From positions 20,514,630-20,578,629 of the forward strand of contig CM019701.1 in the NCBI GenBank assembly GCA_009760885.1: a stretch of 64,000 nucleotides of DNA. The letters are read 5' to 3'. The notes below the pieces were generated by a model. It did not search any database and was not told where the DNA came from. It was given only the letters and a program-made list of their open reading frames with translations. Made by a program: the position numbers and the translations under genes. This DNA comes from Achatina immaculata. Taxonomy: Eukaryota; Mollusca; Gastropoda; Stylommatophora; Achatinidae. The stretch's first letter is position 1, and every line of letters starts with the position of its first letter. This document shows, piece by piece, positions 1 to 64,000 of this stretch.

Positions 1-194
1 ATGGAAGTATGCGATTTCTTTATCTTTTAACAGGGGTACTGATAAATTTATTAAACATGAAATATATATGTGAGATTAAAGAATTGACTTATAAACATAA
101 GTTTAAATTAGCGCGGATCTTATTGAAGTCGTTACTGAGTCGCGATCAAACATTGAACGTTCGTTTATTGTATGTTGAGCTGTTTACATCCCGG

Positions 195-470
195 GCCTTT
201 CTTCGCTTTAAGCAACGGTTCCGGTTTCTCACATGGTGCCTTTAGTCGCTTTAGCGACGGTTGGTTTGTTTCATTAAAAACCCGGTGTAACGTTTAGATT
301 CTAAACATTTAATGCGCGTGTCCCGTGACCTTTTCAAAATGGTCCAAGAGTGCTTAGTTACGAGGTTTGAAGAAATTTCAATTTTTGGTTATGTAGATAG
401 GGACTCAGTATTAATCCAGTGTATTCGTAGGAATTGATCTGACGTGAATATTCCAGTTGCAAGCATGCGT
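195..470 (+). other. Shared unknown segment, copy 1 (possible 5' part of a mobile or duplicated gene)
   Basis: Positions about 215-365 match the reverse complement of about 61225-61400. Shared landmarks are a TAGCGAC-containing stretch, TTGGTTTRTTTCATT, CGGTGTAAC-TTTAGATT and TTTTCAAAATGRT followed by GAGTGCTTAGTTACGAG. Reading from the ATG near 337, the predicted peptide starts M-V-Q-E-C-L-V-T and later has SIFGYVDR. The 61-kb copy starts M-M-E-E-C-L-V-T and has SIFDDVDR. Keeping the frame across both copies suggests the segment was coding. I do not recognise the family. This copy hits a stop after about 30 codons and looks decayed. Confidence 0.4.
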
Positions 471-683
471 AGTTAGGGTTACGATAATAGATCAAATATG
501 ACAACGCATTAGAGACTTGAACCCGACAGCCTTTTTTTTTAAACTCGCGATTGCGTTCTCTCAGCTTAGTTGTCAATGCCATACAGAGTAGTTTTAAAAT
601 TTTAAAGAGTTCAGAAACAGTACGTGTTTTTCTCAGCTCAAACACTGCATTGGAGAACTTTAATAACGTTATATAATATTATA

Positions 684-1611
684 TATTGGATGTTGTATGA
701 TTTTCATTTATACATTCTTATCTTACTCTCATACTTTCCATTCGTTTTTTCTCACTTACTGACTCCTTCTGCGGCCTTGTAAAACTGCACCATACATTTC
801 TATCTACCTTGCTTTAAACATGTTTGCCTTACCAACCACAGGGAAAAACACGATATTTCTGTTAGTGCGATTCGCTCTTGTTCTGCTGATGTACGATCTC
901 AGAGGGTCCTAGAACAGCGCCTTATTTTCCAGACTGGTTGTCTCCACTCAGCTGGCATTAACAATGTCTTCAGCTTCCTTTAACTTCTTTAGTTTTCCAC
1001 TTTTTTTCTGCGATTTATACTTTACTTTGTTTCTTTCGCCTAGCTTCCCTCTCCCTCCTTACCGCCACCTTCTCTTCTTCTCTAGCGGCTTATAGGTGTT
1101 TTTGCCCCTCCGGATCTTGTCCTATTCACCAGTCTCATATAATCTCCCTGCTTCTCCCCACCCCTCCCCACCTTGACACCTGTTTCTCTAGCCGGTTACA
1201 GGTGTCTGTTGCACCTCCCCTTTTTCTCCCCCCTCCACCACCTGTTTTTCCCCGTCTCTTCTTTCCGATTGCCTTCATCTCCTTTGCTTTGTGCCCCCCC
1301 ACCCCCGTGATTTCTATGCCTCGTCTATTGGACATGCATTCTTGTGTTTCCTACTTTCTGGAGGATAAGATAATCTTTTCGTTTAGTTATGTGTTCTGTC
1401 TTGTTTATGTATGTAATCCTCGAAAAAAGGCTCACGCCGAAATATTTGATGTTGAATGTTTTTCATTTATACATTCTCATCTTACTCTCATACTTTCTGT
1501 TCGTTTTTTCTCACTTACTCACTCATTCTGCCACCTTGTAAAATTTCACCATACACCTCTATCTACATTTATTATTTGAACCAGTTTTACTGCAGTCGCC
1601 ATCCCTTTTAT
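684..1611 (+). mobile_element. Penelope-like element fragment with direct terminal repeats (PLE-A1)
   Basis: About 858-985 encodes the extreme C-terminus of a Penelope-like polyprotein (residues like RSCSADVRS, QRLIFQTGC, INNVFSF), matching the end of the 7448-8059 copy. A long pyrimidine-rich 3' region follows to 1611. The stretch from about 690 to 832 (GATGTTGTATG, TTTTCATTTATACATTCT, ACTGCACCATACA) recurs at about 1448-1575, so the fragment is bounded by LTR-like direct repeats, a known PLE arrangement. The RT domain and most of the GIY-YIG domain are missing, so this copy is dead. A hairpin motif GGCTCACGCC-GAAA lies at 1429-1442. Confidence 0.75.
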
Positions 1612-2468
1612 CTAAAACCTAAAACATAGATTAAATGTTTGTGATTTAAAAACCTTTCGTTCTTACATATGATGAGCGTTATGCTGTTTTAAGATAGCTA
1701 CAGTTATTTGCTTTATTTCTCATTTTGTAATAAATGTATCTTATGATTTTTTCATTAAGTCATAAACTGGTATTACAATTATTTAAAACTAATGATCGGA
1801 TATGATGAGGCTTACTTAAAATTAATTGCGTTGGTTAAAGCATCCGTCTTCAATGGCGTTTCTGTCAGATAGCTTTCCTTAGCCTTTGGCTGTCTGTAGC
1901 CACCTTCAAAGCAGTAGGTAGGAGTCTCTCTATGACTAATTCCCCCCTCAGTGTGCATATCTTAGTAAGAAGTTTTATGGCACTGACTGAAAAACCAGAC
2001 TAAAAATATGAACGGATCGAATACTCATAAATTGTTTTGACCTTCTGTAAATGCTTAACTAGGGTATTCTTTCATTCCGTCACAACTTTTACTGCCTTGA
2101 GTGTTGCCAAATGCTATTTGCGATTGCCAAATGCTATTTGCGATATGTCCGATATATACTGTCCACAAAAAGAAACGCATAACTACTGATGACCCAATTT
2201 TAGCCATAACTTTGATATTCTATAGCTTTTTAAATTGAATGAATAAAATTTTCAAATTGCACATAATAATACATAAGTGTTTAAACACTAATTTAACAGT
2301 TTCTTGCATCTGTGTGACGAGATTTGTTAGTCCCAGGGTTCTTAAGTTAGTATGGTGTGTGGCATCTGCTTGCATCGATCAGCGACTGGCATTTCCTGGG
2401 CATAGATGCGATCAGATGTCTGATGTGCGCCTGTTGGATGGTTGCCCACTCTTCCTGGATATATATAA
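1612..2468. other. No gene recognised
   Basis: AT-rich sequence without a convincing exon. A short tandem duplication (GCCAAATGCTATTTGCGAT twice) lies at about 2105-2144. Nothing else supportable. Confidence 0.6.
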
Positions 2469-2911
2469 TGTACTCAGAGTAGATAGCAAGTTAGTGGAGG
2501 AGGTTAACGAATTGTATATCTTGGCAGTAGAGTAGTAGAAAATGGAGACAGCACAGAGGACATTCAATAGCAGAATTACTAGAGCAAACCAGTCTTTTGC
2601 AATGCTGCACACCATAAGAAATATCTTGTTGGCAGAAATGCAGATGAAGCCACTGACAACAATTATTGAGGAAAGACGCTGGCGATGGTTGGGACATGTG
2701 TTCCGAATGACTGACAACTTACTACCAAAAATAACACTAAGATGGACATCACAGGGGAACAGAAGTAAGGGTGGACTAAAAGAGACATGCAGAAGAACAA
2801 CAGAGAGTATGTTGAGCAATAGAAACCTCACCTGGGCAAGAGCAGAAAAAAAGGCAAAGAACAGGCATTTGTGGAAAACCCTTGTCGAAGCACCATGTGC
2901 CCGGGGCACTT
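2469..2911 (+). pseudogene. LINE A2 3' fragment with internal deletion
   Basis: The sequence is over 90% similar by eye to the 3' end of the LINE A2 at 28548-30339 (for example GTACTCAGAGTAGATA, GAGGAAAGACGCTGGCGATG, CATGTGCCC-GGGCACTTAA). It encodes the C-terminal region of a non-LTR reverse transcriptase with the RRWRWLGHV-R motif. About 170-190 bp present in the longer copy are missing at about 2605 (AATGCTGCAC joins directly to CCATAAGAAA), and the upstream frame is broken. It is a 5'-truncated dead copy, followed directly by a (TA)-rich microsatellite. Confidence 0.85.
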
Positions 2912-2921
2912 AATGTTCAGA

Positions 2922-3045
2922 TTATATATATATATGAGTGTGTATATATATATGAGTATATATATATATGAGTATATATATATATATGAGTATATATATA
3001 TATCTTATATATAAGATATAAGATATATATATGAGTATATATATG
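2922..3045. repeat. (TATATATGAG)n-type microsatellite
   Basis: Interrupted TA repeats with a recurrent GAG interruption (TATATGAGTATATA) directly abut the end of the LINE A2 fragment, suggesting expansion from its 3' tail. Confidence 0.9.
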
Positions 3046-4050
3046 GGTCTAAAAGCATTACCATCAAGTTTTAACAGTTTATTTCTTTTTCTGAAGCTCC
3101 AAGAGATACAATAAAGTGTAGGCATTAGAAGAAAGACGGTACTTTAAATACTCGTAGTATAATGAACCCAAATGTGTGCCAAGCAGACCATCGTAACATC
3201 CAACCTTATGTAGCACAATCTAGATAAATTAAAGGATTGAGCTTAAGGAGTTTACAAATCAGTAATACCAAAAGTGTATTGTTTACCAAAAGTGTATTGT
3301 TATGTTAGAGATGCTTCCTGACCGAACTGATAATGCGTTGCCTTCTTGTGGTTTGGCAGTGGATTCCGAAGCTTTAATCACAGCCATTCTTTGCTATATT
3401 TCTTTCTGTCACGTCTTATGTGTCTAAAGTTTTTTTCTGAGCTAAAATTTTCTTAAATATTAACGTGCGTATACACCATTTTTTTCCAACCTTATCAGAA
3501 TGGCGTATCATGGTAATTTAAAGATAAGAGAAATGATGACTGCGCTAAAACTGGTTCTAGCAATGAAAGTAGATGGAGGTGTATGGTTCACTCTTACAAA
3601 GAAATAGAAAGAGTGAAGAAAGTGGGCAGAAAGCAAGATGAGCACATTATGAAGAACATAAAACAATTCAATATTTCGGCAAAAGCCTTTTTTAAAGATC
3701 ACACACAGAAACAACAACAGATAAAAACATGAAAAATAGATGAAAAATATAGACTTAGCTAAGTACAAATGGGATTCAGAGGGAGAGCGAGAAAAGTAGG
3801 CAAAAACAATTGCATGCCGTGTTTCTGCCCACATTTCTAACTCTCTCTATCCCTTTGTAAAACTGAACTACACACTTTCATCTACTCTCATGTAATTTAA
3901 ATACGGTTTGTCCACTCTTATGTGGGGAGGACTAAAGGCTCAATGAGTTAGGAGAAGCATTCAGTTGCTTATCTGGGGCAAGTAGCAAGAAACTCAAATG
4001 GAAATCATTTCAGACTGGGTCAATGAAACTAAATTAACATTCACAATCTA
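3046..4050. other. No gene recognised
   Basis: AT-rich, with a short tandem duplicate (CCAAAAGTGTATTGTT twice at about 3268-3302). An open minus-strand frame here is low complexity and hydrophobic and I do not regard it as a gene. Part of 3540-3900 (ACTACACACTTTCATCTAC, CCCTTTGTAAAACTG) resembles degraded PLE-A terminal-repeat sequence. Confidence 0.45.
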
Positions 4051-4560
4051 CGTTTGGTCGAAGTGCTCTGCTCTCTTTCTCGTTGCACTGATCTTTTTTA
4101 TAAAATATTTTCCTGGCTTCTTTGCGATCTTTAATATATTCCTGCCATGATTTTATCTTTGCATCTTTTATTACTCTCTTAGAGTAATAAGATATTCTCT
4201 TCTTGTAATTCGATATTCATATAGTCTTGCTCCTGTTGCGTCTCATGCATTCTTTATATTTATTTTCATTTTCTTTTACAGCCTCTTTCATCTCATCATT
4301 CCACTATATTTTCGTTTTACTACCTTCTTTTTTCATAGTTCCACATGTTTCTTTTGCTGGTTACAAAATGATGGTTTTTAACACTGATTCTCTTCCATTT
4401 CTCGTCCACTGATTTTGTTTCTATGGGTATTTTATGAACAATTCTAGTATTGTCTTCTCATATTCTTCTGTCACATTCTCTTCTTTGAGTTTTCTTAGTT
4501 TTATAGTTTCACTTTTCTCCATATGGCTTTTCCCATGTTTTCTGAAAACCACTACTATTG
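4050..4560 (-). pseudogene. Decayed LINE linker region
   Basis: Minus-strand translation in mixed frames gives basic, charged segments resembling the linker between endonuclease and RT in non-LTR elements (patterns like MWNYEKRR, DERGCKRK, RMHETQQE). There are many stops and no catalytic motif. The family could not be assigned and this is a weak call. Confidence 0.35.
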
Positions 4561-4704
4561 TTTTAATTGTCAGTTCATGAGCTCAGTTTGGGTATTACTC
4601 TTGCGTCTATGATTGACCTTGCTGGTTTCTTGATAGTATGAAACCTATTTGGTTTCTACAGGAGAAATCATTCCAGTGGTACCAATTGTATATAAATGTA
4701 TATT

Positions 4705-4895
4705 GGGTGCTTCTTGGAAGGGTACATAATGGGAAAAAGAAAGAGAGGAAAACCAAGGCGAAGATGGCTGCAATACATATTTGAAGATCTGCTAATGAAT
4801 GGATCAGCAGCAGGACATCTTGCTTACAACAGAGAGCCCTACAAGAGAGCTTTTAGAGGGAGAAAGTTCCGAAAGGGACATGCAAATGACTGACT
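4705..4895 (+). pseudogene. RTE-type LINE, extreme 3' end
   Basis: This short fragment encodes MGKRKRGKPRRRWLQ and ends KFRKGHAND. It matches the 3' end of the RTE copy ending at 27698 and, inverted, the copies at 9139 and 35661. The conserved 3' end is GGACATGCAAATGA. It is a 5'-truncated, inactive insertion. Confidence 0.85.
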
Positions 4896-4899
4896 GACC

Positions 4900-5543
4900 G
4901 TGTTTAAAGAATGTATTTGTGATAAAAGGTCGTGCTGTCTGCACAGTTCTAGGAGTCTGCTACCATTTCCGTTTGTAATATACTGTTGGTCACCTTACAT
5001 TTAAGTGTGAGGGAGGTTGGTTTGTCTCTCTGAAAACGGCCGATTCAGAGGGTCAAGGTCAACGTTACCTCGTTTTCTGCCGAAGCTACCTGGTATGTCT
5101 GGTCATATAATGGGGAACGTGTAGTGAAACTCAGGTCACTTTTGTTCCGAGGCAGGTTGCAGGGTAACATGTTATTTTTGGGGGGAGCTGAATTCGTGGA
5201 ATGTCTGAACGTGTAATATTGAAATTTTGATATTGTGATGTGGAATAAATGAATGCTCTGCTATGAACCCAACGTTACCCGAACCGGACCTCATGTTATG
5301 TGTTAACTGTGTTAAAATGCGCTGAGGTTTAAGTTTGTGTGACATAAACACCATCATTGTTGATTCTCACTACCATTCCTTGTGCGAATTTATACTTTGC
5401 CAGTGTCACTGACCATAATTACTTAATGATATAATTTGTTCATTTCACATGAGTCATAACGTATAATGTGACTTTGTTTACTTCATAGAGTCATTTAATG
5501 ATGATGTTAAAGAGTAAGCGTTGGTATTGCAAATTTTGAAACA
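4900..5543. other. No gene recognised
   Basis: Unique-looking AT-rich sequence. No exon, RNA gene or transposon end could be supported. Confidence 0.5.
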
Positions 5544-5944
5544 TGATGTTATGAGCTCACAATAATTAGTGTATAAGTATATAACTAATACACGAAGCAC
5601 TGCAGTAAAGCTGTGATACCAGAATGTATAAACTAGGAAAAATGTAGGAATAGCTTTATTACTTAACGACTACAAAGTTGTGACGTTTCTGCGTGAGCCT
5701 TAATTATACAAAAACATACAGCACGAAGAAATAGAGAGAGGAGATAAAGTATAGATTCACATGAATACTATTAAAAAGAAAAAAATTAAATAGAGTACTT
5801 AACTGTAAATTGTAAGGTGTGGCTTGTCCGGCGATGTGTGTCAGGAATGGATTCAGTAGAAGTGGAGACAATGTTGACTTAGCCAGGAGAAGTTGAAATA
5901 GATGATTGGGGAAGAGGGGTTGCAAAATGATGTTGTGATGAGGT

Positions 5945-6195
5945 TTGACAAGTAAGGGGTGGATCAGAGAAAATGTCGCTAGTGTCGGGGTCGAGTTGGA
6001 TTAGCGGCAGATGACGATAAATAATTTTCTTAACCATCTGACCATGCGGGTGGAAAGGCAGTACTAACTTAACTCTGTCAGATGAGTAACAGGCTTTTTC
6101 CTGAATACTTCTTTGCAGCTCACTAGTTGGATACGGTTGAAGGCTTTCTGGGTAGTGGCGATGACGGAAAAGTTCTAATAACTTGTTGGACTGAT
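5945..6195 (-). pseudogene. PLE polyprotein segment upstream of the endonuclease (inverted piece)
   Basis: Minus-strand reading gives a stretch with RVKLVLPFHPHGQ, RHLPLIQLDPDT and FSDPPLT. It is collinear with RVKLVLTYHPHS, RHLHLLQTEPET and FGEPPLV of the copy at 7448-8059. In an intact element it would lie directly N-terminal to the sequence starting LAYKREPN at 6198 on the opposite strand. The coding region is therefore split by an inversion whose junction is at about 6190-6198. The upstream RT core is missing. Confidence 0.75.
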
Positions 6196-6197
6196 CT

Positions 6198-6692
6198 ATG
6201 TTAGCATACAAACGTGAGCCAAACATTAAGGACATCCTTGTCCACAGCCACTTGAAGCAGAGCCTTACATATGTTGGCACCAGAAAATGTAACCGCCTCC
6301 GCTGCGTTGCCTGCTCGGTTTTCTGGGAAACGAAAACAATCACCTTTCCCAAAACTATCCTCACTCTTCATGAGGGATTCACATGCGAGTCCCGTAATGT
6401 GATATATGTCATCATTTGCAAAAGATGGAGGATAAAGTATATTGGTGAGACTGGCCTCAGATTAGGGGACCGCTTACAAAAACATCTGTACTATATCGAC
6501 CAGCATGCTTTGAAACCAGTCCCAAATCATTTCAATGGCCCCAACCACAGAAGTAAATCTGATTTTCTGGTAACAGCCATCAAACAATCTCATGCAGATG
6601 ACACAAGCAGCCTGGCGCTTGAGAACCTCTGCATTCAAAATTATGGGACACTGGAACCACATGGGTTAAACTCGCTGTTCAGCTACACTTAA
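6198..6692 (+). CDS. PLE GIY-YIG endonuclease domain (partial ORF, 164 aa)
   Basis: This encodes the C-terminal endonuclease region of a Penelope-like retroelement, which nicks target DNA for insertion. Visible features are a Cys-rich lead-in (RKCNRLRCVAC), the GIY-YIG core (VIYVIICKRW then KYIGETGLRLGDR), then QKHL and HFNGPNHRSKSD. The ORF ends at a normal PLE position, followed by an (AATC)n tail at about 6800-6838. The first Met is only the first in-frame one after the inversion junction, not a true start. The Cys expected after KR (CKRC) is Trp here. RT is absent, so the ORF is non-autonomous. Confidence 0.8.
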   Translation: MLAYKREPNIKDILVHSHLKQSLTYVGTRKCNRLRCVACSVFWETKTITFPKTILTLHEGFTCESRNVIYVIICKRWRIKYIGETGLRLGDRLQKHLYYIDQHALKPVPNHFNGPNHRSKSDFLVTAIKQSHADDTSSLALENLCIQNYGTLEPHGLNSLFSYT

Positions 6693-6797
6693 CATTCTCT
6701 TCAATCATTATAGTACCTCTCCACTAAGCTCTATAAAGGGCAGAATGTCAGACGGGCCTGCATGCCCAATTCTTAATTCTTTTGAAATAAAGATATC

Positions 6798-6838
6798 AAT
6801 CAATCAGTCAATCAATCAATCAATCAATCAATCAATCC
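6798..6838 (+). repeat. (AATC)n simple repeat at a PLE 3' region
   Basis: About nine TCAA units follow GAAATAAAGATATCAATC, 105 bp after the PLE stop codon. It fits a 3' tail of the retroelement. Confidence 0.75.
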
Positions 6839-6868
6839 ATCCCTTCTTACTTGTCAAACCTCCTCACA

Positions 6869-8709
6869 AGGTAGATAGAGGTATATGGTGCAGTTTTACA
6901 AAGTGAGGGACGGAGTGAGTAAGGTGAGAAAAAACAAATAGAAAGTATGAGAATGTATAAATGAAAAACATACAACATCCGATATTTCGGCGTGAACCTT
7001 ATTCGAGGATACATACAAAACAAGACAAAAACATGAAGAACTTATCTGAAATGTCTTCCTCCGAGTCAGGACAGAAAGTGTGTAGTAGAAGAGAGAAGGA
7101 AAGATCACGCTGCCTCTGAACAAAAGATGCCCGATAGGGCCAATCGTGAAGAAGAGGTGGAGAGAGGGGAGGAGAACAAATGGGAGAAAGGGGTGGGGTG
7201 GAGGCAATAGAAACATGATGGCCGCTAGAGGTGTCGGGGGGGGGGGAAGGAGGGAGGGAAAATGGGACGCAGGGAGATAGTGAATGAAGAATATAAACAC
7301 CTGCAGGGAGAAAATGTGAAATTGGTAAATAGGACAAGACCCTAAAGACACCAATATGTTGGCGGAGAAAATAGGGTGGTGGTAAGGAGGGGTAGCATGG
7401 AGAAAGAAAATAGAGTTTTAAAAAAGGCCAGTGGAAAAATAAAGAACTTACAGAAAGCTGAAGACATTGTTAATTCCAGCTGGGTGGAGACAGCCAGTCT
7501 GGAAAATAAGGCGCTGTTCTAGGACCCTCCGAGATCGTACATCAGCAGAACAAGAGCGGATCGCACTGACAGAAATGTCCTGTTTACCCCCGTGGTTGCT
7601 AAGGCAAAAATGTTTAGCCACAGGTGTCCAGGCCCTCATAGAAATATCACTGAGATGCTGGCGAAATCGATCTCCTAACCGTAAGCCAGTCTCACCTATG
7701 TACTTCAAACCGCAACGTTTGCACATGATAGCATAAATAACATTCCGTGAAGTACAGGTGGAACCCTCCTGAAGTGACAACGTGGACTTAGGGAAGGAGA
7801 TCTGGCTAGCCTCGAGAACAAACGGACAAGTGTTACATCTACGGCGTCCGCAACGTCTGGTACCGTAAAACGTGTCATCTGTCTTAAGATGACCACGAAT
7901 TAAAAGGTCCCTGAGGTTCTTGTCCCGTCTGTAGGCCACCAATGGGGGTTCCCCAAAAAGTTCACGTGTCTCAGGCTCGGTCTGGAGGAGATGGAGATGG
8001 CGAAACAGTATATTTTGAACTGCCAAGCTATGAGGGTGGTACGTGAGTACTAGTTTCACCCTGTCTGAGCTGAGGGTTTCACCTGTACTTCACGGAATGT
8101 TATTTATGCTATCATGTGCAAACGTTGCGGTTTGAAGTACATAGGTGAGACTGGCTTACGGTTTTTATTTTCTTCTCCGCCAACATATTGGTGTCTTTAG
8201 GGTCTTGTCCTATTTACCAATTTCACATTTTCTCCCTGCAGGTGTTTATATTCTTCATTCACTATCTCCCCGCGTCCCATTTTCCCTCCCCCTCCCCCCC
8301 CGACACCTCTAGAGGCTATCATGTTTCTATTGCCTTCACTCCACCCCTTTCTCTCACTTGTTCTCCTCCCCTCTCTCCACCTCTTCTTCACGATTGGCTC
8401 TATCGGGCATCTTTTGTTCAGAGGCAGCGTGGTCTTTCCTTCTCTCTTCTACTACACACTTTTTTGTCCTGACTCGGAGGAAGACATTTCAGATAAGTTC
8501 TTCATGTTTTTGTCTTGTTTTGTATGTATCCTCGAATAAGGCTCACGCCGAAATATCGGATGTTGTATGTTTTTCATTTATACATTCTCATACTTTCTAT
8601 TTGTTTTTTCTCACCTTACTCACTCCGTCCCTCACTTTGTAAAACTGCACCATACACCTCTATCTAGTTTATTTCAACCAGTTTTAATGCAGTCGCCATC
8701 CCTTTTATC
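6869..8709. mobile_element. Nested Penelope-like composite with inverted arms (PLE-A2/A3)
   Basis: The left arm (about 6870-7420) is the reverse complement of the right arm (about 8185-8670). Both contain GGTGTCTTTAGGGTCTTG, TCTCCCTGCAGGTGTT, GGCATCTTTTGTTCAGAGG and ACTGCACCATACACCTC on the right-arm strand. The imperfect direct repeats TGTCAAACCTCCTCACA (6852-6868) and TGTCACAACTTCCTCACA (8710-8727) flank it and lie in PLE-B sequence, so it looks like an insertion into PLE-B. The centre holds a minus-strand endonuclease ORF (8059 to 7448) and, after an inverted junction at about 8077, a short plus-strand remnant of the same domain (8091-8165, encoding NVIYAIMCKRCGLKYIGE). Confidence 0.75.
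7448..8059 (-). CDS. PLE C-terminal region with GIY-YIG endonuclease (203 aa, partial)
   Basis: The longest intact PLE coding piece. It has an N-terminal KLVLTYHPHS segment (about residues 2-11), FGEPPLVAYRR (about 35-45), a Cys cluster CGRRRCNTC (about 70-78), the GIY-YIG core NVIYAIMCKRCGLKYIGETG (about 108-127) with downstream R and H (GDRFRQHL), and a C-terminal INNVFSF. The frame is open throughout. The RT domain that should precede it is missing because the element inverts at about 8077. This endonuclease class is the hallmark of Penelope/Neptune-type elements. Confidence 0.85.
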   Translation of the reverse strand: MKLVLTYHPHSLAVQNILFRHLHLLQTEPETRELFGEPPLVAYRRDKNLRDLLIRGHLKTDDTFYGTRRCGRRRCNTCPFVLEASQISFPKSTLSLQEGSTCTSRNVIYAIMCKRCGLKYIGETGLRLGDRFRQHLSDISMRAWTPVAKHFCLSNHGGKQDISVSAIRSCSADVRSRRVLEQRLIFQTGCLHPAGINNVFSFL

Positions 8710-9138
8710 TGTCACAACTTCCTCACAGCATCACTTTGCAACCCCTCTTCCCCGATCATCTATTTCAACTTCTCCTGGGTAGGTCAACATCGTATCACTC
8801 TCTCTCCCCTCACCGGTTCCATATCCACCACCCCCGGTTACAACCCACCGACCACATATCACAGGTCTCCATTTAAACAGTCTCCACGTTCTATTAAATC
8901 CATTCCTGACACACACCACCGGACAAGCCACACTTTACAGTTTACAGTTAAGTGCTCTATTTAATTTTTTTTTCTTTTTAATAGTATTAATGTGAATATA
9001 TACTTTTATCTCCTTTCTCTATTTCTTCGTGCTGTATGTTTTTGTATGATTAAAGCTCGCGCCGAAACGTCACAACTTTGTAGTCGTTAAGTAATAAAGC
9101 TATTCCTACATTGTTCCTAGTTCTGATGTTATGAGCTA

Positions 9139-9912
9139 ATTCGTTCATTCATTTGCATGTCCCTTGTGGAACTTTGCCTCCCTAACAGCACTCCTGTAGG
9201 CCTCTCGGTTGTGAGCAAGATCAACTGCTGCTGATGCATCCATTTGCAGATAATCAACGATATCTTGCAGCCATCTCTGCCTTGGTCTTCCTCTCTTTCT
9301 TTTTCCCACTGTGCACCCTTCCAAGGCGGTCTTCTCTAGATTATCATGACATTTAATGTGTCCAAAATATGTAAGTTTTCTCTGTTTAATCCTCTTTACT
9401 AGCCAGCCTTCTTCAATATTAAGTTCTTGTAGTATGGATATATTTGTTATTTTTTGTGTCCATTATATTTGAAGAACTCTTCTGTAATATTTACATTCAA
9501 AGGCATTTATGTGTTTCTCAGCTGTTTTGTTAAGTGTGAAGGTCTCACAGGCATTATGTTGTGATGGGAAAGATGCAAGCCCTTAAAAATCCTATTTTTG
9601 TAGTTCTGTCTCTTCCTCTCCACAGATTCTTTAGTTGTTTTACTTGCTTAATAGCAATAGATGTCCTCCTTTTAATTTCCCTTATTGTATCTCCATTAGC
9701 AGTGATCCAAGATATTCAAAACTCTCCACTTCCTCATTGATACATATTTCAGTTGCCTTATTTGTTTTGTCAATTGTCATCAATTTAGTTTTCTTCTTAT
9801 TAAAATAGAGGTTTTGCTCTTCGCTGTTCTTACGGACTGACATAATTAGTTTCTCCATTCCTTTTTGTGTTATGGACAGTACTACTGTGTCATTAACATA
9901 TCTAATTTCTGG
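9139..9912 (-). pseudogene. RTE-type LINE, 5'-truncated
   Basis: The minus strand matches the 3' half of the RTE at 35661-38539. From the 3' end it has the CATTTGCATGTCCCTTG terminus, the RKRKR-type basic tail and the QKGMEK-LI, KLIT and TDKTNKATEICIN region. The 5' break is at the RYADDT region (TAATTTCTGGTATG). Direct repeats TATGAGCTA at 9130-9138 and 9913-9921 fit a TSD. The left copy is part of the 14-bp TSD of PLE-B, so this element inserted at or beside that site later. Frames are broken. Confidence 0.85.
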
Positions 9913-9921
9913 TATGAGCTA

Positions 9922-11160
9922 GCAAGAAATAATGTGTATGTTGGCTATCTCACAATTTTGTTAATATGGTTTGTATTTGAAAAGAAAGCTAAGGTTTTGA
10001 AGTAGATATTGAGATTATTATGAGTGTCATTTGTAGCGACGGTTGGATTTGTCATATTTGAGTTCATATACACCTGTGTTTGACGTTCATTGTTTGTGGA
10101 AACATTCAGCTTTGTCTCTACGTTATCAGATGTAATGTGTGTTACGTTATATATTATTATTTCGCTTTGATCATTATGTGTTTTACGAGTGGTTATTTGA
10201 TATTGGTAAGGATGTACTGGTTTGAGATGTCTGATTTCTTTGTGCTAGATAAAGTCTTTTGGGGTAGCAAAACTGGAGCTAGGACCTTGTGATCGTTTGG
10301 AGGAGTGCAGTTTGGGATCCCATGTACGGCTGTACTACATATGGGAACAAATTATTTATGAATGGCTAACAATTTAAGCCAAAGCATCAGAAAGAACCTA
10401 TGCAATAATAGTAAATAATAAATAATACTAATCCGATAATAAATATAAAAGTAAAAGGTAAAATTCCCGTTAAAGTATATTGGGCTGTTAGGTCCGTATT
10501 TTCCATGACCTTCAGCACATGAAAGTGTGATGTGGTCAGTATCACGCCTGGGCTCTTTACCTTCCCAGATTTTTAGAGGCTGGATCAACCCCGAAGCCAT
10601 TTTGGTGTGTACCAGAAAAAATTCCACTGCTGGGACTCAGCTAACGAAGCCGCCGATAATAAATATAATTAAAGCAAAATAAAAATAAGCACTCACTAAA
10701 GAACTTTACAGAAGTCCAGAATAATTATAATATTTTCCTAATTGCTTATATTTTTTTAAAGTGTATCCTGGAGGTTGTCAAAAACTCTTCACTATCTTCC
10801 ACCATGTCTGATGCATTGCAAGTGGATATATTCGAACATAAGTTGTGGTCTCCTCATTCTCTGTTATTTTGACAGTTATAATTCTTTCTGATATACATTT
10901 TGTTTTCGAGATGTTGTCAGCAGTGTTTGGTTCCATGATCATTCCGACACCCCGCTTTGCCCTTTCTTGCTCACCCACTTCGGTTTGGAGTATAGGAAGA
11001 CATAATTTTGATGTGATTGCGTACAGCCTATGCCTCTGAGTTTGATGTTGGCAACTCCTATTATTTTTATATTTCTCTTGTTCGTTCTCTCCATTAATTC
11101 CTCTTCTTTTATCATTTACGCAGCTTGTGTTCATAGTACATATTTTAAAAATCGCTTTTC
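9922..11160. other. No gene recognised
   Basis: The stretch holds several short open frames (10080-10292 plus; 10352-10627 and 10778-11134 minus). None has recognisable domains or clear splice context, so I make no coding call. The minus frame at 10778-11134 contains THQTWWKIVKSF-like, charged sequence and could be decayed LINE, but this is not supportable. Confidence 0.4.
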
Positions 11161-11161
11161 A

Positions 11162-11198
<37 letters not shown>

Positions 11199-11207
11199 AA
11201 GAGAGAA
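11162..11207. repeat. (GA)n microsatellite
   Basis: GAGAGA tracts interrupted by single AAA steps. Confidence 0.95.
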
Positions 11208-11223
11208 GTACCAAACAAACTTT

Positions 11224-11400
11224 CAAATTTGAATTCATGTCGGTGATTGACGAATTACGATCCTCCCTTTGTATCGTTTATCTCTAGACAAAACCGCTAA
11301 GTATGGCGCGACTCTTGGAAGGTAGTATGCTTATTTATTCAAACGACAAAAGGGCTTGCTTATAGTTCATGAACACGTTTCCCACCAGGTACAAACAATA
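11224..11400 (+). repeat. Direct repeat, copy 1 (about 175 bp)
   Basis: About 95% identical to 13566-13742. Both share AATTTGAATTCATGTCG, TTGACGAATTACGATCCTCC, AGTATGGCGCGACTC and GAACACGTTTCCCA. The copies are 2.35 kb apart in the same orientation. No coding potential seen. They may be terminal repeats of an unrecognised element or two copies of a dispersed repeat. Confidence 0.85.
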
Positions 11401-13065
11401 CGCTTGCCAAGATTTCTGTTTTCCTCTTTGTAGCTTATTTTAAATCGTTTTTCGTTTATATCAGTCCGTCTATTCTTCCTATATGAGCAGTACCACTGGG
11501 CCAGTGGCTGTTTGAAGGTAAAATTTAACCCAGTGGAGCCGGTCTCACTGAGCGAGTCACAGCCCCGTTAGTCAGTGGCTTCTCTTGTAAGAACAGTTCT
11601 TCCTAGTCTTTTGGCTGTAGAATCCAGGGACAATAATATTGTCGAGATGGCACAGTGTTTTCAAGACCAGCAAGCAAAGTGTACTAAAAATCGGAGTGAA
11701 GATTAAAGTGTTTTAAGAACGACGGCAAGACTTTCTTAAAGTGCATTTAATAGAAGTAAATCGCGACAAGCGAATATAACGTTTTTATTCTAAGTGTTCA
11801 TCAAGTTTTCCACACAGCTACAACAATATTATAACAATGTATACTACACAACAAATACGAATGAAAAATACTCGAAACAAACTTTCAACAAAAATTGGTT
11901 TAAAACAACGAAAGAGCACCACCAGCAGACAGCGCTTCACTTAGCTCATGCACGAAACCAATGAGAAGAAGCAAGTTTGTTGCTTGCCGGACTGAAGAGA
12001 AGAACAATTAAAAGCGTGCAGGGGAAAAATATACAAGCACTGAGAATTCAAAATACTGTAACTGATCTTTATTAAATATTTCACTTTTAAAATACTTTAT
12101 AAACAAACAACAGATCTATTTATACATATTTTGATTTTCGTCACAGATAATGATAGAAACAAATAAGATAACTGTCACTATCACAACACTTTTGTATCAG
12201 TAATCTTGTGGCTTGAACTACATGAGCCGCTGAACTGATATCAGTTCTGTTCGTTTATTGTATTTAAATTTTATAAAAACTGGGTATTTTAGCTCAGTAC
12301 AGAATAAAGTTCGCTTCATGTGGGAAAAAAACCAAATATGTTCAAATATGTCCTTCATCAAGTGCAATGTTTAAAAAGTGAATAAAACAATAATGTGGAA
12401 CAAAACACGAGATTATAGCTAAATAATAACATGACAACAGCAAATGCAATATCATATGAAATTCGAAATATCTAAAATGCAATAAATAGGAAGGCAATTT
12501 TGTTAACAAGTTAAGAAACTGAATTACAATAAAAACATATGGCAAATGTATACCTAAAACCGATTCCACAATCGGCAAACTATTTTTTTTCTTGTAGCCC
12601 GAGAATGATCATTGAAATAACCGGCCTCAAGCAAGAGAGGGCTAAAGTTTTCCTAAGCTGAATTAGTATTACTTCAAGCTTACTTCATATGAGACAGAGA
12701 AAGTAAAATATTACAAAAATTACTTAGAACCAACGACGTTGCGTTTTCATGAAAGGCGTTAGAATAGTCTGAATAACTAGAAAAAAAAGTAAGTTCTCTG
12801 AAGTTACAGAGTTATTACAAATTAACGAAAATCATAAGATACGTATTAGGGATGTACCAAATACAAGATTTTAATATTCGACCGAAAACAAATATTCGAT
12901 TACAAGTTAGAAAAGTGTACTATTAGAAACTAAGGTACTCACTAAAATTACAAGTATAATAATATAAAACTATTTCACTGAATGTCTACATTTAATGAAA
13001 TAGTTTAATATTATGATTAGTGTGGTTAATTTTGGATTCTTTTTTAACGTGATTACACATTTTGT
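11401..13065. other. Interval between the direct repeats, no gene recognised
   Basis: AT-rich. No RT, integrase, transposase or Gag motif was found on either strand. It carries a GC-richer patch at about 11490-11640 (TACCACTGGGCCAGTGGC, a 16-nt imperfect palindrome). Confidence 0.45.
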
Positions 13066-13083
13066 ATATATATATATATATAT

Positions 13084-13262
13084 CTTACATCCTATCCGAG
13101 GCGTTAAACATTACATAGGGCTCGCGTGATAGTTTGCAAAGATTTCCTGTTTTTGGCGAGCTTTCCAACCTCTTAAAGGGATGTTATTTCCACTAACCTG
13201 GCCTCTCTTAACAATGCCTTCTTTAGAGTTTCACGTGGTCGACCTCTTTTTCTTCGGCCTTT
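13084..13262 (-). pseudogene. LINE A 3' fragment between (TA)n tracts
   Basis: The 179-bp fragment corresponds to the last part of LINE A (rc of the 20700-20860 region: FATCTTACATCC-type end, GCGTTAAACATTACATAGGGCTCGC, TTGGCGAG, GAGTTTCACGTGGTCGACC). It is bounded by (TA)n at 13066-13083 and (TA)n at 13263-13293, so its insertion site was probably TA-rich or the LINE tail seeded the repeats. Confidence 0.85.
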
Positions 13263-13300
<38 letters not shown>

Positions 13301-13565
13301 TACTTCATTCACAGTTTTGTGAATATTACAGCCTAGAATACCATACTACTAATTAACTATAAATACTAATTAGACTGCAACAGAAATCTCAAGAGATAGT
13401 ACTATTTATAAATAAGTTTAACAATATTAAAACTTCAAAGATCAAATAATCTGAAACTTTCAATATTTTTAAGTGAATTAATAAAGTGACCAAACTTCGC
13501 GAATATCAGTTACATTGAATGTAGAATATCTACTCATTTTATGCGATCATTCAAGCCAATCTTTT

Positions 13566-13742
13566 AAATTTGAATTCATGTCGATGATTGACGAATTACG
13601 ATCCTCCTTTTGTATCGTTTATCTTTAGACAAAACCGCCAAGTATGGCGCGACTCCTGGAAGGTAGTATGCTTATTTATTCAAACGAGAAAAAGGGCTTG
13701 CTTATAGTTCATGAACACGTTTCCCATCAGGTACAAATCATA
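13566..13742 (+). repeat. Direct repeat, copy 2 (about 175 bp)
   Basis: Partner of 11224-11400 (see that entry). It differs by scattered substitutions and an extra A in GAGAAAAAGGGCTTG. Confidence 0.85.
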
Positions 13743-14937
13743 AGCGGGACATAAACGTCCTAGTAATGTGACATAACCACCACATACTTAGGGGGACAGG
13801 GCGATCATATCAAGACGTCAGATGTTTATAGTCCTACTTATTTCCTTAATGTCTAGACTTTATGGCCGGCACTACACTACAAATCTAATTCTTTTTTTTT
13901 TCCTATTCTCGAAACAAAATATTTATGCGAGTTTTCGAAATATTACTATTTGAAATCCATACGAATACTTTTATCGACATTATTCAACCAAATGCAAAGA
14001 TGAATACAAATATTCAGTACATCCTTAGTGGCTATGTACAATTCATATTATAGGCGCAGACCAAATGAGACAATATGTTTTAAAGTCAAAATAACAACTT
14101 CACGAATGATATCAGTGAAGCTGTCTGGAAAAGAATGGCGACACGGCGCACACTGAATGGAGAAACATGATTTTCGATAACGTTTATTTAGTGATTATGA
14201 TTCAACAAATCAGCTCAAAACATCCAGTGACTTTTCCATAAAAAACTGCAAAAATGCCAGTAAAAGACCACAGCCTGCTTATGTGTATGCTTGAAAGAGA
14301 CATACACACATACAGACCTAGCCTTTCTTCCGACTTTGTCAGTTATAAAACTAAAAACTTGTCGATGAATTTTCTTTTCTCACTTGCGTTTTTGGAACTT
14401 CGAAGAGATTTCAGTCAAATTTCAGATGTGCACTTACGTCTTCCATCGTGTGTGTGGTGGAGGGATTATGCAAAACATAAACAATTATTCAGTTATTACA
14501 CTTGCTTGCATTACTGAGTCCTAAATTATGTAACATTAATGGTGTCAGTTTCTAATTTCATGGTCAAAATAAAATTGTTTATTTAAATATATACATTTTT
14601 TAATATATTTACCCAGAAACATATTTGAAGAAAAAATATAACATTTTATTACCCCACCCCCACCGCACACTGGATTCGCAAGTCCTGGTTTTGCCAAGAG
14701 AAAATCTGTTACGCATACATCCATACATACGCGCACACAAACACTAAACGAAAAACGACATTAATTTTCTGGCACGTTTTAATGCGTGTTTCAGAAAATT
14801 GACCTTTTTCTGGTTCATTTTACAATACAGAATTTAAAAGATAACAGATAAGCATAGTGGAAATTTATTAAATGTTATGTGTAAAATAAATGTGCAAGCA
14901 AAAACTGTCAAAATCTTCAGAGAAATTGAGCACCTTC
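13743..14937. other. No gene recognised
   Basis: AT-rich single-copy-looking sequence. An 87-codon plus-strand frame at 14254-14517 shows no domain and no splice support, so it is not called. Confidence 0.5.
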
Positions 14938-14949
14938 AAAGGGCATTAT

Positions 14950-16381
14950 GGTTCTAAGGACTGTTATAGCTGGAGGTAGGGTGGGGGATACGCTCTCCAC
15001 TCCAATAAAAGATCTCCAAGGCGTGAGTTTCAAATAGTCTCTGACAGTCAAGTCCAGCTCCTGGCCTTCTCGTGGCAGAACTGTTCAAACTCACAGTAGA
15101 AGGGGCGAAGGCGAATATCTGGCCCCTGAAAACTAGACGCTTCGTGTAGATGAGAGTCTTGTTTGGTAGCTCATCTACCGCTGCTGGCAAGATTCTTCAG
15201 CTGCCGTGCGCGGAGTGGGGCTCTTCTTGGACAGTGAAGAAAGGTGCGAATGGGATTGCTGCGCGGCGCCACTGTGGAAAAGGCGAAAGAAAGGATTACG
15301 TGAAGTAATCAGTAGTCTCGAGGTCAGGACTGCTAAAATCACGGCACCTCTGCTCTGGAGGTCGGCCACGTCCTATGTGCACTCATACCGGGCGAAATGC
15401 CTGAAACGGCTTAACCCAGGGGTTAAGACACTGCTGGCGAAATTCTTCGGATGCCGCGTGTGGAGTGAAACTCCTCCCGGCTAATGAAGAAAATGCGAAA
15501 AAGCAATTAGGACTGCATGTGGCGCTGATGTGAAAAGGTGATGGAAAGGATAACGTGAAGCTTAATCGGTATGTCCAGTAGTCTCGCGGCGAGAGCTACT
15601 CATACCATGGCACCCCTGCTGACTGCGTCCGATATACACCCATACTGGTGAAATATGCCTAAACCGGCTTAAACCAGAGAGTGAAACTTGATGGCTACTC
15701 ATGTCACGGTACCTCCGCCCTAGAGGTCGGTCACGTCCTAAACACGCACATACTGGGATAATACGCCTAAACCGGCTCAAACCAGGGGTGAAACTTACTA
15801 GTGGCGAGGATTCGTCCTCCTGGACAAAAGCTCCATCCTGGTCACAACTAGGAAAGGTAGCGACCACGACCACAAAATGGTGAAGTCGGAGACACTGGAC
15901 TAGGGCAGTCTAGATAGGCAACCACCTCTCACCCGGCGATGTATGCGTATCCTAATCACGCTGAGGTTTTCCGGTGAGAAAGTCCAAAGCTGGACTGGAT
16001 GGGCAACCACCTCTCACCTGGCGGTATCCAAAACACGTCGAGGTTTTCCGGTGAGAAAGAATCTAGCCTGGATAGGCAACTACCTCTCACCCAGCGGGAA
16101 TATACTGATATCCAAAATACATATAGGTTTTCCAGTGAGAAAGTCCAACTCTAGATTAAACTGGTCCAACAAAAACCACGGTGTCGTGCAATCCCGCTTC
16201 CGAGACCCACCGAGGACACAGGTTCAAGCCATGCGATACTCTGAACCTCTTGTGGTCCTCTCGGAGATCTTGTGTGGTCCTTTCGGGGACCACGAGATTT
16301 ATCGATGACCACAGGAGTCAATTCAGTAGGATCATGGGGCGGTCTTGATGGTAGAAGTGAACGAAGAAGAAGAAGCAGAAG
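14950..16381 (+). mobile_element. Element F copy 1: unclassified (GAA)n-tailed retroposon with TSD
   Basis: The 1432-bp unit is flanked by identical 12-bp direct repeats AAAGGGCATTAT (14938-14949 and 16382-16393) and ends in GAACGAAGAAGAAGAAG. That combination indicates TPRT-type insertion. It is far more GC-rich than its surroundings and has no long ORF with a recognisable domain. Internally it contains three degenerate copies of a unit with CACGTCCT, CAYACTGG and CTAAACCGGCTTAA-CCAGGGGTGAAACT (about 15366, 15625, 15725). It also has three copies of an approximately 75-85-bp unit GGCAACCACCTCTCACC-GGTTTTCCGGTGAGAAAG (15917, 16004, 16075). Two further copies lie at 57838-58878 (inverted) and 62181-63503. 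Confidence 0.8.
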
Positions 16382-16518
16382 AAAGGGCATTATCGTTTTC
16401 TTCACGTTCTCACACATCTTGTTTGTAATAGCACAAATGGACTAAAACATAGAACACGTGGAAGTAATAAAACAGAGAAATATGAATATGTTATTTTAGC
16501 AGAAATATCAATACATTA

Positions 16519-17689
16519 CATCTTACATCCTTCCCTTACCGTTAAACGTCACACAGGGCTCGCCTGGTAGTTCACCAAGATTTCCTGTCTTCGGCGAGTT
16601 TTTCAACCTCATCAGGGATGTTACGCCCACTGAAAAGGCCACTCTTAACAATGTCCTCTTTAGAGTTTCATTTGGTTGACCTCTTTTTCTTCGGCCGGTT
16701 GTGGTCCACTTGATAGCTTGTTTAGGCATCGTCTGATTGTTCCTTTCTCATCACATGACCGACATATGTCCATCTTCTTTTTCTGATCACACATTAGACA
16801 GATTGTTGTTTGCTCATCTGTCTTATCTCTGCATTGTTCAATTCGTTCCACTTTATACTGGTATTTTCTTTCAGCATTTGTTTTCAAAAGAGTCTAATTT
16901 CTTGTCTATTTCTTTAGTTGTTTTCCAGCTTTCACATGCATAAATGAGGGTTGATATCACATTTGAATTGAATAATCTTAACTTGGTTTTTGTGCTTATA
17001 ACTTTTGAATGTCATATGTTCTCGAGACTCTTGAAGGTTAATGCTGCTTTTGCAATTCTAATTCTAACTTCCTTTCTGGTGTCATCATCCTAGTCTATGT
17101 AGCTGCCGAGATAAAGAAATTGGAACAGCTGTTCCTTCTACGTATATTTGTCCTTTGTGGTTAATGAGAAATTTCATTATTTTTGTTTCATCCTTGTTAA
17201 TTTCAAGTCCTATTTTACTAGTCATCGAAGACAGGGTATCTGTTTTTACTGGCATTCATTTCACATTGTCACTGGTAAGAGTTATGTCATCTGCAAAATC
17301 AAGATCTTCTAAACGGGTCTCATGTACCAATCAGTGCCCGTTTTTACCTCTGTAGCATTTTTTTCATTATGAAGTCTACGGTAATTCCATAAAGCAATGG
17401 GATAATATACATCTTTATTTCACGTCCGTTTCAATTTGGAACCATTCGCTCAATCCTTCTTCTTGTTTTGACTCCACAAACATATCCATTGTAGAGGTAT
17501 CTAATGATGTTGACAATCTTAGATGGTATTCCATATATTCTTAAAATTATCCACAATGAATCTCTGTGTATGCTATCAAGTGCCTTTTCAAAGTGTATGA
17601 AATTCATGATTAATGGAATTTGCTTTTCAATCTGTTCTTCAAGTATTTTTCTTAAAACAGCTTCTCCCTTTTCGAAATCCTGATTTGAA
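16519..17689 (-). pseudogene. LINE A, 5'-truncated copy with 12-bp TSD
   Basis: The minus strand encodes, with frameshifts, the 3' half of a non-LTR RT. It has a FEKALDSIHRDSLW-like motif A region (17600-17560), NIIRYLYNGY, RSSAKSRS-type remnants of the FADDI region, and the C-terminal KWTTTGRRKRGQPNETLKRT. Identical direct repeats ATCAATACATTA at 16507-16518 and 17690-17701 mark the insertion. It is dead because of multiple frame breaks. Confidence 0.9.
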
Positions 17690-17701
17690 ATCAATACATT
17701 A

Positions 17702-18434
17702 GCTTCTGTGAAAATTACTTATTTTCTAGAATTAGATTTTCTCTTGGCAAACAAAAAAAAAATGTGATAAAACATTGACAGAATTCTTTATGTTGCTTTT
17801 CAGAGCTGTTGCGTCCCAATTAAAAAAAAAGCTTCACAAAATGACATTTAGAAAATTAGACTGGGAATGATTGCGACAAAATAAAATAAACAAGACAGTA
17901 TTTACTGATCAGGAAAACATTAAGAAGAATATTTTTAAAATAGTTTAGCCATAAATGAACGAAAATCACTCTCGATTGTGTACAGTCTAGTAATCAGTCT
18001 TTTGAAAGACTCTTTCGAGAGAATTTACGAAGGGATACTTTGACAGATCGTTTGTATATTATTTTTCTCGTGACGAGGCCATCGTGCTGAAGTCATTTTT
18101 GCTGCGACTTTTATTTCTCTCAAGTTTATATCATTTGTTTCAAGACTAATCCTACCTACTTTGCTCTAACAATATTTTTGAAATCTGATCGTCAGGCCAG
18201 TGTTCTTGATGTGTCAGAGTTATGTCTGAAACAATAAACATAAAAAACAAGTTAGTTCAGTAAATTCTTTATGAGAGATAGTTTAGAAATATTTTTTTCA
18301 TGGAGGGCTTCAGTGTGGCAAAGTGAGAAATGGAGAAAACTCGATACGTGTTTTAAATAAGAAACCACACACAATGTTTAGCTATTTCAGAGAATTTTGG
18401 AAACTTTCATTAAATGTAACAAATAACTGTTTGT
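17702..18434. other. No gene recognised
   Basis: AT-rich with poly(A)/poly(T) runs. Nothing supportable. Confidence 0.5.
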
Positions 18435-18452
18435 AGTTATTAGGCTTATTAT

Positions 18453-20872
18453 ATAGATTAATTGAAATATGTTTAACAGAGGGCATGGTCATTGGAGGCA
18501 CAATATTCCCACACAAAGAGATACATAAAACAACATGGATATCTCCAGATGATAGAACTAGAAACCAGATAGACCATTTTTGTATTAGAAAGCAATACAG
18601 AACATCTCTCATGGATGTAAGGGCTTATAGGGGTGCAGATGTCAACAGTGATCACAACCTGTGCATAGGGAAAATAAAACTAAAATTGAAAAGTCAACAC
18701 AAGAAATCAGTACACAGAAAGATAAACATCCACAGCCTACAAGAAGAAAATACTAACATTAATTTCAATCAGGAACTTGCCAATCATTCCAAAACACCCA
18801 GTGAAGTTGAGGAGATAGGTATAGATGAGTTATGGAATTCTTACAGCACAGCCATAATCACAGCAGCAAAAGTAAGCGCTGGATTGGAAAAACCAAATAG
18901 AAAAGCATGGATATCAGATAAAACATGGAAGTATATACATGAAAGACGAGCAGTCAAATTAAACATGTTGAATGCAAAAGCAGATCATGAAAGAGATTCG
19001 GCAAAAGCAAAATACAAAGACATAGACAAGAAAGTAAAAAGTTCAGCTAGAAGGGATAAAAGAGAATACATAGACAATATGGCGAAAGAGGCAGAAAAAG
19101 CAGCAAAAACAGGAGACAGCAAAACTTTATATAACATACAAAAGAGGCTAACAGGTACTATTACATCTAAAGAAAGACCAATCCTTAGCAAAACTGGAAC
19201 ACTATTAACATCAAATAAAGACCAAAAGCAAAGATGGGCTGAACACTTCCAAGAAATACTCAATCGACCACACCCAAAAGAATTGTTAAACCTTGAAACT
19301 GACTTACCAGCCCCACAACTAAATGTCAATCTAGATGAAATTGAATTGCATGAAATTGAAACAGCAGTGAATTTAATGGCTAACAACAAAGCTGCAGGTG
19401 AAGATGAAATAACAGCCGAGATGCTAAAAGCTATCAATAGTGACAACATGAGACAACTACAGAGAATGTTTAACAAGATTTGGAAAGAAGAAAAGGTCCC
19501 TTCTAATTGGAAGAAGGGAATCATTGTGAAAATACCAAAAAAGGGCAACCTTAGTGACTGTAACAACTGGAGAGGAGTAACCTTAATATCAGTTGTGTCA
19601 AAAGTATTTTGCAAGGTCATTTTGAATAGACTCAAAGATATAGTGGATACTGCAATGAGAGAAGAACAAGCAGGATTTCGAAAAGGGAGAAGCTGTCTCG
19701 ACCAGATCTTTACTCTCAGAATAATACTTAAAGAACATATTGAAAAGCAGAAACCATTAATACTGAATTTCATAGATTTTAAGAAGGCATTTGATAGCAT
19801 ACACAGAGATTCATTATAGAGAATTTTATGTCTATATGGAATACCATCTAAAATTGTCAACATCATTAAGGACTTATACAATGGATATGGTTGTGCAGTC
19901 AAGACAGAAGAAGGGATGAGTGAATGGTTCCAGATTGAAACAGGCGTGAAACAAGGATGTATACTGTCTCCTTTACTTTTTGGGATTACAATAGACTTCA
20001 TAATGAAAAAATGCTGCACAGGTAACACAGGTATTGACTGGGTACATGGGACCCAACTAGAAGATCTTGATTTTGCTGATGACATAACTCTTATCAGTAA
20101 TAATGTGAATTCCATGCAAGAAAAAACAGATAGCCTATCTTCACTGGCTAGCAAAATAGGACTTGAAATTAACAAGGACAAAACAAAAATAATGAAAATT
20201 CCCATCAATCAAAATGGAAAAATACACATAGAAGGGACAGATATTGAAGAAGTCAATCAATTTGCATACCTTGGCAGCTACATAGACCAGGATGGTGACA
20301 CTAGAAAGGAAGTTAGGATCAGAATTGCAAAAGCAGCATCAATCTTCAAGAATCTTGAGAACATATGGAATTCAAAAGTTATAAGCACAAAAACCAAGTT
20401 AAGACTATTCAATTCAAATGTAATATCCACCCTCATTTATGCATGCGAAAGCTGGAAAACAACTAAAGAAATAGAAAAGAAATTAGACTCTTTTGAAAAC
20501 AAATGCCTAAGGAAAATACTCGGCATCAAGTGGAATGAATTCAAGAACAATGCAGAGATAAGACAGATGACTGAACAACAACCAGTCTCACGGGTGATCA
20601 GGAAAAGGAGATGGACATATGTTGGCCACTTGATGAGAAGAAATGAGCAGAGAATCCCAAAACAAGCTATCAAGTGGAACACAACAGGCCGAAGAAAAAG
20701 GGGCAGACCGCGTGAAACTCTGAAGAGAACATTATTAAGAGAGGCCAAGTTAACAGGCATAAAATCCTTTGATGAGGTTGAAAGACTCGCCGAAGACAGG
20801 AAAAATTGGCGAACTACTTTGCGAGCCCTATGTGACGTCTAACGGCACGGGAAGGATATAAGATATAAGATA
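18453..20872 (+). mobile_element. LINE A, long copy, 5'-truncated in the endonuclease
   Basis: The 2420-bp insertion is bounded by AGTTATTAGGC(T/G)TATTAT at 18435-18452 and 20873-20890, an 18-bp TSD with one mismatch. The 3' end is GGCACGGGAAGGATATAAGATATAAGA, a short (TATAAGA)n tail. It begins within the C-terminal part of an APE-type endonuclease and continues through the full RT. It is the best copy of this family in the window and the reference for the fragments at 13.1, 16.5, 34.7, 41.1, 47.1 and 53.0 kb. Confidence 0.9.
18485..20842 (+). pseudogene. LINE A endonuclease/reverse transcriptase ORF with one nonsense codon (785 codons)
   Basis: One frame runs 18485-20842 and is broken only by TAG at 19817-19819 (SLxRIL; the paralog at 28.5 kb has Trp there, so TGG to TAG is likely). 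Domains: end of the APE endonuclease (NQIDH at about 27-31, SDHNL at about 57), a long basic linker (about 65-240), then RT. The RT has KKGNLSDCNNWRGVTL (about 352-367), AGFRKGRSC (about 396-404), IDFKKAFDSIHRDS (motif A), GVKQGCILSP (motif B), DLDFADDI (motif C, about 526-533) and a C-terminal RRWTYVGHLMRR (about 708). The APE N-terminus is missing, so 18485 is simply the first in-frame Met. It is a retroelement enzyme, not a host gene. Confidence 0.9.
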
Positions 20873-21277
20873 AGTTATTAGGCGTATTATTATAATTAAA
20901 ATTATTCTGATGGAAGCATCAAATAATGAAATGATATCGTCAACATAATAAAATCACAATTGGACTATCGCTGCTTTTCTTCGAGAAACTAGAGCCCTGT
21001 TGTTGAGAACGTGTGGCTCGTTTTAAAACAAATCTGGGTATGGCAATTTGAGGGCAGTGAAGGAAGGCGCAAGATGACTGTGTGTAAAAGTTGGTCAAAT
21101 AGTGGTACTATTTGTCTTCGATGATGGGTTTGAGTAGTCACTAGCTGATCAGATCCTCTTTATTGAGTAGGAAAATAAATGGATAAAGTTTCTGGGGAAT
21201 ACGATGTGACACGAGTGATTAATGTTTCCTAAATTTGGTAATTTAAACTTTAATATAATAATTGCACCTAACACAAC

Positions 21278-21482
21278 TTCATGATAATCTAGAGAAAACC
21301 GTCTTGGAAGGGTACATAATGGGAAAAAGAAAGAGATGAAGATCAAGGCGAAGATGGCTGCAAGACATCGTTGATGATTTGCAAATGGATGCATCAGCAG
21401 AAAGCCATCTTGCTCACAACCGAGAGACCTACAGGAGTGCTTTTAGGGAGGCAAAGTTCAACAAGGGACATGCAAATGAATG
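21278..21482 (+). pseudogene. RTE 3'-end fragment with TSD
   Basis: A 205-bp fragment containing CTTGGAAGGGTACATAATGGGAAAAAG and ending GGGACATGCAAATGAATG. Direct repeats AACACAAC at 21270-21277 and 21483-21490 fit a short TSD. It matches the 3' end at 27490-27698. Confidence 0.85.
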
Positions 21483-21497
21483 AACACAACGGTAACA

Positions 21498-21498
<1 letters not shown>

Positions 21499-21559
<61 letters not shown>

Positions 21560-21600
21560 GCCTGCATGCCTGCCTGTCAGTCTGTCTGTCTGTCGTTCGT
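21499..21600 (+). repeat. (CTGT)n / (CTAT)n tetranucleotide repeat
   Basis: About 20 tetranucleotide units, CTGT then CTAT then CTGC/CTGT. Confidence 0.95.
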
Positions 21601-22030
21601 CCTGGCTTTGGCTATCGTGCTTTTTCACAATTCCCTGCTCCGAGAGCTGATTATAAGATATGCTGGTGCTCTTTGCCTGTGCCATCCAGCATTTTCTCTG
21701 TCTATCTCGATCTCTTCTGCTTTCTATCTTCCGTTGTCACAATGTATTCTAGCTTGCCTCGCCGCAAGAACGCGTCCTAAGAATTTAGATCGTCTTTTCC
21801 CGACTTTTTTTTTTATTGTTTGTCTCATTTCTCCAGCCTCTTTCAGAACCTCTTAGTTTGATTTCTTTGCTGCTTGTGGTATTCGTAACATTCTTGTAAG
21901 GAACCACATTTCCGTGGCTTTCAGTTGGCATTGTACTTCGTTTACACAAATAATACACCGTTTTCCTGATGTCACGTCCTTAATCAAAGCTGTATTTTTA
22001 AAGTATACAATACTCAACACTAACACAACG
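21600..22030 (-). pseudogene. LINE E (RTE-like) 3' fragment
   Basis: Minus-strand remnants ATEMWFLTRMLRIPQAAKKSN and a charged tail match the C-terminus of the element at about 50940-52163 (shared TGTCACAATGTATTCT, AGAACCTC, TTTGATTTCTTTGCTG on plus). The related motif WFIRRMLRIPWTAK occurs in the B2 copies. It is frameshifted. Confidence 0.75.
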
Positions 22031-22039
22031 CGCACCTTT

Positions 22040-22488
22040 GAATAATGAAGATTTCATTGATTACAAAAAATACAATAGTTGTTCAAAGTGCGATAATTTT
22101 AATCCATATTTTAAAAATACAGTGTAGGGCAGATTTCCAAATCTCATGAAAAGCATAATTACTGAAGTAAAAGCAAATGATTTTCACAACTATAGATTCT
22201 CTACTTTTAAAGAAATGTTATAACTATAAAATGCACGCTAAATGTATTATTTTGAAATATACTCAATAAACATAAGATAAACTATTGTTATCGGACTATG
22301 CATACACATAGAGTATACTAGAGTTCGAAGTGCGCTTTGACCGGCTGTTTATGATACGTCATTCCACTATAAACCCATTGTTACATCACATGAGGTAAAT
22401 GGCAGCGTTGCTGACAGACGCTCCACGTCTGACAACAGCTCTGCTAGACAGGCCAAGCCATACGTCATGAGTAAAAATTAGCAGCTAT
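22040..22488. other. No gene recognised
   Basis: AT-rich, nothing supportable. Confidence 0.5.
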
Positions 22489-22500
22489 ATCATGCTATTG

Positions 22501-23083
22501 AATACCTTGGAGCAGTAATAACTTCAGATGGGAAATGCAAAACAGAAATTAGGAACAGAATAGGCCAAGCAAAGACTGCATTTCAGAGAATGAGAAACAT
22601 ATTAGCTAACACATCTTTATCAATGAATGTTAGAAAACGAGTCCTAAAATGCTATATTGAACCTATCTTGTTATATGGAAGTGAATCATGAACAATAGGC
22701 AATTCTGCACAAAAATCATTGGAAGCAGCAGAAATGTGGTTTATTAGAAGAATGTTGCGAATCCCCTGGACAGCAAAAATAACTAATGAAGAATGTATGA
22801 GAAGAGCTGGAGAGACAAAAAACCTTGTCAGAAAGATAAGAGAGAGACAATGTACTTTCATAGGACATGCAATGAGAAGAGGGGGCATAGAAAATATTAT
22901 AACAACAGGAAAAATAGAAGGAAGAAGATCAAGAGGAAGACCAAGAGAAATGATACTGGACAGCCTGACGGGATGGTGTGAGAGGAGATCACCAACTGAA
23001 CTGATGGCCTGCATGAAGGATCGTGTACTCTGGAGAAGCATAATAGCCAACGCCAGTCGGCATGGCAGATGATGATGATGATG
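22501..23083 (+). pseudogene. B2 (RTE-like) LINE 3' fragment with 12-bp TSD
   Basis: Direct repeats ATCATGCTATTG at 22489-22500 and 23084-23095 frame a 583-bp 5'-truncated copy. It encodes (with an upstream TGA at 22688) YLGAVITSDGKCKTEIRNRI, WFIRRMLRIPWTAKITN, FIGHAMRRGG and GRRSRGRPREMILD. These are the C-terminal segments of an RTE-clade RT. The 3' end is a (GAT)n tail. Confidence 0.9.
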
Positions 23084-23095
23084 ATCATGCTATTG

Positions 23096-23669
23096 GAACT
23101 CCTTTACATCAGCAGTCAGACTGTGTGGAGACGCCAAGCTGAGGGCGGCTTCAATGCTGCAGACCAATTAGGGGCAAAATCCTCGCTTCCTTACACCGAC
23201 AAGCACCCATTATCTGGGCTGCTAATGGTGGATTCTCACACCTACAGCATTCATAGGAGGCTGATAAATCTGAAGAGTCAATGTTATGTACAAACTTATC
23301 AATAAAGGTATGCGCATGTACACAAGGCAACACGAACGATTTCAGGTTGCTAATGATTTGCAGAGAGATCAGTATGAAATGGTAATGCATCTGTAATGGT
23401 CTTAAATGAAATCAACTATAACTTTCGGTCTGCATTAGTGTTAACTGAGACTGCTTTTACTGCTCAGAGATTGTAATTAATTTACATGTTCCAGTTGTAT
23501 CTTTTTCCAGTATTAGTACAAAACAAGGAGTGTCGCAAGATTTGGCATCAAGCAAGAATGCAAAGCCACGTTCTGCCCTACTCCTGTCCCCCCCCCCCCC
23601 AATTAGAATAGGTTATATTTCTAGCAGTAACTGGCTCTCATGTAACATGCACAGGAGACATTCATCAGA
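23096..23669. other. No gene recognised
   Basis: Mixed sequence with a poly(C) run at about 23588-23601. A 78-codon frame at 23069-23305 overlaps the LINE tail and is not called. Confidence 0.5.
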
Positions 23670-24837
23670 TACGAGGGTTGATTGATAAGTTCTCGGCATA
23701 CTTGAAATACACAGTTGATATTAGATGCATTTGTAGATCAGATTAATGTAAGATTTCTGCATCAAGGCCTCATCATCGAAAGAGATCCATGAGGATATGG
23801 TAGAGACTCTAGGGGAGAGTGCCCCTTCTTACAGCACAGTGAAGAAGTGGGCAGCTCATTTCAAACATGGAAGGGAGAGTCTGGAAGATTATCCCCGTCC
23901 AGGAAAACCAAGAACGGTAACCACCGATGAAACCACCTGCAGAATCCATGACATGATAATGGAGGATAGACTACTAACTGAATGGTGCATTGCTACTGAG
24001 TTGGGCATCTCCCAGGAACGTGTTCATGCTATTATTAACAACGATCTTCAAATGACAAAGGTCTCTGCTCGATGGGTCCCGAAACTTCTTGGAGCTGATC
24101 ACAAACGACAGCGTCTCAACATGTCAGGAGACAATCTTGGCAATTTTTCTGCACATCCTGAAAAGTTTCTTCAGCAATTTGTGACAATAGATGAGACTTA
24201 GGCTCACCATTTTCAACCAGAAAACAAGGAACGATCAAAGCAGTGGAAACATCATGGACCCCCTCCTCCAAAGAAAGCAAGGGCGGTTCTGTTTGCAGAC
24301 AAAGTGATGGATTCCATCTTTTAGGATTCAGAAGGTGTGCTATTGGTAGACTATCTTCAAAAGGGCAGAATGGTCACCGGGGCCTATTATGCTAATCTTG
24401 TGAAGCAACTGCGGGTCAAACTGAAGGAAAAGCGTCGAGGGAAATCGACGAGAGGAGTCATCTTGCAGCAAGACAATGCTCCAGTTCACAAGTCGGCGGT
24501 GGCAATGGCTGCCATTCATGAATGCGGCTTCTAGCTTCTTGAGCATCCTCCTAATTTCCCAGATTTGGCCCCTTCAGACTATTACCTATTTACCAAACTC
24601 AAAAAGGATCTCAGTGGTGGCAAATTTGCTTCAGATTATAACGTCATTCATTCTGTAGATCACTTTCTACTGGCACAAGATGCTGACCTTTTACAAAGAA
24701 GGGATCCGTATGCTCCAGGATCGCTGGACTAAGTGTATAAACATGCAAGGAGACTATGTTGAGATATAACCCCAAAAACTGTCCACAAATAATCCGTTGT
24801 ACCTTACGCCGAAAACTTATCAATCAACCATCATATA
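23670..24837 (+). mobile_element. mariner-type DNA transposon, near-complete
   Basis: The inverted termini are well preserved: GGTTGATTGATAAGTTCTCGGC at about 23676-23697 against the reverse complement GGTTGATTGATAAGTTTTCGGC at about 24808-24829, with a TA at each outer edge (TA is the mariner target). Length is about 1.17 kb, slightly below a typical 1.3 kb mariner. The transposase is inactivated by stops (next entry) but the termini could still be recognised by an active relative. Confidence 0.9.
23797..24769 (+). pseudogene. mariner transposase, DD34D, with three in-frame TAG codons
   Basis: Helix-turn-helix N-terminal region: STVKKWAAHFKHGRESLED and PRPGKP, then TELGISQERVHAIIN. Catalytic triad: D of TIDET (about 24187), D of LQQDNAPVHKS (about 24472) and D of APSDYYLF (about 24577). 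There are 34 residues between the second and third Asp (counting a stop as one), which is the mariner signature. Stops TAG at 24199, 24322 and 24532 all lie in the main frame, the first two after contexts where Trp is expected (DETW, IFWD). A later frameshift precedes the C-terminal WTKCINMQGDYVEI. It is dead but young-looking. Confidence 0.9.
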
Positions 24838-25439
24838 ATGGAATGTCATATCCAGCAGCTGCCTAGATTGAAAAATGAGACACCTGACGTACGAATTGTA
24901 GCGAGTACACTTTTGTTTGATTTTTTACAATGTTTTTAATGGCGTTGTTTAACGTTTAAATCAACTTTAGTTCTGTTTTTCTCAGTTATAATTTTTTATG
25001 CATATTTTTAACGTCGAGTTCACAGTTTCGACTGGATGAATGCACACATTATAAGATGAATCTAATTTTTGCTCACTGCACTTCTGTGTCGTTCATACGA
25101 ATAGTTTAATTAATTGTGGACCATTAACATCCCGTTAATTTTAGCAAATGAAGAGGATATAGGAATCAGCAGCGTTATGAAGGTTTGGAAAGAAGTGACC
25201 ATTTTACATGGAAATATAAATGAACGTGAAGAAGGCCCCAGAGAGGAAGTTAAAAGTAAACAAAATTGATCAGACTTTAAATATCTTTGTGGGCGATAGC
25301 GAATTTGACGATTAAACTTCAATATGACCGATAGTTGTTGACGCTGTGTCTCTGATGACAAGGACAATCACTACAATCATTACATAGGTACACAACTAGA
25401 TTGTCCGAACATAAAACTCTGCTAAAAATCTGCATTCTT
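24838..25439. other. No gene recognised
   Basis: AT-rich spacer between the mariner and the LINE C composite. Nothing supportable. Confidence 0.5.
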
Positions 25440-25568
25440 CTTCTTTAGCTTTCCGAACCATTAAAGCTCAATGCTGCAGATAACATTTGCCTCCATTCTT
25501 CTCTATTCCTAATCTGTTCTCTCCGGTTGGTGACATCTATTTCTTTTAGATCCCTCTTCTATGTTGTC

Positions 25569-27698
25569 TTTTGAGTTTTTAATAGCAGACATGAAGATAA
25601 AGATAAAAAAGACAGTTACAGGATCAAGACCACTCCGCTTTGATCTTACAAAAATACCAGAACAATACGGTATAGAAGTGAAGAACCGTTTCGAAATCCT
25701 GAGGTACAGGAGGAGATGACACCAGATGAATTCAAACACAGGCCAGAGATATCTTAATAACAACAAAAACTAAAGACGTGGTTCCAATAAAGAAAACACA
25801 AAAGAATGGATAGATTACAGCAGGCACACTAGAATTGATAAAACAACGTAGAGAAATGAAGACACAATGGAAAGTGACAAACAACAACAAAGAGGAATAT
25901 AAATCTTTAACAAAAGAAGTATGAAGAAACATAAGAAAAGACAAAAAAAAACAATACATATAAGAGTGTTGTGAAAGAATAGATGGACATCAGAAGTGTG
26001 GAAGAGATAGTGAAATGTTTAAAGAAATGAAGACATTGATGAGAAATCTCACATCTACGATAAATGTAATTTGTGACGAGATGGGGAATACCTTGACAGG
26101 GACAGAGGAAATTATAGAAAGATGGAAGGAATATTGCAGAGGAATGTATGAAACAACCGATTGTGAAAACAGAAATCAACAGTGTAATTATTAATGGAGG
26201 AGAAAGAACCCGAACCGACAATAGAAGAAGTTTTATGGGCAATAAAGAATCTGAAAAATGGTAAATCACCAGGATGTGATGAGATAACAGCTGAACTTAT
26301 TAAAGCAGGAGGAAAGAAATGTGCAACAATCTAACATATGCACTATGTAAAAAGATATGGCATTCAGATATTTGGCCAAAAGAATGGAAAAGAACTGTAA
26401 TCATACCACTGCCAAAAAAAGGGTAACCTGAAATTATGCACAAACTACAGAACTGTTCCCTTGATTAGTTATGCCAGTAAAATCCTGTTAAAAATCATAA
26501 TGAGTAGACTTTGTAAGAAAAATGAAGAAGTCAGTCCAAGCTGGTTTCAGGCAAAGAAGAGGATCAAGAGATCATATACTCAATATAAGATTAATAACAG
26601 AGAAATGCAGAGAGTTTTATGTGAATCTATATTTATCTTTTATAGACTATTCAACACCAGAAACTTTGGGAAATAATGGAAAAAATGGGATTTTCAACAC
26701 ATTTGATACAATTGACATCACTGCTGTATCTAGACCAACAGGCAGCAGTAAGAATAAATGGTGAAATAACAATTTGGTTTGGTGTAAAACAAGAGGTCCG
26801 TCAGGGGTGCATATTGTCGACTTAATACTTGTATACTGAAAATATAATGAGGAATGTTAGAGAATATGAAGACAAAGAATATTATGATATGATAACAATT
26901 GGAGGTTATGAAATACCAGAGATTAGATATGCTGATGATACAGTATTACTGTCCACAACACAAAAAGGAATGGAAAAACTAATTATATCAGTCCGTAAGA
27001 ACAGCGAAGAGCAAAACCTCTATCTTAATGGCAAGAAAACTAAACTGATGACAACTGACAAAACAAATAAGACAGCTGAAATATGTATCAATGAAGAAAA
27101 ATTGAAAGATGAGCTCTGAATATCTTGGATCACTACTAACTAATAATGGAGATACAATGAGGGAAATTAAAAGGAGGACATCTATCGCTCTTAAGCAAGT
27201 AAAACAACTAAAGAATCTGTGAAGAGGAACAGACAGAACTACAAAAATAAGATTTTTAAGGGCATGCATCTTTCCCATCACAACATATGCCTGTGAGACC
27301 TGCACATTTAACAAAATAGCAGAGAAACACATAAATGCCCTTGAATGTAAATGCTACAGAAGAGTTCTTCAAATATAATGGACACAAAAAAGAACAAATA
27401 TATCCATTCTACAAGAACTTAATATTGAAGAAGGCTGGCTAGTAAAGAGGATTAAACAAAGAAAACTTCAATATTTTGGACACAATAAACGTCATGATAA
27501 TTTAGAGAACCGTCTTGGAAGGGTATATAATGGGAAAAAGAAAGAGAGGAAGACTAAGGCGAAGGTGGTTGCAAGACATCGTTGATGTTCTGCAAATGGA
27601 TGCATCAGCAGGAGTGGATCTTGCTTACAACCAAGAGGCCTACAGGAGTGCTGTTAGGGAGGCAAAGTTCCACAAAGGACATGCAAATGAATGAATGA
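25569..27698 (+). pseudogene. RTE-type LINE inserted into LINE C
   Basis: Plus strand, heavily frameshifted. In order: linker with NNKEEYKSLTKEV, KNGKSPGCDEITAELIKAG (26255-26310), SYASKILLKIIMSRL, QAGFRQRRGSRDHI, GVKQEVRQGCILS-like motif B with breaks, YTENIMRNVREYE, EIRYADDTVLLST (motif C, about 26925), then the charged C-terminus ending HKGHANE with an (AATG)n tail. It resembles the RTE/BovB clade by these motifs. Short direct repeats ATGTTGTC at 25561-25568 and 27699-27706 fit a TSD. Confidence 0.85.
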
Positions 27699-28264
27699 AT
27701 GTTGTCGTGGCCTACTCCTTGACCGTGTTTCCACCATCTCTTGTGTATACATCATTTTCGTTTGTCCGTTCTTTTCCATTCTTTCTACATACCCCAGCAA
27801 GTGTATTCTGTTCAATTTCAAGATATTTTTAATTTGGTAGTATTTAAATAAGCTGTTCAGTTCAGTGTTCTTTCTAGCTCTCCATTCTCCACTATTAGTA
27901 TCCTTTGTGGGCCCAAAGATTCTTCTTAGGATCTTGTTCTCAAAGATCTGCAATTGTTCATCTTTCTTTGTTGTACTCCACGTTTCTGATCTATACATGA
28001 CAGCTGGTCGTATTATAGTTTTGTAGATTGTAATTGTAGTGTTTTGGGCAGGAGTTTGGATTTTAAAAGGTGTTGCAATACAAAGTATATTTTTTCCCTA
28101 TCTGTACTTTGATTTTAATTTCTTCGCTTATTGTGTTGCTTTCTGTTGAAGGTTGTGCCTAGATATTTGTATATTTCTACTTTCCTAATAATCATCCCTT
28201 CAACATTTGTATAATCTGGATCATCCTGTCCCTGTTCTCTTGGTATCTTCATATACTCTGTCTT

Positions 28265-28547
28265 ATCTTGGTTAATGGTCAAGCCCACTTTTATTGGTAC
28301 ATCTCTCAGATGTATACAGATATTGATGACTTCTTGCATATTTTCCTCCACCAGGTCGACGTCATCAGCATATCCTAGTATTTTAGCTTGTTTTTCTGTA
28401 CTGCTTTCTTCTTTTGCTTTTCTGATTGAATAGTAATGGGGATAATGTACCACCTTGTTTTAAACCAGTTCTTGTAGAGAAGGGTTCTGACATTCTTCCT
28501 TTATATATTACTATATTTTGTGTATCCTCCATACATATTCTGGTCAG
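28265..28547. repeat. 283-bp direct repeat, left copy
   Basis: LINE C sequence (minus-strand RT motif C region) identical over all 283 bases, by my reading, to 30340-30622. The two copies exactly bracket LINE A2. See findings. Confidence 0.9.
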
Positions 28548-30326
28548 TATTATGACAACTTAGCAGAGACAGCAGAGAAAGCAGCATATACAAATGACAT
28601 GAAAACCATATATAAAATCACAAAGCAGATGACGGGTAACTTCAATACAAGATGTGAAAGTGCAGTAAGAACACAAAATGGACAACTGGTCAGTGGAGAA
28701 AGAGAAAAAATTGAAAGATGGAGGGAACACTTTAACACCCTACTAAACAGAACACAAGCAGCACAAGCAATAGATATACCTGAAGCAAAAGCGGAACTAA
28801 ACATCAATACAGGACCAATAACAATAAATGAAGTAAAAGAGGCGATAAAGATGCTAAAATCAGACAGGGCACCAGGTGAAGATGAAGTGACTGCTGAGAT
28901 GTTGAAAGCAGAAGAAACAGAAACACCAAAACAACTTTGCCGGATATTACAACAAATTTGGGATTTAGAAAAAGCCCCAGAGGAGTGGAAAACTGGTCTT
29001 ATAGTAAAACTACCAAAGAAGGGTGACCTCAGAGATTGCGGGAACTGGAGAGGCATTACCCTACTGCCACTCACTAGTAAAGTATTTTGCAGAATAATCA
29101 TCAACAGAATTGTACCAATACTTGAGGAAAAACTTCGGAAAGAGCAGGCAGGATTTAGGAAAGGAAGATCATGCATAGACCATATATTTGTACTTAGACA
29201 AATATTAGAACAGGCAAATGAGTGGCATAGCACAACATATGCATTATTCATAGATTTTGAGAAAGCCTTTGACAGTGTCAACAGAGATGCACTGTGGAAA
29301 ATCCTAAGATGGCATGGCCTCCCCCATAAAATAGTTAATGTAATCAAAGCCCTATACGAGGGTTTTCAGTGCAAAGTTATCTGTGGAGAACATACCTCCA
29401 GCAGCTTTAGGGTACAAACAGGAGTGAAACAGGGATGTGTACTATCACCAACATTATTTATCTTGGCAGTAGACTGGTTAATGAAGGAGGCAACATCAGA
29501 CAAACGCAGAGGATTACAATGGACCCTTAACACAGTGCTGGAGGACCTTGACTTTGCGGACGACATTTGTCTATTATCAAGCAGTCACAAAGATATGCAA
29601 GATAAAATAAACAAGTTAACCCAGAATGCAAACAACATAGGACTAAAGATCAACGTAGGAAAGACAAAATTAATGAAGCAAAATGTGAACAACAGAAATG
29701 TACTCAGAGTAGATAACAAGTTAGTGGAGGAGGTCAACGAATTTGTATACCTTGGCAGCAGAGTAGTAGAAAATGGAGACAGCACAGAGGACATCAACAG
29801 CAGACTTACTAGAGCAAACCAGGCTTTTGCAATGCTACAGAATATATGGAAATCAAATAAACTAAGCATAAATATGAAAATCAGGATATTTAAGAGTAAT
29901 GTTCTAAGTGTACTACTCTATGGTAGTGAATGCTGGAAAATCACCAAAACCATAGAAAACAAGTTGAATTCTTTCCAGACTAAATGTTTACGTAGAATTA
30001 AAAAAATATTTTGGCCAAACACCATAAGAAATAACATCTTATTGGCAGAAATGCAGATGAAACCACTGACAACAATTATTGAGGAAAGACGCTGGCGATG
30101 GTTGGGACATGTGCTCAGAATGACTGACAACTCACTACCAAAAATAGCACTAAGATGGACACCACAGGGGAACAGAAGTAAGGGTAGACCAAAAGAGACA
30201 TGGAGAAGAACAACAGAAAGGATGTTGAGCAATAGAGGGCTCACCTGGGCAAGAGCAGAAAAAAAGGCGAAAGACAGGCATTTGTGGAAAACCCTTGTGG
30301 AAGCCCCATGTGCCCTGGGCACTTAA
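28548..30326 (+). CDS. LINE A2 reverse transcriptase ORF (about 592 codons of element sequence, intact)
   Basis: Open from the truncation point to the stop TAA at 30324-30326. The reading frame stays open into the flanking repeat (first ATG 28518), but that part is LINE C sequence, so no native start is present. RT landmarks: APGEDEVTAEMLKAE, KKGDLRDCGNWRGITLLPL, AGFRKGRSCIDHIFVLRQIL, FIDFEKAFDSVNRDALW (motif A), QTGVKQGCVLSPTLF (motif B), DLDFADDICLLSS (motif C, FADD intact), VYLGSRV, then C-terminal RRWRWLGHVLRM and GRPKETWRRT. All RT catalytic motifs look intact. Without the endonuclease half it cannot be autonomous. Confidence 0.9.
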   Translation, partial: YYDNLAETAEKAAYTNDMKTIYKITKQMTGNFNTRCESAVRTQNGQLVSGEREKIERWREHFNTLLNRTQAAQAIDIPEAKAELNINTGPITINEVKEAIKMLKSDRAPGEDEVTAEMLKAEETETPKQLCRILQQIWDLEKAPEEWKTGLIVKLPKKGDLRDCGNWRGITLLPLTSKVFCRIIINRIVPILEEKLRKEQAGFRKGRSCIDHIFVLRQILEQANEWHSTTYALFIDFEKAFDSVNRDALWKILRWHGLPHKIVNVIKALYEGFQCKVICGEHTSSSFRVQTGVKQGCVLSPTLFILAVDWLMKEATSDKRRGLQWTLNTVLEDLDFADDICLLSSSHKDMQDKINKLTQNANNIGLKINVGKTKLMKQNVNNRNVLRVDNKLVEEVNEFVYLGSRVVENGDSTEDINSRLTRANQAFAMLQNIWKSNKLSINMKIRIFKSNVLSVLLYGSECWKITKTIENKLNSFQTKCLRRIKKIFWPNTIRNNILLAEMQMKPLTTIIEERRWRWLGHVLRMTDNSLPKIALRWTPQGNRSKGRPKETWRRTTERMLSNRGLTWARAEKKAKDRHLWKTLVEAPCALGT

Positions 30327-30339
30327 GGTTCAGAGAGAG
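28548..30339 (+). mobile_element. LINE A2, 5'-truncated, flanked by 283-bp direct repeats
   Basis: A 1792-bp insertion between the identical 283-bp LINE C segments. It begins in the linker upstream of the RT and ends GGGCACTTAAGGTTCAGAGAGAGA, a short (GA)n tail. It is related to LINE A in motif layout but clearly separate. A second, older fragment is at 2469-2911. Confidence 0.9.
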
Positions 30340-30622
30340 ATCTTGGTTAATGGTCAAGCCCACTTTTATTGGTACATCTCTCAGATGTATACAGATATTG
30401 ATGACTTCTTGCATATTTTCCTCCACCAGGTCGACGTCATCAGCATATCCTAGTATTTTAGCTTGTTTTTCTGTACTGCTTTCTTCTTTTGCTTTTCTGA
30501 TTGAATAGTAATGGGGATAATGTACCACCTTGTTTTAAACCAGTTCTTGTAGAGAAGGGTTCTGACATTCTTCCTTTATATATTACTATATTTTGTGTAT
30601 CCTCCATACATATTCTGGTCAG
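30340..30622. repeat. 283-bp direct repeat, right copy
   Basis: Identical to 28265-28547. After it, LINE C continues uninterrupted (ATTGATTAATTTATTAGG). Confidence 0.9.
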
Positions 30623-31408
30623 ATTGATTAATTTATTAGGTATCTCAAATTCTTTCATAATTTTCCATAAGATGCTCCTATCTATGCTGTCATAGGCTTT
30701 CTTGAAGTCAAATCTTTTCTATGTTCACAGTAGTTTTCTGCTCTTTGATGTAGATAACATATTTGGTCTATGGTTGATCTATTCCTTCTAAAACCTGCTT
30801 GATAGTCTCTCAGTATGTTCTCGCTTATGGTTTTAATCTATTTAAAAATATAATAGATAGTATTTGTAGCTTGTTTGTAGTAATGATATTCCTCTAATTT
30901 TTCACACTTGCTCTTATCACCTTTTTTGAATACTGGAATCAGTAATGATTCACTACATTCACTAGGGAGTTTTTCTTCTCTCCATATTTGTTGTATTAGT
31001 GCACATATCTCTTCATGTAGATTTAGACTTCCTTCCTTAATCAGTTCTGCAGCAATTCCATCTCAACCAGATACCGTAGTGACTTCTTCTAAGTCTGGTT
31101 AATCTATTTCAGGTTCACAAGTCTGTATTTATTCGCAGGGTAATGCGGTTATAGGCAGTTTAGTAGTTTTTCAAAATATTCTTTCCATCTGATACAGATT
31201 TTCTCTTCATTATTTATCATGTTATTATTATTTATCCTTCAAGGTCTGCAGAGGTTGTTTATACCATTGCTTTACCGTTCATAATTCTTTATAGAATTCC
31301 CTGCTTTTTTAATTCTGATGGCTTGTCTGCATCTCACTTACCATGTCTTTCATATATTGTCGTTTTTGTTGACGAATAACTTTTTTAGCTTCTTTACATT
31401 ATGTGTGG

Positions 31409-33345
31409 TCATCATCATCATCATCATCATGTGCCGTGCTGACTGGCGCTGGCTATTATGCTTCTCTAGAGTACCCGATCCTTCATACCTGTCCAGTATC
31501 ATTTCTCTTGGTCTTCCTCTTGATCTTCTTCCTTCTATTTTTCCTGTTGTTATAATATTTTCTATGCCCCCTCTTCTCATTGCATGTCCTGTGAAAGTAC
31601 ATTGTCTCTCTGTTATCTTTTTGACAAGATTTTTTGTTTCTCCAGCTCTTCTCATACATTCTTCATTAGTTATTTTTGCTGTCCAGGGGATTTGCAACAT
31701 TCTTATAATAAACCACATTTCTTCTGCTTCCAATGATTTTTGTGCAGACTTGTGATTCACTTCCATATAACAAGATAGGTTCAATATAGCATTTCAGGAC
31801 TCGTTTTCTAACATTCATTGATAAAGATGTGTTAGCTAATATGTTTCTCATTCTCTGAAATGCAGTCTTTGCTTGGCCTATTCTGTTCCTAATTTCTGTT
31901 TTGCATTTCCCATCTGAAGTTATTACTGCTCCAAGGTATTTGAATTTCTGCACCTGCTTTAGAATAGTTCCGTTTAATTTTATACTGCATGCTGGTGGAT
32001 TCTGTTTCTTAGATATAACCATAGTCTCTGTCGTTTTGATGTTCAAAGTAAGGCCTTTCTGTTCACTTTCTTTGGCGACTTTATCTAAGAGATTTTGCAG
32101 GTCTTGTTGGTTCTCAACTATCAGTACTGTGTTGTCAGCATACCGAAGGTTGTTAATATTGTATCCTCCAATTTTTATGCCTGGTTCTGTGATGATTGTT
32201 CTTAGAATATTCTCGCTATCCAGAGAAAAAAAGGTCTAGAGATAGTACACATCCTTGTCGCACGTTTTACAATCCTCAGGTCTTTGCCGTCTATATTGAT
32301 GTCTTCAAGCATTTTAATAATTTCATTATGTTTCACCTTGTCAAATGCCTTGGTGTAATCAATGAAGCACAAGTACTTCTAAAGCTCTTTCTGTTAGTGT
32401 TCGTTAAGCATAAATGGCATTGTGTGTTCCCTTTCCTTCAACAAATCCAAGCTGTTCATCTGCTATTTCCATTTTTATCTTTTTCCTTGTTCTTCTCATA
32501 ATTAGTCTCAGAAGTAGCTTCGTTATGTGACATGAGAGGCTGATAGTCCGGTGGTCTTCACATTCCTTTGCACCTGGTTTCTTTGGTAGTGCTCTAAACG
32601 TGGATTTAATCAGGTCACTGGGAATATAACCACTGTTGAAAATGTCATTCAGTAACTTGGCTATTATTTTTATTCCTGTCTCCTTATGTGTGGTACTTCT
32701 CCTCATTTGTTTCGTTGCTCATATCATTCAACCATATCTGTCTTGCTGTTCTTTTCTTTATGACTGCCTCTGCAGACTTCATCGAATCAGTTCTTTTTTT
32801 TATTTATGGTCTTGACTCCCAGGCATTCTTCCACTGTGTTCTTTATAATGGTTTTTATATCTTCCTATCTATCATCAATGCTTTTATTTTCTTCATTCCC
32901 TCTTGTGTTTATCTTACATTTTAGCTCTTTTCAGAATTTTCTTTTGTGTCTTCTCTTTTCAATGCCTTTTATTTAATTTAATATAAAATTTTTTCTTCAG
33001 TCTGAATTTTAATTTAGCTCCAACAAGATAATTGTCAGTGATGCATTCAGCCCCTCTGTAACTTCTGATCTGAAGTATGTTTGTTGTGTGCTTGGTATCA
33101 ATTAAAACCATTTCTCCTATGACTGTTATATTTTCTCCAAGCCATCTGATTTCCTGTAATGCTGTAACATTCATGTCATACCTACTTAGTTCATCTGCTA
33201 ATTCTTTAGTTGCTCCTTGTCTGTATAAACTTCTTGTATTCCATGTTCCAAATCTTATAATATTTTTGACGTTCCAAGTTCGTAATCCATTTTTATCCGT
33301 CCAGTTTGAGGCTTCTCTATCTGTTCCGTAACTTTAATCTTTTTT
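31409..33345 (-). pseudogene. B2 (RTE-like) LINE with APE endonuclease start and internal deletion
   Basis: Minus strand. The 3' end is a (GAT)n tail (ATC repeats at 31409-31429). From 5' to 3': endonuclease N-terminus FGTWNTRSLYRQG and MNVTALQEIRWLGEN, a jump to the endonuclease C-terminus IRSYRGAECITDNYLVGAKL (the middle, roughly 130 residues, is missing at about 33100), linker, LPKKPGAKECEDHRTISL, GFVEGKGTHNAIYA, a broken middle, NNPPACSIKLNGTILKQVQKF-type, KYLGAVITSDGKCKTEIRNRI, WFIIRMLQIPWTAKITN, FTGHAMRRGG and GRRSRGRPREMILD. Frameshifted; dead. Confidence 0.85.
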
Positions 33346-33349
33346 ATGG

Positions 33350-33865
33350 GGATGGGGTCGTTGGCCTCATGATCCAACCCCCAACCTGGAGGACCGCAGC
33401 GTTGATTGTATTCAGAAAAAAATCCTTTTGAATGTAGATTGTTTAGTCCCGCTGTACTGTGGTTGTTTAGTTGGACTTGCGAACCTGGGCGTGTTATGTT
33501 TCAGTGAGATTATCTATGAAACAAGTAGTAAAAGGTTCCATAGATAACTCAGATGATCTCGATCCCTTGTAGTAGTTCAAAATATTTTATAAGTCATTCC
33601 TTAAACTTCACATTGTAAAGTAGTACAGTGATTGTCAACCTATGAGTCAGGAGCCAAGTTCAGCCACGCGTTCAGCAGCCAAAATTATTTTATCAAATTT
33701 TAAGCCACTCATCAAGCATAATAAATTCCGTTAATGTCTTATCTTAAATATTGTTTAGGCGTTGAGGAAATCAAATCGATCTCCTAAAATTATGCTAATT
33801 TTTTTTATCTTACACATTGTACACAATATCGTACATACGTCTGTGGGAAATGCAAGTGCAAGCCT
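33350..33865. other. No gene recognised
   Basis: AT-rich spacer between LINE and PLE remnants. Starts with TTTATGGGGATGGGGTCGTTGG and a GC-richer tract possibly of repeat origin. No coding call. Confidence 0.45.
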
Positions 33866-33869
33866 TGTG

Positions 33870-34570
33870 AATTAATAACATGGGCTTGAGAAAAGATATC
33901 TGCCTAGTTTCAACAACACACAGACAAGTGTTACATCTTTAGCGGCCGCAGCATCTGGCACCAGACACAACTGTATCAACAGAATGGAGGCGATTGTAAC
34001 ATAATCTTCAAATTTTTGTCAAGTCCGTATATCACCAGAGCTGAAATGGAGAAGGAGATGGCAAATCAAGATTTTTTCCAGTGCCAGCTGTGGTTATGTA
34101 TGTCAGGACCAGCTTCACCCTATACGAGTTGTAGAAAGAATTTGGAGATTGAACGTCCTATCGAGAAAGATAGCAGTGAATGTGTTATCTAGAATGTGTT
34201 CTAGATAACCGTAAGCAAAACTTTCAACCGTCCGCTGGGCCGTATTGTAGAAATCGAGTAACACACAATAATTAGTGTATAAGTATAGAACTATACACGA
34301 AGCACTGCAGTAAAGCAGTGATACCAGAATGTATAAACTAGGAAAAATGTAGGAACAGCTTTATTACTTAACAACTACAAAGTTGTGACATTTTTTGGCG
34401 TGAGCCTTAATTAATCATACAAAAACATACAGGACGAAGAAATAGAGAGAGGAGATAAAGTATCAATTCACAGGAATAATATTAAACAGAAAAAAAAATT
34501 AAACAGAGTACTTAGCTGTAAATAGATTATAATCTATTTCAACTTCTCCTGGCTAGGTCAACATGTATAA
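33870..34570 (-). pseudogene. Penelope-like element remnant (PLE-B relative)
   Basis: Minus-strand translation at 34130-33880 recovers KLVLTYIT, SPSPFQL and a Cys cluster R-RCNTCLCV with frame breaks, comparable with the Cys-rich lead-in of the PLE endonuclease. Upstream on the same strand, 34265-34565 is a PLE-B terminal repeat. It shares CACTGCAGTAAAGC, TATAAACTAGGAAAAATGTAGGAA and GTGAGCCTTAATTA with 5580-5700. The arrangement, terminal repeat 5' of coding, fits an LTR-like position. Confidence 0.75.
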
Positions 34571-35660
34571 TCTATATATATACATATATAATATTGGTTT
34601 CATTATGGCGTACATTCTGTGATGCTGATGCATGCAACCTGTGACTGTCTACCACACCGATCCATCCCGACCCGCTCAAGTACAGTTGTTGATAGATGAA
34701 AGATATAGGAATAGTTTTTTTATAGTGCATATCTTATATCATTCCCATGCTGTTAAACGTCACACAGGGATCGCAAGGTAGTTCGCCAAGTTTTCCTGTT
34801 TTCAGCGATCTTTTCAACCTCATCAAGGGATTTTATGTCTAATAATCTGGCGTCTCTTAACAATGTCCTCTTTAGAGTTTCACTTGGTCGACCTACTTTT
34901 CTTTAGCCTGTTTTTGTTCCATTTGATAGCTTGTTTTTTCATTCTCTGACTATTATTCTCATCACGTGTCCGACATATGTACATCTCGTTTTCCTGATCA
35001 CCCATGAGACTGGTTGTTGTTCAGTATCTGCGCTGTGGTTGAATTCGTTCAACTTTATGCCGAGTATTTTTTCAAAAGAGTCTAATTTCTTATCTATTTC
35101 TTTAGGTGTTTTTCAGCTTTCACATTCATACATGAGGATGGATATTACATTTGAATTGAACAGTCTTTACTTGATTTTTGTGCTTATAACTTTTGAATTC
35201 AATATGTTCTCAAGATCGACGCTGCTTTTGGAATTCTAACTTCCTTTCTGGTGTCACCATCCTGGTCTATGTAATTGCCACGGTATGCAATTTGGCTGAG
35301 TTCTTCAACAGCTGTCCATTCTATGTAAATTTTGTTCTTTTTGATTAATGAAAACTTTCATTGTTTTTGTTTTTTCCTTTTCAAGTCCTATTTTGTTAGC
35401 TAGTGAAGACAGGGTATCTATTTTTTCTTGCATCGAATTCACACTGTCACTGATAAGAGTTATGTCATCAGCAAAATCAAGATATTTTACTTGGGTCCCA
35501 TGTACCCAATCAATATCTGTGTTAACTGTGCAGCTTTTTTTTCATTATGAAGTCTATGGGAATTACAAAAAGCAAGGGAGATAATATACACGTCTGTTTC
35601 AATATGGAACCATTCGCTCATTCCTTCTTCTGTGTTGACTGCACAAACATATCCATTGTA

Positions 35661-38539
35661 TCAGTCATTTGCATGCCCCTTGCGGAACTTTGCCTTCCTA
35701 ACAGCTCTCCTGTAGGCCTCTCGATTGTAAGCTAGATGCCCTGCTGCTAATGCATCCATTTGCAGATTATCAACGATGTCTTGCAATCATCTTCGCCTTG
35801 GTCTTCCTCTTTATTTTTCCCCATTACGTATCTTTCCTTTCTATAAATTCTCATGACGTTTAATGTGTCCAAAATATTTAAGTTTTCTCTGTTTAATCCT
35901 CTTTACTAGCCAGCCGTCTTCAATATTAAGTTCTTGTAGTATGGATATATTTGTAATTTTTTATGTCCACAATATTTGAAGAACTCTTCTTCATCATTTA
36001 CATTCAAAGCATTTACCATTTATGTGTTTCTCAGGTGTTTTGTTAAATGTTCAAGTCTCACAGGTATTTGCTGGAACAGTAAAGATGCATGCCCTTAAAA
36101 ATCTTACTTTTGTAGTTCTGTCTTTTCCTCTCCACAGCTTCTTTAGTTGTTTTACTCACTGAAGAGCGATAGATGTCCTCCCTTTAATTTCCCTCATTGT
36201 ATCTCCATTATTAGTTAGTAATTATCCAAGATTTTAAAAAGTCTTCACCTCTTCAAATTTTTCCTCATTGATACATACTTCAGCTGCCTTATTTGTTTTG
36301 TCAGTTATCATCAATTTAGTTTTCTTCATATTAAGATAGATGTTTTACTCTTCATTATTCTTGCGGACTGACGTAATTAGTTTTCCCATTCCTTTTTGTG
36401 TTGTGGGCAGTAATACTGTGTCATCAGCATATCTAATCTCTGGTATTTCGTAATATTCTTTGTCTACCATGTTCTCTAACATTCCTCATTATATTTTCAG
36501 TATACAAGTTAAATAAGTAAGTTGACAGTATGCACCCCTGTCGGACCCCTTGTTTTATGTCAAACCAAGTTGTTGTTTCACTATTTATTCTTACTGCTGC
36601 CTGTTGGTCTAGATACAGCAGTGATATTAATTGTATCAAATGTGTTGGAAATCCTATTTTTTCCATTATTTCCCAAAGTGTCTGGTGTTGCACACAATCA
36701 AATGACTTTGAATAATCTATATCACATTAAATTCTATGCATTTCTCTATTGTTAATCTTATATTGAATATATTATCTCGTGTTCCTCTTCCTTGTCTAAA
36801 ACCAGCTTGGACCATATTGACTTCTTCTTCTATTTTCTCACAAAGTCCACTCATTATGATTTTTAACAGAATTTTACTGGCATGACTAATCAGGGCAACA
36901 ATTCTGTAGTTTGTGCATAGTTTCAAGTTACCCTTTTTTTAGGAGTGGTATGAATATAAAAACATAAACTAGGAACAGCTTTATTATTTAACGATAATAC
37001 GCTTGTAAAATTTTGGTATCAGACCTTTACTGCAGTGCTTTGTGTATAGTTGTATGCTTATACACTAATTAATGTGTGGTATGAATATAGTTCTTTTCCA
37101 TTCACCTGAATGCCATATCTTTTTACATAGTGCATGATAAATTGTTGCACATTCCTTTCCTCCTGCTTTAATAAGTTCAGCTGTAATCTCATCACATCCT
37201 GGTGATTTACCATTTTTCATATTCTTTATTGCCCATAAAACTTCTTCTACTGTCTGTTTGGGTTCTTTCTCCTTCAATAATAATTCATATTGTTGATTTC
37301 TGCTTTCACAGCCATTTGTATCATGCATTCCTCTGCAATATTCCTTCCATCTTTCAAGAATTTCCTCTGTCTCTGTCAAGGTCTTCCCTATATCATCACA
37401 AATTACATTTAGCTTAGGTGTGATATTTCTCGTCAATGTCTTCATTTCTTTAAACATTTCACTATCTCTTCCACACTTTTGATATCTTATATTCTTTCAC
37501 AACAATCTTGTATGTATTGTTTTTTGTCTTTTCTTATGTTTCCTCTTACTTCTTTTATTAAAGATTTATATTACTCTTTCCATCCATTCTTTTGTGTTTT
37601 CTTTACTGGAACCATGTCTTTAGCTGTTGTTATTAAGATATCTCTGGCCTGCGTAGTCAGTTCACGTAGTGTCATCTCCTCCTGTACAGCCATCAGGATC
37701 TCGAAACAGTTCCTCACTTGTATACCATATTGTTCTGGTATTTTTTAAAGATCAAAGTGGAATGGTTTTGATCCCCTAACTCTCTTTTTTAAAATCTTAT
37801 CTTAATGTCTGCTATTGATAACTCATGGTCAGTGTCACAATCAGCACCTGGTAAAGTTTTTGCTGATGTTATGCTTGATCTCCACCTTCTTTGCACTAAA
37901 ATGTAATCTATTTGATTCTTGGTTTTTCCTTCAGATGATGTTCCTGTGTAAAGTCTTCTTGGATATTGTCTTGAAAGTGTGTTAGCGATCATTAGCTGTT
38001 TTTTTCATGAAAATCGCTATTAGATTGTCACCTGCCTGTCTCATTTCTATGTCCTAAACTAAATTTCCCTAAAGCATATCCTTCGTCTTCTGATCCTTCT
38101 GTTCCAATCTTTGCATTAAAATCGCCCATTATTAATACAGTATCATTTTATCGTAATCTTCTACTTCCTCTTTGTCTAATCTGCTGCTGATTTAGGTGCA
38201 TATATCAGAATAATTGTTCCATTTCTAGGAGTGTCCTTAAGTCTGATAGTGAGTATTCTGTCACTTACTGGATTGTAACCTAGTAATGCTTTTGATGTTA
38301 ATTTGTGCAAGTAAAAAGCCACTCCATTCTTTCCTCCTAATTCTCCACCAGAATATATAAAGATACTGTCATTCTCACCCTTGAAGTGTCCTGATCCTTT
38401 CCATCTGTTCGCAGATTCCCAAAATGTGTATCCCCATTCTTTTCAGCTCATCACTTATTATTTGATTCTTTCCCTCATACACGTCTCACATTTCATGTTC
38501 CTACTCTTATTTTTCTTTTTAGTTTGATGCAGAGGTTTT
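35661..38539 (-). mobile_element. RTE-type LINE nested in LINE A, 13-bp TSD, includes endonuclease region
   Basis: Identical 13-bp repeats CATATCCATTGTA at 35648-35660 and 38540-38552 bracket 2879 bp. On minus, 5' to 3': endonuclease pieces (KNGVAFYLHKLTSKALLGYNP and RILTIRLKD near 38310-38220, then TKNQIDYILVQRRWRSSI and DCDTDHELSIADI near 37930-37800), linker, KNMKNGKSPGCDEITAELIKAG, VALISHASKILLKII, QAGFRQGRGTRDNIFNIRLTIEKC, WFDIKQGVRQGCILSTYLFNLYTENIMRN (motif B region), a YADDT region near 36430, and the HANE-type 3' end at 35661. It is the longest RTE copy here. Multiple frame breaks and a PLE insertion make it dead. Confidence 0.9.
36958..37075. mobile_element. 118-bp Penelope terminal-repeat fragment nested in the RTE
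   Basis: Identical 13-bp repeats GTGGTATGAATAT at 36945-36957 and 37076-37088. The insert's left half (TAAACTAGGAACAGCTTTATTA) is in the orientation of the 34320-34370 terminal repeat. Its right half (GGTATCAGACCTTTACTGCAGTGCTT, TATACACTAATT) is the reverse complement of the adjacent part of that repeat (34260-34330). So the fragment contains an internal inversion. It interrupts the RTE ORF between its linker and RT. Confidence 0.85.
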
Positions 38540-39275
38540 CATATCCATTGTAGAGATTCTAAATGATGTTGACAATTTTAAATGGTATTCCATTTAGTCT
38601 TAAAATTCTCCACAATGAATCTCTGTGTGACTTCATAGACTTTAAAAAGACAGTTCATAGCATTATCAAATGCCAATCTAAAGTCTATGAAGTTCAGGAT
38701 TAATGGTTTTTGCTTTTCACTATGTTTTTCACGTATTATTTTTAAAGTAAAGTTCTGATCAAGACAGCTTCTCCCTTTTTGAAATCCTGCTCTTCTTCCT
38801 CATTGTAGTATCCACTATATCTTTAATTCTATTCAGAATGACTTTGCAAAACACTTTTGACACAACTGATAGTAAATTTACTTCTCTCCTATTATTGCAG
38901 TCAATAAGGTTGTCTTGTTTTTTTTTTTTTTTTGTATTTTAACAATAATTCTTTTTTCCATTTAGAGTGGACCTTTTCTTCTTTCCAAATTTTATTAAAC
39001 CTTCTCTGTAGTTGTCTCATGTTGTCACTATTGATAGCGTTTAACATTTCGGGTGTTATTTCATCTTCACCAGCAGCTTTGTTGTTAACTATTAGATTCA
39101 CTGCTGTTTCAATTTCATTCAATGTAATTTCATCTAGGTTGAAAATTTAGTTGTAGGATTGGTAAGTCAGTTTCAAGGTTTATAATTTTTTTGAGTATGG
39201 TAGATTAAGTATTTCTTGGAAGTGTTCAGCCCATCTTTGCATTTGGTCTTTACTTGATGTTAATATAGTGCATAT

Positions 39276-41100
39276 ATTCTATGTAAAATATGAATATGAA
39301 GTGTTGTTAACATGCAATCATGGTTTATATGTGCAGATAAATGTATGCAGATAATTGAATTTTATGTATATGCAGTTTTTTTACATCTTACTTGTCAATA
39401 ATTCTTTTTTTTTTTTTACAATTAGGAAAATAATCATTAACACATCGAAAGTTTGAATTTATATCTGGGACAATTTTGTTTAATCACACTAACCTCATAT
39501 TATGTGCAATATTTTATTGATTTCAATCATGCCATTTTTATGTCTGTGTATATTTTGAAGTAATCGAAAATGTTTTAAAAAAAGCAGATTAAAGGTTTGA
39601 TCTTGTTGTTCATACTATAATTACTGGTCTTTGATAAAAATCGATATTTGTGTTCCTTTTCTTTATTATGTTGTTTGATATGAAGGTATGAATGGAAAAT
39701 AGAACATGATTAAGAACAGATCATGGTCTTCAAATAATATGATTAAGACATCATATAAGAACATTCAAAGATCAATCACCTGTACCTAAGAATATAAAGG
39801 AACATAATTTTTAAAAAAACCCACTTTATATTCATTAAAATCCTACAGAAGAGCTGCTTATGTTCTTTTTCGCAGGCTCATATAAGACCTGAAGTTTAAA
39901 CGCACGTCTACAAAATTAGTAAAATCAGAAAAGCCTATGCGCCCACTCTGTAAAGACAGCATATGCTTTCAGAATGCAAAGTCACCGCAGATACTTAAAA
40001 GAACAAAAGCATATCAGCATTATAGGAGACACATGATGCTGGACATCCAAACCAATATTCTCTTGTCATCTATAGAAAACGGAGCTGAAAAATAATGATG
40101 TTATGGTGTTCAGAACTAAGGGGAAACTCCTCAAAGAATGAGAATGAAAAGTGTCCCTAAGGGTTTTTCTAAGGCAAGAATGTGGACGAGAAATGTAACT
40201 AGCGGCTAGGAGACACAGCTCTGCACATGAAGTCTTATCTCTAAATCTTCTCATGTTGGACGAGTGCTAACTGTAAGAAAACAATATCTTATTCTCTCTT
40301 ATTTCAAACTAACAAAGTGACGGACAAAAATAGCCGCAGAAAGATGGTTTAAAATTTTAGAAAAGCAAAATTTAAAAAAAATTGCAGAACTACTGACTCA
40401 AAAAAAGCTAATATTAAATGAAACAAAAATATCTGGCATGTACAGCATGGTAATACTGAACAGTGAATGCACTAATCAGTTTGGCTTTTTTCGTTAGAAA
40501 ATAAGTTTTACAAAACAAACACACTAAACAGTCTACAGCACACATTATGTTATGAAGTGTTAAAAATTCAGTAAATGTCAATGTTCACCGATTCTTGATG
40601 TCGGCATCTTGGCCGGAACTTACCAAGAAAAAGGACACGTCTACAGTCTATGGCCAGTACTTATCATTAAACTGAAAAACAAGATGGAAAAATTCTTCCA
40701 GGGTTACAACATACATGCTCTTCCCATCTCAAACTTTAATCTCCATTTTTATTTATTTTTCGTTAAATCTACTGACTTAAAGACATGCCTGAAGACAAAA
40801 ATTGTTTCATTTCTCATGAGATAGATTTGTTTAATAATTTAGCATTATGTATAATCTTTGCATCCACTTTATGACAAATACTACTCAAGAACAAACAATC
40901 AGGCTCTTCTTTTTGACAGACGTGGAGGCAACAATATAGACAACTGTATTATCTGTAAGAGGAGAGAAGGAGATAGTGACATTTGCAGTGTAAATAAGAA
41001 TGAAATATATGTAGGCTTATGTCATCATCTTTTTAATTTACAGTCACATTCCACTGATTGTGAAAGAAAGAAAGAATTTATTTGCGTTATTTAACAAATA
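39276..41100. other. No gene recognised
   Basis: AT-rich. Open frames at 40609-40824 and 40858-41094 (plus) have no recognisable domain. The second has a CIICKRREGDS stretch that could be a decayed PLE or zinc-finger remnant, but it is not supportable. Confidence 0.45.
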
Positions 41101-42195
41101 ACCAGATTATTCTAAGAATAATTTTTGAAGAACATATTAAAAAGCAAAAATCGTTAATCTTGAACTTCATAGACTATATAAAAGCACTCGATAGCATACA
41201 CAGAGATTCATTGTGGAGAATTTTTAAGATTATATTGAACACCATCTAAAATCGTCAACATCATTAAAGACTTTTACAACTTTTGTGTTTGTGTAGAAAA
41301 TACAGAAGAGGGAATGAGTGAATGGTTCCAGATTGAAATGAACATGAAACAAGGATGTACAGTGTCCCCTCGCTTTTTTAAATTGCTGTAGACTTCATAA
41401 TGGAAAAATGTTGCACATGTAAAATGGGCATTGACAACTAGAAGACCTTGATTTTGTAGATGATATAGCTTTTATCAGTGACAATGTGAATTGGATGCAA
41501 GAGTCATAGTGAAATAGGACTTGAAATTTGCAAGGAAGAAAACAAAAATAATCAAACTTCCCATCAATCAAGCCGGAAAAAGATACATAGAAGGAACAGC
41601 TGTTGAAGAAGTAAACCAATTTCCACACTTTGCCTGCTATATAGACCAGGATGATGACACTAGAAATGGAACCAGAATTGCTAAAGCAGCATTAAAAATC
41701 TTGAGAAAATATGGCATGAAAACCAACTAAGATTATTAAATTAAAATGATTATTCACTATCCCCCCTAATTTATGCAAGCGAAAGCTGGAAAACAACTAA
41801 CGAAACAGAAAACAAATTAGCCTATTTTGAAAACAAATGCCTAAGAAAAATATGTATACAGTGGAACGAATTCAAGACCAACCCAGAGATAAGGCAGAAG
41901 AACGCACAACAACCTGTCTCACTGGTGATCAAAAAAGGGTGATGGATATATATCAGCCACATGATGAGAAGAAACAATCAGAGAATCTCAAAACAAGCTG
42001 TTAAGTAGGACACAACAGGACAGAGAAAAAGTGGTCGACTACGTGAAACTAATGAGAACACTGTTGAGGGAGGCTAAATTAGTGGGCATAAAATCCCCTG
42101 ACGAGGTTGAAAAACTCGCCGAAAACAGAAAAGCTAGGCGAGCTAGCATGCGAGCCCTATGTGATGTTTAAGGGCACGGGAAAAATATAAAATTT
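41101..42195 (+). pseudogene. LINE A, 5'-truncated and frameshifted
   Basis: Starts at the region equivalent to 19698 of the long copy (IIFEEHIKKQKSLILNF, IDYIKALDSIHRDSLW), then motif B remnants (MNMKQGCTVSP) and a degenerate FADD region (DFVDDI). It has KEENKNNQTSHQS-type frames, ESWKTTNETENKLAYFENKCLRK and a C-terminus ending RASMRALCDV-like GGGCACGGGAAAAATATAAAA. Many frame breaks. Confidence 0.9.
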
Positions 42196-42718
42196 AAAAA
42201 ATATTTTGTTCACACTTTTTTCATACCATAAGGTATGTTTACATTTTAAAAATTAATGACTATTTCAAGTGTTTATGTAAAGGGAACGTGTCGAGTGACT
42301 GTGAACAACTATGACGTCATAGGTGAGAGAGCAAGAAAGAGGAAAAAAGTCAAGGTGGGCATGAGAATTTTGTGTCGGTTAGACAAGCTGAGGCCAGACT
42401 TGCGATATTAAAGTATTTATCAACGAATTATGGAGAATGTTAGTGATCACAAGTGCTGAAGGTTGTTAGCAAAATACAACTGACCAACTTGAGATTCTGA
42501 CTGGCGGGAGGACACATGCAATAAATTTTAGTTGGAACAATGATGGCGACAGGCATATGACAAGTTGCAGTGAACAATCAGTGTATGTCTTTTAGTCGGG
42601 AGTATTAGTTTAACGCGGGAGGCCTGCATCATACACATTTTGATTAAGTGATTGAAGGGAATCAAGATTATTTGTAGAGTGAGTTCTTTTGGCCGATTAT
42701 AGAATCTGTGAAGACTGA

Positions 42719-42824
42719 TTTTTTTTTTTTTAATGCCCGCATGGGCTTGCTAGATAATTTTACCACGTATGGTGAGGGCTGTTGATTAAAGTTGCCGATC
42801 TTAGCCAAAAGGCCGAGAAGGAGC
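42719..42824 (-). ncRNA. U2 snRNA 5'-end chimera with poly(A) (retropseudogene or SINE-like)
   Basis: On minus, 42820-42797 reads CTTCTCGGCCTTTTGGCTAAGATC, the highly conserved U2 snRNA nucleotides about 5-28. The rest of U2 (branch-point-pairing GTAGTA and Sm site) is absent. About 65 nt of other sequence follow, with a GCCC-ATGC-GGGC hairpin, and then a 13-nt A-run (T-run at 42719-42731 on plus). A head of snRNA joined to foreign sequence and poly(A) is typical of LINE template-switch chimeras or snRNA-headed SINEs. No TSD was evident, so the class is unsure. Confidence 0.5.
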
Positions 42825-43600
42825 TAGGACAGTGTGTTCACTTGAATGTTTATGTTCGATACTGGAGTAAATTAAACACTGAGATTTGACCGACGAGTCA
42901 GTTTATTTTGTATCAAACTATATGTATACTCAGGTGAGAACCTCCCTATATTTAGATTTCTCCTATTGTTTGGTTTGTAAAATCATATTCAGTTTTATCG
43001 CTGTTGCACTCACTTGTACTTGATCAATGGTAATGATCATATTAACACAGGACCGTGGAGAAAATCAATAAAACTGAGTTCAGAAACTATAGCGGCAGAC
43101 AAAAGGGCTCAAGCAAAGAGTGTAATCTCACAGTCTGCGAACTATAATGTTAATATGAGTGGCAGTAAAAGAACAATGCGAAGACAAAATTACGTCCAAC
43201 ATCATAATGTGAAATGTAAAGTGAAGAATCAGATCTACTTTTTTGTTTTCCATCAAAATTATCAGTACAAGACCAGCAGGATCTCCTCCTTTTTAGCTGC
43301 CTGAGTAGGGCAGAAAATATGTCAGTGATATTCTTTTGGTTAGAGGGAGGAAAAAACCATACGAATGCCTTTCATCTATTACTAGATGATGAATATGAGC
43401 CGACTTTAACATGGCACTATATATATATATATATATATATATGTAATCTTTCCTGTTTTGTTCTGTTATTATTCTGCTTAATTTTGGATTCTTTTCTCAT
43501 TTGATCACACAATTTAAAATTTCCGTTTTGCTACAGTTTAAAATTTCCCAATCCAAATAAAGGGATGGATGAATGACATTTCATCAATGAACTAATACGA
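42825..43600. other. No gene recognised; (TA)n at about 43419-43441
   Basis: A 96-codon plus frame at 43014-43304 is Lys/Asn/Gln-rich without a domain. It is just downstream (minus sense) of the IQ gene's exon and could be intronic or 3'. No call. Confidence 0.45.
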
Positions 43601-43616
43601 GTTTTGCAAAATTTAC

Positions 43617-44657
43617 CTCATATTCTTGACGATTAGCGACTTCTCTTCTTGCTAGGTATCCTCGATAATGAGACTGAATTGTGACAGCCGCTTCGTTCTC
43701 TCTGTCAAGTTCATGATAGCTGTCTTCACGAGGTCGAGGCTGGGATCCGCTTGTTTCATTTCTTGACAAGTATCCTCTGTATCCAGCCTGGATCTTGGCT
43801 GCAGCTTTATCTTCTTCACTCCATACATTTGCATCTTCACAAGCGGAAGTCATGTTCTTCCTCGTCAGATAACCACGAATGCCGCCCTGAATCTTTGCCG
43901 CAGCTCTGTTCTCAGCATCAAGACGTTTGCGGGTTTGGTAACCACGAAAACCAGCTTGAATTGTCGTTGCGGCCTTATCTTCATTTCTCACACTTGTATG
44001 TGAAACTAACTGTTGACGTGTCTCATATCCGCGATATGCAGCTTGAATTTTGGTAGCAGCCTCGTCTTCATCAATAAAATTTTTAGGAGGTGTTGACCTC
44101 ATATGCTCACAATCTGTACCAGTTGCTTGCACTTTCTTTTGTAAGGAATCTTCCCTTTTGTCATTAGAATTTTCACCTCGCTGATTCGAGCTGGATCCTA
44201 GCTGCCTTCGTGTTTGATAACCTCGATAGGCAGCCTGTATTTTAGCTGCAGAACTTTCCTTTTCTTTCGACATGTTGTAGGAAAAAGTCTGTTTCTTTTG
44301 AATATGTGCAGTTGGTGTGGACAGTTTTGACTGTCTCAGTTCATTACGTGTCTGGTGTCCCCGATAAACAGCTTGGATTTTAGTTGCAGCATTATCCAAT
44401 TCTTCTAGTCTGTCGTCATAAAAGTACTGCGTGTTTTGTGCAGGAACAGGTCCTTCTGGTAACTTGTCGCCACGTAATTCTTTACGGGTCTTGTGCCCAC
44501 GGTACGCTCCTTGAATTTTGGCTGCAGCATTGTCCTCTTCTTTCAGTCTGTCAGTAGAAAGTTGTCGTGAAATTTCTGATACTGGCGCTTTTATGTCATT
44601 GAGTATTTTGTTGTGCGTTTTGTGACCACGACTAACTTGTGGAATGGTGTCAATAGA
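43617..44657 (-). CDS. IQ-motif protein, large internal exon (347 codons, eight IQ motifs)
   Basis: Calmodulin (or calmodulin-like light chain) binding is the expected role of tandem IQ motifs. The eight motifs, on minus from high to low coordinate, begin AAAKIQGAYRGHKTRK, AATKIQAVYRGHQTRN, SAAKIQAAYRGYQTRR, AATKIQAAYRGYETRQ, AATTIQAGFRGYQTRK, AAAKIQGGIRGYLTRK, AAAKIQAGYRGYLSRN and AAVTIQSHYRGYLARR, all IQxxxRGxxxR. A degenerate VSRGHKTHN precedes them. Boundaries: acceptor TTTTTCTCAG before TCTATTGAC (44657) and donor GAATATGAG-GTAAAT after 43617, both phase 0. Read-through instead stops at 43584. The short, spaced IQ repeats resemble arthropod igloo/neuromodulin-like or sperm IQ proteins, but I cannot assign an ortholog. 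It is intact and codon-clean, unlike all surrounding sequence. Confidence 0.8.
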
Positions 44658-44936
44658 CTGAGAAAAACAGTTCATAATTCATTAAATTTTTTATATAATT
44701 ATTATTTGCAACAAAATAATATTTCAAACTTTTTAACTGATATCTATGCAAGACACAGTTCAATAACAAAAGAATGCAGAAAAATTGTTATTAAAACATT
44801 GTAAGCTCATTGTATAAGTAGTATTTTTACACAGTGACGATGCCTAAGTGGTATGATTTCTTTAGATCTTCAATGAATTCTCATTTATACTGTTCCTAAA
44901 AATAATGGGATCTGTAACAGCAACACATTCACTAAC

Positions 44937-45053
44937 CTGCTCCTGCTGTTGGGAGATGATATCTTTCTTACTAGTATCAAATGCTTGAGCTTGTGTGATA
45001 TCTGCCTTCACCCCGATCTTTCGATAAAGGTTACCTTGTCTGGGATGGTTTTC
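44937..45053 (-). CDS. Upstream exon of the IQ-motif protein (39 codons)
   Basis: On minus, acceptor TTTAACTTTAG precedes GAAAACCATCC and donor GAGCAG-GTTAGTG ends the exon. The exon is exactly 117 bp, phase 0 at both ends, and joins in frame to 44657 (…QQQEQ then SIDTIPQ). It encodes a hydrophilic segment with GNLYRKIGVKADITQAQAF and DIISQQQEQ. The intron is 279 bp. No start codon is present, so at least one more 5' exon lies at higher coordinates; I could not place it. Confidence 0.6.
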
Positions 45054-45059
45054 CTAAAG

Positions 45060-45872
45060 TTAAAATTACAGTAGGTACAATATTGTACTTACGTGAGACT
45101 TTTAATACACATTTTCATATAATAAGGATTTCTAATTAGAAATGTACGAGTTCTATGTCAGATGTCAGTTAACTGTCAGTTACAGGGTAAACACCAGTTC
45201 TCCAGATCCCGTGGGGCGGGGCAGGGATTTGAGAGATTAATGGTCACTTACCTAGAGCAGTTGCCTTGATGTGTGCATGCTGGATTTTTAATTTTGCCAC
45301 CTTCCCCCCCCCCCCCCCCCAATTAAAAAAAAACACTGACCCTACCGTGACTCGAACCCATGTCTCTCGGATAAAAATAGTTTTAAGCTGTGATTGCTCT
45401 AGAATGTTTTTTTAAACTGGCACAGTTGTAATTGTTTTTCACCTTGTACAATGTACTATCCGAAATACTGGTTTTGATAACATAAAATTCCGTGCTTTAT
45501 ACTTTGTTTTTAAAATGTAAAATTAAACATACTTTACAAACATCAGTGGCAATTAAATGTTCGTGTGAATTGTTATTTCTTACTTAGCTGCCACGAGATT
45601 TAATCTTTACAAAGTGCTGACATACTGAACCAAAGTCAAAAGTGACTGATTCTGCTGCCATGCAAATTGAGCACCATCAAAACCTACTAGCCCAATTATC
45701 TTCCACCTGGTTTCTCTGGTTGCTTTTTACTAAATTTGTGATAATATAAACTGGTTATAGTAATCGATGACATCCAAAACTTTCAGTTTTTCTCTTCTTT
45801 TATCTGTAATTTACCTGCAATTGCCGGTTAACGCAATCACTGGTTTTAAGTATTCTGTCAAAACCTAATCTT
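45060..45872. other. Probable intron or upstream region of the IQ gene
   Basis: No exon located. Contains a poly(C) run at about 45303-45321 followed by A-run, and on minus a B-box-like GGTTCGAGTC at about 45346-45355 without a matching A box, so no tRNA is called. Confidence 0.4.
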
Positions 45873-46146
45873 TTTTTCAGTATAGCCGAATGCTAATGTG
45901 AATATGAATAGTAGAACAGGCATAAACGGTAAAAACAGGAATATCTTCTTCTTCTTCGTTCGCACTTTCTGTCTATATCTGCAGTCCTGTCTCTTGGATA
46001 AATTTCACGAGACAGGACTGCAGATATAGACAGACAGTGCGAACGAAGAAGAAGAAGAAGAAGAAGATATTCCTGTTTTTACCGTTTATGCCTGTTCTAC
46101 AAGTCTACTATTCATATTCACATTAGCATTCGGCTATACTGAAAAA
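45873..46146. repeat. Long near-perfect inverted repeat (foldback element)
   Basis: The left arm 45873-45993 and right arm 46009-46146 are reverse complements around a loop of about 15 nt (TTGGATAAATTTCAC). Outermost matched sequence is TTTCAGTATAGCCGAATG. The innermost is GCAGTCCTGTCTC. The arms differ by an 8-nt indel (right arm has ACAAGTCT-type extra sequence near 46100) and by a few (GAA) units. Each arm carries CGAACGAAGAAGAAG, the same 3' tail motif as element F. It probably lies in an intron or upstream of the IQ gene. Confidence 0.85.
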
Positions 46147-46149
46147 ACA

Positions 46150-47046
46150 GGAATATGAAATTGATACTATAAATTGGCATTAGAAATGTAGTGTTAAATT
46201 TGTAAAATATTTCGTTTTACTTTTCTTAAACCATTATAGATATTTGTGTAACATAGTTTGTGAGGAAATAAACAATAAAATGTTAAAAGGCTTTTGCACA
46301 TCTAAGTATAAACATAGGTATGGTGATATATTTTGATCCCAGATCGCTTAAATTCTCTGTACAGGCAAGGCTTAAAAATAAAGATACTTTGAAGAATATA
46401 CTCAGACATCTGTTATAGGTAGTATAAATATAGTGTTTCTCAGTTTTGCATATTTTTTATTAGTAAGCGTTAGTTTGTAAGCAAGCGAAAATTTCATTTG
46501 ACTGGTTAGTTCAACTCTCTGGAGTACAGCAGGGGTTAAGGTGGTCTGAAATTAATTTTTATTAATCAGGAGCTAGAACAATTAGCTGACAGAGGAGATA
46601 TTTGAGTATCCACGCAATTCCCAAACGCCCTCAACTATTGCATTAATTGCTCCATTGAATTGTAAAAATTTGGCATGGAAACAGGGATTTTACCTTTACC
46701 TTTATTTACATATACTGCGGGCTAAGAAGTGTCTATGTGAGAAGAATTTGACATTCTACAGAGCTACTTCAAATAATTTTTCACACCTACTGACGCCTTT
46801 TCTGTATGTCTTGCGACCGCCACTGCAGACAGACTGAATAGTCTTCTTCTTGAGTCATGGAATATCTAGAAACTGTCATCACACTTTCACACGTATCACA
46901 GAAGTGCTTCAAATTTCTGCTATAAAACCTTTTAGACTTCTTCTTAAACACATACAGTGGTTTCTTGTCAGATCTAACTAAACCTGTGGATTTATGAAGA
47001 TTTCTACGAGTACACATTTAAATTACTATACTCACTACTCAGTAAT
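46150..47046. other. No gene recognised
   Basis: A minus frame at 46787-47017 (MCTRRNLHKSTGLV…, Lys/Arg/Ser-rich) could be a 5' exon of the IQ gene, but there is no homology or convincing donor. No call. Confidence 0.4.
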
Positions 47047-47056
47047 GATTACTATC

Positions 47057-47295
47057 TTATCTTATATATTATATCCTTCCCGTGCCGTTAAACGTCACAT
47101 AGGGCTCGCAAAGTAGTTCGCCAATTTTTCCTGTCTTCGGCGAGTCTTTCAACCTCATCAAGGGATTTTACGCCTGTTAATCTGGCCTCTCTTAATAATG
47201 TCCTCTTCAGAGTTTCACGCGGTCTGCCTCTTTTTCTTCGGCCTGTTGTGTTCCATTTGATAGCTTGTTTTGGGATTCTCTGATCATTTCTTCAG
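47057..47295 (-). pseudogene. LINE A 3' fragment with 10-bp TSD
   Basis: A 239-bp 5'-truncated insertion: TCTTATATATTATATCC tail, GTTAAACGTCACATAGGGCTCGC, TTCGGCGAGTC, GTTTCACGCGGTCTGCC. Direct repeats TGATTACTAT at 47047-47056 and 47296-47305. Confidence 0.9.
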
Positions 47296-47305
47296 TGATT
47301 ACTAT

Positions 47306-48640
47306 GGCAACTGTTTTTTTTATAGAAACTAATGTTTTGCGACTCATGCAGTTTTGAACCCGCGTGCATAAAATATTCTCAAAAGATTTTGTCTGAAAAT
47401 GTGCGTGGTAATGTCAAATTACAAAGCGTAATTTAAGTTCTCATAGATAAAAATATTAACATTCAAAGAAACTGGAGCAAACAAACTCATGCTGCGCTAT
47501 ATTTTTTTTTCAGCGCTACCATGGCACTGATAAGAAACTCAATAATTAAAGTATTTATTTTATTTTATTTATTTTATTTTATTTCATTTTTGGTCCCCTC
47601 AAGATAACGAAAAGAGTCGTATAGATGACGGCTATAAATCTAGATAAATGTTAATTCATTCTAGATAATTTTGGATAATTTTATTACAGTCCGCCCAAAA
47701 GAAAAAAAATTCAAGTAAATATTTCATAATTGGCCCTTTCCCAATGTGATTAAAAAAAGTATAGCAAATCGGCAATACTGGCTAAGACGTGTCGTCTCGT
47801 ATTCAGTTACAAGTGCATGCAACAAAATTATAATAATTTACACGACGCCCTCAGTGATGGGGAAACCTCACATGGGAGAAAAATCCCTAATGACTGTAAA
47901 ACTTGGTGATTTATTCAATCAATCTATTCAACCAATAGTGAAAAGAATATTGCCAGAATGACGAATTGAAAACCCACATCGACATTATAAGAAACGAAGT
48001 GAAACCTTCGAAATATATTCAGGTGGAAAGAACCTTTTTTTTTATTCCTGCATTCGATTCCACAGAAATGCAAAAGGTGATCAAATTATTTGAATCCATG
48101 TCAGTTGACACAGCTGACTTATTGAATAACCTCATACTCCGTTTTTTAAAAACAATCGGCAATAGATAGGTTAATACTTCCAATAGGTTAATACTTCCAA
48201 CCTGTAATGTTGACTTGCTGTTTTGTAATATTGACCAGTGTTGAAATAGCACATCATATCTAGACTATTGATTTGAACAGAAAAAAAAACAAACGAAGAG
48301 TTACAAAGAGTGATAGCAAATGAGGAGAGCACATTAAAAGCACATTATATTTTCTTGCATCCTTATTCAAACAGCTGAGATGGAGACTTCCTGAGAGTCT
48401 GGAAACATTAAAGAAGATATCTCTCCTAGCTGGAAACTACATGTTACAATCAATGAAAGACATCTCTTCAGTGTGTAAATGTTTTTTTAGGTGTATGTGA
48501 AAATTCAATTACTTAAGAATTAACTAGAATTAGTTTATTACAAACAAGATACATAGGTTTTGTAGAGCAGGTGAAGCAATATAGAGATGCCTACGGAGCT
48601 TTCAAGAACTTTGCAAATGCGGTATCTCAGTTCTAATATT
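47306..48640. other. No gene recognised; two unassigned frames
   Basis: Plus frames 47746-47961 and 47966-48169 are adjacent. The second has TFFFIPAFDSTEMQKVIKLFESMSVD and is amphipathic. I do not recognise them, and no splice sites or homology support a gene. A 17-nt tandem duplication (TAGGTTAATACTTCCAA twice) is at about 48168-48201, and TTTTATTTTATTT-type repeats at 47553-47590. Confidence 0.4.
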
Positions 48641-48642
48641 CA

Positions 48643-48867
48643 TTCATTCATTTGCATGTCCCTTGCGAATGCCCTTAAAAATCTTATTTTTGTAGTTATG
48701 TCTGTTTTTGTAGTTCTGTCTGTTCCTCTCCACAGATTCTTTAGTTATTTTACTTTCTGAAGAGCAACAGATGTCCTCGTTTTAATTTCCCTCATTGTGT
48801 CTCCATTATTAGTTAGTAGTGATCCAAGATATTCAAAACTCTCCACTTCTTCCAGTTTTTTCCTCAT

Positions 48868-48921
<54 letters not shown>

Positions 48922-49225
48922 CAGCTGCCTTGTTTGTTTTGTCAGCTGTCATCAATTTAGTTTTCTTCCCATTAAGATAGAGGTTTTGCTATTCGCTGCT
49001 CTTACGGACTGACATAATTTGTTTTTCCATTCCTTTTTGTGTTGTAGACAGTAATACTGTGTCATCAGCACATCTATCTCTGGTATTTCATAATCTCCAA
49101 TTGTTATGGTATCGTAATATTCTTCATGTACATCTTCTCTAACATTCTCATTATATTTTCAGTATACACGTTAAATAAGGAAGACAACAATATACATCCC
49201 TGACGGACCCCTTGTTTTATGTCAA
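48643..49225 (-). pseudogene. RTE fragment with internal deletion and (TA)n expansion
   Basis: Begins with the RTE 3' end (CATTTGCATGTCCCTTGCG), then jumps about 400 bp to the GCCCTTAAAAATCTTATTTTTG region. It continues to the motif B region (CTGACGGACCCCTTGTTTTATGTC). (TA)n at 48868-48919 replaces TGATACATATTTCAG of other copies. A short TAATATT repeat on both sides may be a TSD. Confidence 0.85.
48868..48919. repeat. (TA)n microsatellite inside RTE
   Basis: About 26 TA units within RTE coding sequence. It grew in place in the mobile element. Confidence 0.95.
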
Positions 49226-49239
49226 TAATATTACAACAC

Positions 49240-49935
49240 TCAAATGTTGACAAGGGATAACTTTTATCAGCATTAACTTTACCAAATCTAATCTGAAAAA
49301 TAAAATTAACTTAGAACATCTTCCTGCTATCTTAATGGTCAAATTCAGTTTATAAAGGCATGACATATTCTGCTGCGCTTAACTGCTTCTACTTAAGTTG
49401 TTAAAGATGTGGGGGCAACAACATGAGATGAAATTTCTGTATCATCTTAACAAATTCTGAATGTAACAATGTTGGTCTTCATATTTTGTAGTATATTAGA
49501 ATTTTCCATTAATTTCCATTCATATATATATTTGTTTATATTATATATACTGTATTATATATTATATACATTATATATTATTTTAAAAAATTTCTTAGAT
49601 AAGTTTTTGGACAAATCCTTCAGATATCTAGATAACTCTAAACATATTTTGGAGCAGTTCTAGATAATTTTGTTAGATAAAAGCTGGCAGCATCGGTTCA
49701 TGGATTAACCAGAACTGCCGGTTCTATTATTTTGACGTGTCGTATGATTTATTTTCCTGCTGCCCCTTACTGAAATGCAATATTCAGCTTCTGGAATAAA
49801 AGTGGAAATTTTGTCTTTCTAAAATTCTTAGCTGTTTTCAGTTTGGAACTATTTCTTTGTTATTCATCATGTACAAAATAGAAAGTAAGCTATTGTTACA
49901 TCTTTCAGCTGGTTAATTATTACAGTGCTCATTGC
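49240..49935. other. No gene recognised
   Basis: AT-rich. TATATATTATATA-type tracts at about 49527-49580. Confidence 0.5.
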
Positions 49936-49939
49936 TGCA

Positions 49940-50490
49940 ACTGTTAGTTCAAATACAAGTATCTTTTAGGACAACCGGCGACCAGGTGTAAATGTAGTTT
50001 CTTGGCGCAAGCGGACAAGATGATTTCGTTTGGCAGGCCGTAATCTGTAATTAGAGACTCGCATCCCCGCAATCTGGGCATTCCTATATGTGTTCCGCCT
50101 TCTGTTCCAATACCCATTGTGTGCGCCTGCAGGTGGTGCCAGTTACACACTATCAGTTCGCTAAACCACTTTGTTCGGTAAAAATGTCAACTTCCCATCT
50201 CCTCCCCCAACTCGATCATCCTCCTGATGTGATTGCTGTTATTCAGCCATGTCGTCCTCTATTTGCAGTCTGCCCAAAGCGGTTCTTGCAATTTTCTCCA
50301 TATCCATTCTTACGGTACCCTGAATTGACGCCATGCTTGCTAGCTTGTTGGCTTTCTCATTACCTTTGACTACCGCATGACCTGGGAAGTGGATCCACGT
50401 CAAGCTAGATAGCCGACAGTCTTCGAGAAGCTGGATCCATTCCCTGAGGAAGAAGTGTTTTTTGATTCTCCGCAACATATTTTCCGTGTG
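49940..50490 (-). pseudogene. I-like LINE, RNase H C-terminal region
   Basis: Minus translation gives WIHFPGHAVVKGNEKANKLAS, the RNase H core ending (compare WVPGHxGxxGNExADxLA), then a linker and THIGMPRLRGCESLITDYGLPNE. Frameshifts at about 50230. The RNase H N-terminal half is absent here and present on the other strand at 54722-54890. This belongs to a LINE family with a C-terminal RNase H (I-like). Confidence 0.7.
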
Positions 50491-50494
50491 ACAG

Positions 50495-50945
50495 ACCCGA
50501 TCGACCGTAATTTGATTACGTATTGATAGAAGATTTCACTAAACATTACTACATAATGAAGTATTACAAATACAGTAATCGTAATCAAAATTTTCCTTTT
50601 AAAAAATGATCACATCGTTTTAAAAAGCGTTTGTCGCTGAACAAGGCAGTAGAATGCTCTATTTCATAAATAATAACTAGAAACACCGAGACATTAATAC
50701 TGTTGTTGTTTCAGTGAAACAGATTTCTCTTACATTATACACTGAACCTCATCGAAACACATTCATCGTTTCTTATATAAATACATTTTTCTTTAAAAGT
50801 TTTAAAATAATTTCAAGCCAATTCTTTTTGTTTGTTTTGGTGTACTGTGGTGCTATCTCGCTTGTTTTTCACGCCGCAGAGGAACTGTGGTGTATTCATA
50901 AGAAGGCGCGCAATTTTGTTGCTGATGCTTTGTTTTATATCTGTT
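50495..50945. other. No gene recognised
   Basis: AT-rich. No supportable feature. Confidence 0.5.
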
Positions 50946-52951
50946 GCCTTGGCGACTGGCATTGGCTATCATGCTTTTCCACAATTCCCTGCTACGAGTG
51001 CTGACTATAAGCTGTGCTGGTGTTCTTTGTCAAGTGCCTTCTAGTTAATCCGTCCAGCATTTTCTCTCTCTCTCTGTCTACTTCGGTCTCTTACCTTCTA
51101 TCTTTGCTGTTGTCACAATGTATTCTTGCTTGCTTCGCCATTGAACGTGTCCTAAGAATCTGGATTGTCTTTTTCTAACTTTTGTTATTGTTTGTCTCGT
51201 CTATCCAGCCTCTCTCAGAACCTCCTCATTTGATTTCTTTGCTGTTCATGGTATTCGCGGGATTCTTCTAAGGAATTATATTTCAGTGGCTTCCAGTTGG
51301 GGTTATGCTTCATTAGTGACTGACAATGCCTCGCATCTGTAAAATAAAATTGGCTTGATGTAGCACTGGAGTACTCTTTTCCTCACTCCCAGTCACAGTG
51401 ATTTATTACACAGAATGCTATTTACTTTCTGAAACATTATTTTGACTTGCATTATTCTGTTCTTTATCTCAGTTAGACATCTTCCATCTGAAGTAAGGAG
51501 TGTCCCCAGATATCTAAACTTATCCAACGGTTTCAGCATTGTGCCGTTTACTGTTTACATTTAGGAATCACTTTTTTTGTTTGAGATGACCATAACGTCT
51601 GTTTTCTTCTTGTTCAGTGTAAAACCCCTGTTTCACTTTCTTTTACTTCTATGTTCAGCAGTTCTTGTTCTCTTTTACTCTTTGCTATTAATACTGTATC
51701 GTCTGCATATCTCAAGTTGTTTAAGTTGTATCCGCCCACTATTCTATTTTATATTCCAGGTAGTTCATCTATATGACGCATGATATTCTCACCGCATACG
51801 GAAAATAAATCAGGCGATAACACACATCGTTGGCTCACTTCCATTTGAATTTCTTGATATTTGGGAATTTCTTGTTCTACCTTTTTTTGCTGCTGACTGC
51901 TGCCAATAGATATTTTTAATAATTCTCAGGTCCTTTCTGTCTATGTTTAATTTTTCTAACATTTCCATTAATAAGCTGTACCTTACTTTGTCAAAGGCTT
52001 TGAAGTAATCTATAAAGCATAAATATAGAACAGTTTTATCTTCTATGGCTCTTTCTGAGGGCATTCTTAACATATATATTGCATTGGCTGTACCCTTCCC
52101 TTTGACAAATTCACATTGTTCTTCTGCAATCTCTGATTTTATTTTAGCTCGTACTCGCTGCATCGAAAATGCAGAACAGAAATTAGGAGTAGAATAGGCC
52201 AAGCAAAGTCTGCATTTCAGATAATGAGAAACATATTATGAAAACATCCTTATCAATAAATGTTAAAAAACAAGTCCTAAAATGCTATATTGAACATATC
52301 TTATTATATGGATGTGAATCATGGACAAAAGGCAGGTCTGCACAAAAATTACTGGAAACAGTAGAGATGTAGTTTATAATGTTTCGAATTCCCTGGACAG
52401 CAAAAACAACTAATGAAGAATGTAGAAGAAGAGCTGGAGAAACCAAAAAAAAAATGTTAAAAAAATAAGAGAGAAACAATGTACTTTCATAGGACATGGA
52501 ATGAGAAGATTGGGGATTGAAAATATTGTAACAGGAAAAAAGAGGGAAGAAGAGCCAGGGAAGAGCGAGAGAAATGGCACTGGACAGTCTGACAAGATGG
52601 CGTGAGAGGAGACCACCAACTGAGCTAATGGCCTGCATGAAGGATCGGGTGCTCTGAAGAAGCATAATAACCAAAGCCAGTCGGCACGGCACCTGATAAT
52701 GATGACTCGATGCATGATTATGCGAAACAGAATTTTGGTGATGTAACTCATAAGGCGGATCATTCTATGATCTTCATATTCTACTGCGCCTGGTTTCTTT
52801 GATATAGCGACAAATACTGATTTCATTAGATCATCCAGTTAGATCATCAATATATCCAGTTAGGTGGATGTCATTCAAAAGTTTAGATATTACTTTTATT
52901 CCATATTCCTCTAGTGCTTCCAATATTTCTTTGGTTATGTTGTCTGGACCT
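50946..52951 (-). pseudogene. LINE E (RTE-like), interrupted by a B2 insertion
   Basis: Two collinear minus-strand parts: 50946-52163 and 52716-52951. The upstream part gives LTGYIDDLMKSVFVAISKKPGAVEYEDHRMIRLMSYITKILFRIIMHRV. The downstream part continues RVRAKIKSEIAEEQCEFVKGKGTANAIYMLR, CFIDYFKAFDKVRYSLLMEMLEKLNID (motif A region) and later the RNNIDERRDR-type C-terminus. The B2 copy (52164-52704) splits it at MHRV. It is frameshifted beyond the motif A region. Confidence 0.8.
52164..52704 (+). pseudogene. B2 (RTE-like) 3' fragment inserted in LINE E
   Basis: Plus-strand 541-bp fragment similar to 22501-23083 (TAGAATAGGCCAAGCAAAG, AATTCCCTGGACAGCAAAAAC, GTCGGCACGGCA) with a degenerate (GAT)n tail (TGATAATGATG). 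Flanking repeats ACTCGCTGCAT (52153-52163) and ACTCGATGCAT (52705-52715) differ at one base. Confidence 0.85.
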
Positions 52952-53434
52952 TACATCTTACATCCTTCCCGAACGGATAAACGTCACATAGGGCCCGCAT
53001 GGTAGTTCACCAAGATTTCCTGTCTTCGGCGAGTTTTTCAATCTCATCAAGGGATATTATGCCAGCTGAATTGGCTTCTCTTAACAATGTCCTCTTTAGA
53101 GTTTCATGTGGTCGACCTTTTTTCTTCGGCCTGTTGTGTTCCATTTGATAGCTTGTTTGGGGATTCTCTGATTGTTTCTTCTCATCACATGACCGACATA
53201 TATCTATCTTCTTTTTCTGATCAACCATGAGACAGGTTGTTTGCTCATCTGTCTTATCTCTGCGTTGTTTTTTAATTCATTCCACTTTATACCGAGTATT
53301 TTCCTTAGGCATTTGTTTTCGAAAGAGTCTAATTTCTTGTCTATTTCTTTAGTTGTTTTCCAGCTTTCACATTAATAAATGAGGGTGGATATTAGATTTG
53401 AATTGAATAATCTTAACTTGGTTTTTGTGATAAA
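52952..53434 (-). pseudogene. LINE A 3' fragment
   Basis: Minus, 5'-truncated: CATCTTACATCCTTCCCG tail, AACGTCACATAGGGCC, TTCGGCGAG, then the RRW-type and ESWKTT remnants to GGTTTTTGTG at 53434. It directly abuts LINE E at 52951. No convincing TSD. Confidence 0.85.
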
Positions 53435-53639
53435 AGCTTAAATGGACCTAAATGGTCTTCAGTATAAATTCATTTGGTAAGTGATTGACTTTTTAAAATG
53501 GTTTTATATGCTCATAGTAAGCGTATTTTTTAAATACATCCTTTGCACGCAAGCCATACAATACCCTTCCTGTTGCAACATGGCGAATGACCGTTGATGA
53601 TTGTACCTTCGTTTGCGGCAGTGGAGCAATGATTTCAGA

Positions 53640-54898
53640 GAAAAGACGAAACCGAAATTGCGGCACTTGATCTTGAGGATGCATACAACAGAGTGGAGTA
53701 CACAATGCTATTGACACTTCTGATGGAGTTTGGGGCAGATACTATATTGGTTCGACGGATAGCTTCAATGCAGTTGAGGCGATCGATTGCCTTAAGATAA
53801 AGAACATGGATCTCACAGCCCAGAACCATTGCTACGGGGATGCCTCATGGGTCTCCCTTGAATCCTGTGCTACTCAATGAATATTCTACTGGCGTTTCTT
53901 TGTTATTTGAAAATGGTGTGGGGAGAACACTAGCTTACGCTGATAATATAATTGACATACAAGCATGGGAGAGAAATCAGCCGCAAGAATGCAGAGCAAG
54001 ATGAACCAAATAACAAGCTGGTGTGTGGATAACAATGCGATGATAAACCCAGAAAAAGCTAGCATTCTGTGGTGCTCATTAAATAACAGAATTGTAGGAT
54101 CTTAAATTCCGATTGTAAAGTGTCAAGGCCAAGATATTAAAAGAAAGGGATCACATTTGATCGTTCATTGTCCTTTGCACACCATGTGGACAATGTAATA
54201 CAAAAAGCCAGGATGCAATGGGGTGGTTAGGTTAATGGTAGCAGAGGGGTTTCCACAGAGCACTCTCTTCTTGCTGATGTATGCGCTGGTACTGTCATCA
54301 TTGGAGTATGGTCTTGGCCTGCTCATCCTGTCCAGTGCACAGCTGAATAAACTAGTGCGTGTATAGAACGAGGCAATGAGCGTGGTCTTGGGTTGCACCA
54401 GGGATACTCCGGTGGCAGCTATGAGCTTTCTGCTTGATTTGCTGAGTGTGAGGTCTAAATACAAGTATGATCAGGTAAAGCCATACATCAGGGTTGCTTG
54501 CATAAAGGATCATTCTCTCCAAAAGGAGTTGGGTTTGATAAAGGGAAAACGCATCAAACGAGGCAGATCCTGGATGGCTGAGGCGGAGGATACAATAAAG
54601 TCAATTTGCAATCTAGATGAGGTTCCTAAAGGTGATGACTGGTTGCGGGTACAGGGGCGACATCAGCTAACAAAGGTTATTATACAGAAGGGCTGTGAAC
54701 TGGGTACAAGGAGGAGTTGAACTTTGGATTCAAGATCTCACCCAGCATCACTGTTGGTCTTACGACACGGTAATATATACACATGGCTCAGTTACTTGGA
54801 ACAGCAGAAGTGGCTGGGGTTTTGTTGCCTACCGAAATGGAAGAGTAGTGGATGTAAAAGATCAGACACACTTCAGTAATGAATTGTAGATCATAAAA
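53640..54898 (+). pseudogene. I-like LINE reverse transcriptase plus RNase H N-terminus
   Basis: Plus strand with frame breaks. ALDLEDAYNRVEYTMLLTLL (RT motif A) and GMPHGSPLNPVLLNEYS (motif B) are followed by TLAYADNIIDIQ (motif C; YADD changed to YADN). Then ITSWCVDNNAMINPEKASILW, ERGNEAMSVVLGCTRDTPVAAM, LLSVRSKYKYDQVK, a linker, and RNase H start VIYTHGSVTWNSRSGWGFVAY with His where the first Asp is expected (DGS). It ends in a stop at 54887. This is a different class from LINE A/B2/C/E because of the RNase H. Inactive. Confidence 0.75.
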
Positions 54899-54899
54899 C

Positions 54900-56445
54900 A
54901 GCTGTATAATCTAATAAGCTGTATTCTTTACTTGCTGTTTGTATGTTTTTATCTCGACGGTACTTACACGCCTAAACTTAAACAAATGCAACAGACGTAC
55001 GCACTGTTAAGGTATCACAACTGATTAAAGCGAAATACCGACAGATTACATAATAAATGAGAGTGAAAATACGGACAAATAGCATTACAAATTGTAACCC
55101 AGCGAGGCAACCTATTCTGAGTAGCAAAACAGAAGGAAATATATAAGTAAAAGCTATTTCACCGCTAACAAATGAACATTTTCAGTCATAAACTTCTGTA
55201 TTTGAGGCACATAAAATAAATCTTTCTTGTACTCGGTGTCGGCAAACTCGCAAAATTATTTCGGGTTTTCTAGTACTAAAGTGAAAAAAAGACAAAACCT
55301 GTATATTTTGATGATAACCATTTCTGTGTCAAAACCACTCTGTGAACGATGTGCAAGGTACCGTACTATTTTATTTTCTAAATCAAACACATTTTTGATC
55401 ATTTTATTTTCTAAATCAAACACATTTTTTGACCATTTTAGTCAGATGTTGGGCTAAAATAACTGGTGTTTTCCCTGTTAAATCATCAAACTCTAGCAGG
55501 TGCATTTATCAAATCGTGCAAAAATATTCTAGTTAATACGGATACCCGCTTCAAACAATCTACTGAAGGCATATGCAGATATATTTACAACATTGGCACC
55601 ATACTGTACTTTATCAATCACATAAGTTGCAATTATATATTATCTATGATTTGATTTTGCTCTGTAACTGGAATAATTTGGATTATAAAGTTGCGAAATA
55701 AGTTCTGAATGGTAGTCACGTGACATAAAGCTCCCATGGTTTAACGGTGTGAAAAGGAAATAGAACTTTTGTAGATGTACGAGCAAGGTCACATCATTTT
55801 GGCAGTTAATTAAAAAAAAATACATCAGGAAATTACCTGCTTTTCCACATTTATATGCACCAAAAAAATCGTGCGTACATCGTCATTCTTCGGATCTTTT
55901 GTGACTGATCCATGTCTGGTGCATTTTAGCTGCGCGATTAGATCACAAATACGGAAACTTAGTGGTTACCCCCACCCCCCCCCAGTACGGTACAGACACG
56001 GACATAACCTTTACAATACTGACTGTCAATACTAAATATTAACTACGATACTGTGAATTCAAGTTTCACTTATCTGCTCAACATCCAAGTATATCTATAT
56101 TGAAAGCCAAAGAAGTTTCATAAGTTTATTACTGCAATGATTATTTTTAAAAAAACAGCAGCGAAATTAATGTTAACCCCAAAGAAAAAGAACGACATTA
56201 TGAACTTCACTGCTTACGTTCCATAAATATTTCTGACGAAGGAAAAGAAGAGGACTGAAACCCGAAGTCTACTTCTTCCACATTTGAGTTATCAATTAGA
56301 AATAAATATTTCGTGTGTAGGTTTCATAGATTCATAATTATGAAATGTGAGAGCGCAAAACGTTCATGCTTATAACATGTATGTAACTACATTTACGTAC
56401 ATCTCGTACTCTTCTGCATCTTTTGTGAAAATCCAAGTTAGAACA
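54900..56445. other. No gene recognised; short tandem duplication
   Basis: AT-rich. A 35-36-bp tandem duplicate (ATTTTATTTTCTAAATCAAACACATTTTTGACC-type unit, twice) lies at about 55367-55439. A 31-bp sequence at 56250-56280 (GAGGACTGAAACCCGAAG-) recurs inverted at 59671-59701. Confidence 0.5.
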
Positions 56446-57388
56446 GGGTGATTAAAAAGGTAACGGCAAATTGATCATATTCGACGAAAGAAACACTCCA
56501 GGAACATTAAACTTCCGTTCATGGAAAATACATTATTAGTAAAGATACTCGTATTTACATTGTCCGATAGATGGCGTGGTTCAATTAGGAATGGTGCCAT
56601 TTCCAACATGCGGCGCCCTTAGTTGTTTGCACTACTGAGGAGCAAAGGGCAGTCATTAGATTTTTGTGGTCGGAGGGAAATTCATTGAAGAATGCTGCAC
56701 CAGTAAGGTGATGCATGCGATAGCAAGAGAAAAGTGCATGAGTGGGTAGAAGCGTTTAAAATTGGGCGAACTTCAATCCGTAATGAGGAACGTTCCAGTC
56801 GTCCCAGCACTTCCGTTACTGATGAGAATGTGGGTCTCGCTGACGCCAATATTCGTGATAACTGGCGCACTTCTATAGAAGTTCTAGTCAAGGAATTGAA
56901 TGTTAATGTCGGATCCGCATAGTTATGGAGGTTCTCAAGTATTGCACGTTGTGTGCTCAAACAAGGTGATTCGCGTGCAGACTTTCACACCCTTCTTGGC
57001 ACAGTATTACGACGAAGGAGAAGAGTTTCTGGCGCATATCGTCACCTGGGAAGAAACATCGTCGTATCAATATGAGCCTGAAAGCAAAGGTAGTCTTCAG
57101 AATGGCGACACACTGCTTCTCCAGCAAAGAAGAAGTTCATGTCTCAACCATCCGCCCATAAGGTCCTGTTCATTTTTTTCTGAGATATGAATGGACCAGT
57201 TCTGGTGCACTACCAGCACGCTGAGAGTATGAAGGTTTGGGAGCAATAATGAGGTTAAGAAACCTGGCTGGGGGACAACTGAAAACCTTTTTTGATGGAA
57301 TAAAGAAATTGGTGAACCGGTGTGAGAAGTATATTGAAAACGAGGTTGATTATGTAGAAAAATGGTATTTGACATGTATTTCTGTCTG

Positions 57389-57444
<56 letters not shown>

Positions 57445-57482
57445 GAAATGGTCAATTTGCTGTTAATTTTTAATCACTCACG
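56446..57482 (+). pseudogene. Decayed mariner transposon
   Basis: Left end GGGTGATTAAAAAGGTAACGG at 56446 and right end (reverse complement GAGTGATTAAAAATTAACAG) at about 57482 form degenerate inverted termini. Transposase remnants: KVHEWVEAFKIGRTSI, SSRPSTSVTDENV, NWRTSIEVLVKELN, then a frame change to VTWEETSSYQYEPESK (the first catalytic Asp context, now Glu), and near the end FDGIKKLVNRCEKYIE with VDYVEKW. The part between the first Asp and the C-terminus is mostly deleted. A (TA)n microsatellite at 57391-57441 lies just inside the right terminus. Old, inactive. Confidence 0.8.
57391..57441. repeat. (TA)n microsatellite in mariner remnant
   Basis: About 25 TA units between the transposase 3' end and the terminal repeat. 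Confidence 0.95.
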
Positions 57483-57665
57483 TGCTTACAATGTAACAGT
57501 ATGCTCATTCGCAATTACTGAAACCTTGTCCAGACCGGTATTTCTGTATTCAGTAAACCAATTTACAAGTATTTCAAATGATGAAAGAGCTCCAGAAAGT
57601 TTAAATGTAGCACTCTGAAGCTATTTCGTAACAAAATTTACCTAGTCCAACAAGCCATACCAAAA

Positions 57666-57668
57666 GAC

Positions 57669-57711
<43 letters not shown>
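57666..57711. repeat. (GA)n microsatellite
   Basis: GAGAGA tract, over 20 units with one ACA interruption. Confidence 0.95.
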
Positions 57712-57712
<1 letters not shown>

Positions 57713-57837
57713 AGAAATGTGTAACCTATCAGTTGCTTTGATAATGATTCAGCTTCACTTTTTTTGTTTTAGCATTTTTAGCATCTTGCACTGTTTTAGC
57801 TGTCTCACATAGTGCGTCGTAAGACTCCCGAACTTGA

Positions 57838-58878
57838 CACCGGGTGAGAGGTGGTTGCCAATCCAGTCCAGCGTTGGACTTTCTCACAGGAAAATCTCAA
57901 CATGATTAGGATACGCATACATCTCCGCCAGGTGAGAGGTGGTTGCCTATCTAGAGTTGCACTGGTCCAGTGTCTCCGACTTCAGCATTTTGTGGTCGTG
58001 GCCGCTACCCTTCCTAGTTGTGACCAGGACGGAGCTTTTGTCCAGAAGGACGAATCTTCGCCACTAGTAAGTTTCATCCCTGGGTTGAGCCGGTTTAGAC
58101 ATATTATCCCAGTATGGGCGTGTTTAGGACATGACCGACTCTAGAGCGGAGGTACCGTGACATGGTTAGCCATCAAGTTTCACCCCTGGTTTAAGCCGGT
58201 TTAGGCATATTTCACCAGTATGGGTGTATATGGACGTGGCCGGCATCTAGAGCAGAGATGCCGTGGTATGAGTAGCTGGACATACCGATTAAGCTTCACT
58301 TTATCCTTTCCATCACCTTTTCACATCGATGCCGCAACCCTGATTTCTTATTCGCATTTTCTTCATTGAGCGGAAAGAGTTTCACTCCACGCGCGGCATC
58401 CGAAAAATCTCGCCAGAAGTGTCTTAACCTCTGTGTTAAGCCCGTTCAAGCATTTCACCCGATATGAGTGCACTTAGGACGTGGCCGACCTCCAGACCGG
58501 AGATGTCGTGATTTGACTACTGTTTACTTTTGCTTAATCCTTTCTTTCACCTTTTCCACAGTGTTGCCGCGAGGAAACCCCATTCACACCTTTCTCCACT
58601 GGCCGGGAGGAGCCACACTCCACGCACGGCAGCTGAAGAATCTCGCCAGCAGCGGTAGATGAGCTACCAAACATGACTCACTCTCATCTACCCGAAGCGT
58701 CTGGATTTCAGGCGCTAGATATTCACCTTCACCCCTTCTCTTGTCAGTTTAAACAGTTCTGCCACGAGAAGGCCAGGAGCTGGACTTGACTGTCAAAGGC
58801 TATTTGAGACGCACGCGATTGGAGTGGAGAGCCATGTATCCTCCACCCCACCTCCGGCAATAACAGTCCTTAGAACCA
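57838..58878 (-). mobile_element. Element F copy 2, inverted and truncated
   Basis: Minus strand matches element F from its start (reverse complement of 58878: TTCTAAGGACTGTTATTGCC) through the CACGTC…CCTAAACCGG units and two GGTTTTCC-GTGAGAAAG units, ending at about 57838. The terminal part with the (GAA)n tail is absent, so it is truncated or rearranged at its 3' end. A partial second copy of the GTTTAAACAGTTC-CCACGAGAAGGCCA piece lies at 58952-58983. No TSD identified. Confidence 0.8.
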
Positions 58879-59019
58879 ATGAGATAATGATCGCTAACAC
58901 ACTTTCTAGACAACATCCAAGAAGACTTTGCACATGGACATCACCTGATGTCAGTTTAAACAGTTCCTCCACGAGAAGGCCACAAAGCACCCGCACCATG
59001 TAACAGGTAAAACCAATCA

Positions 59020-59205
59020 CCTCCATATATTTTTTTTCAGTATTCCATGGTAAATCTCATCGGATGTCTCATGTGATACGAAGTACTTGTCTAGGGCATT
59101 CTTTTGTTTTTCGCTGGCAATATGTCTTCGTTCACTTAATTTTCGCTTTTGATTGTCACTTTTATATTTTCTTCCTAAATCTCTTAATCTGTTTGGCTGT
59201 AACAT
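59020..59205 (-). pseudogene. Possible hAT/ZMYM-like N-terminal exon
   Basis: Minus frame following an acceptor-like TTAATGTTACAG before CCAAACAG (59200). It encodes RLRDLGRKYKSDNQKRKLSERR, then SEKQKNALDKYFVSHE. The pattern SGxxKRKLxxE…K…LDKFF is common at the N-terminus of hAT-type transposase-derived/TTF-domain proteins. It is weak: a single short segment, no zinc-finger cysteines, no catalytic domain. Confidence 0.3.
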
Positions 59206-60960
59206 TAATGAAAGACAACAAAATATGAAGATAATATTCAAAGACTGGTCAGGCCCCATTGCATCAGTCCTAAAGCTCAAGTCATAAAAGATCTTCCTGC
59301 CCGTTTTGGTCGCATTTATACACTGTCAGGCTGATTAAATGATTAATGCATTTATACACTGTCAGGCTGATTAAATGATTAATCACAGCATAGTGATCAC
59401 TTCTCCAAATTTATATGTCGGGTATCCCTATGTGCCTCTAAAAGGCACGAGAGGATTACCTTTACCTTTTTATCCCAAACGCTGAAGTTAACTTTCTTTT
59501 CTGCTGAAAATGTAGACAAGTCGTTGAAATTACACCAGAAGTGGCCAGATTATGTGGTTGTAAAGCATATAAACGGAATACAGTGAAATGAGTGAAGGAG
59601 AAACGAAGGACTTAGCACTCGAACAGATGTTTTCTTTTAAACTTAGGTACGTGAAAAAACGTAAAAAATATGGAAGAAGTAGACTGCGGGTTTCAGTCCT
59701 CAACGCGGGCACAACGCAGATGAGTCGGCTGCGTGGGCCTAAATCCGGTCCTGATCAACTTATTTTCTTGCATGTTTGTATGATTGCTGTAGGCAGTGGG
59801 GCACAAAAATAAAAATAGTGATGTTGAGGAATATACTGACATAACTCGAACACGAATATTTTCAAATATAAACATACTTAAGTATAAGTGAGGATCTAAT
59901 ACAAATGACCAAACTTACCTTTCTATTTTCTTTTCCTGTATATTCCTGTAATAAAAAAATATATGTATATGTTTCAAAGTATAATGAAAGTCTCTCACGA
60001 CATGATAACAATGTGGTAAACAAAACACTATTAATAAAAATAATACAGTATAAACAAATATTATGAAAGACAATCACGCTTAAACTCCACACAGTTATAT
60101 AAAAGTTACTCTTCTTTACTGATAAGTACTTTTTTTCCTTTTTTGCATTTTATTTGTTGTTTTATCAGTTGTGTCTGATGATGATATTTACTGAAATACT
60201 GTTCGTGTTTTTCAGTTGCTCTTAACTGCACTATTTAACATTTTCTTTTTTTATTCTCCTTTTGTGTGTGATTGTCCCACTGTTTGTGAAACTGTATTAC
60301 AGTCATGTAACTAAATTTACTTCACTGTATCACAAACATTTCTTCTTCTCAAACGACCACAGATGGGATGTAAAAAATACAGTGAGCCAATACAGACACA
60401 GCAAATGGCAGTTGCAGATTTGCATTAATCGAATAGCACTCATATCCCTGTAACAGAATGTTACAGAGTGTGGGTGAGAAACTCTGTTGTTGTGGTCTGT
60501 TGTTCACCTGTTAAGTGAACACGAGAAAAGTTATCCGTGTTCCAACTGCAGAGCAATGACGAGGTCTGAGTGGAGGGACGCATGAAAAGTTTAGTGCTGT
60601 TCTAGATGTGGAAGAGAGAGGATGTGGTGGTCTGTTTCTGGAAGGTTGTTCATAATGTAAGTTTTGTGTGTGTTGATTGTCCTTATTAAGGAAAAAAAGT
60701 ATTGTAGAATTTAAATCTTCCCGTGCCGCAGGAAAAAACGCGGACGTTCAGTTGGAACTGGAATAAAAACGCGGGTATTGATCTGTATAGGGGGTATAGT
60801 TGTAAAATGGAATGGAAAAAAGTATTTCCGTGTACTTATTATGTTTCAAAATATAACTAAATGTATGAAGATTTCATAAATGCAGAGTTTTTTAGGGAAA
60901 AAAAGTAATGTGATGTTTTTAGACAATGATTGTGCCCAGCTCACCATCGGCTGGGTCTAG
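59206..60960. other. No gene recognised; tandem duplication at about 59314-59391
   Basis: A 39-bp unit (CATTTATACACTGTCAGG, CTGATTAAATGATTAA) is tandemly duplicated at about 59315-59390. Several short open frames (59588-59812 plus, 60262-60453 plus) have no recognisable domain. Confidence 0.45.
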
Positions 60961-60967
60961 ATCTACA

Positions 60968-61252
60968 CTACTTACCATATGAGATGTCTAGATCTACTTG
61001 TCGATCTCGTATTGCGATTCTGTGTTGCATTCTCACTAAATTAATGTCTGAAATAACCTTCTGACTACTTCTCCAGTCGTCTAATATGTCTAGATCTACT
61101 TGGGATACATTCAAGAGCTGGATGTGATCACAGGCCATGTCCATACCCCTATCTACATCATCAAAAATTGAAAATTTTCGATGTTTTCTTCCTTTTTCTC
61201 GTTCGGCATCGCTCGTAACTAAGCACTCTTCCATCATTTTGAAAAGTGTCAC
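60968..61252 (-). CDS. Unrecognised 94-aa frame sharing its 5' part with 0.2-0.4 kb
   Basis: The minus frame begins MTLFKMMEECLVTSDAEREK, with a possible internal start at MMEECLVT, and continues charged: RKHRKFSIFDDVDRGMDMA, DHIQLLNVSQVDLDILDDW, ending DISYGK. The sequence from 61225 up to about 61400 matches copy 1 at about 215-365. The FSIFDDVDRG stretch corresponds to ISIFGYVDRD in copy 1, so coding constraint extends past the start. A 15-nt repeat (CAAGTAGATCTAGAC on minus) occurs twice near the end, at about 61088 and 60983. It could be a first exon or the N-terminus of a transposase. Function unknown. Confidence 0.35.
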   Translation of the reverse strand: MTLFKMMEECLVTSDAEREKGRKHRKFSIFDDVDRGMDMACDHIQLLNVSQVDLDILDDWRSSQKVISDINLVRMQHRIAIRDRQVDLDISYGK

Positions 61253-61420
61253 CGAAAACGTGGACGAAATATGTACAATCTAAATGTTACACCGGTTTTT
61301 TAAATGAAATAAACCAAGCGTCGCTATAATGACGATACGTATCATGTCGGAAAACCAGAAGCGACACTATAGCGACGAAAGGCATGGGAAGAGTAGTTGT
61401 GGTCAATTTGTTCTTTTTAG
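61225..61420 (-). other. Shared unknown segment, copy 2 (5' flank of the above)
   Basis: Partner of copy 1 at 195-470. Shared pieces on minus: GTCGCTATA-/TTTAGCGAC, TTGGTTTATTTCATT, CCGGTGTAACATTTAGATT, ACTTTTCAAAATGATGG. The palindromic GTCGCTATAGTGTCGC region at about 61360-61376 may be the outer terminus of a mobile unit. Confidence 0.45.
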
Positions 61421-61429
61421 GGCAACATG

Positions 61430-62168
61430 TTGTAGTTGTTTTTGTCCCTTTCAGGACAAAGACTGTCACGCAGAACGTGTGATTTGATTGTCACCTTTTG
61501 GACAATGTTTGTGATTCTAGATTGAAAGCTTATTTTGCAGTGTTTGGTATACATGAAGTTAGCATGTTTTTTTCAGTGTTGCCTGAGTGTCCCATGGCGA
61601 TGTTAATCGTCCAGACAGTTTTTTCCTCATTCATTGTAATTGTTCATCAGTTTTTTACCAGTCCACATTCATTTGCAACATCCACTTACAAATGAGGGTT
61701 CATCATTAAACTTTGTTGATCTCTTTTGTAACTGCTGGAATCCTGTGCTCTTTGAACTGTGGTGTTGTAATGAAATGATTGTAATCGATCTATAAACTGG
61801 CCATGCCCATGTACGGACTTGTAGTGGTTGTTGTCCTGGGTGTTCGTAGTTGCATGATGTATATCAATGTAACGAATGTTGTGTTACTGGTGTAGCAGTC
61901 CAGTCACATGTTTGCTCTGTATTTAGTGACTATGTGACACAGTGATGTGAAGTATTCAGTCAATTTAGCATGTGCATAACAAATTTTACACCAATGTTCA
62001 GAAGACCAACACCAGGCCAATACACAGGTAAAACACTTGTTTAGTTGTACAGTAGTGCACTAATACGTGGATGCCCACAGCAAGTAATGTAACGTAGGAA
62101 AGCATCGCCAATCTAAGGATTTATATTACTAACTCCTGTCACATCACTACGTTTTATCATGTGTTTTC
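61430..62168. other. No gene recognised
   Basis: TG-rich, AT-rich single-copy-looking sequence. No exon called. Confidence 0.5.
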
Positions 62169-62180
62169 TACAGAGAAAGA

Positions 62181-63503
62181 TTCTAAGGACTGTAAGAGCT
62201 GGAGGTGGGGTGAGAGATACGCTCTCCACTCCAATTAAATGTCTCCATGGCGTGTGTCTCAAATAGCCTCTGACAGTCAAAGTCCAGGTCCTGGCCTTCT
62301 CGTGGTGGAACTGTTTAAACTAACAGGAGAAGGGGCGAAAGGCGAATATCTGGCGCCTGAAAACCAGACGCTCTTGGGGTAAATGAGACTCGTTAGTCTT
62401 GGTTGATAGCTACTCTAGGAGAAGGAAAGCACCTGCTCGCAAGATTCTTCAGCTGCCGTGCGTGGGGTGAAACTCCTCCTGCCAACGAAGAAAAATGCGA
62501 TTATGGTTGCGCCGCCGTGGAAAAGGTGATGGAATGGATTAAGTAGCCAGTAGTCTCGTGTCAGGACTACTCATATCAAGGCACCTCTGCTCTGGATGCC
62601 GGCCACGTCCTCACCCATACTGGCTCAAATACTTAAACTAGTTTAACCCAGGGGTTAAATATGCTAGGAAGATTCTTTGACTGCTGTGCGTGGGGTGAAA
62701 CTCCTCTAGGCCAATGAAGAAAAATGTGATTAGGGTTGCCGCGCGGCGCCGCTGTGAAAAAGGTGATGGAAAGGATTAAGTGAAGTTTAATCGGTATGTC
62801 CAGTAGACTCGGAGTGAGGGCTACTCATACCATGGCATCTCTGCCCTATAGGCCGGCCACATCCTATATACTAGGGCAATATGCCTAAACCAGCTTAAAC
62901 CAGGGGTGAAACTTGATGGCTACGCATATCGCGGTGCCTCCGCTCTAGAGGCCGGTCACGTCCTATATACACCCATACTGGAATAATATGCCTAAACCGG
63001 CTTATCCCAGGGGTGAAACTCACTAGTGGCGAGGATTCGTCCTCCTCGAAAAAAGCTCCGTCCTTGTCACAACTAGAAAGGGTAGCGGCCACAACCACAA
63101 AATGCTGAAGTCGGAGACACTGGACCAGTGCAGTTTAGATAGGCAACCACCTCTCACCCGATGGGGATATATTCATATCCAAATCACTTTGAGGTTTTCC
63201 GGTGAGAAAGTCCAGCTCTAAGCTGGATGGGCAACCACCTCTCACCCGGCTGGGATATATTCATTTCCAAACCACGTCGAGGTTTTCCGGTGAGGAAGTC
63301 CAACTCTAGACTAAACTGGTGCAACGAAAACCACAGTGTCACACAATGCCGCTTCTGTGACCCACCGAGAATATAGGCCCAAAACTCGCGATGCTCTGAG
63401 CCTCCTTCCTAAATGAGACTATCGCGAGAACCACAGGAGCAAATTCAGTAGAATCACAGGGCGATCTTGATGGTAGACGCGAACGAAGAAGAAGAAGAAT
63501 GAG
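62181..63503 (+). mobile_element. Element F copy 3 with perfect 12-bp TSD
   Basis: Bounded by identical TACAGAGAAAGA at 62169-62180 and 63504-63515. Starts TTCTAAGGACTGTAAGAGC and ends CGCGAACGAAGAAGAAGAAGAATG. Same unit order as copy 1: CCTGGCCTTCTCGTGG region, three CTAAACCGGCTTAA-type units (62640, 62885, 62990), then two or three GGCAACCACCTCTCACCCG…GGTTTTCCGGTGAGAAAG units (63140-63320). There is no long ORF. Colour of sequence (GC-rich, internal repeats) matches copies 1 and 2. Confidence 0.85.
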
Positions 63504-63515
63504 TACAGAGAAAGA

Positions 63516-63763
63516 ACGATTTTTGAGGTTGAGAGTGATAATCTGAATTTGCATAAGGATTTTTCAAAATAAGGAAAGGTGCCCATGTGGTCTATCTTTA
63601 CAAACAGAAAAAGTTGATGAAAAAGAAATTCATAAACTAAAATCAACTCTAATGGAAAATCAACTCTAATGGATGCTGATGGTATACAAAAGAATAATAC
63701 TGTATTCCAAATGTTTTTATTACTGCGTAAAACCACTTTATAAAGTGAGGAGTAACGTATTAT
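63516..63763. other. No gene recognised
   Basis: Short AT-rich spacer with a small tandem repeat (CAACTCTAATGGA twice, about 63644-63673) and (ATT)n at about 63768-63785. Confidence 0.5.
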
Positions 63764-64000
63764 CTTCTTCTTATTATTATTATTATTCAGCTTTCCGAGC
63801 CATTAAGGCTCATTGCTGCAGATAAAGTTCGCCCCCATTCCTCTCTATTCCTAATCTTCTCTCTCCAGTTGGTGACACCAATTTCTTTTACACCCTCTTC
63901 TATGTTGTCTCTTCCATCTTTATCTTGGTCTATCCCTTGGTCTTGTTTCTCTCATCTCTTGTGCATACATAATTTTCGTTTCCCTATTCTCTTCTTCAAT
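63764..64000 (-). pseudogene. LINE C 3' end, cut by the window edge
   Basis: Matches 25440-25568 (CTTTCCGAGCCATTAAGGCTC, TGCTGCAGATAA, CCTCTATTCCTAATC, GTTGGTGACA) and, further 5', 27715-27775 (CATCTCTTGTGCATACATAATTTTCG). This copy joins the two LINE C pieces that are split by the RTE in the 25-28 kb composite, confirming they belong together. Continues beyond the window. Confidence 0.85.

Follow-up and report, generated by a model that had tools for sequence, protein, structure and literature searches.

A noncoding, GAA-tailed retroposon with a variable internal tandem array in the genome of the snail Achatina immaculata

The closest described relatives in organization of the element reported here are the VNTR composites (SVA, LAVA, PVA, and FVA), the SINEs that share a 3' tail with a LINE, and the non-autonomous LINE derivatives such as RTESINE1, Bov-A2, and RTE1-N1_LA. 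In apes, SVA elements rely on LINE-1, SINEs are typically a few hundred bp in length, and RTESINE1, Bov-A2, and RTE1-N1_LA lack a complete LINE open reading frame. Target-site duplications (TSDs), 5' truncation, and a constant tail are together the mark of target-primed reverse transcription (TPRT), which is established for LINEs. The relevant section of one account describes variable tandem arrays in non-LTR retroposons as peculiar to hominoid primates (PMC4432496). Among the matches listed in a search of the open-licence PMC literature, no comparable element was found outside primates.

Here we describe a family of repeats, element F, from a 64-kb stretch of Achatina immaculata DNA (the window). 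Our preferred reading, to which we assign a probability of roughly 85%, is that F is a non-autonomous non-LTR retroposon, about 1.33-1.81 kb long, whose RNA would be taken in trans by the protein of a partner LINE via the terminal sequence GCGAAC(GAA)n. As the initial annotation described, three related copies (F1, F2, and F3) are present in the window, with F1 and F3 bounded by perfect 12-bp TSDs (Table 1). As a control, 20,000 random flank pairs were drawn within the window, and only ~0.1% of them had 12 or more consecutive bases in common. Gap-free identity is 915/1020 for F1-F2, 1062/1283 for F1-F3, and 835/998 for F2-F3, and the copies have a GC content of 50-51% versus 37% for the window. 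F2 has the same 5' end as the other two copies and breaks off inside its second C unit. A profile built from the three copies recovered these and a single 38-bp fragment at E values up to 1, with no further copies in the window, and no empty F sites were found within it. The region at 58882-58982, upstream of F2, consists of this F fragment (34-38 bp) fused to 67 bp with 90% identity to positions 37931-37997, a LINE region of the window; the junction may be a patch or a template-switch product.

From 5' to 3', F consists of ~230 bp of single-copy sequence, a tandem block arranged as a1-B1-a2-B2-B3-partial a3, an array of C units, ~210 bp of single-copy sequence, and the tail GCGAAC(GAA)n. The initial annotation had recognized two kinds of degenerate tandem unit in this element; both are real, with the small correction that the repeating units measure ~107-250 bp (B units of ~107 bp and degenerate a-B units of ~250 bp) and ~88 bp (the C-unit spacing, 85 and 73 bp in F1), and the short motifs quoted are conserved parts inside them. 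B units in matching places of separate copies show 85.6% identity, against 75.4% for B units in different places within a copy (nine comparisons each), with corresponding values for a units of 80.8% (six comparisons) and 75.0% (three comparisons). As same-place units across copies are more alike than different-place units within a copy, the duplications that made the a/B block seem to predate the F family itself. The C array is variable in number, with two units in 15 of 27 genomic loci, three in ten, four in one, and seven in one.

Table 1. Positions of element F copies, their parts, and related features in the 64-kb window
Feature	Position	Strand	Basis or remark
F1, full-length element	14950-16381	+	sequence, TSDs, genome search
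F1 left TSD, 12 bp, AAAGGGCATTAT	14938-14949	.	exact duplicate
F1 right TSD, AAAGGGCATTAT	16382-16393	.	exact duplicate
F1 5' single-copy region, 5' end GGTTCTAAGGACTGTTA	14950-15180	+	exact 17-mer search
F1 tandem block, apparently old, [a1-B1][a2-B2][B3][partial a3], unit ~250/107 bp	15181-15916	+	partial a3 recognized by eye
F1 variable array, three C units (15917-15982, 16002-16059, 16075-16143)	15917-16143	+	
F1 3' single-copy region	16144-16356	+	
F1 tail, GTGAAC(GAA)n with the bases after it; part common to candidate partner LINE	16357-16381	+	
F3, full-length element	62181-63503	+	sequence, TSDs
F3 left TSD, 12 bp, TACAGAGAAAGA	62169-62180	.	exact duplicate
F3 right TSD, TACAGAGAAAGA	63504-63515	.	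exact duplicate
F3 variable array, two C units (63142-63210, 63230-63298)	63142-63298	+	
F3 tail, GCGAAC(GAA)n with the bases after it	63479-63503	+	
F2, intact 5' end, 3' part missing from second C unit on	57838-58880	-	alignment, profile
38-bp F fragment, profile positions 114-151, adjoining 67-bp LINE fragment, upstream of F2	58945-58982	-	profile
Fold-back copy of candidate partner LINE 3' end, two inverted tails	45872-46147	.	clue to partner family

Several other features of the window were observed. A 5'-truncated RTE LINE at approximately 28548-30339 lies between identical direct repeats of 283 bp (28265-28547 and 30340-30622), which are either a recent duplication or a target-site duplication of exceptional length. 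A reading frame at 43584-44678 contains five stretches with the IQ calmodulin-binding motif and has distant relatives that include several mollusc proteins; it is likely a host gene exon. The segment at 7448-8089 matches the GIY-YIG domain and that at 6195-6692 reads similarly, and we presume both to be Penelope-type remnants.

Searches of the 1.65-Gb assembly that holds the window show that F is a large family. The exact 17-mer of the F 5' end occurs 3,719 times in the genome (reversed control, 0), and the tail 16-mer GCGAACGAAGAAGAAG is found at 18,473 sites (reversed control, 4). With F1 as the query, the best 40 of 15,888 first-look candidates were scored and 30 loci were taken, 28 of which have both ends; L028 lacks the 3' end and L032 the 5' end in the stretch examined. 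As these 28 copies were chosen as the best matches to F1 they form a biased set rather than a random sample, in which the mean K2P distance to the F consensus is 0.057 (range 0.044-0.069). L025 and L026 carry identical elements, and L026 was therefore left out of the subsequent counts, leaving 27 loci. In two cases, F elements stand head to tail: L025/L026, spaced 1719 bp apart and identical over the element, and L027/L028, spaced 1446 bp apart; these pairs may reflect either recent local tandem duplication or an assembly effect. In viral contigs, two F patterns had no matches, and the tail pattern had two, one lying inside a phage-like protein gene and the other unlike F or the LINE by eye.

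Compared with 702 controls in which flanks were swapped, 14 of the 27 loci have a flank duplication exceeding the 99% level and 17 one exceeding the 95% level; ten loci have no convincing TSD. Among the copies examined the 5' end is constant, reading GGTTCTAAGG with few variants. Copies that are 5'-truncated and retain the 3' end were also recovered, two of them with exact TSDs (L079, AGTGAAATATC; L083, GTTGCAGACG) and one, L029, with GATCAGTTTATTC on both sides as judged by eye; L056 and L067 also carry 5'-truncated F, and no duplication was established for either. F thus combines TSDs and 5' truncation with a constant 3' end, and its formation by TPRT is well supported by the TSDs of truncated copies together with the constant tail. 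The initial proposal that F is a GAA-tailed, noncoding, internally repeated TPRT retroposon, and no recognized SINE or LINE, therefore stands, given the TSDs in 14 of 27 loci, the truncated copies with TSDs, and a consensus with no frame over 80 codons. The 300-bp left flanks of the 27 loci share nothing, which speaks against a longer element around F; three right flanks share a repeat that is out of register.

The initial annotation had suggested looking for a LINE partner through the 3' end and tail of F, and this search led to a candidate that has only the end of the tail in common with it. The fold-back at 45872-46147 is made up of a LINE 3' end and its flank as an inverted duplicate, the two arms 85% alike, and bears the same tail as F. 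With the fold-back as the query, the best 40 of 68 first-look candidates were scored and eight 8-kb stretches were examined, four of which (L065, L066, L067, and L069) contain a LINE of ~4.5 kb, with the copies 96.6-99.2% alike. This LINE carries Exo_endo_phos (APE-type endonuclease), RVT_1, and RNase_H domains, the domain set of I-group LINEs; we take the order EN-RT-RNase H to mark the I group, which suggests that the LINE belongs there. Each of the four full-length copies is flanked by TSDs of ~11-13 bp (by eye), which in one case include a mismatch. Stops or frameshifts interrupt the frames of all four long copies; the family is young. In the copy read closely (L045), 15 nt separate the stop codon from the GAA repeat, and the element ends in GCGAAC(GAA)n, as does F. 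The terminal 20 bases of the F consensus and of the LINE are identical (20 of 20), and only ~6 of these lie outside the GAA repeat. Pieces of F were found in 4 of the 38 loci collected for the LINE (156,025 bases, LINE included). The LINEs of the window itself were considered as partners and rejected: one RTE LINE terminates with GAGAGA, a second LINE has a GAT repeat at its end, and the end of a third was not recognized.

A census of tail sites, covering the first 20 consecutive sites on one contig, which are neighbors and not a random draw, found ten F elements, seven ordinary LINE 3' ends, two tail-only insertions, and one internally deleted LINE (L081). The tail-only insertions (L078 and L090) consist of ~20 nt of LINE-type tail flanked by 11-12-bp TSDs, AACATCACACAA and AGTAAATATTA, and are assigned to the partner LINE on the single base before GCGAAC; they represent extreme 5' truncation. 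As half of the sampled tail sites are F, an extrapolation from these 20 neighboring sites gives roughly 9,000 copies of F that retain the tail in the genome. F and the candidate partner LINE, with its derivatives, cover all 20 sampled sites, their TSD sizes overlap, and they have the end in common, all of which favors the use of this LINE in trans. The shortness of the shared stretch, GCGAAC plus GAA repeats, speaks against it; a section of one paper describes a SINE/LINE pair that shares ~100 bases (PMC3747384).

The short common end leaves room for the alternative that F was moved by a different, unseen LINE with the same tail motif, which we consider unlikely. Before the GAA repeat the F consensus reads GGTAGAAGCGAAC and the LINE GACAGTGCGAAC, with continuous similarity starting only at GCGAAC. 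The F copies are also 4-7% from their consensus as compared with the 96.6-99.2% identity among the four full-length LINE copies, so much of the activity of F may predate the wave of the partner LINE. Against this alternative, the 20 consecutive tail sites contained no third family sharing the tail.

A second alternative derives F from an autonomous LINE by internal deletion, with a LINE 5' UTR joined to a LINE 3' end in the manner of RTESINE1 or Bov-A2. Such derivatives are known (PMC3747384, in the section concerned), one deleted copy of the partner LINE (L081) is among the 20 tail sites, and the LINE 5' region contains an exact match to 14 bases of the F body (E = 0.97), which we take to be chance. 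The two elements nonetheless begin differently, the LINE with CCCCTGGGAACAACTG and F with GGTTCTAAGG, and the F body scores 19 against LINE positions 1-1000, a value reached by 7 of 100 shuffles. The initial annotation had named longer relatives with a reverse transcriptase frame as a finding that would overturn its reading; no such relatives appeared in a small sample of the 5'-end sites, the first 10 of the 3,719 with ~320 bp read at each. Eight of these sites stay in F through the stretch read, and none leads to the start of a LINE. At L091 (351 bp), F consensus positions 1-268 are followed by C-terminal coding sequence from an RTE LINE that has the same orientation as F, which we take to be a nested insertion or a chimera, and L096 departs from F after ~35 bp. 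With no similarity above chance beyond the shared end, F is not an internal deletion of the partner LINE, the unlike 5' end and body excluding that origin, and derivation from any autonomous LINE in this way is very unlikely. Simple TPRT does not account for the missing 3' part of F2, L091, and L096, which could have been lost through a subsequent deletion, a nested insertion, or template switching.

The F body is noncoding. In six frames, the longest open reading frame in the consensus of 28 genomic copies is 80 codons, and as the consensus holds no frame beyond this length, F is not a decayed gene. The longest frame in the window copies, 134 codons, is found in F1 only and has no Pfam match and no homologous protein. 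Indels between copies are mostly not in threes (multiples of three in 4/15, 4/23, and 4/22), and the F1-F3 substitutions fall at 66, 83, and 72 by codon position, with no clear codon rhythm; a coding origin was rejected on these grounds. A conserved core domain was likewise rejected, since the best 110-column stretch did not stand out from permuted columns (equaled in 1327 and 968 of 5000 permutations). Searches for ribozymes or other known RNAs found no Rfam family at its curated threshold in the window, and the weak listings for F (E 0.35-8.5) are all below family thresholds. Folding gave a z score of -1.6 for the 5' region, two-sided changes in 10 of 285 pairs of a three-copy consensus fold, which is not convincing, and one short weak hairpin only in 71 folded C units.

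The initial annotation also called for a check of the F 5' end for RNA polymerase III A and B boxes, and none were found: the best match to the box consensus pair in the first 200 nt was equaled or bettered in 193/300 shuffles for F1, 208/300 for F2, 205/300 for F3, and 220/300 for the consensus. TTTT, a Pol III stop signal, is present in both C units of the F consensus, and with box pairs no better than those of shuffles this makes Pol III transcription of F seem unlikely. The idea that F is a very long SINE, a Pol III transcript with a LINE tail, is thus highly improbable, since its LINE-shared tail, lack of an ORF, TSDs, and fixed 5' end are accompanied by no detectable tRNA-, 5S-, or 7SL-derived promoter, no tRNA, and no match of the three F copies to tRNA, 5S, 7SL, or SRP/Alu families at E values up to 10.

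Under our preferred reading of F as a retroposon mobilized in trans, its RNA would be made by RNA polymerase II, or another polymerase. The LINE protein would then capture this RNA through its 3' end, nick the target, and prime reverse transcription on the GAA repeat, giving rise to the TSD. The number of C units may shift by unequal exchange or by template slippage.

A comparison of F with the described systems shows both likenesses and disparities. Like the VNTR composites, F is noncoding and kilobase-sized, carries an internal GC-rich variable tandem array (2-7 C units in 27 copies) in a central position, has TSDs, and apparently depends on an unrelated LINE. In contrast to them, it possesses no Alu-like 5' part (no SRP/Alu Rfam match), no CT-hexamer repeat in its 5' end as judged by eye, and no poly(A) tail; its tail is (GAA)n, common to an EN-RT-RNase H LINE, and its C units are ~88 bp as opposed to the 30-50 bp of VNTR composite units. 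To our knowledge, animal L1 elements lack an RNase H domain, whereas the candidate partner LINE has one. F thus works like a primate VNTR composite but, without the Alu-like 5' part, CT hexamers, and poly(A), is not a member of that group. F also resembles the SINE/LINE pairs that share a 3' tail, in which, according to a section of one paper, the LINE is parasitized by way of the 3' end and the terminal microsatellite that it has in common with the SINE (PMC3747384), but differs in its ~1.4-kb length, in having no Pol III promoter that we could find, and in a shared stretch of only ~6 nt plus the repeat. With RTESINE1, Bov-A2, and RTE1-N1_LA it has in common a LINE 3' end and TPRT; the same section reports that those elements carry the LINE's own 5' end (PMC3747384), whereas the 5' end and body of F are unrelated to the partner LINE found, as compared with one LINE and ten F 5'-end sites.

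In conclusion, we tentatively suggest, as a possibility somewhat short of even odds, that F could be an independently evolved, non-primate counterpart of the VNTR composites, that its partner LINE may select RNA by little more than GCGAAC and a GAA repeat, and that F may have needed only that end to become very common. If F is a second, unrelated case, it would help to show whether variable arrays are a recurrent route to the mobilization of noncoding RNA. The partner LINE is almost without a 3' UTR, so the RNA feature that is recognized may be a few bases plus the repeat. Recognition of so few bases would make template choice by LINEs testable with very short constructs.
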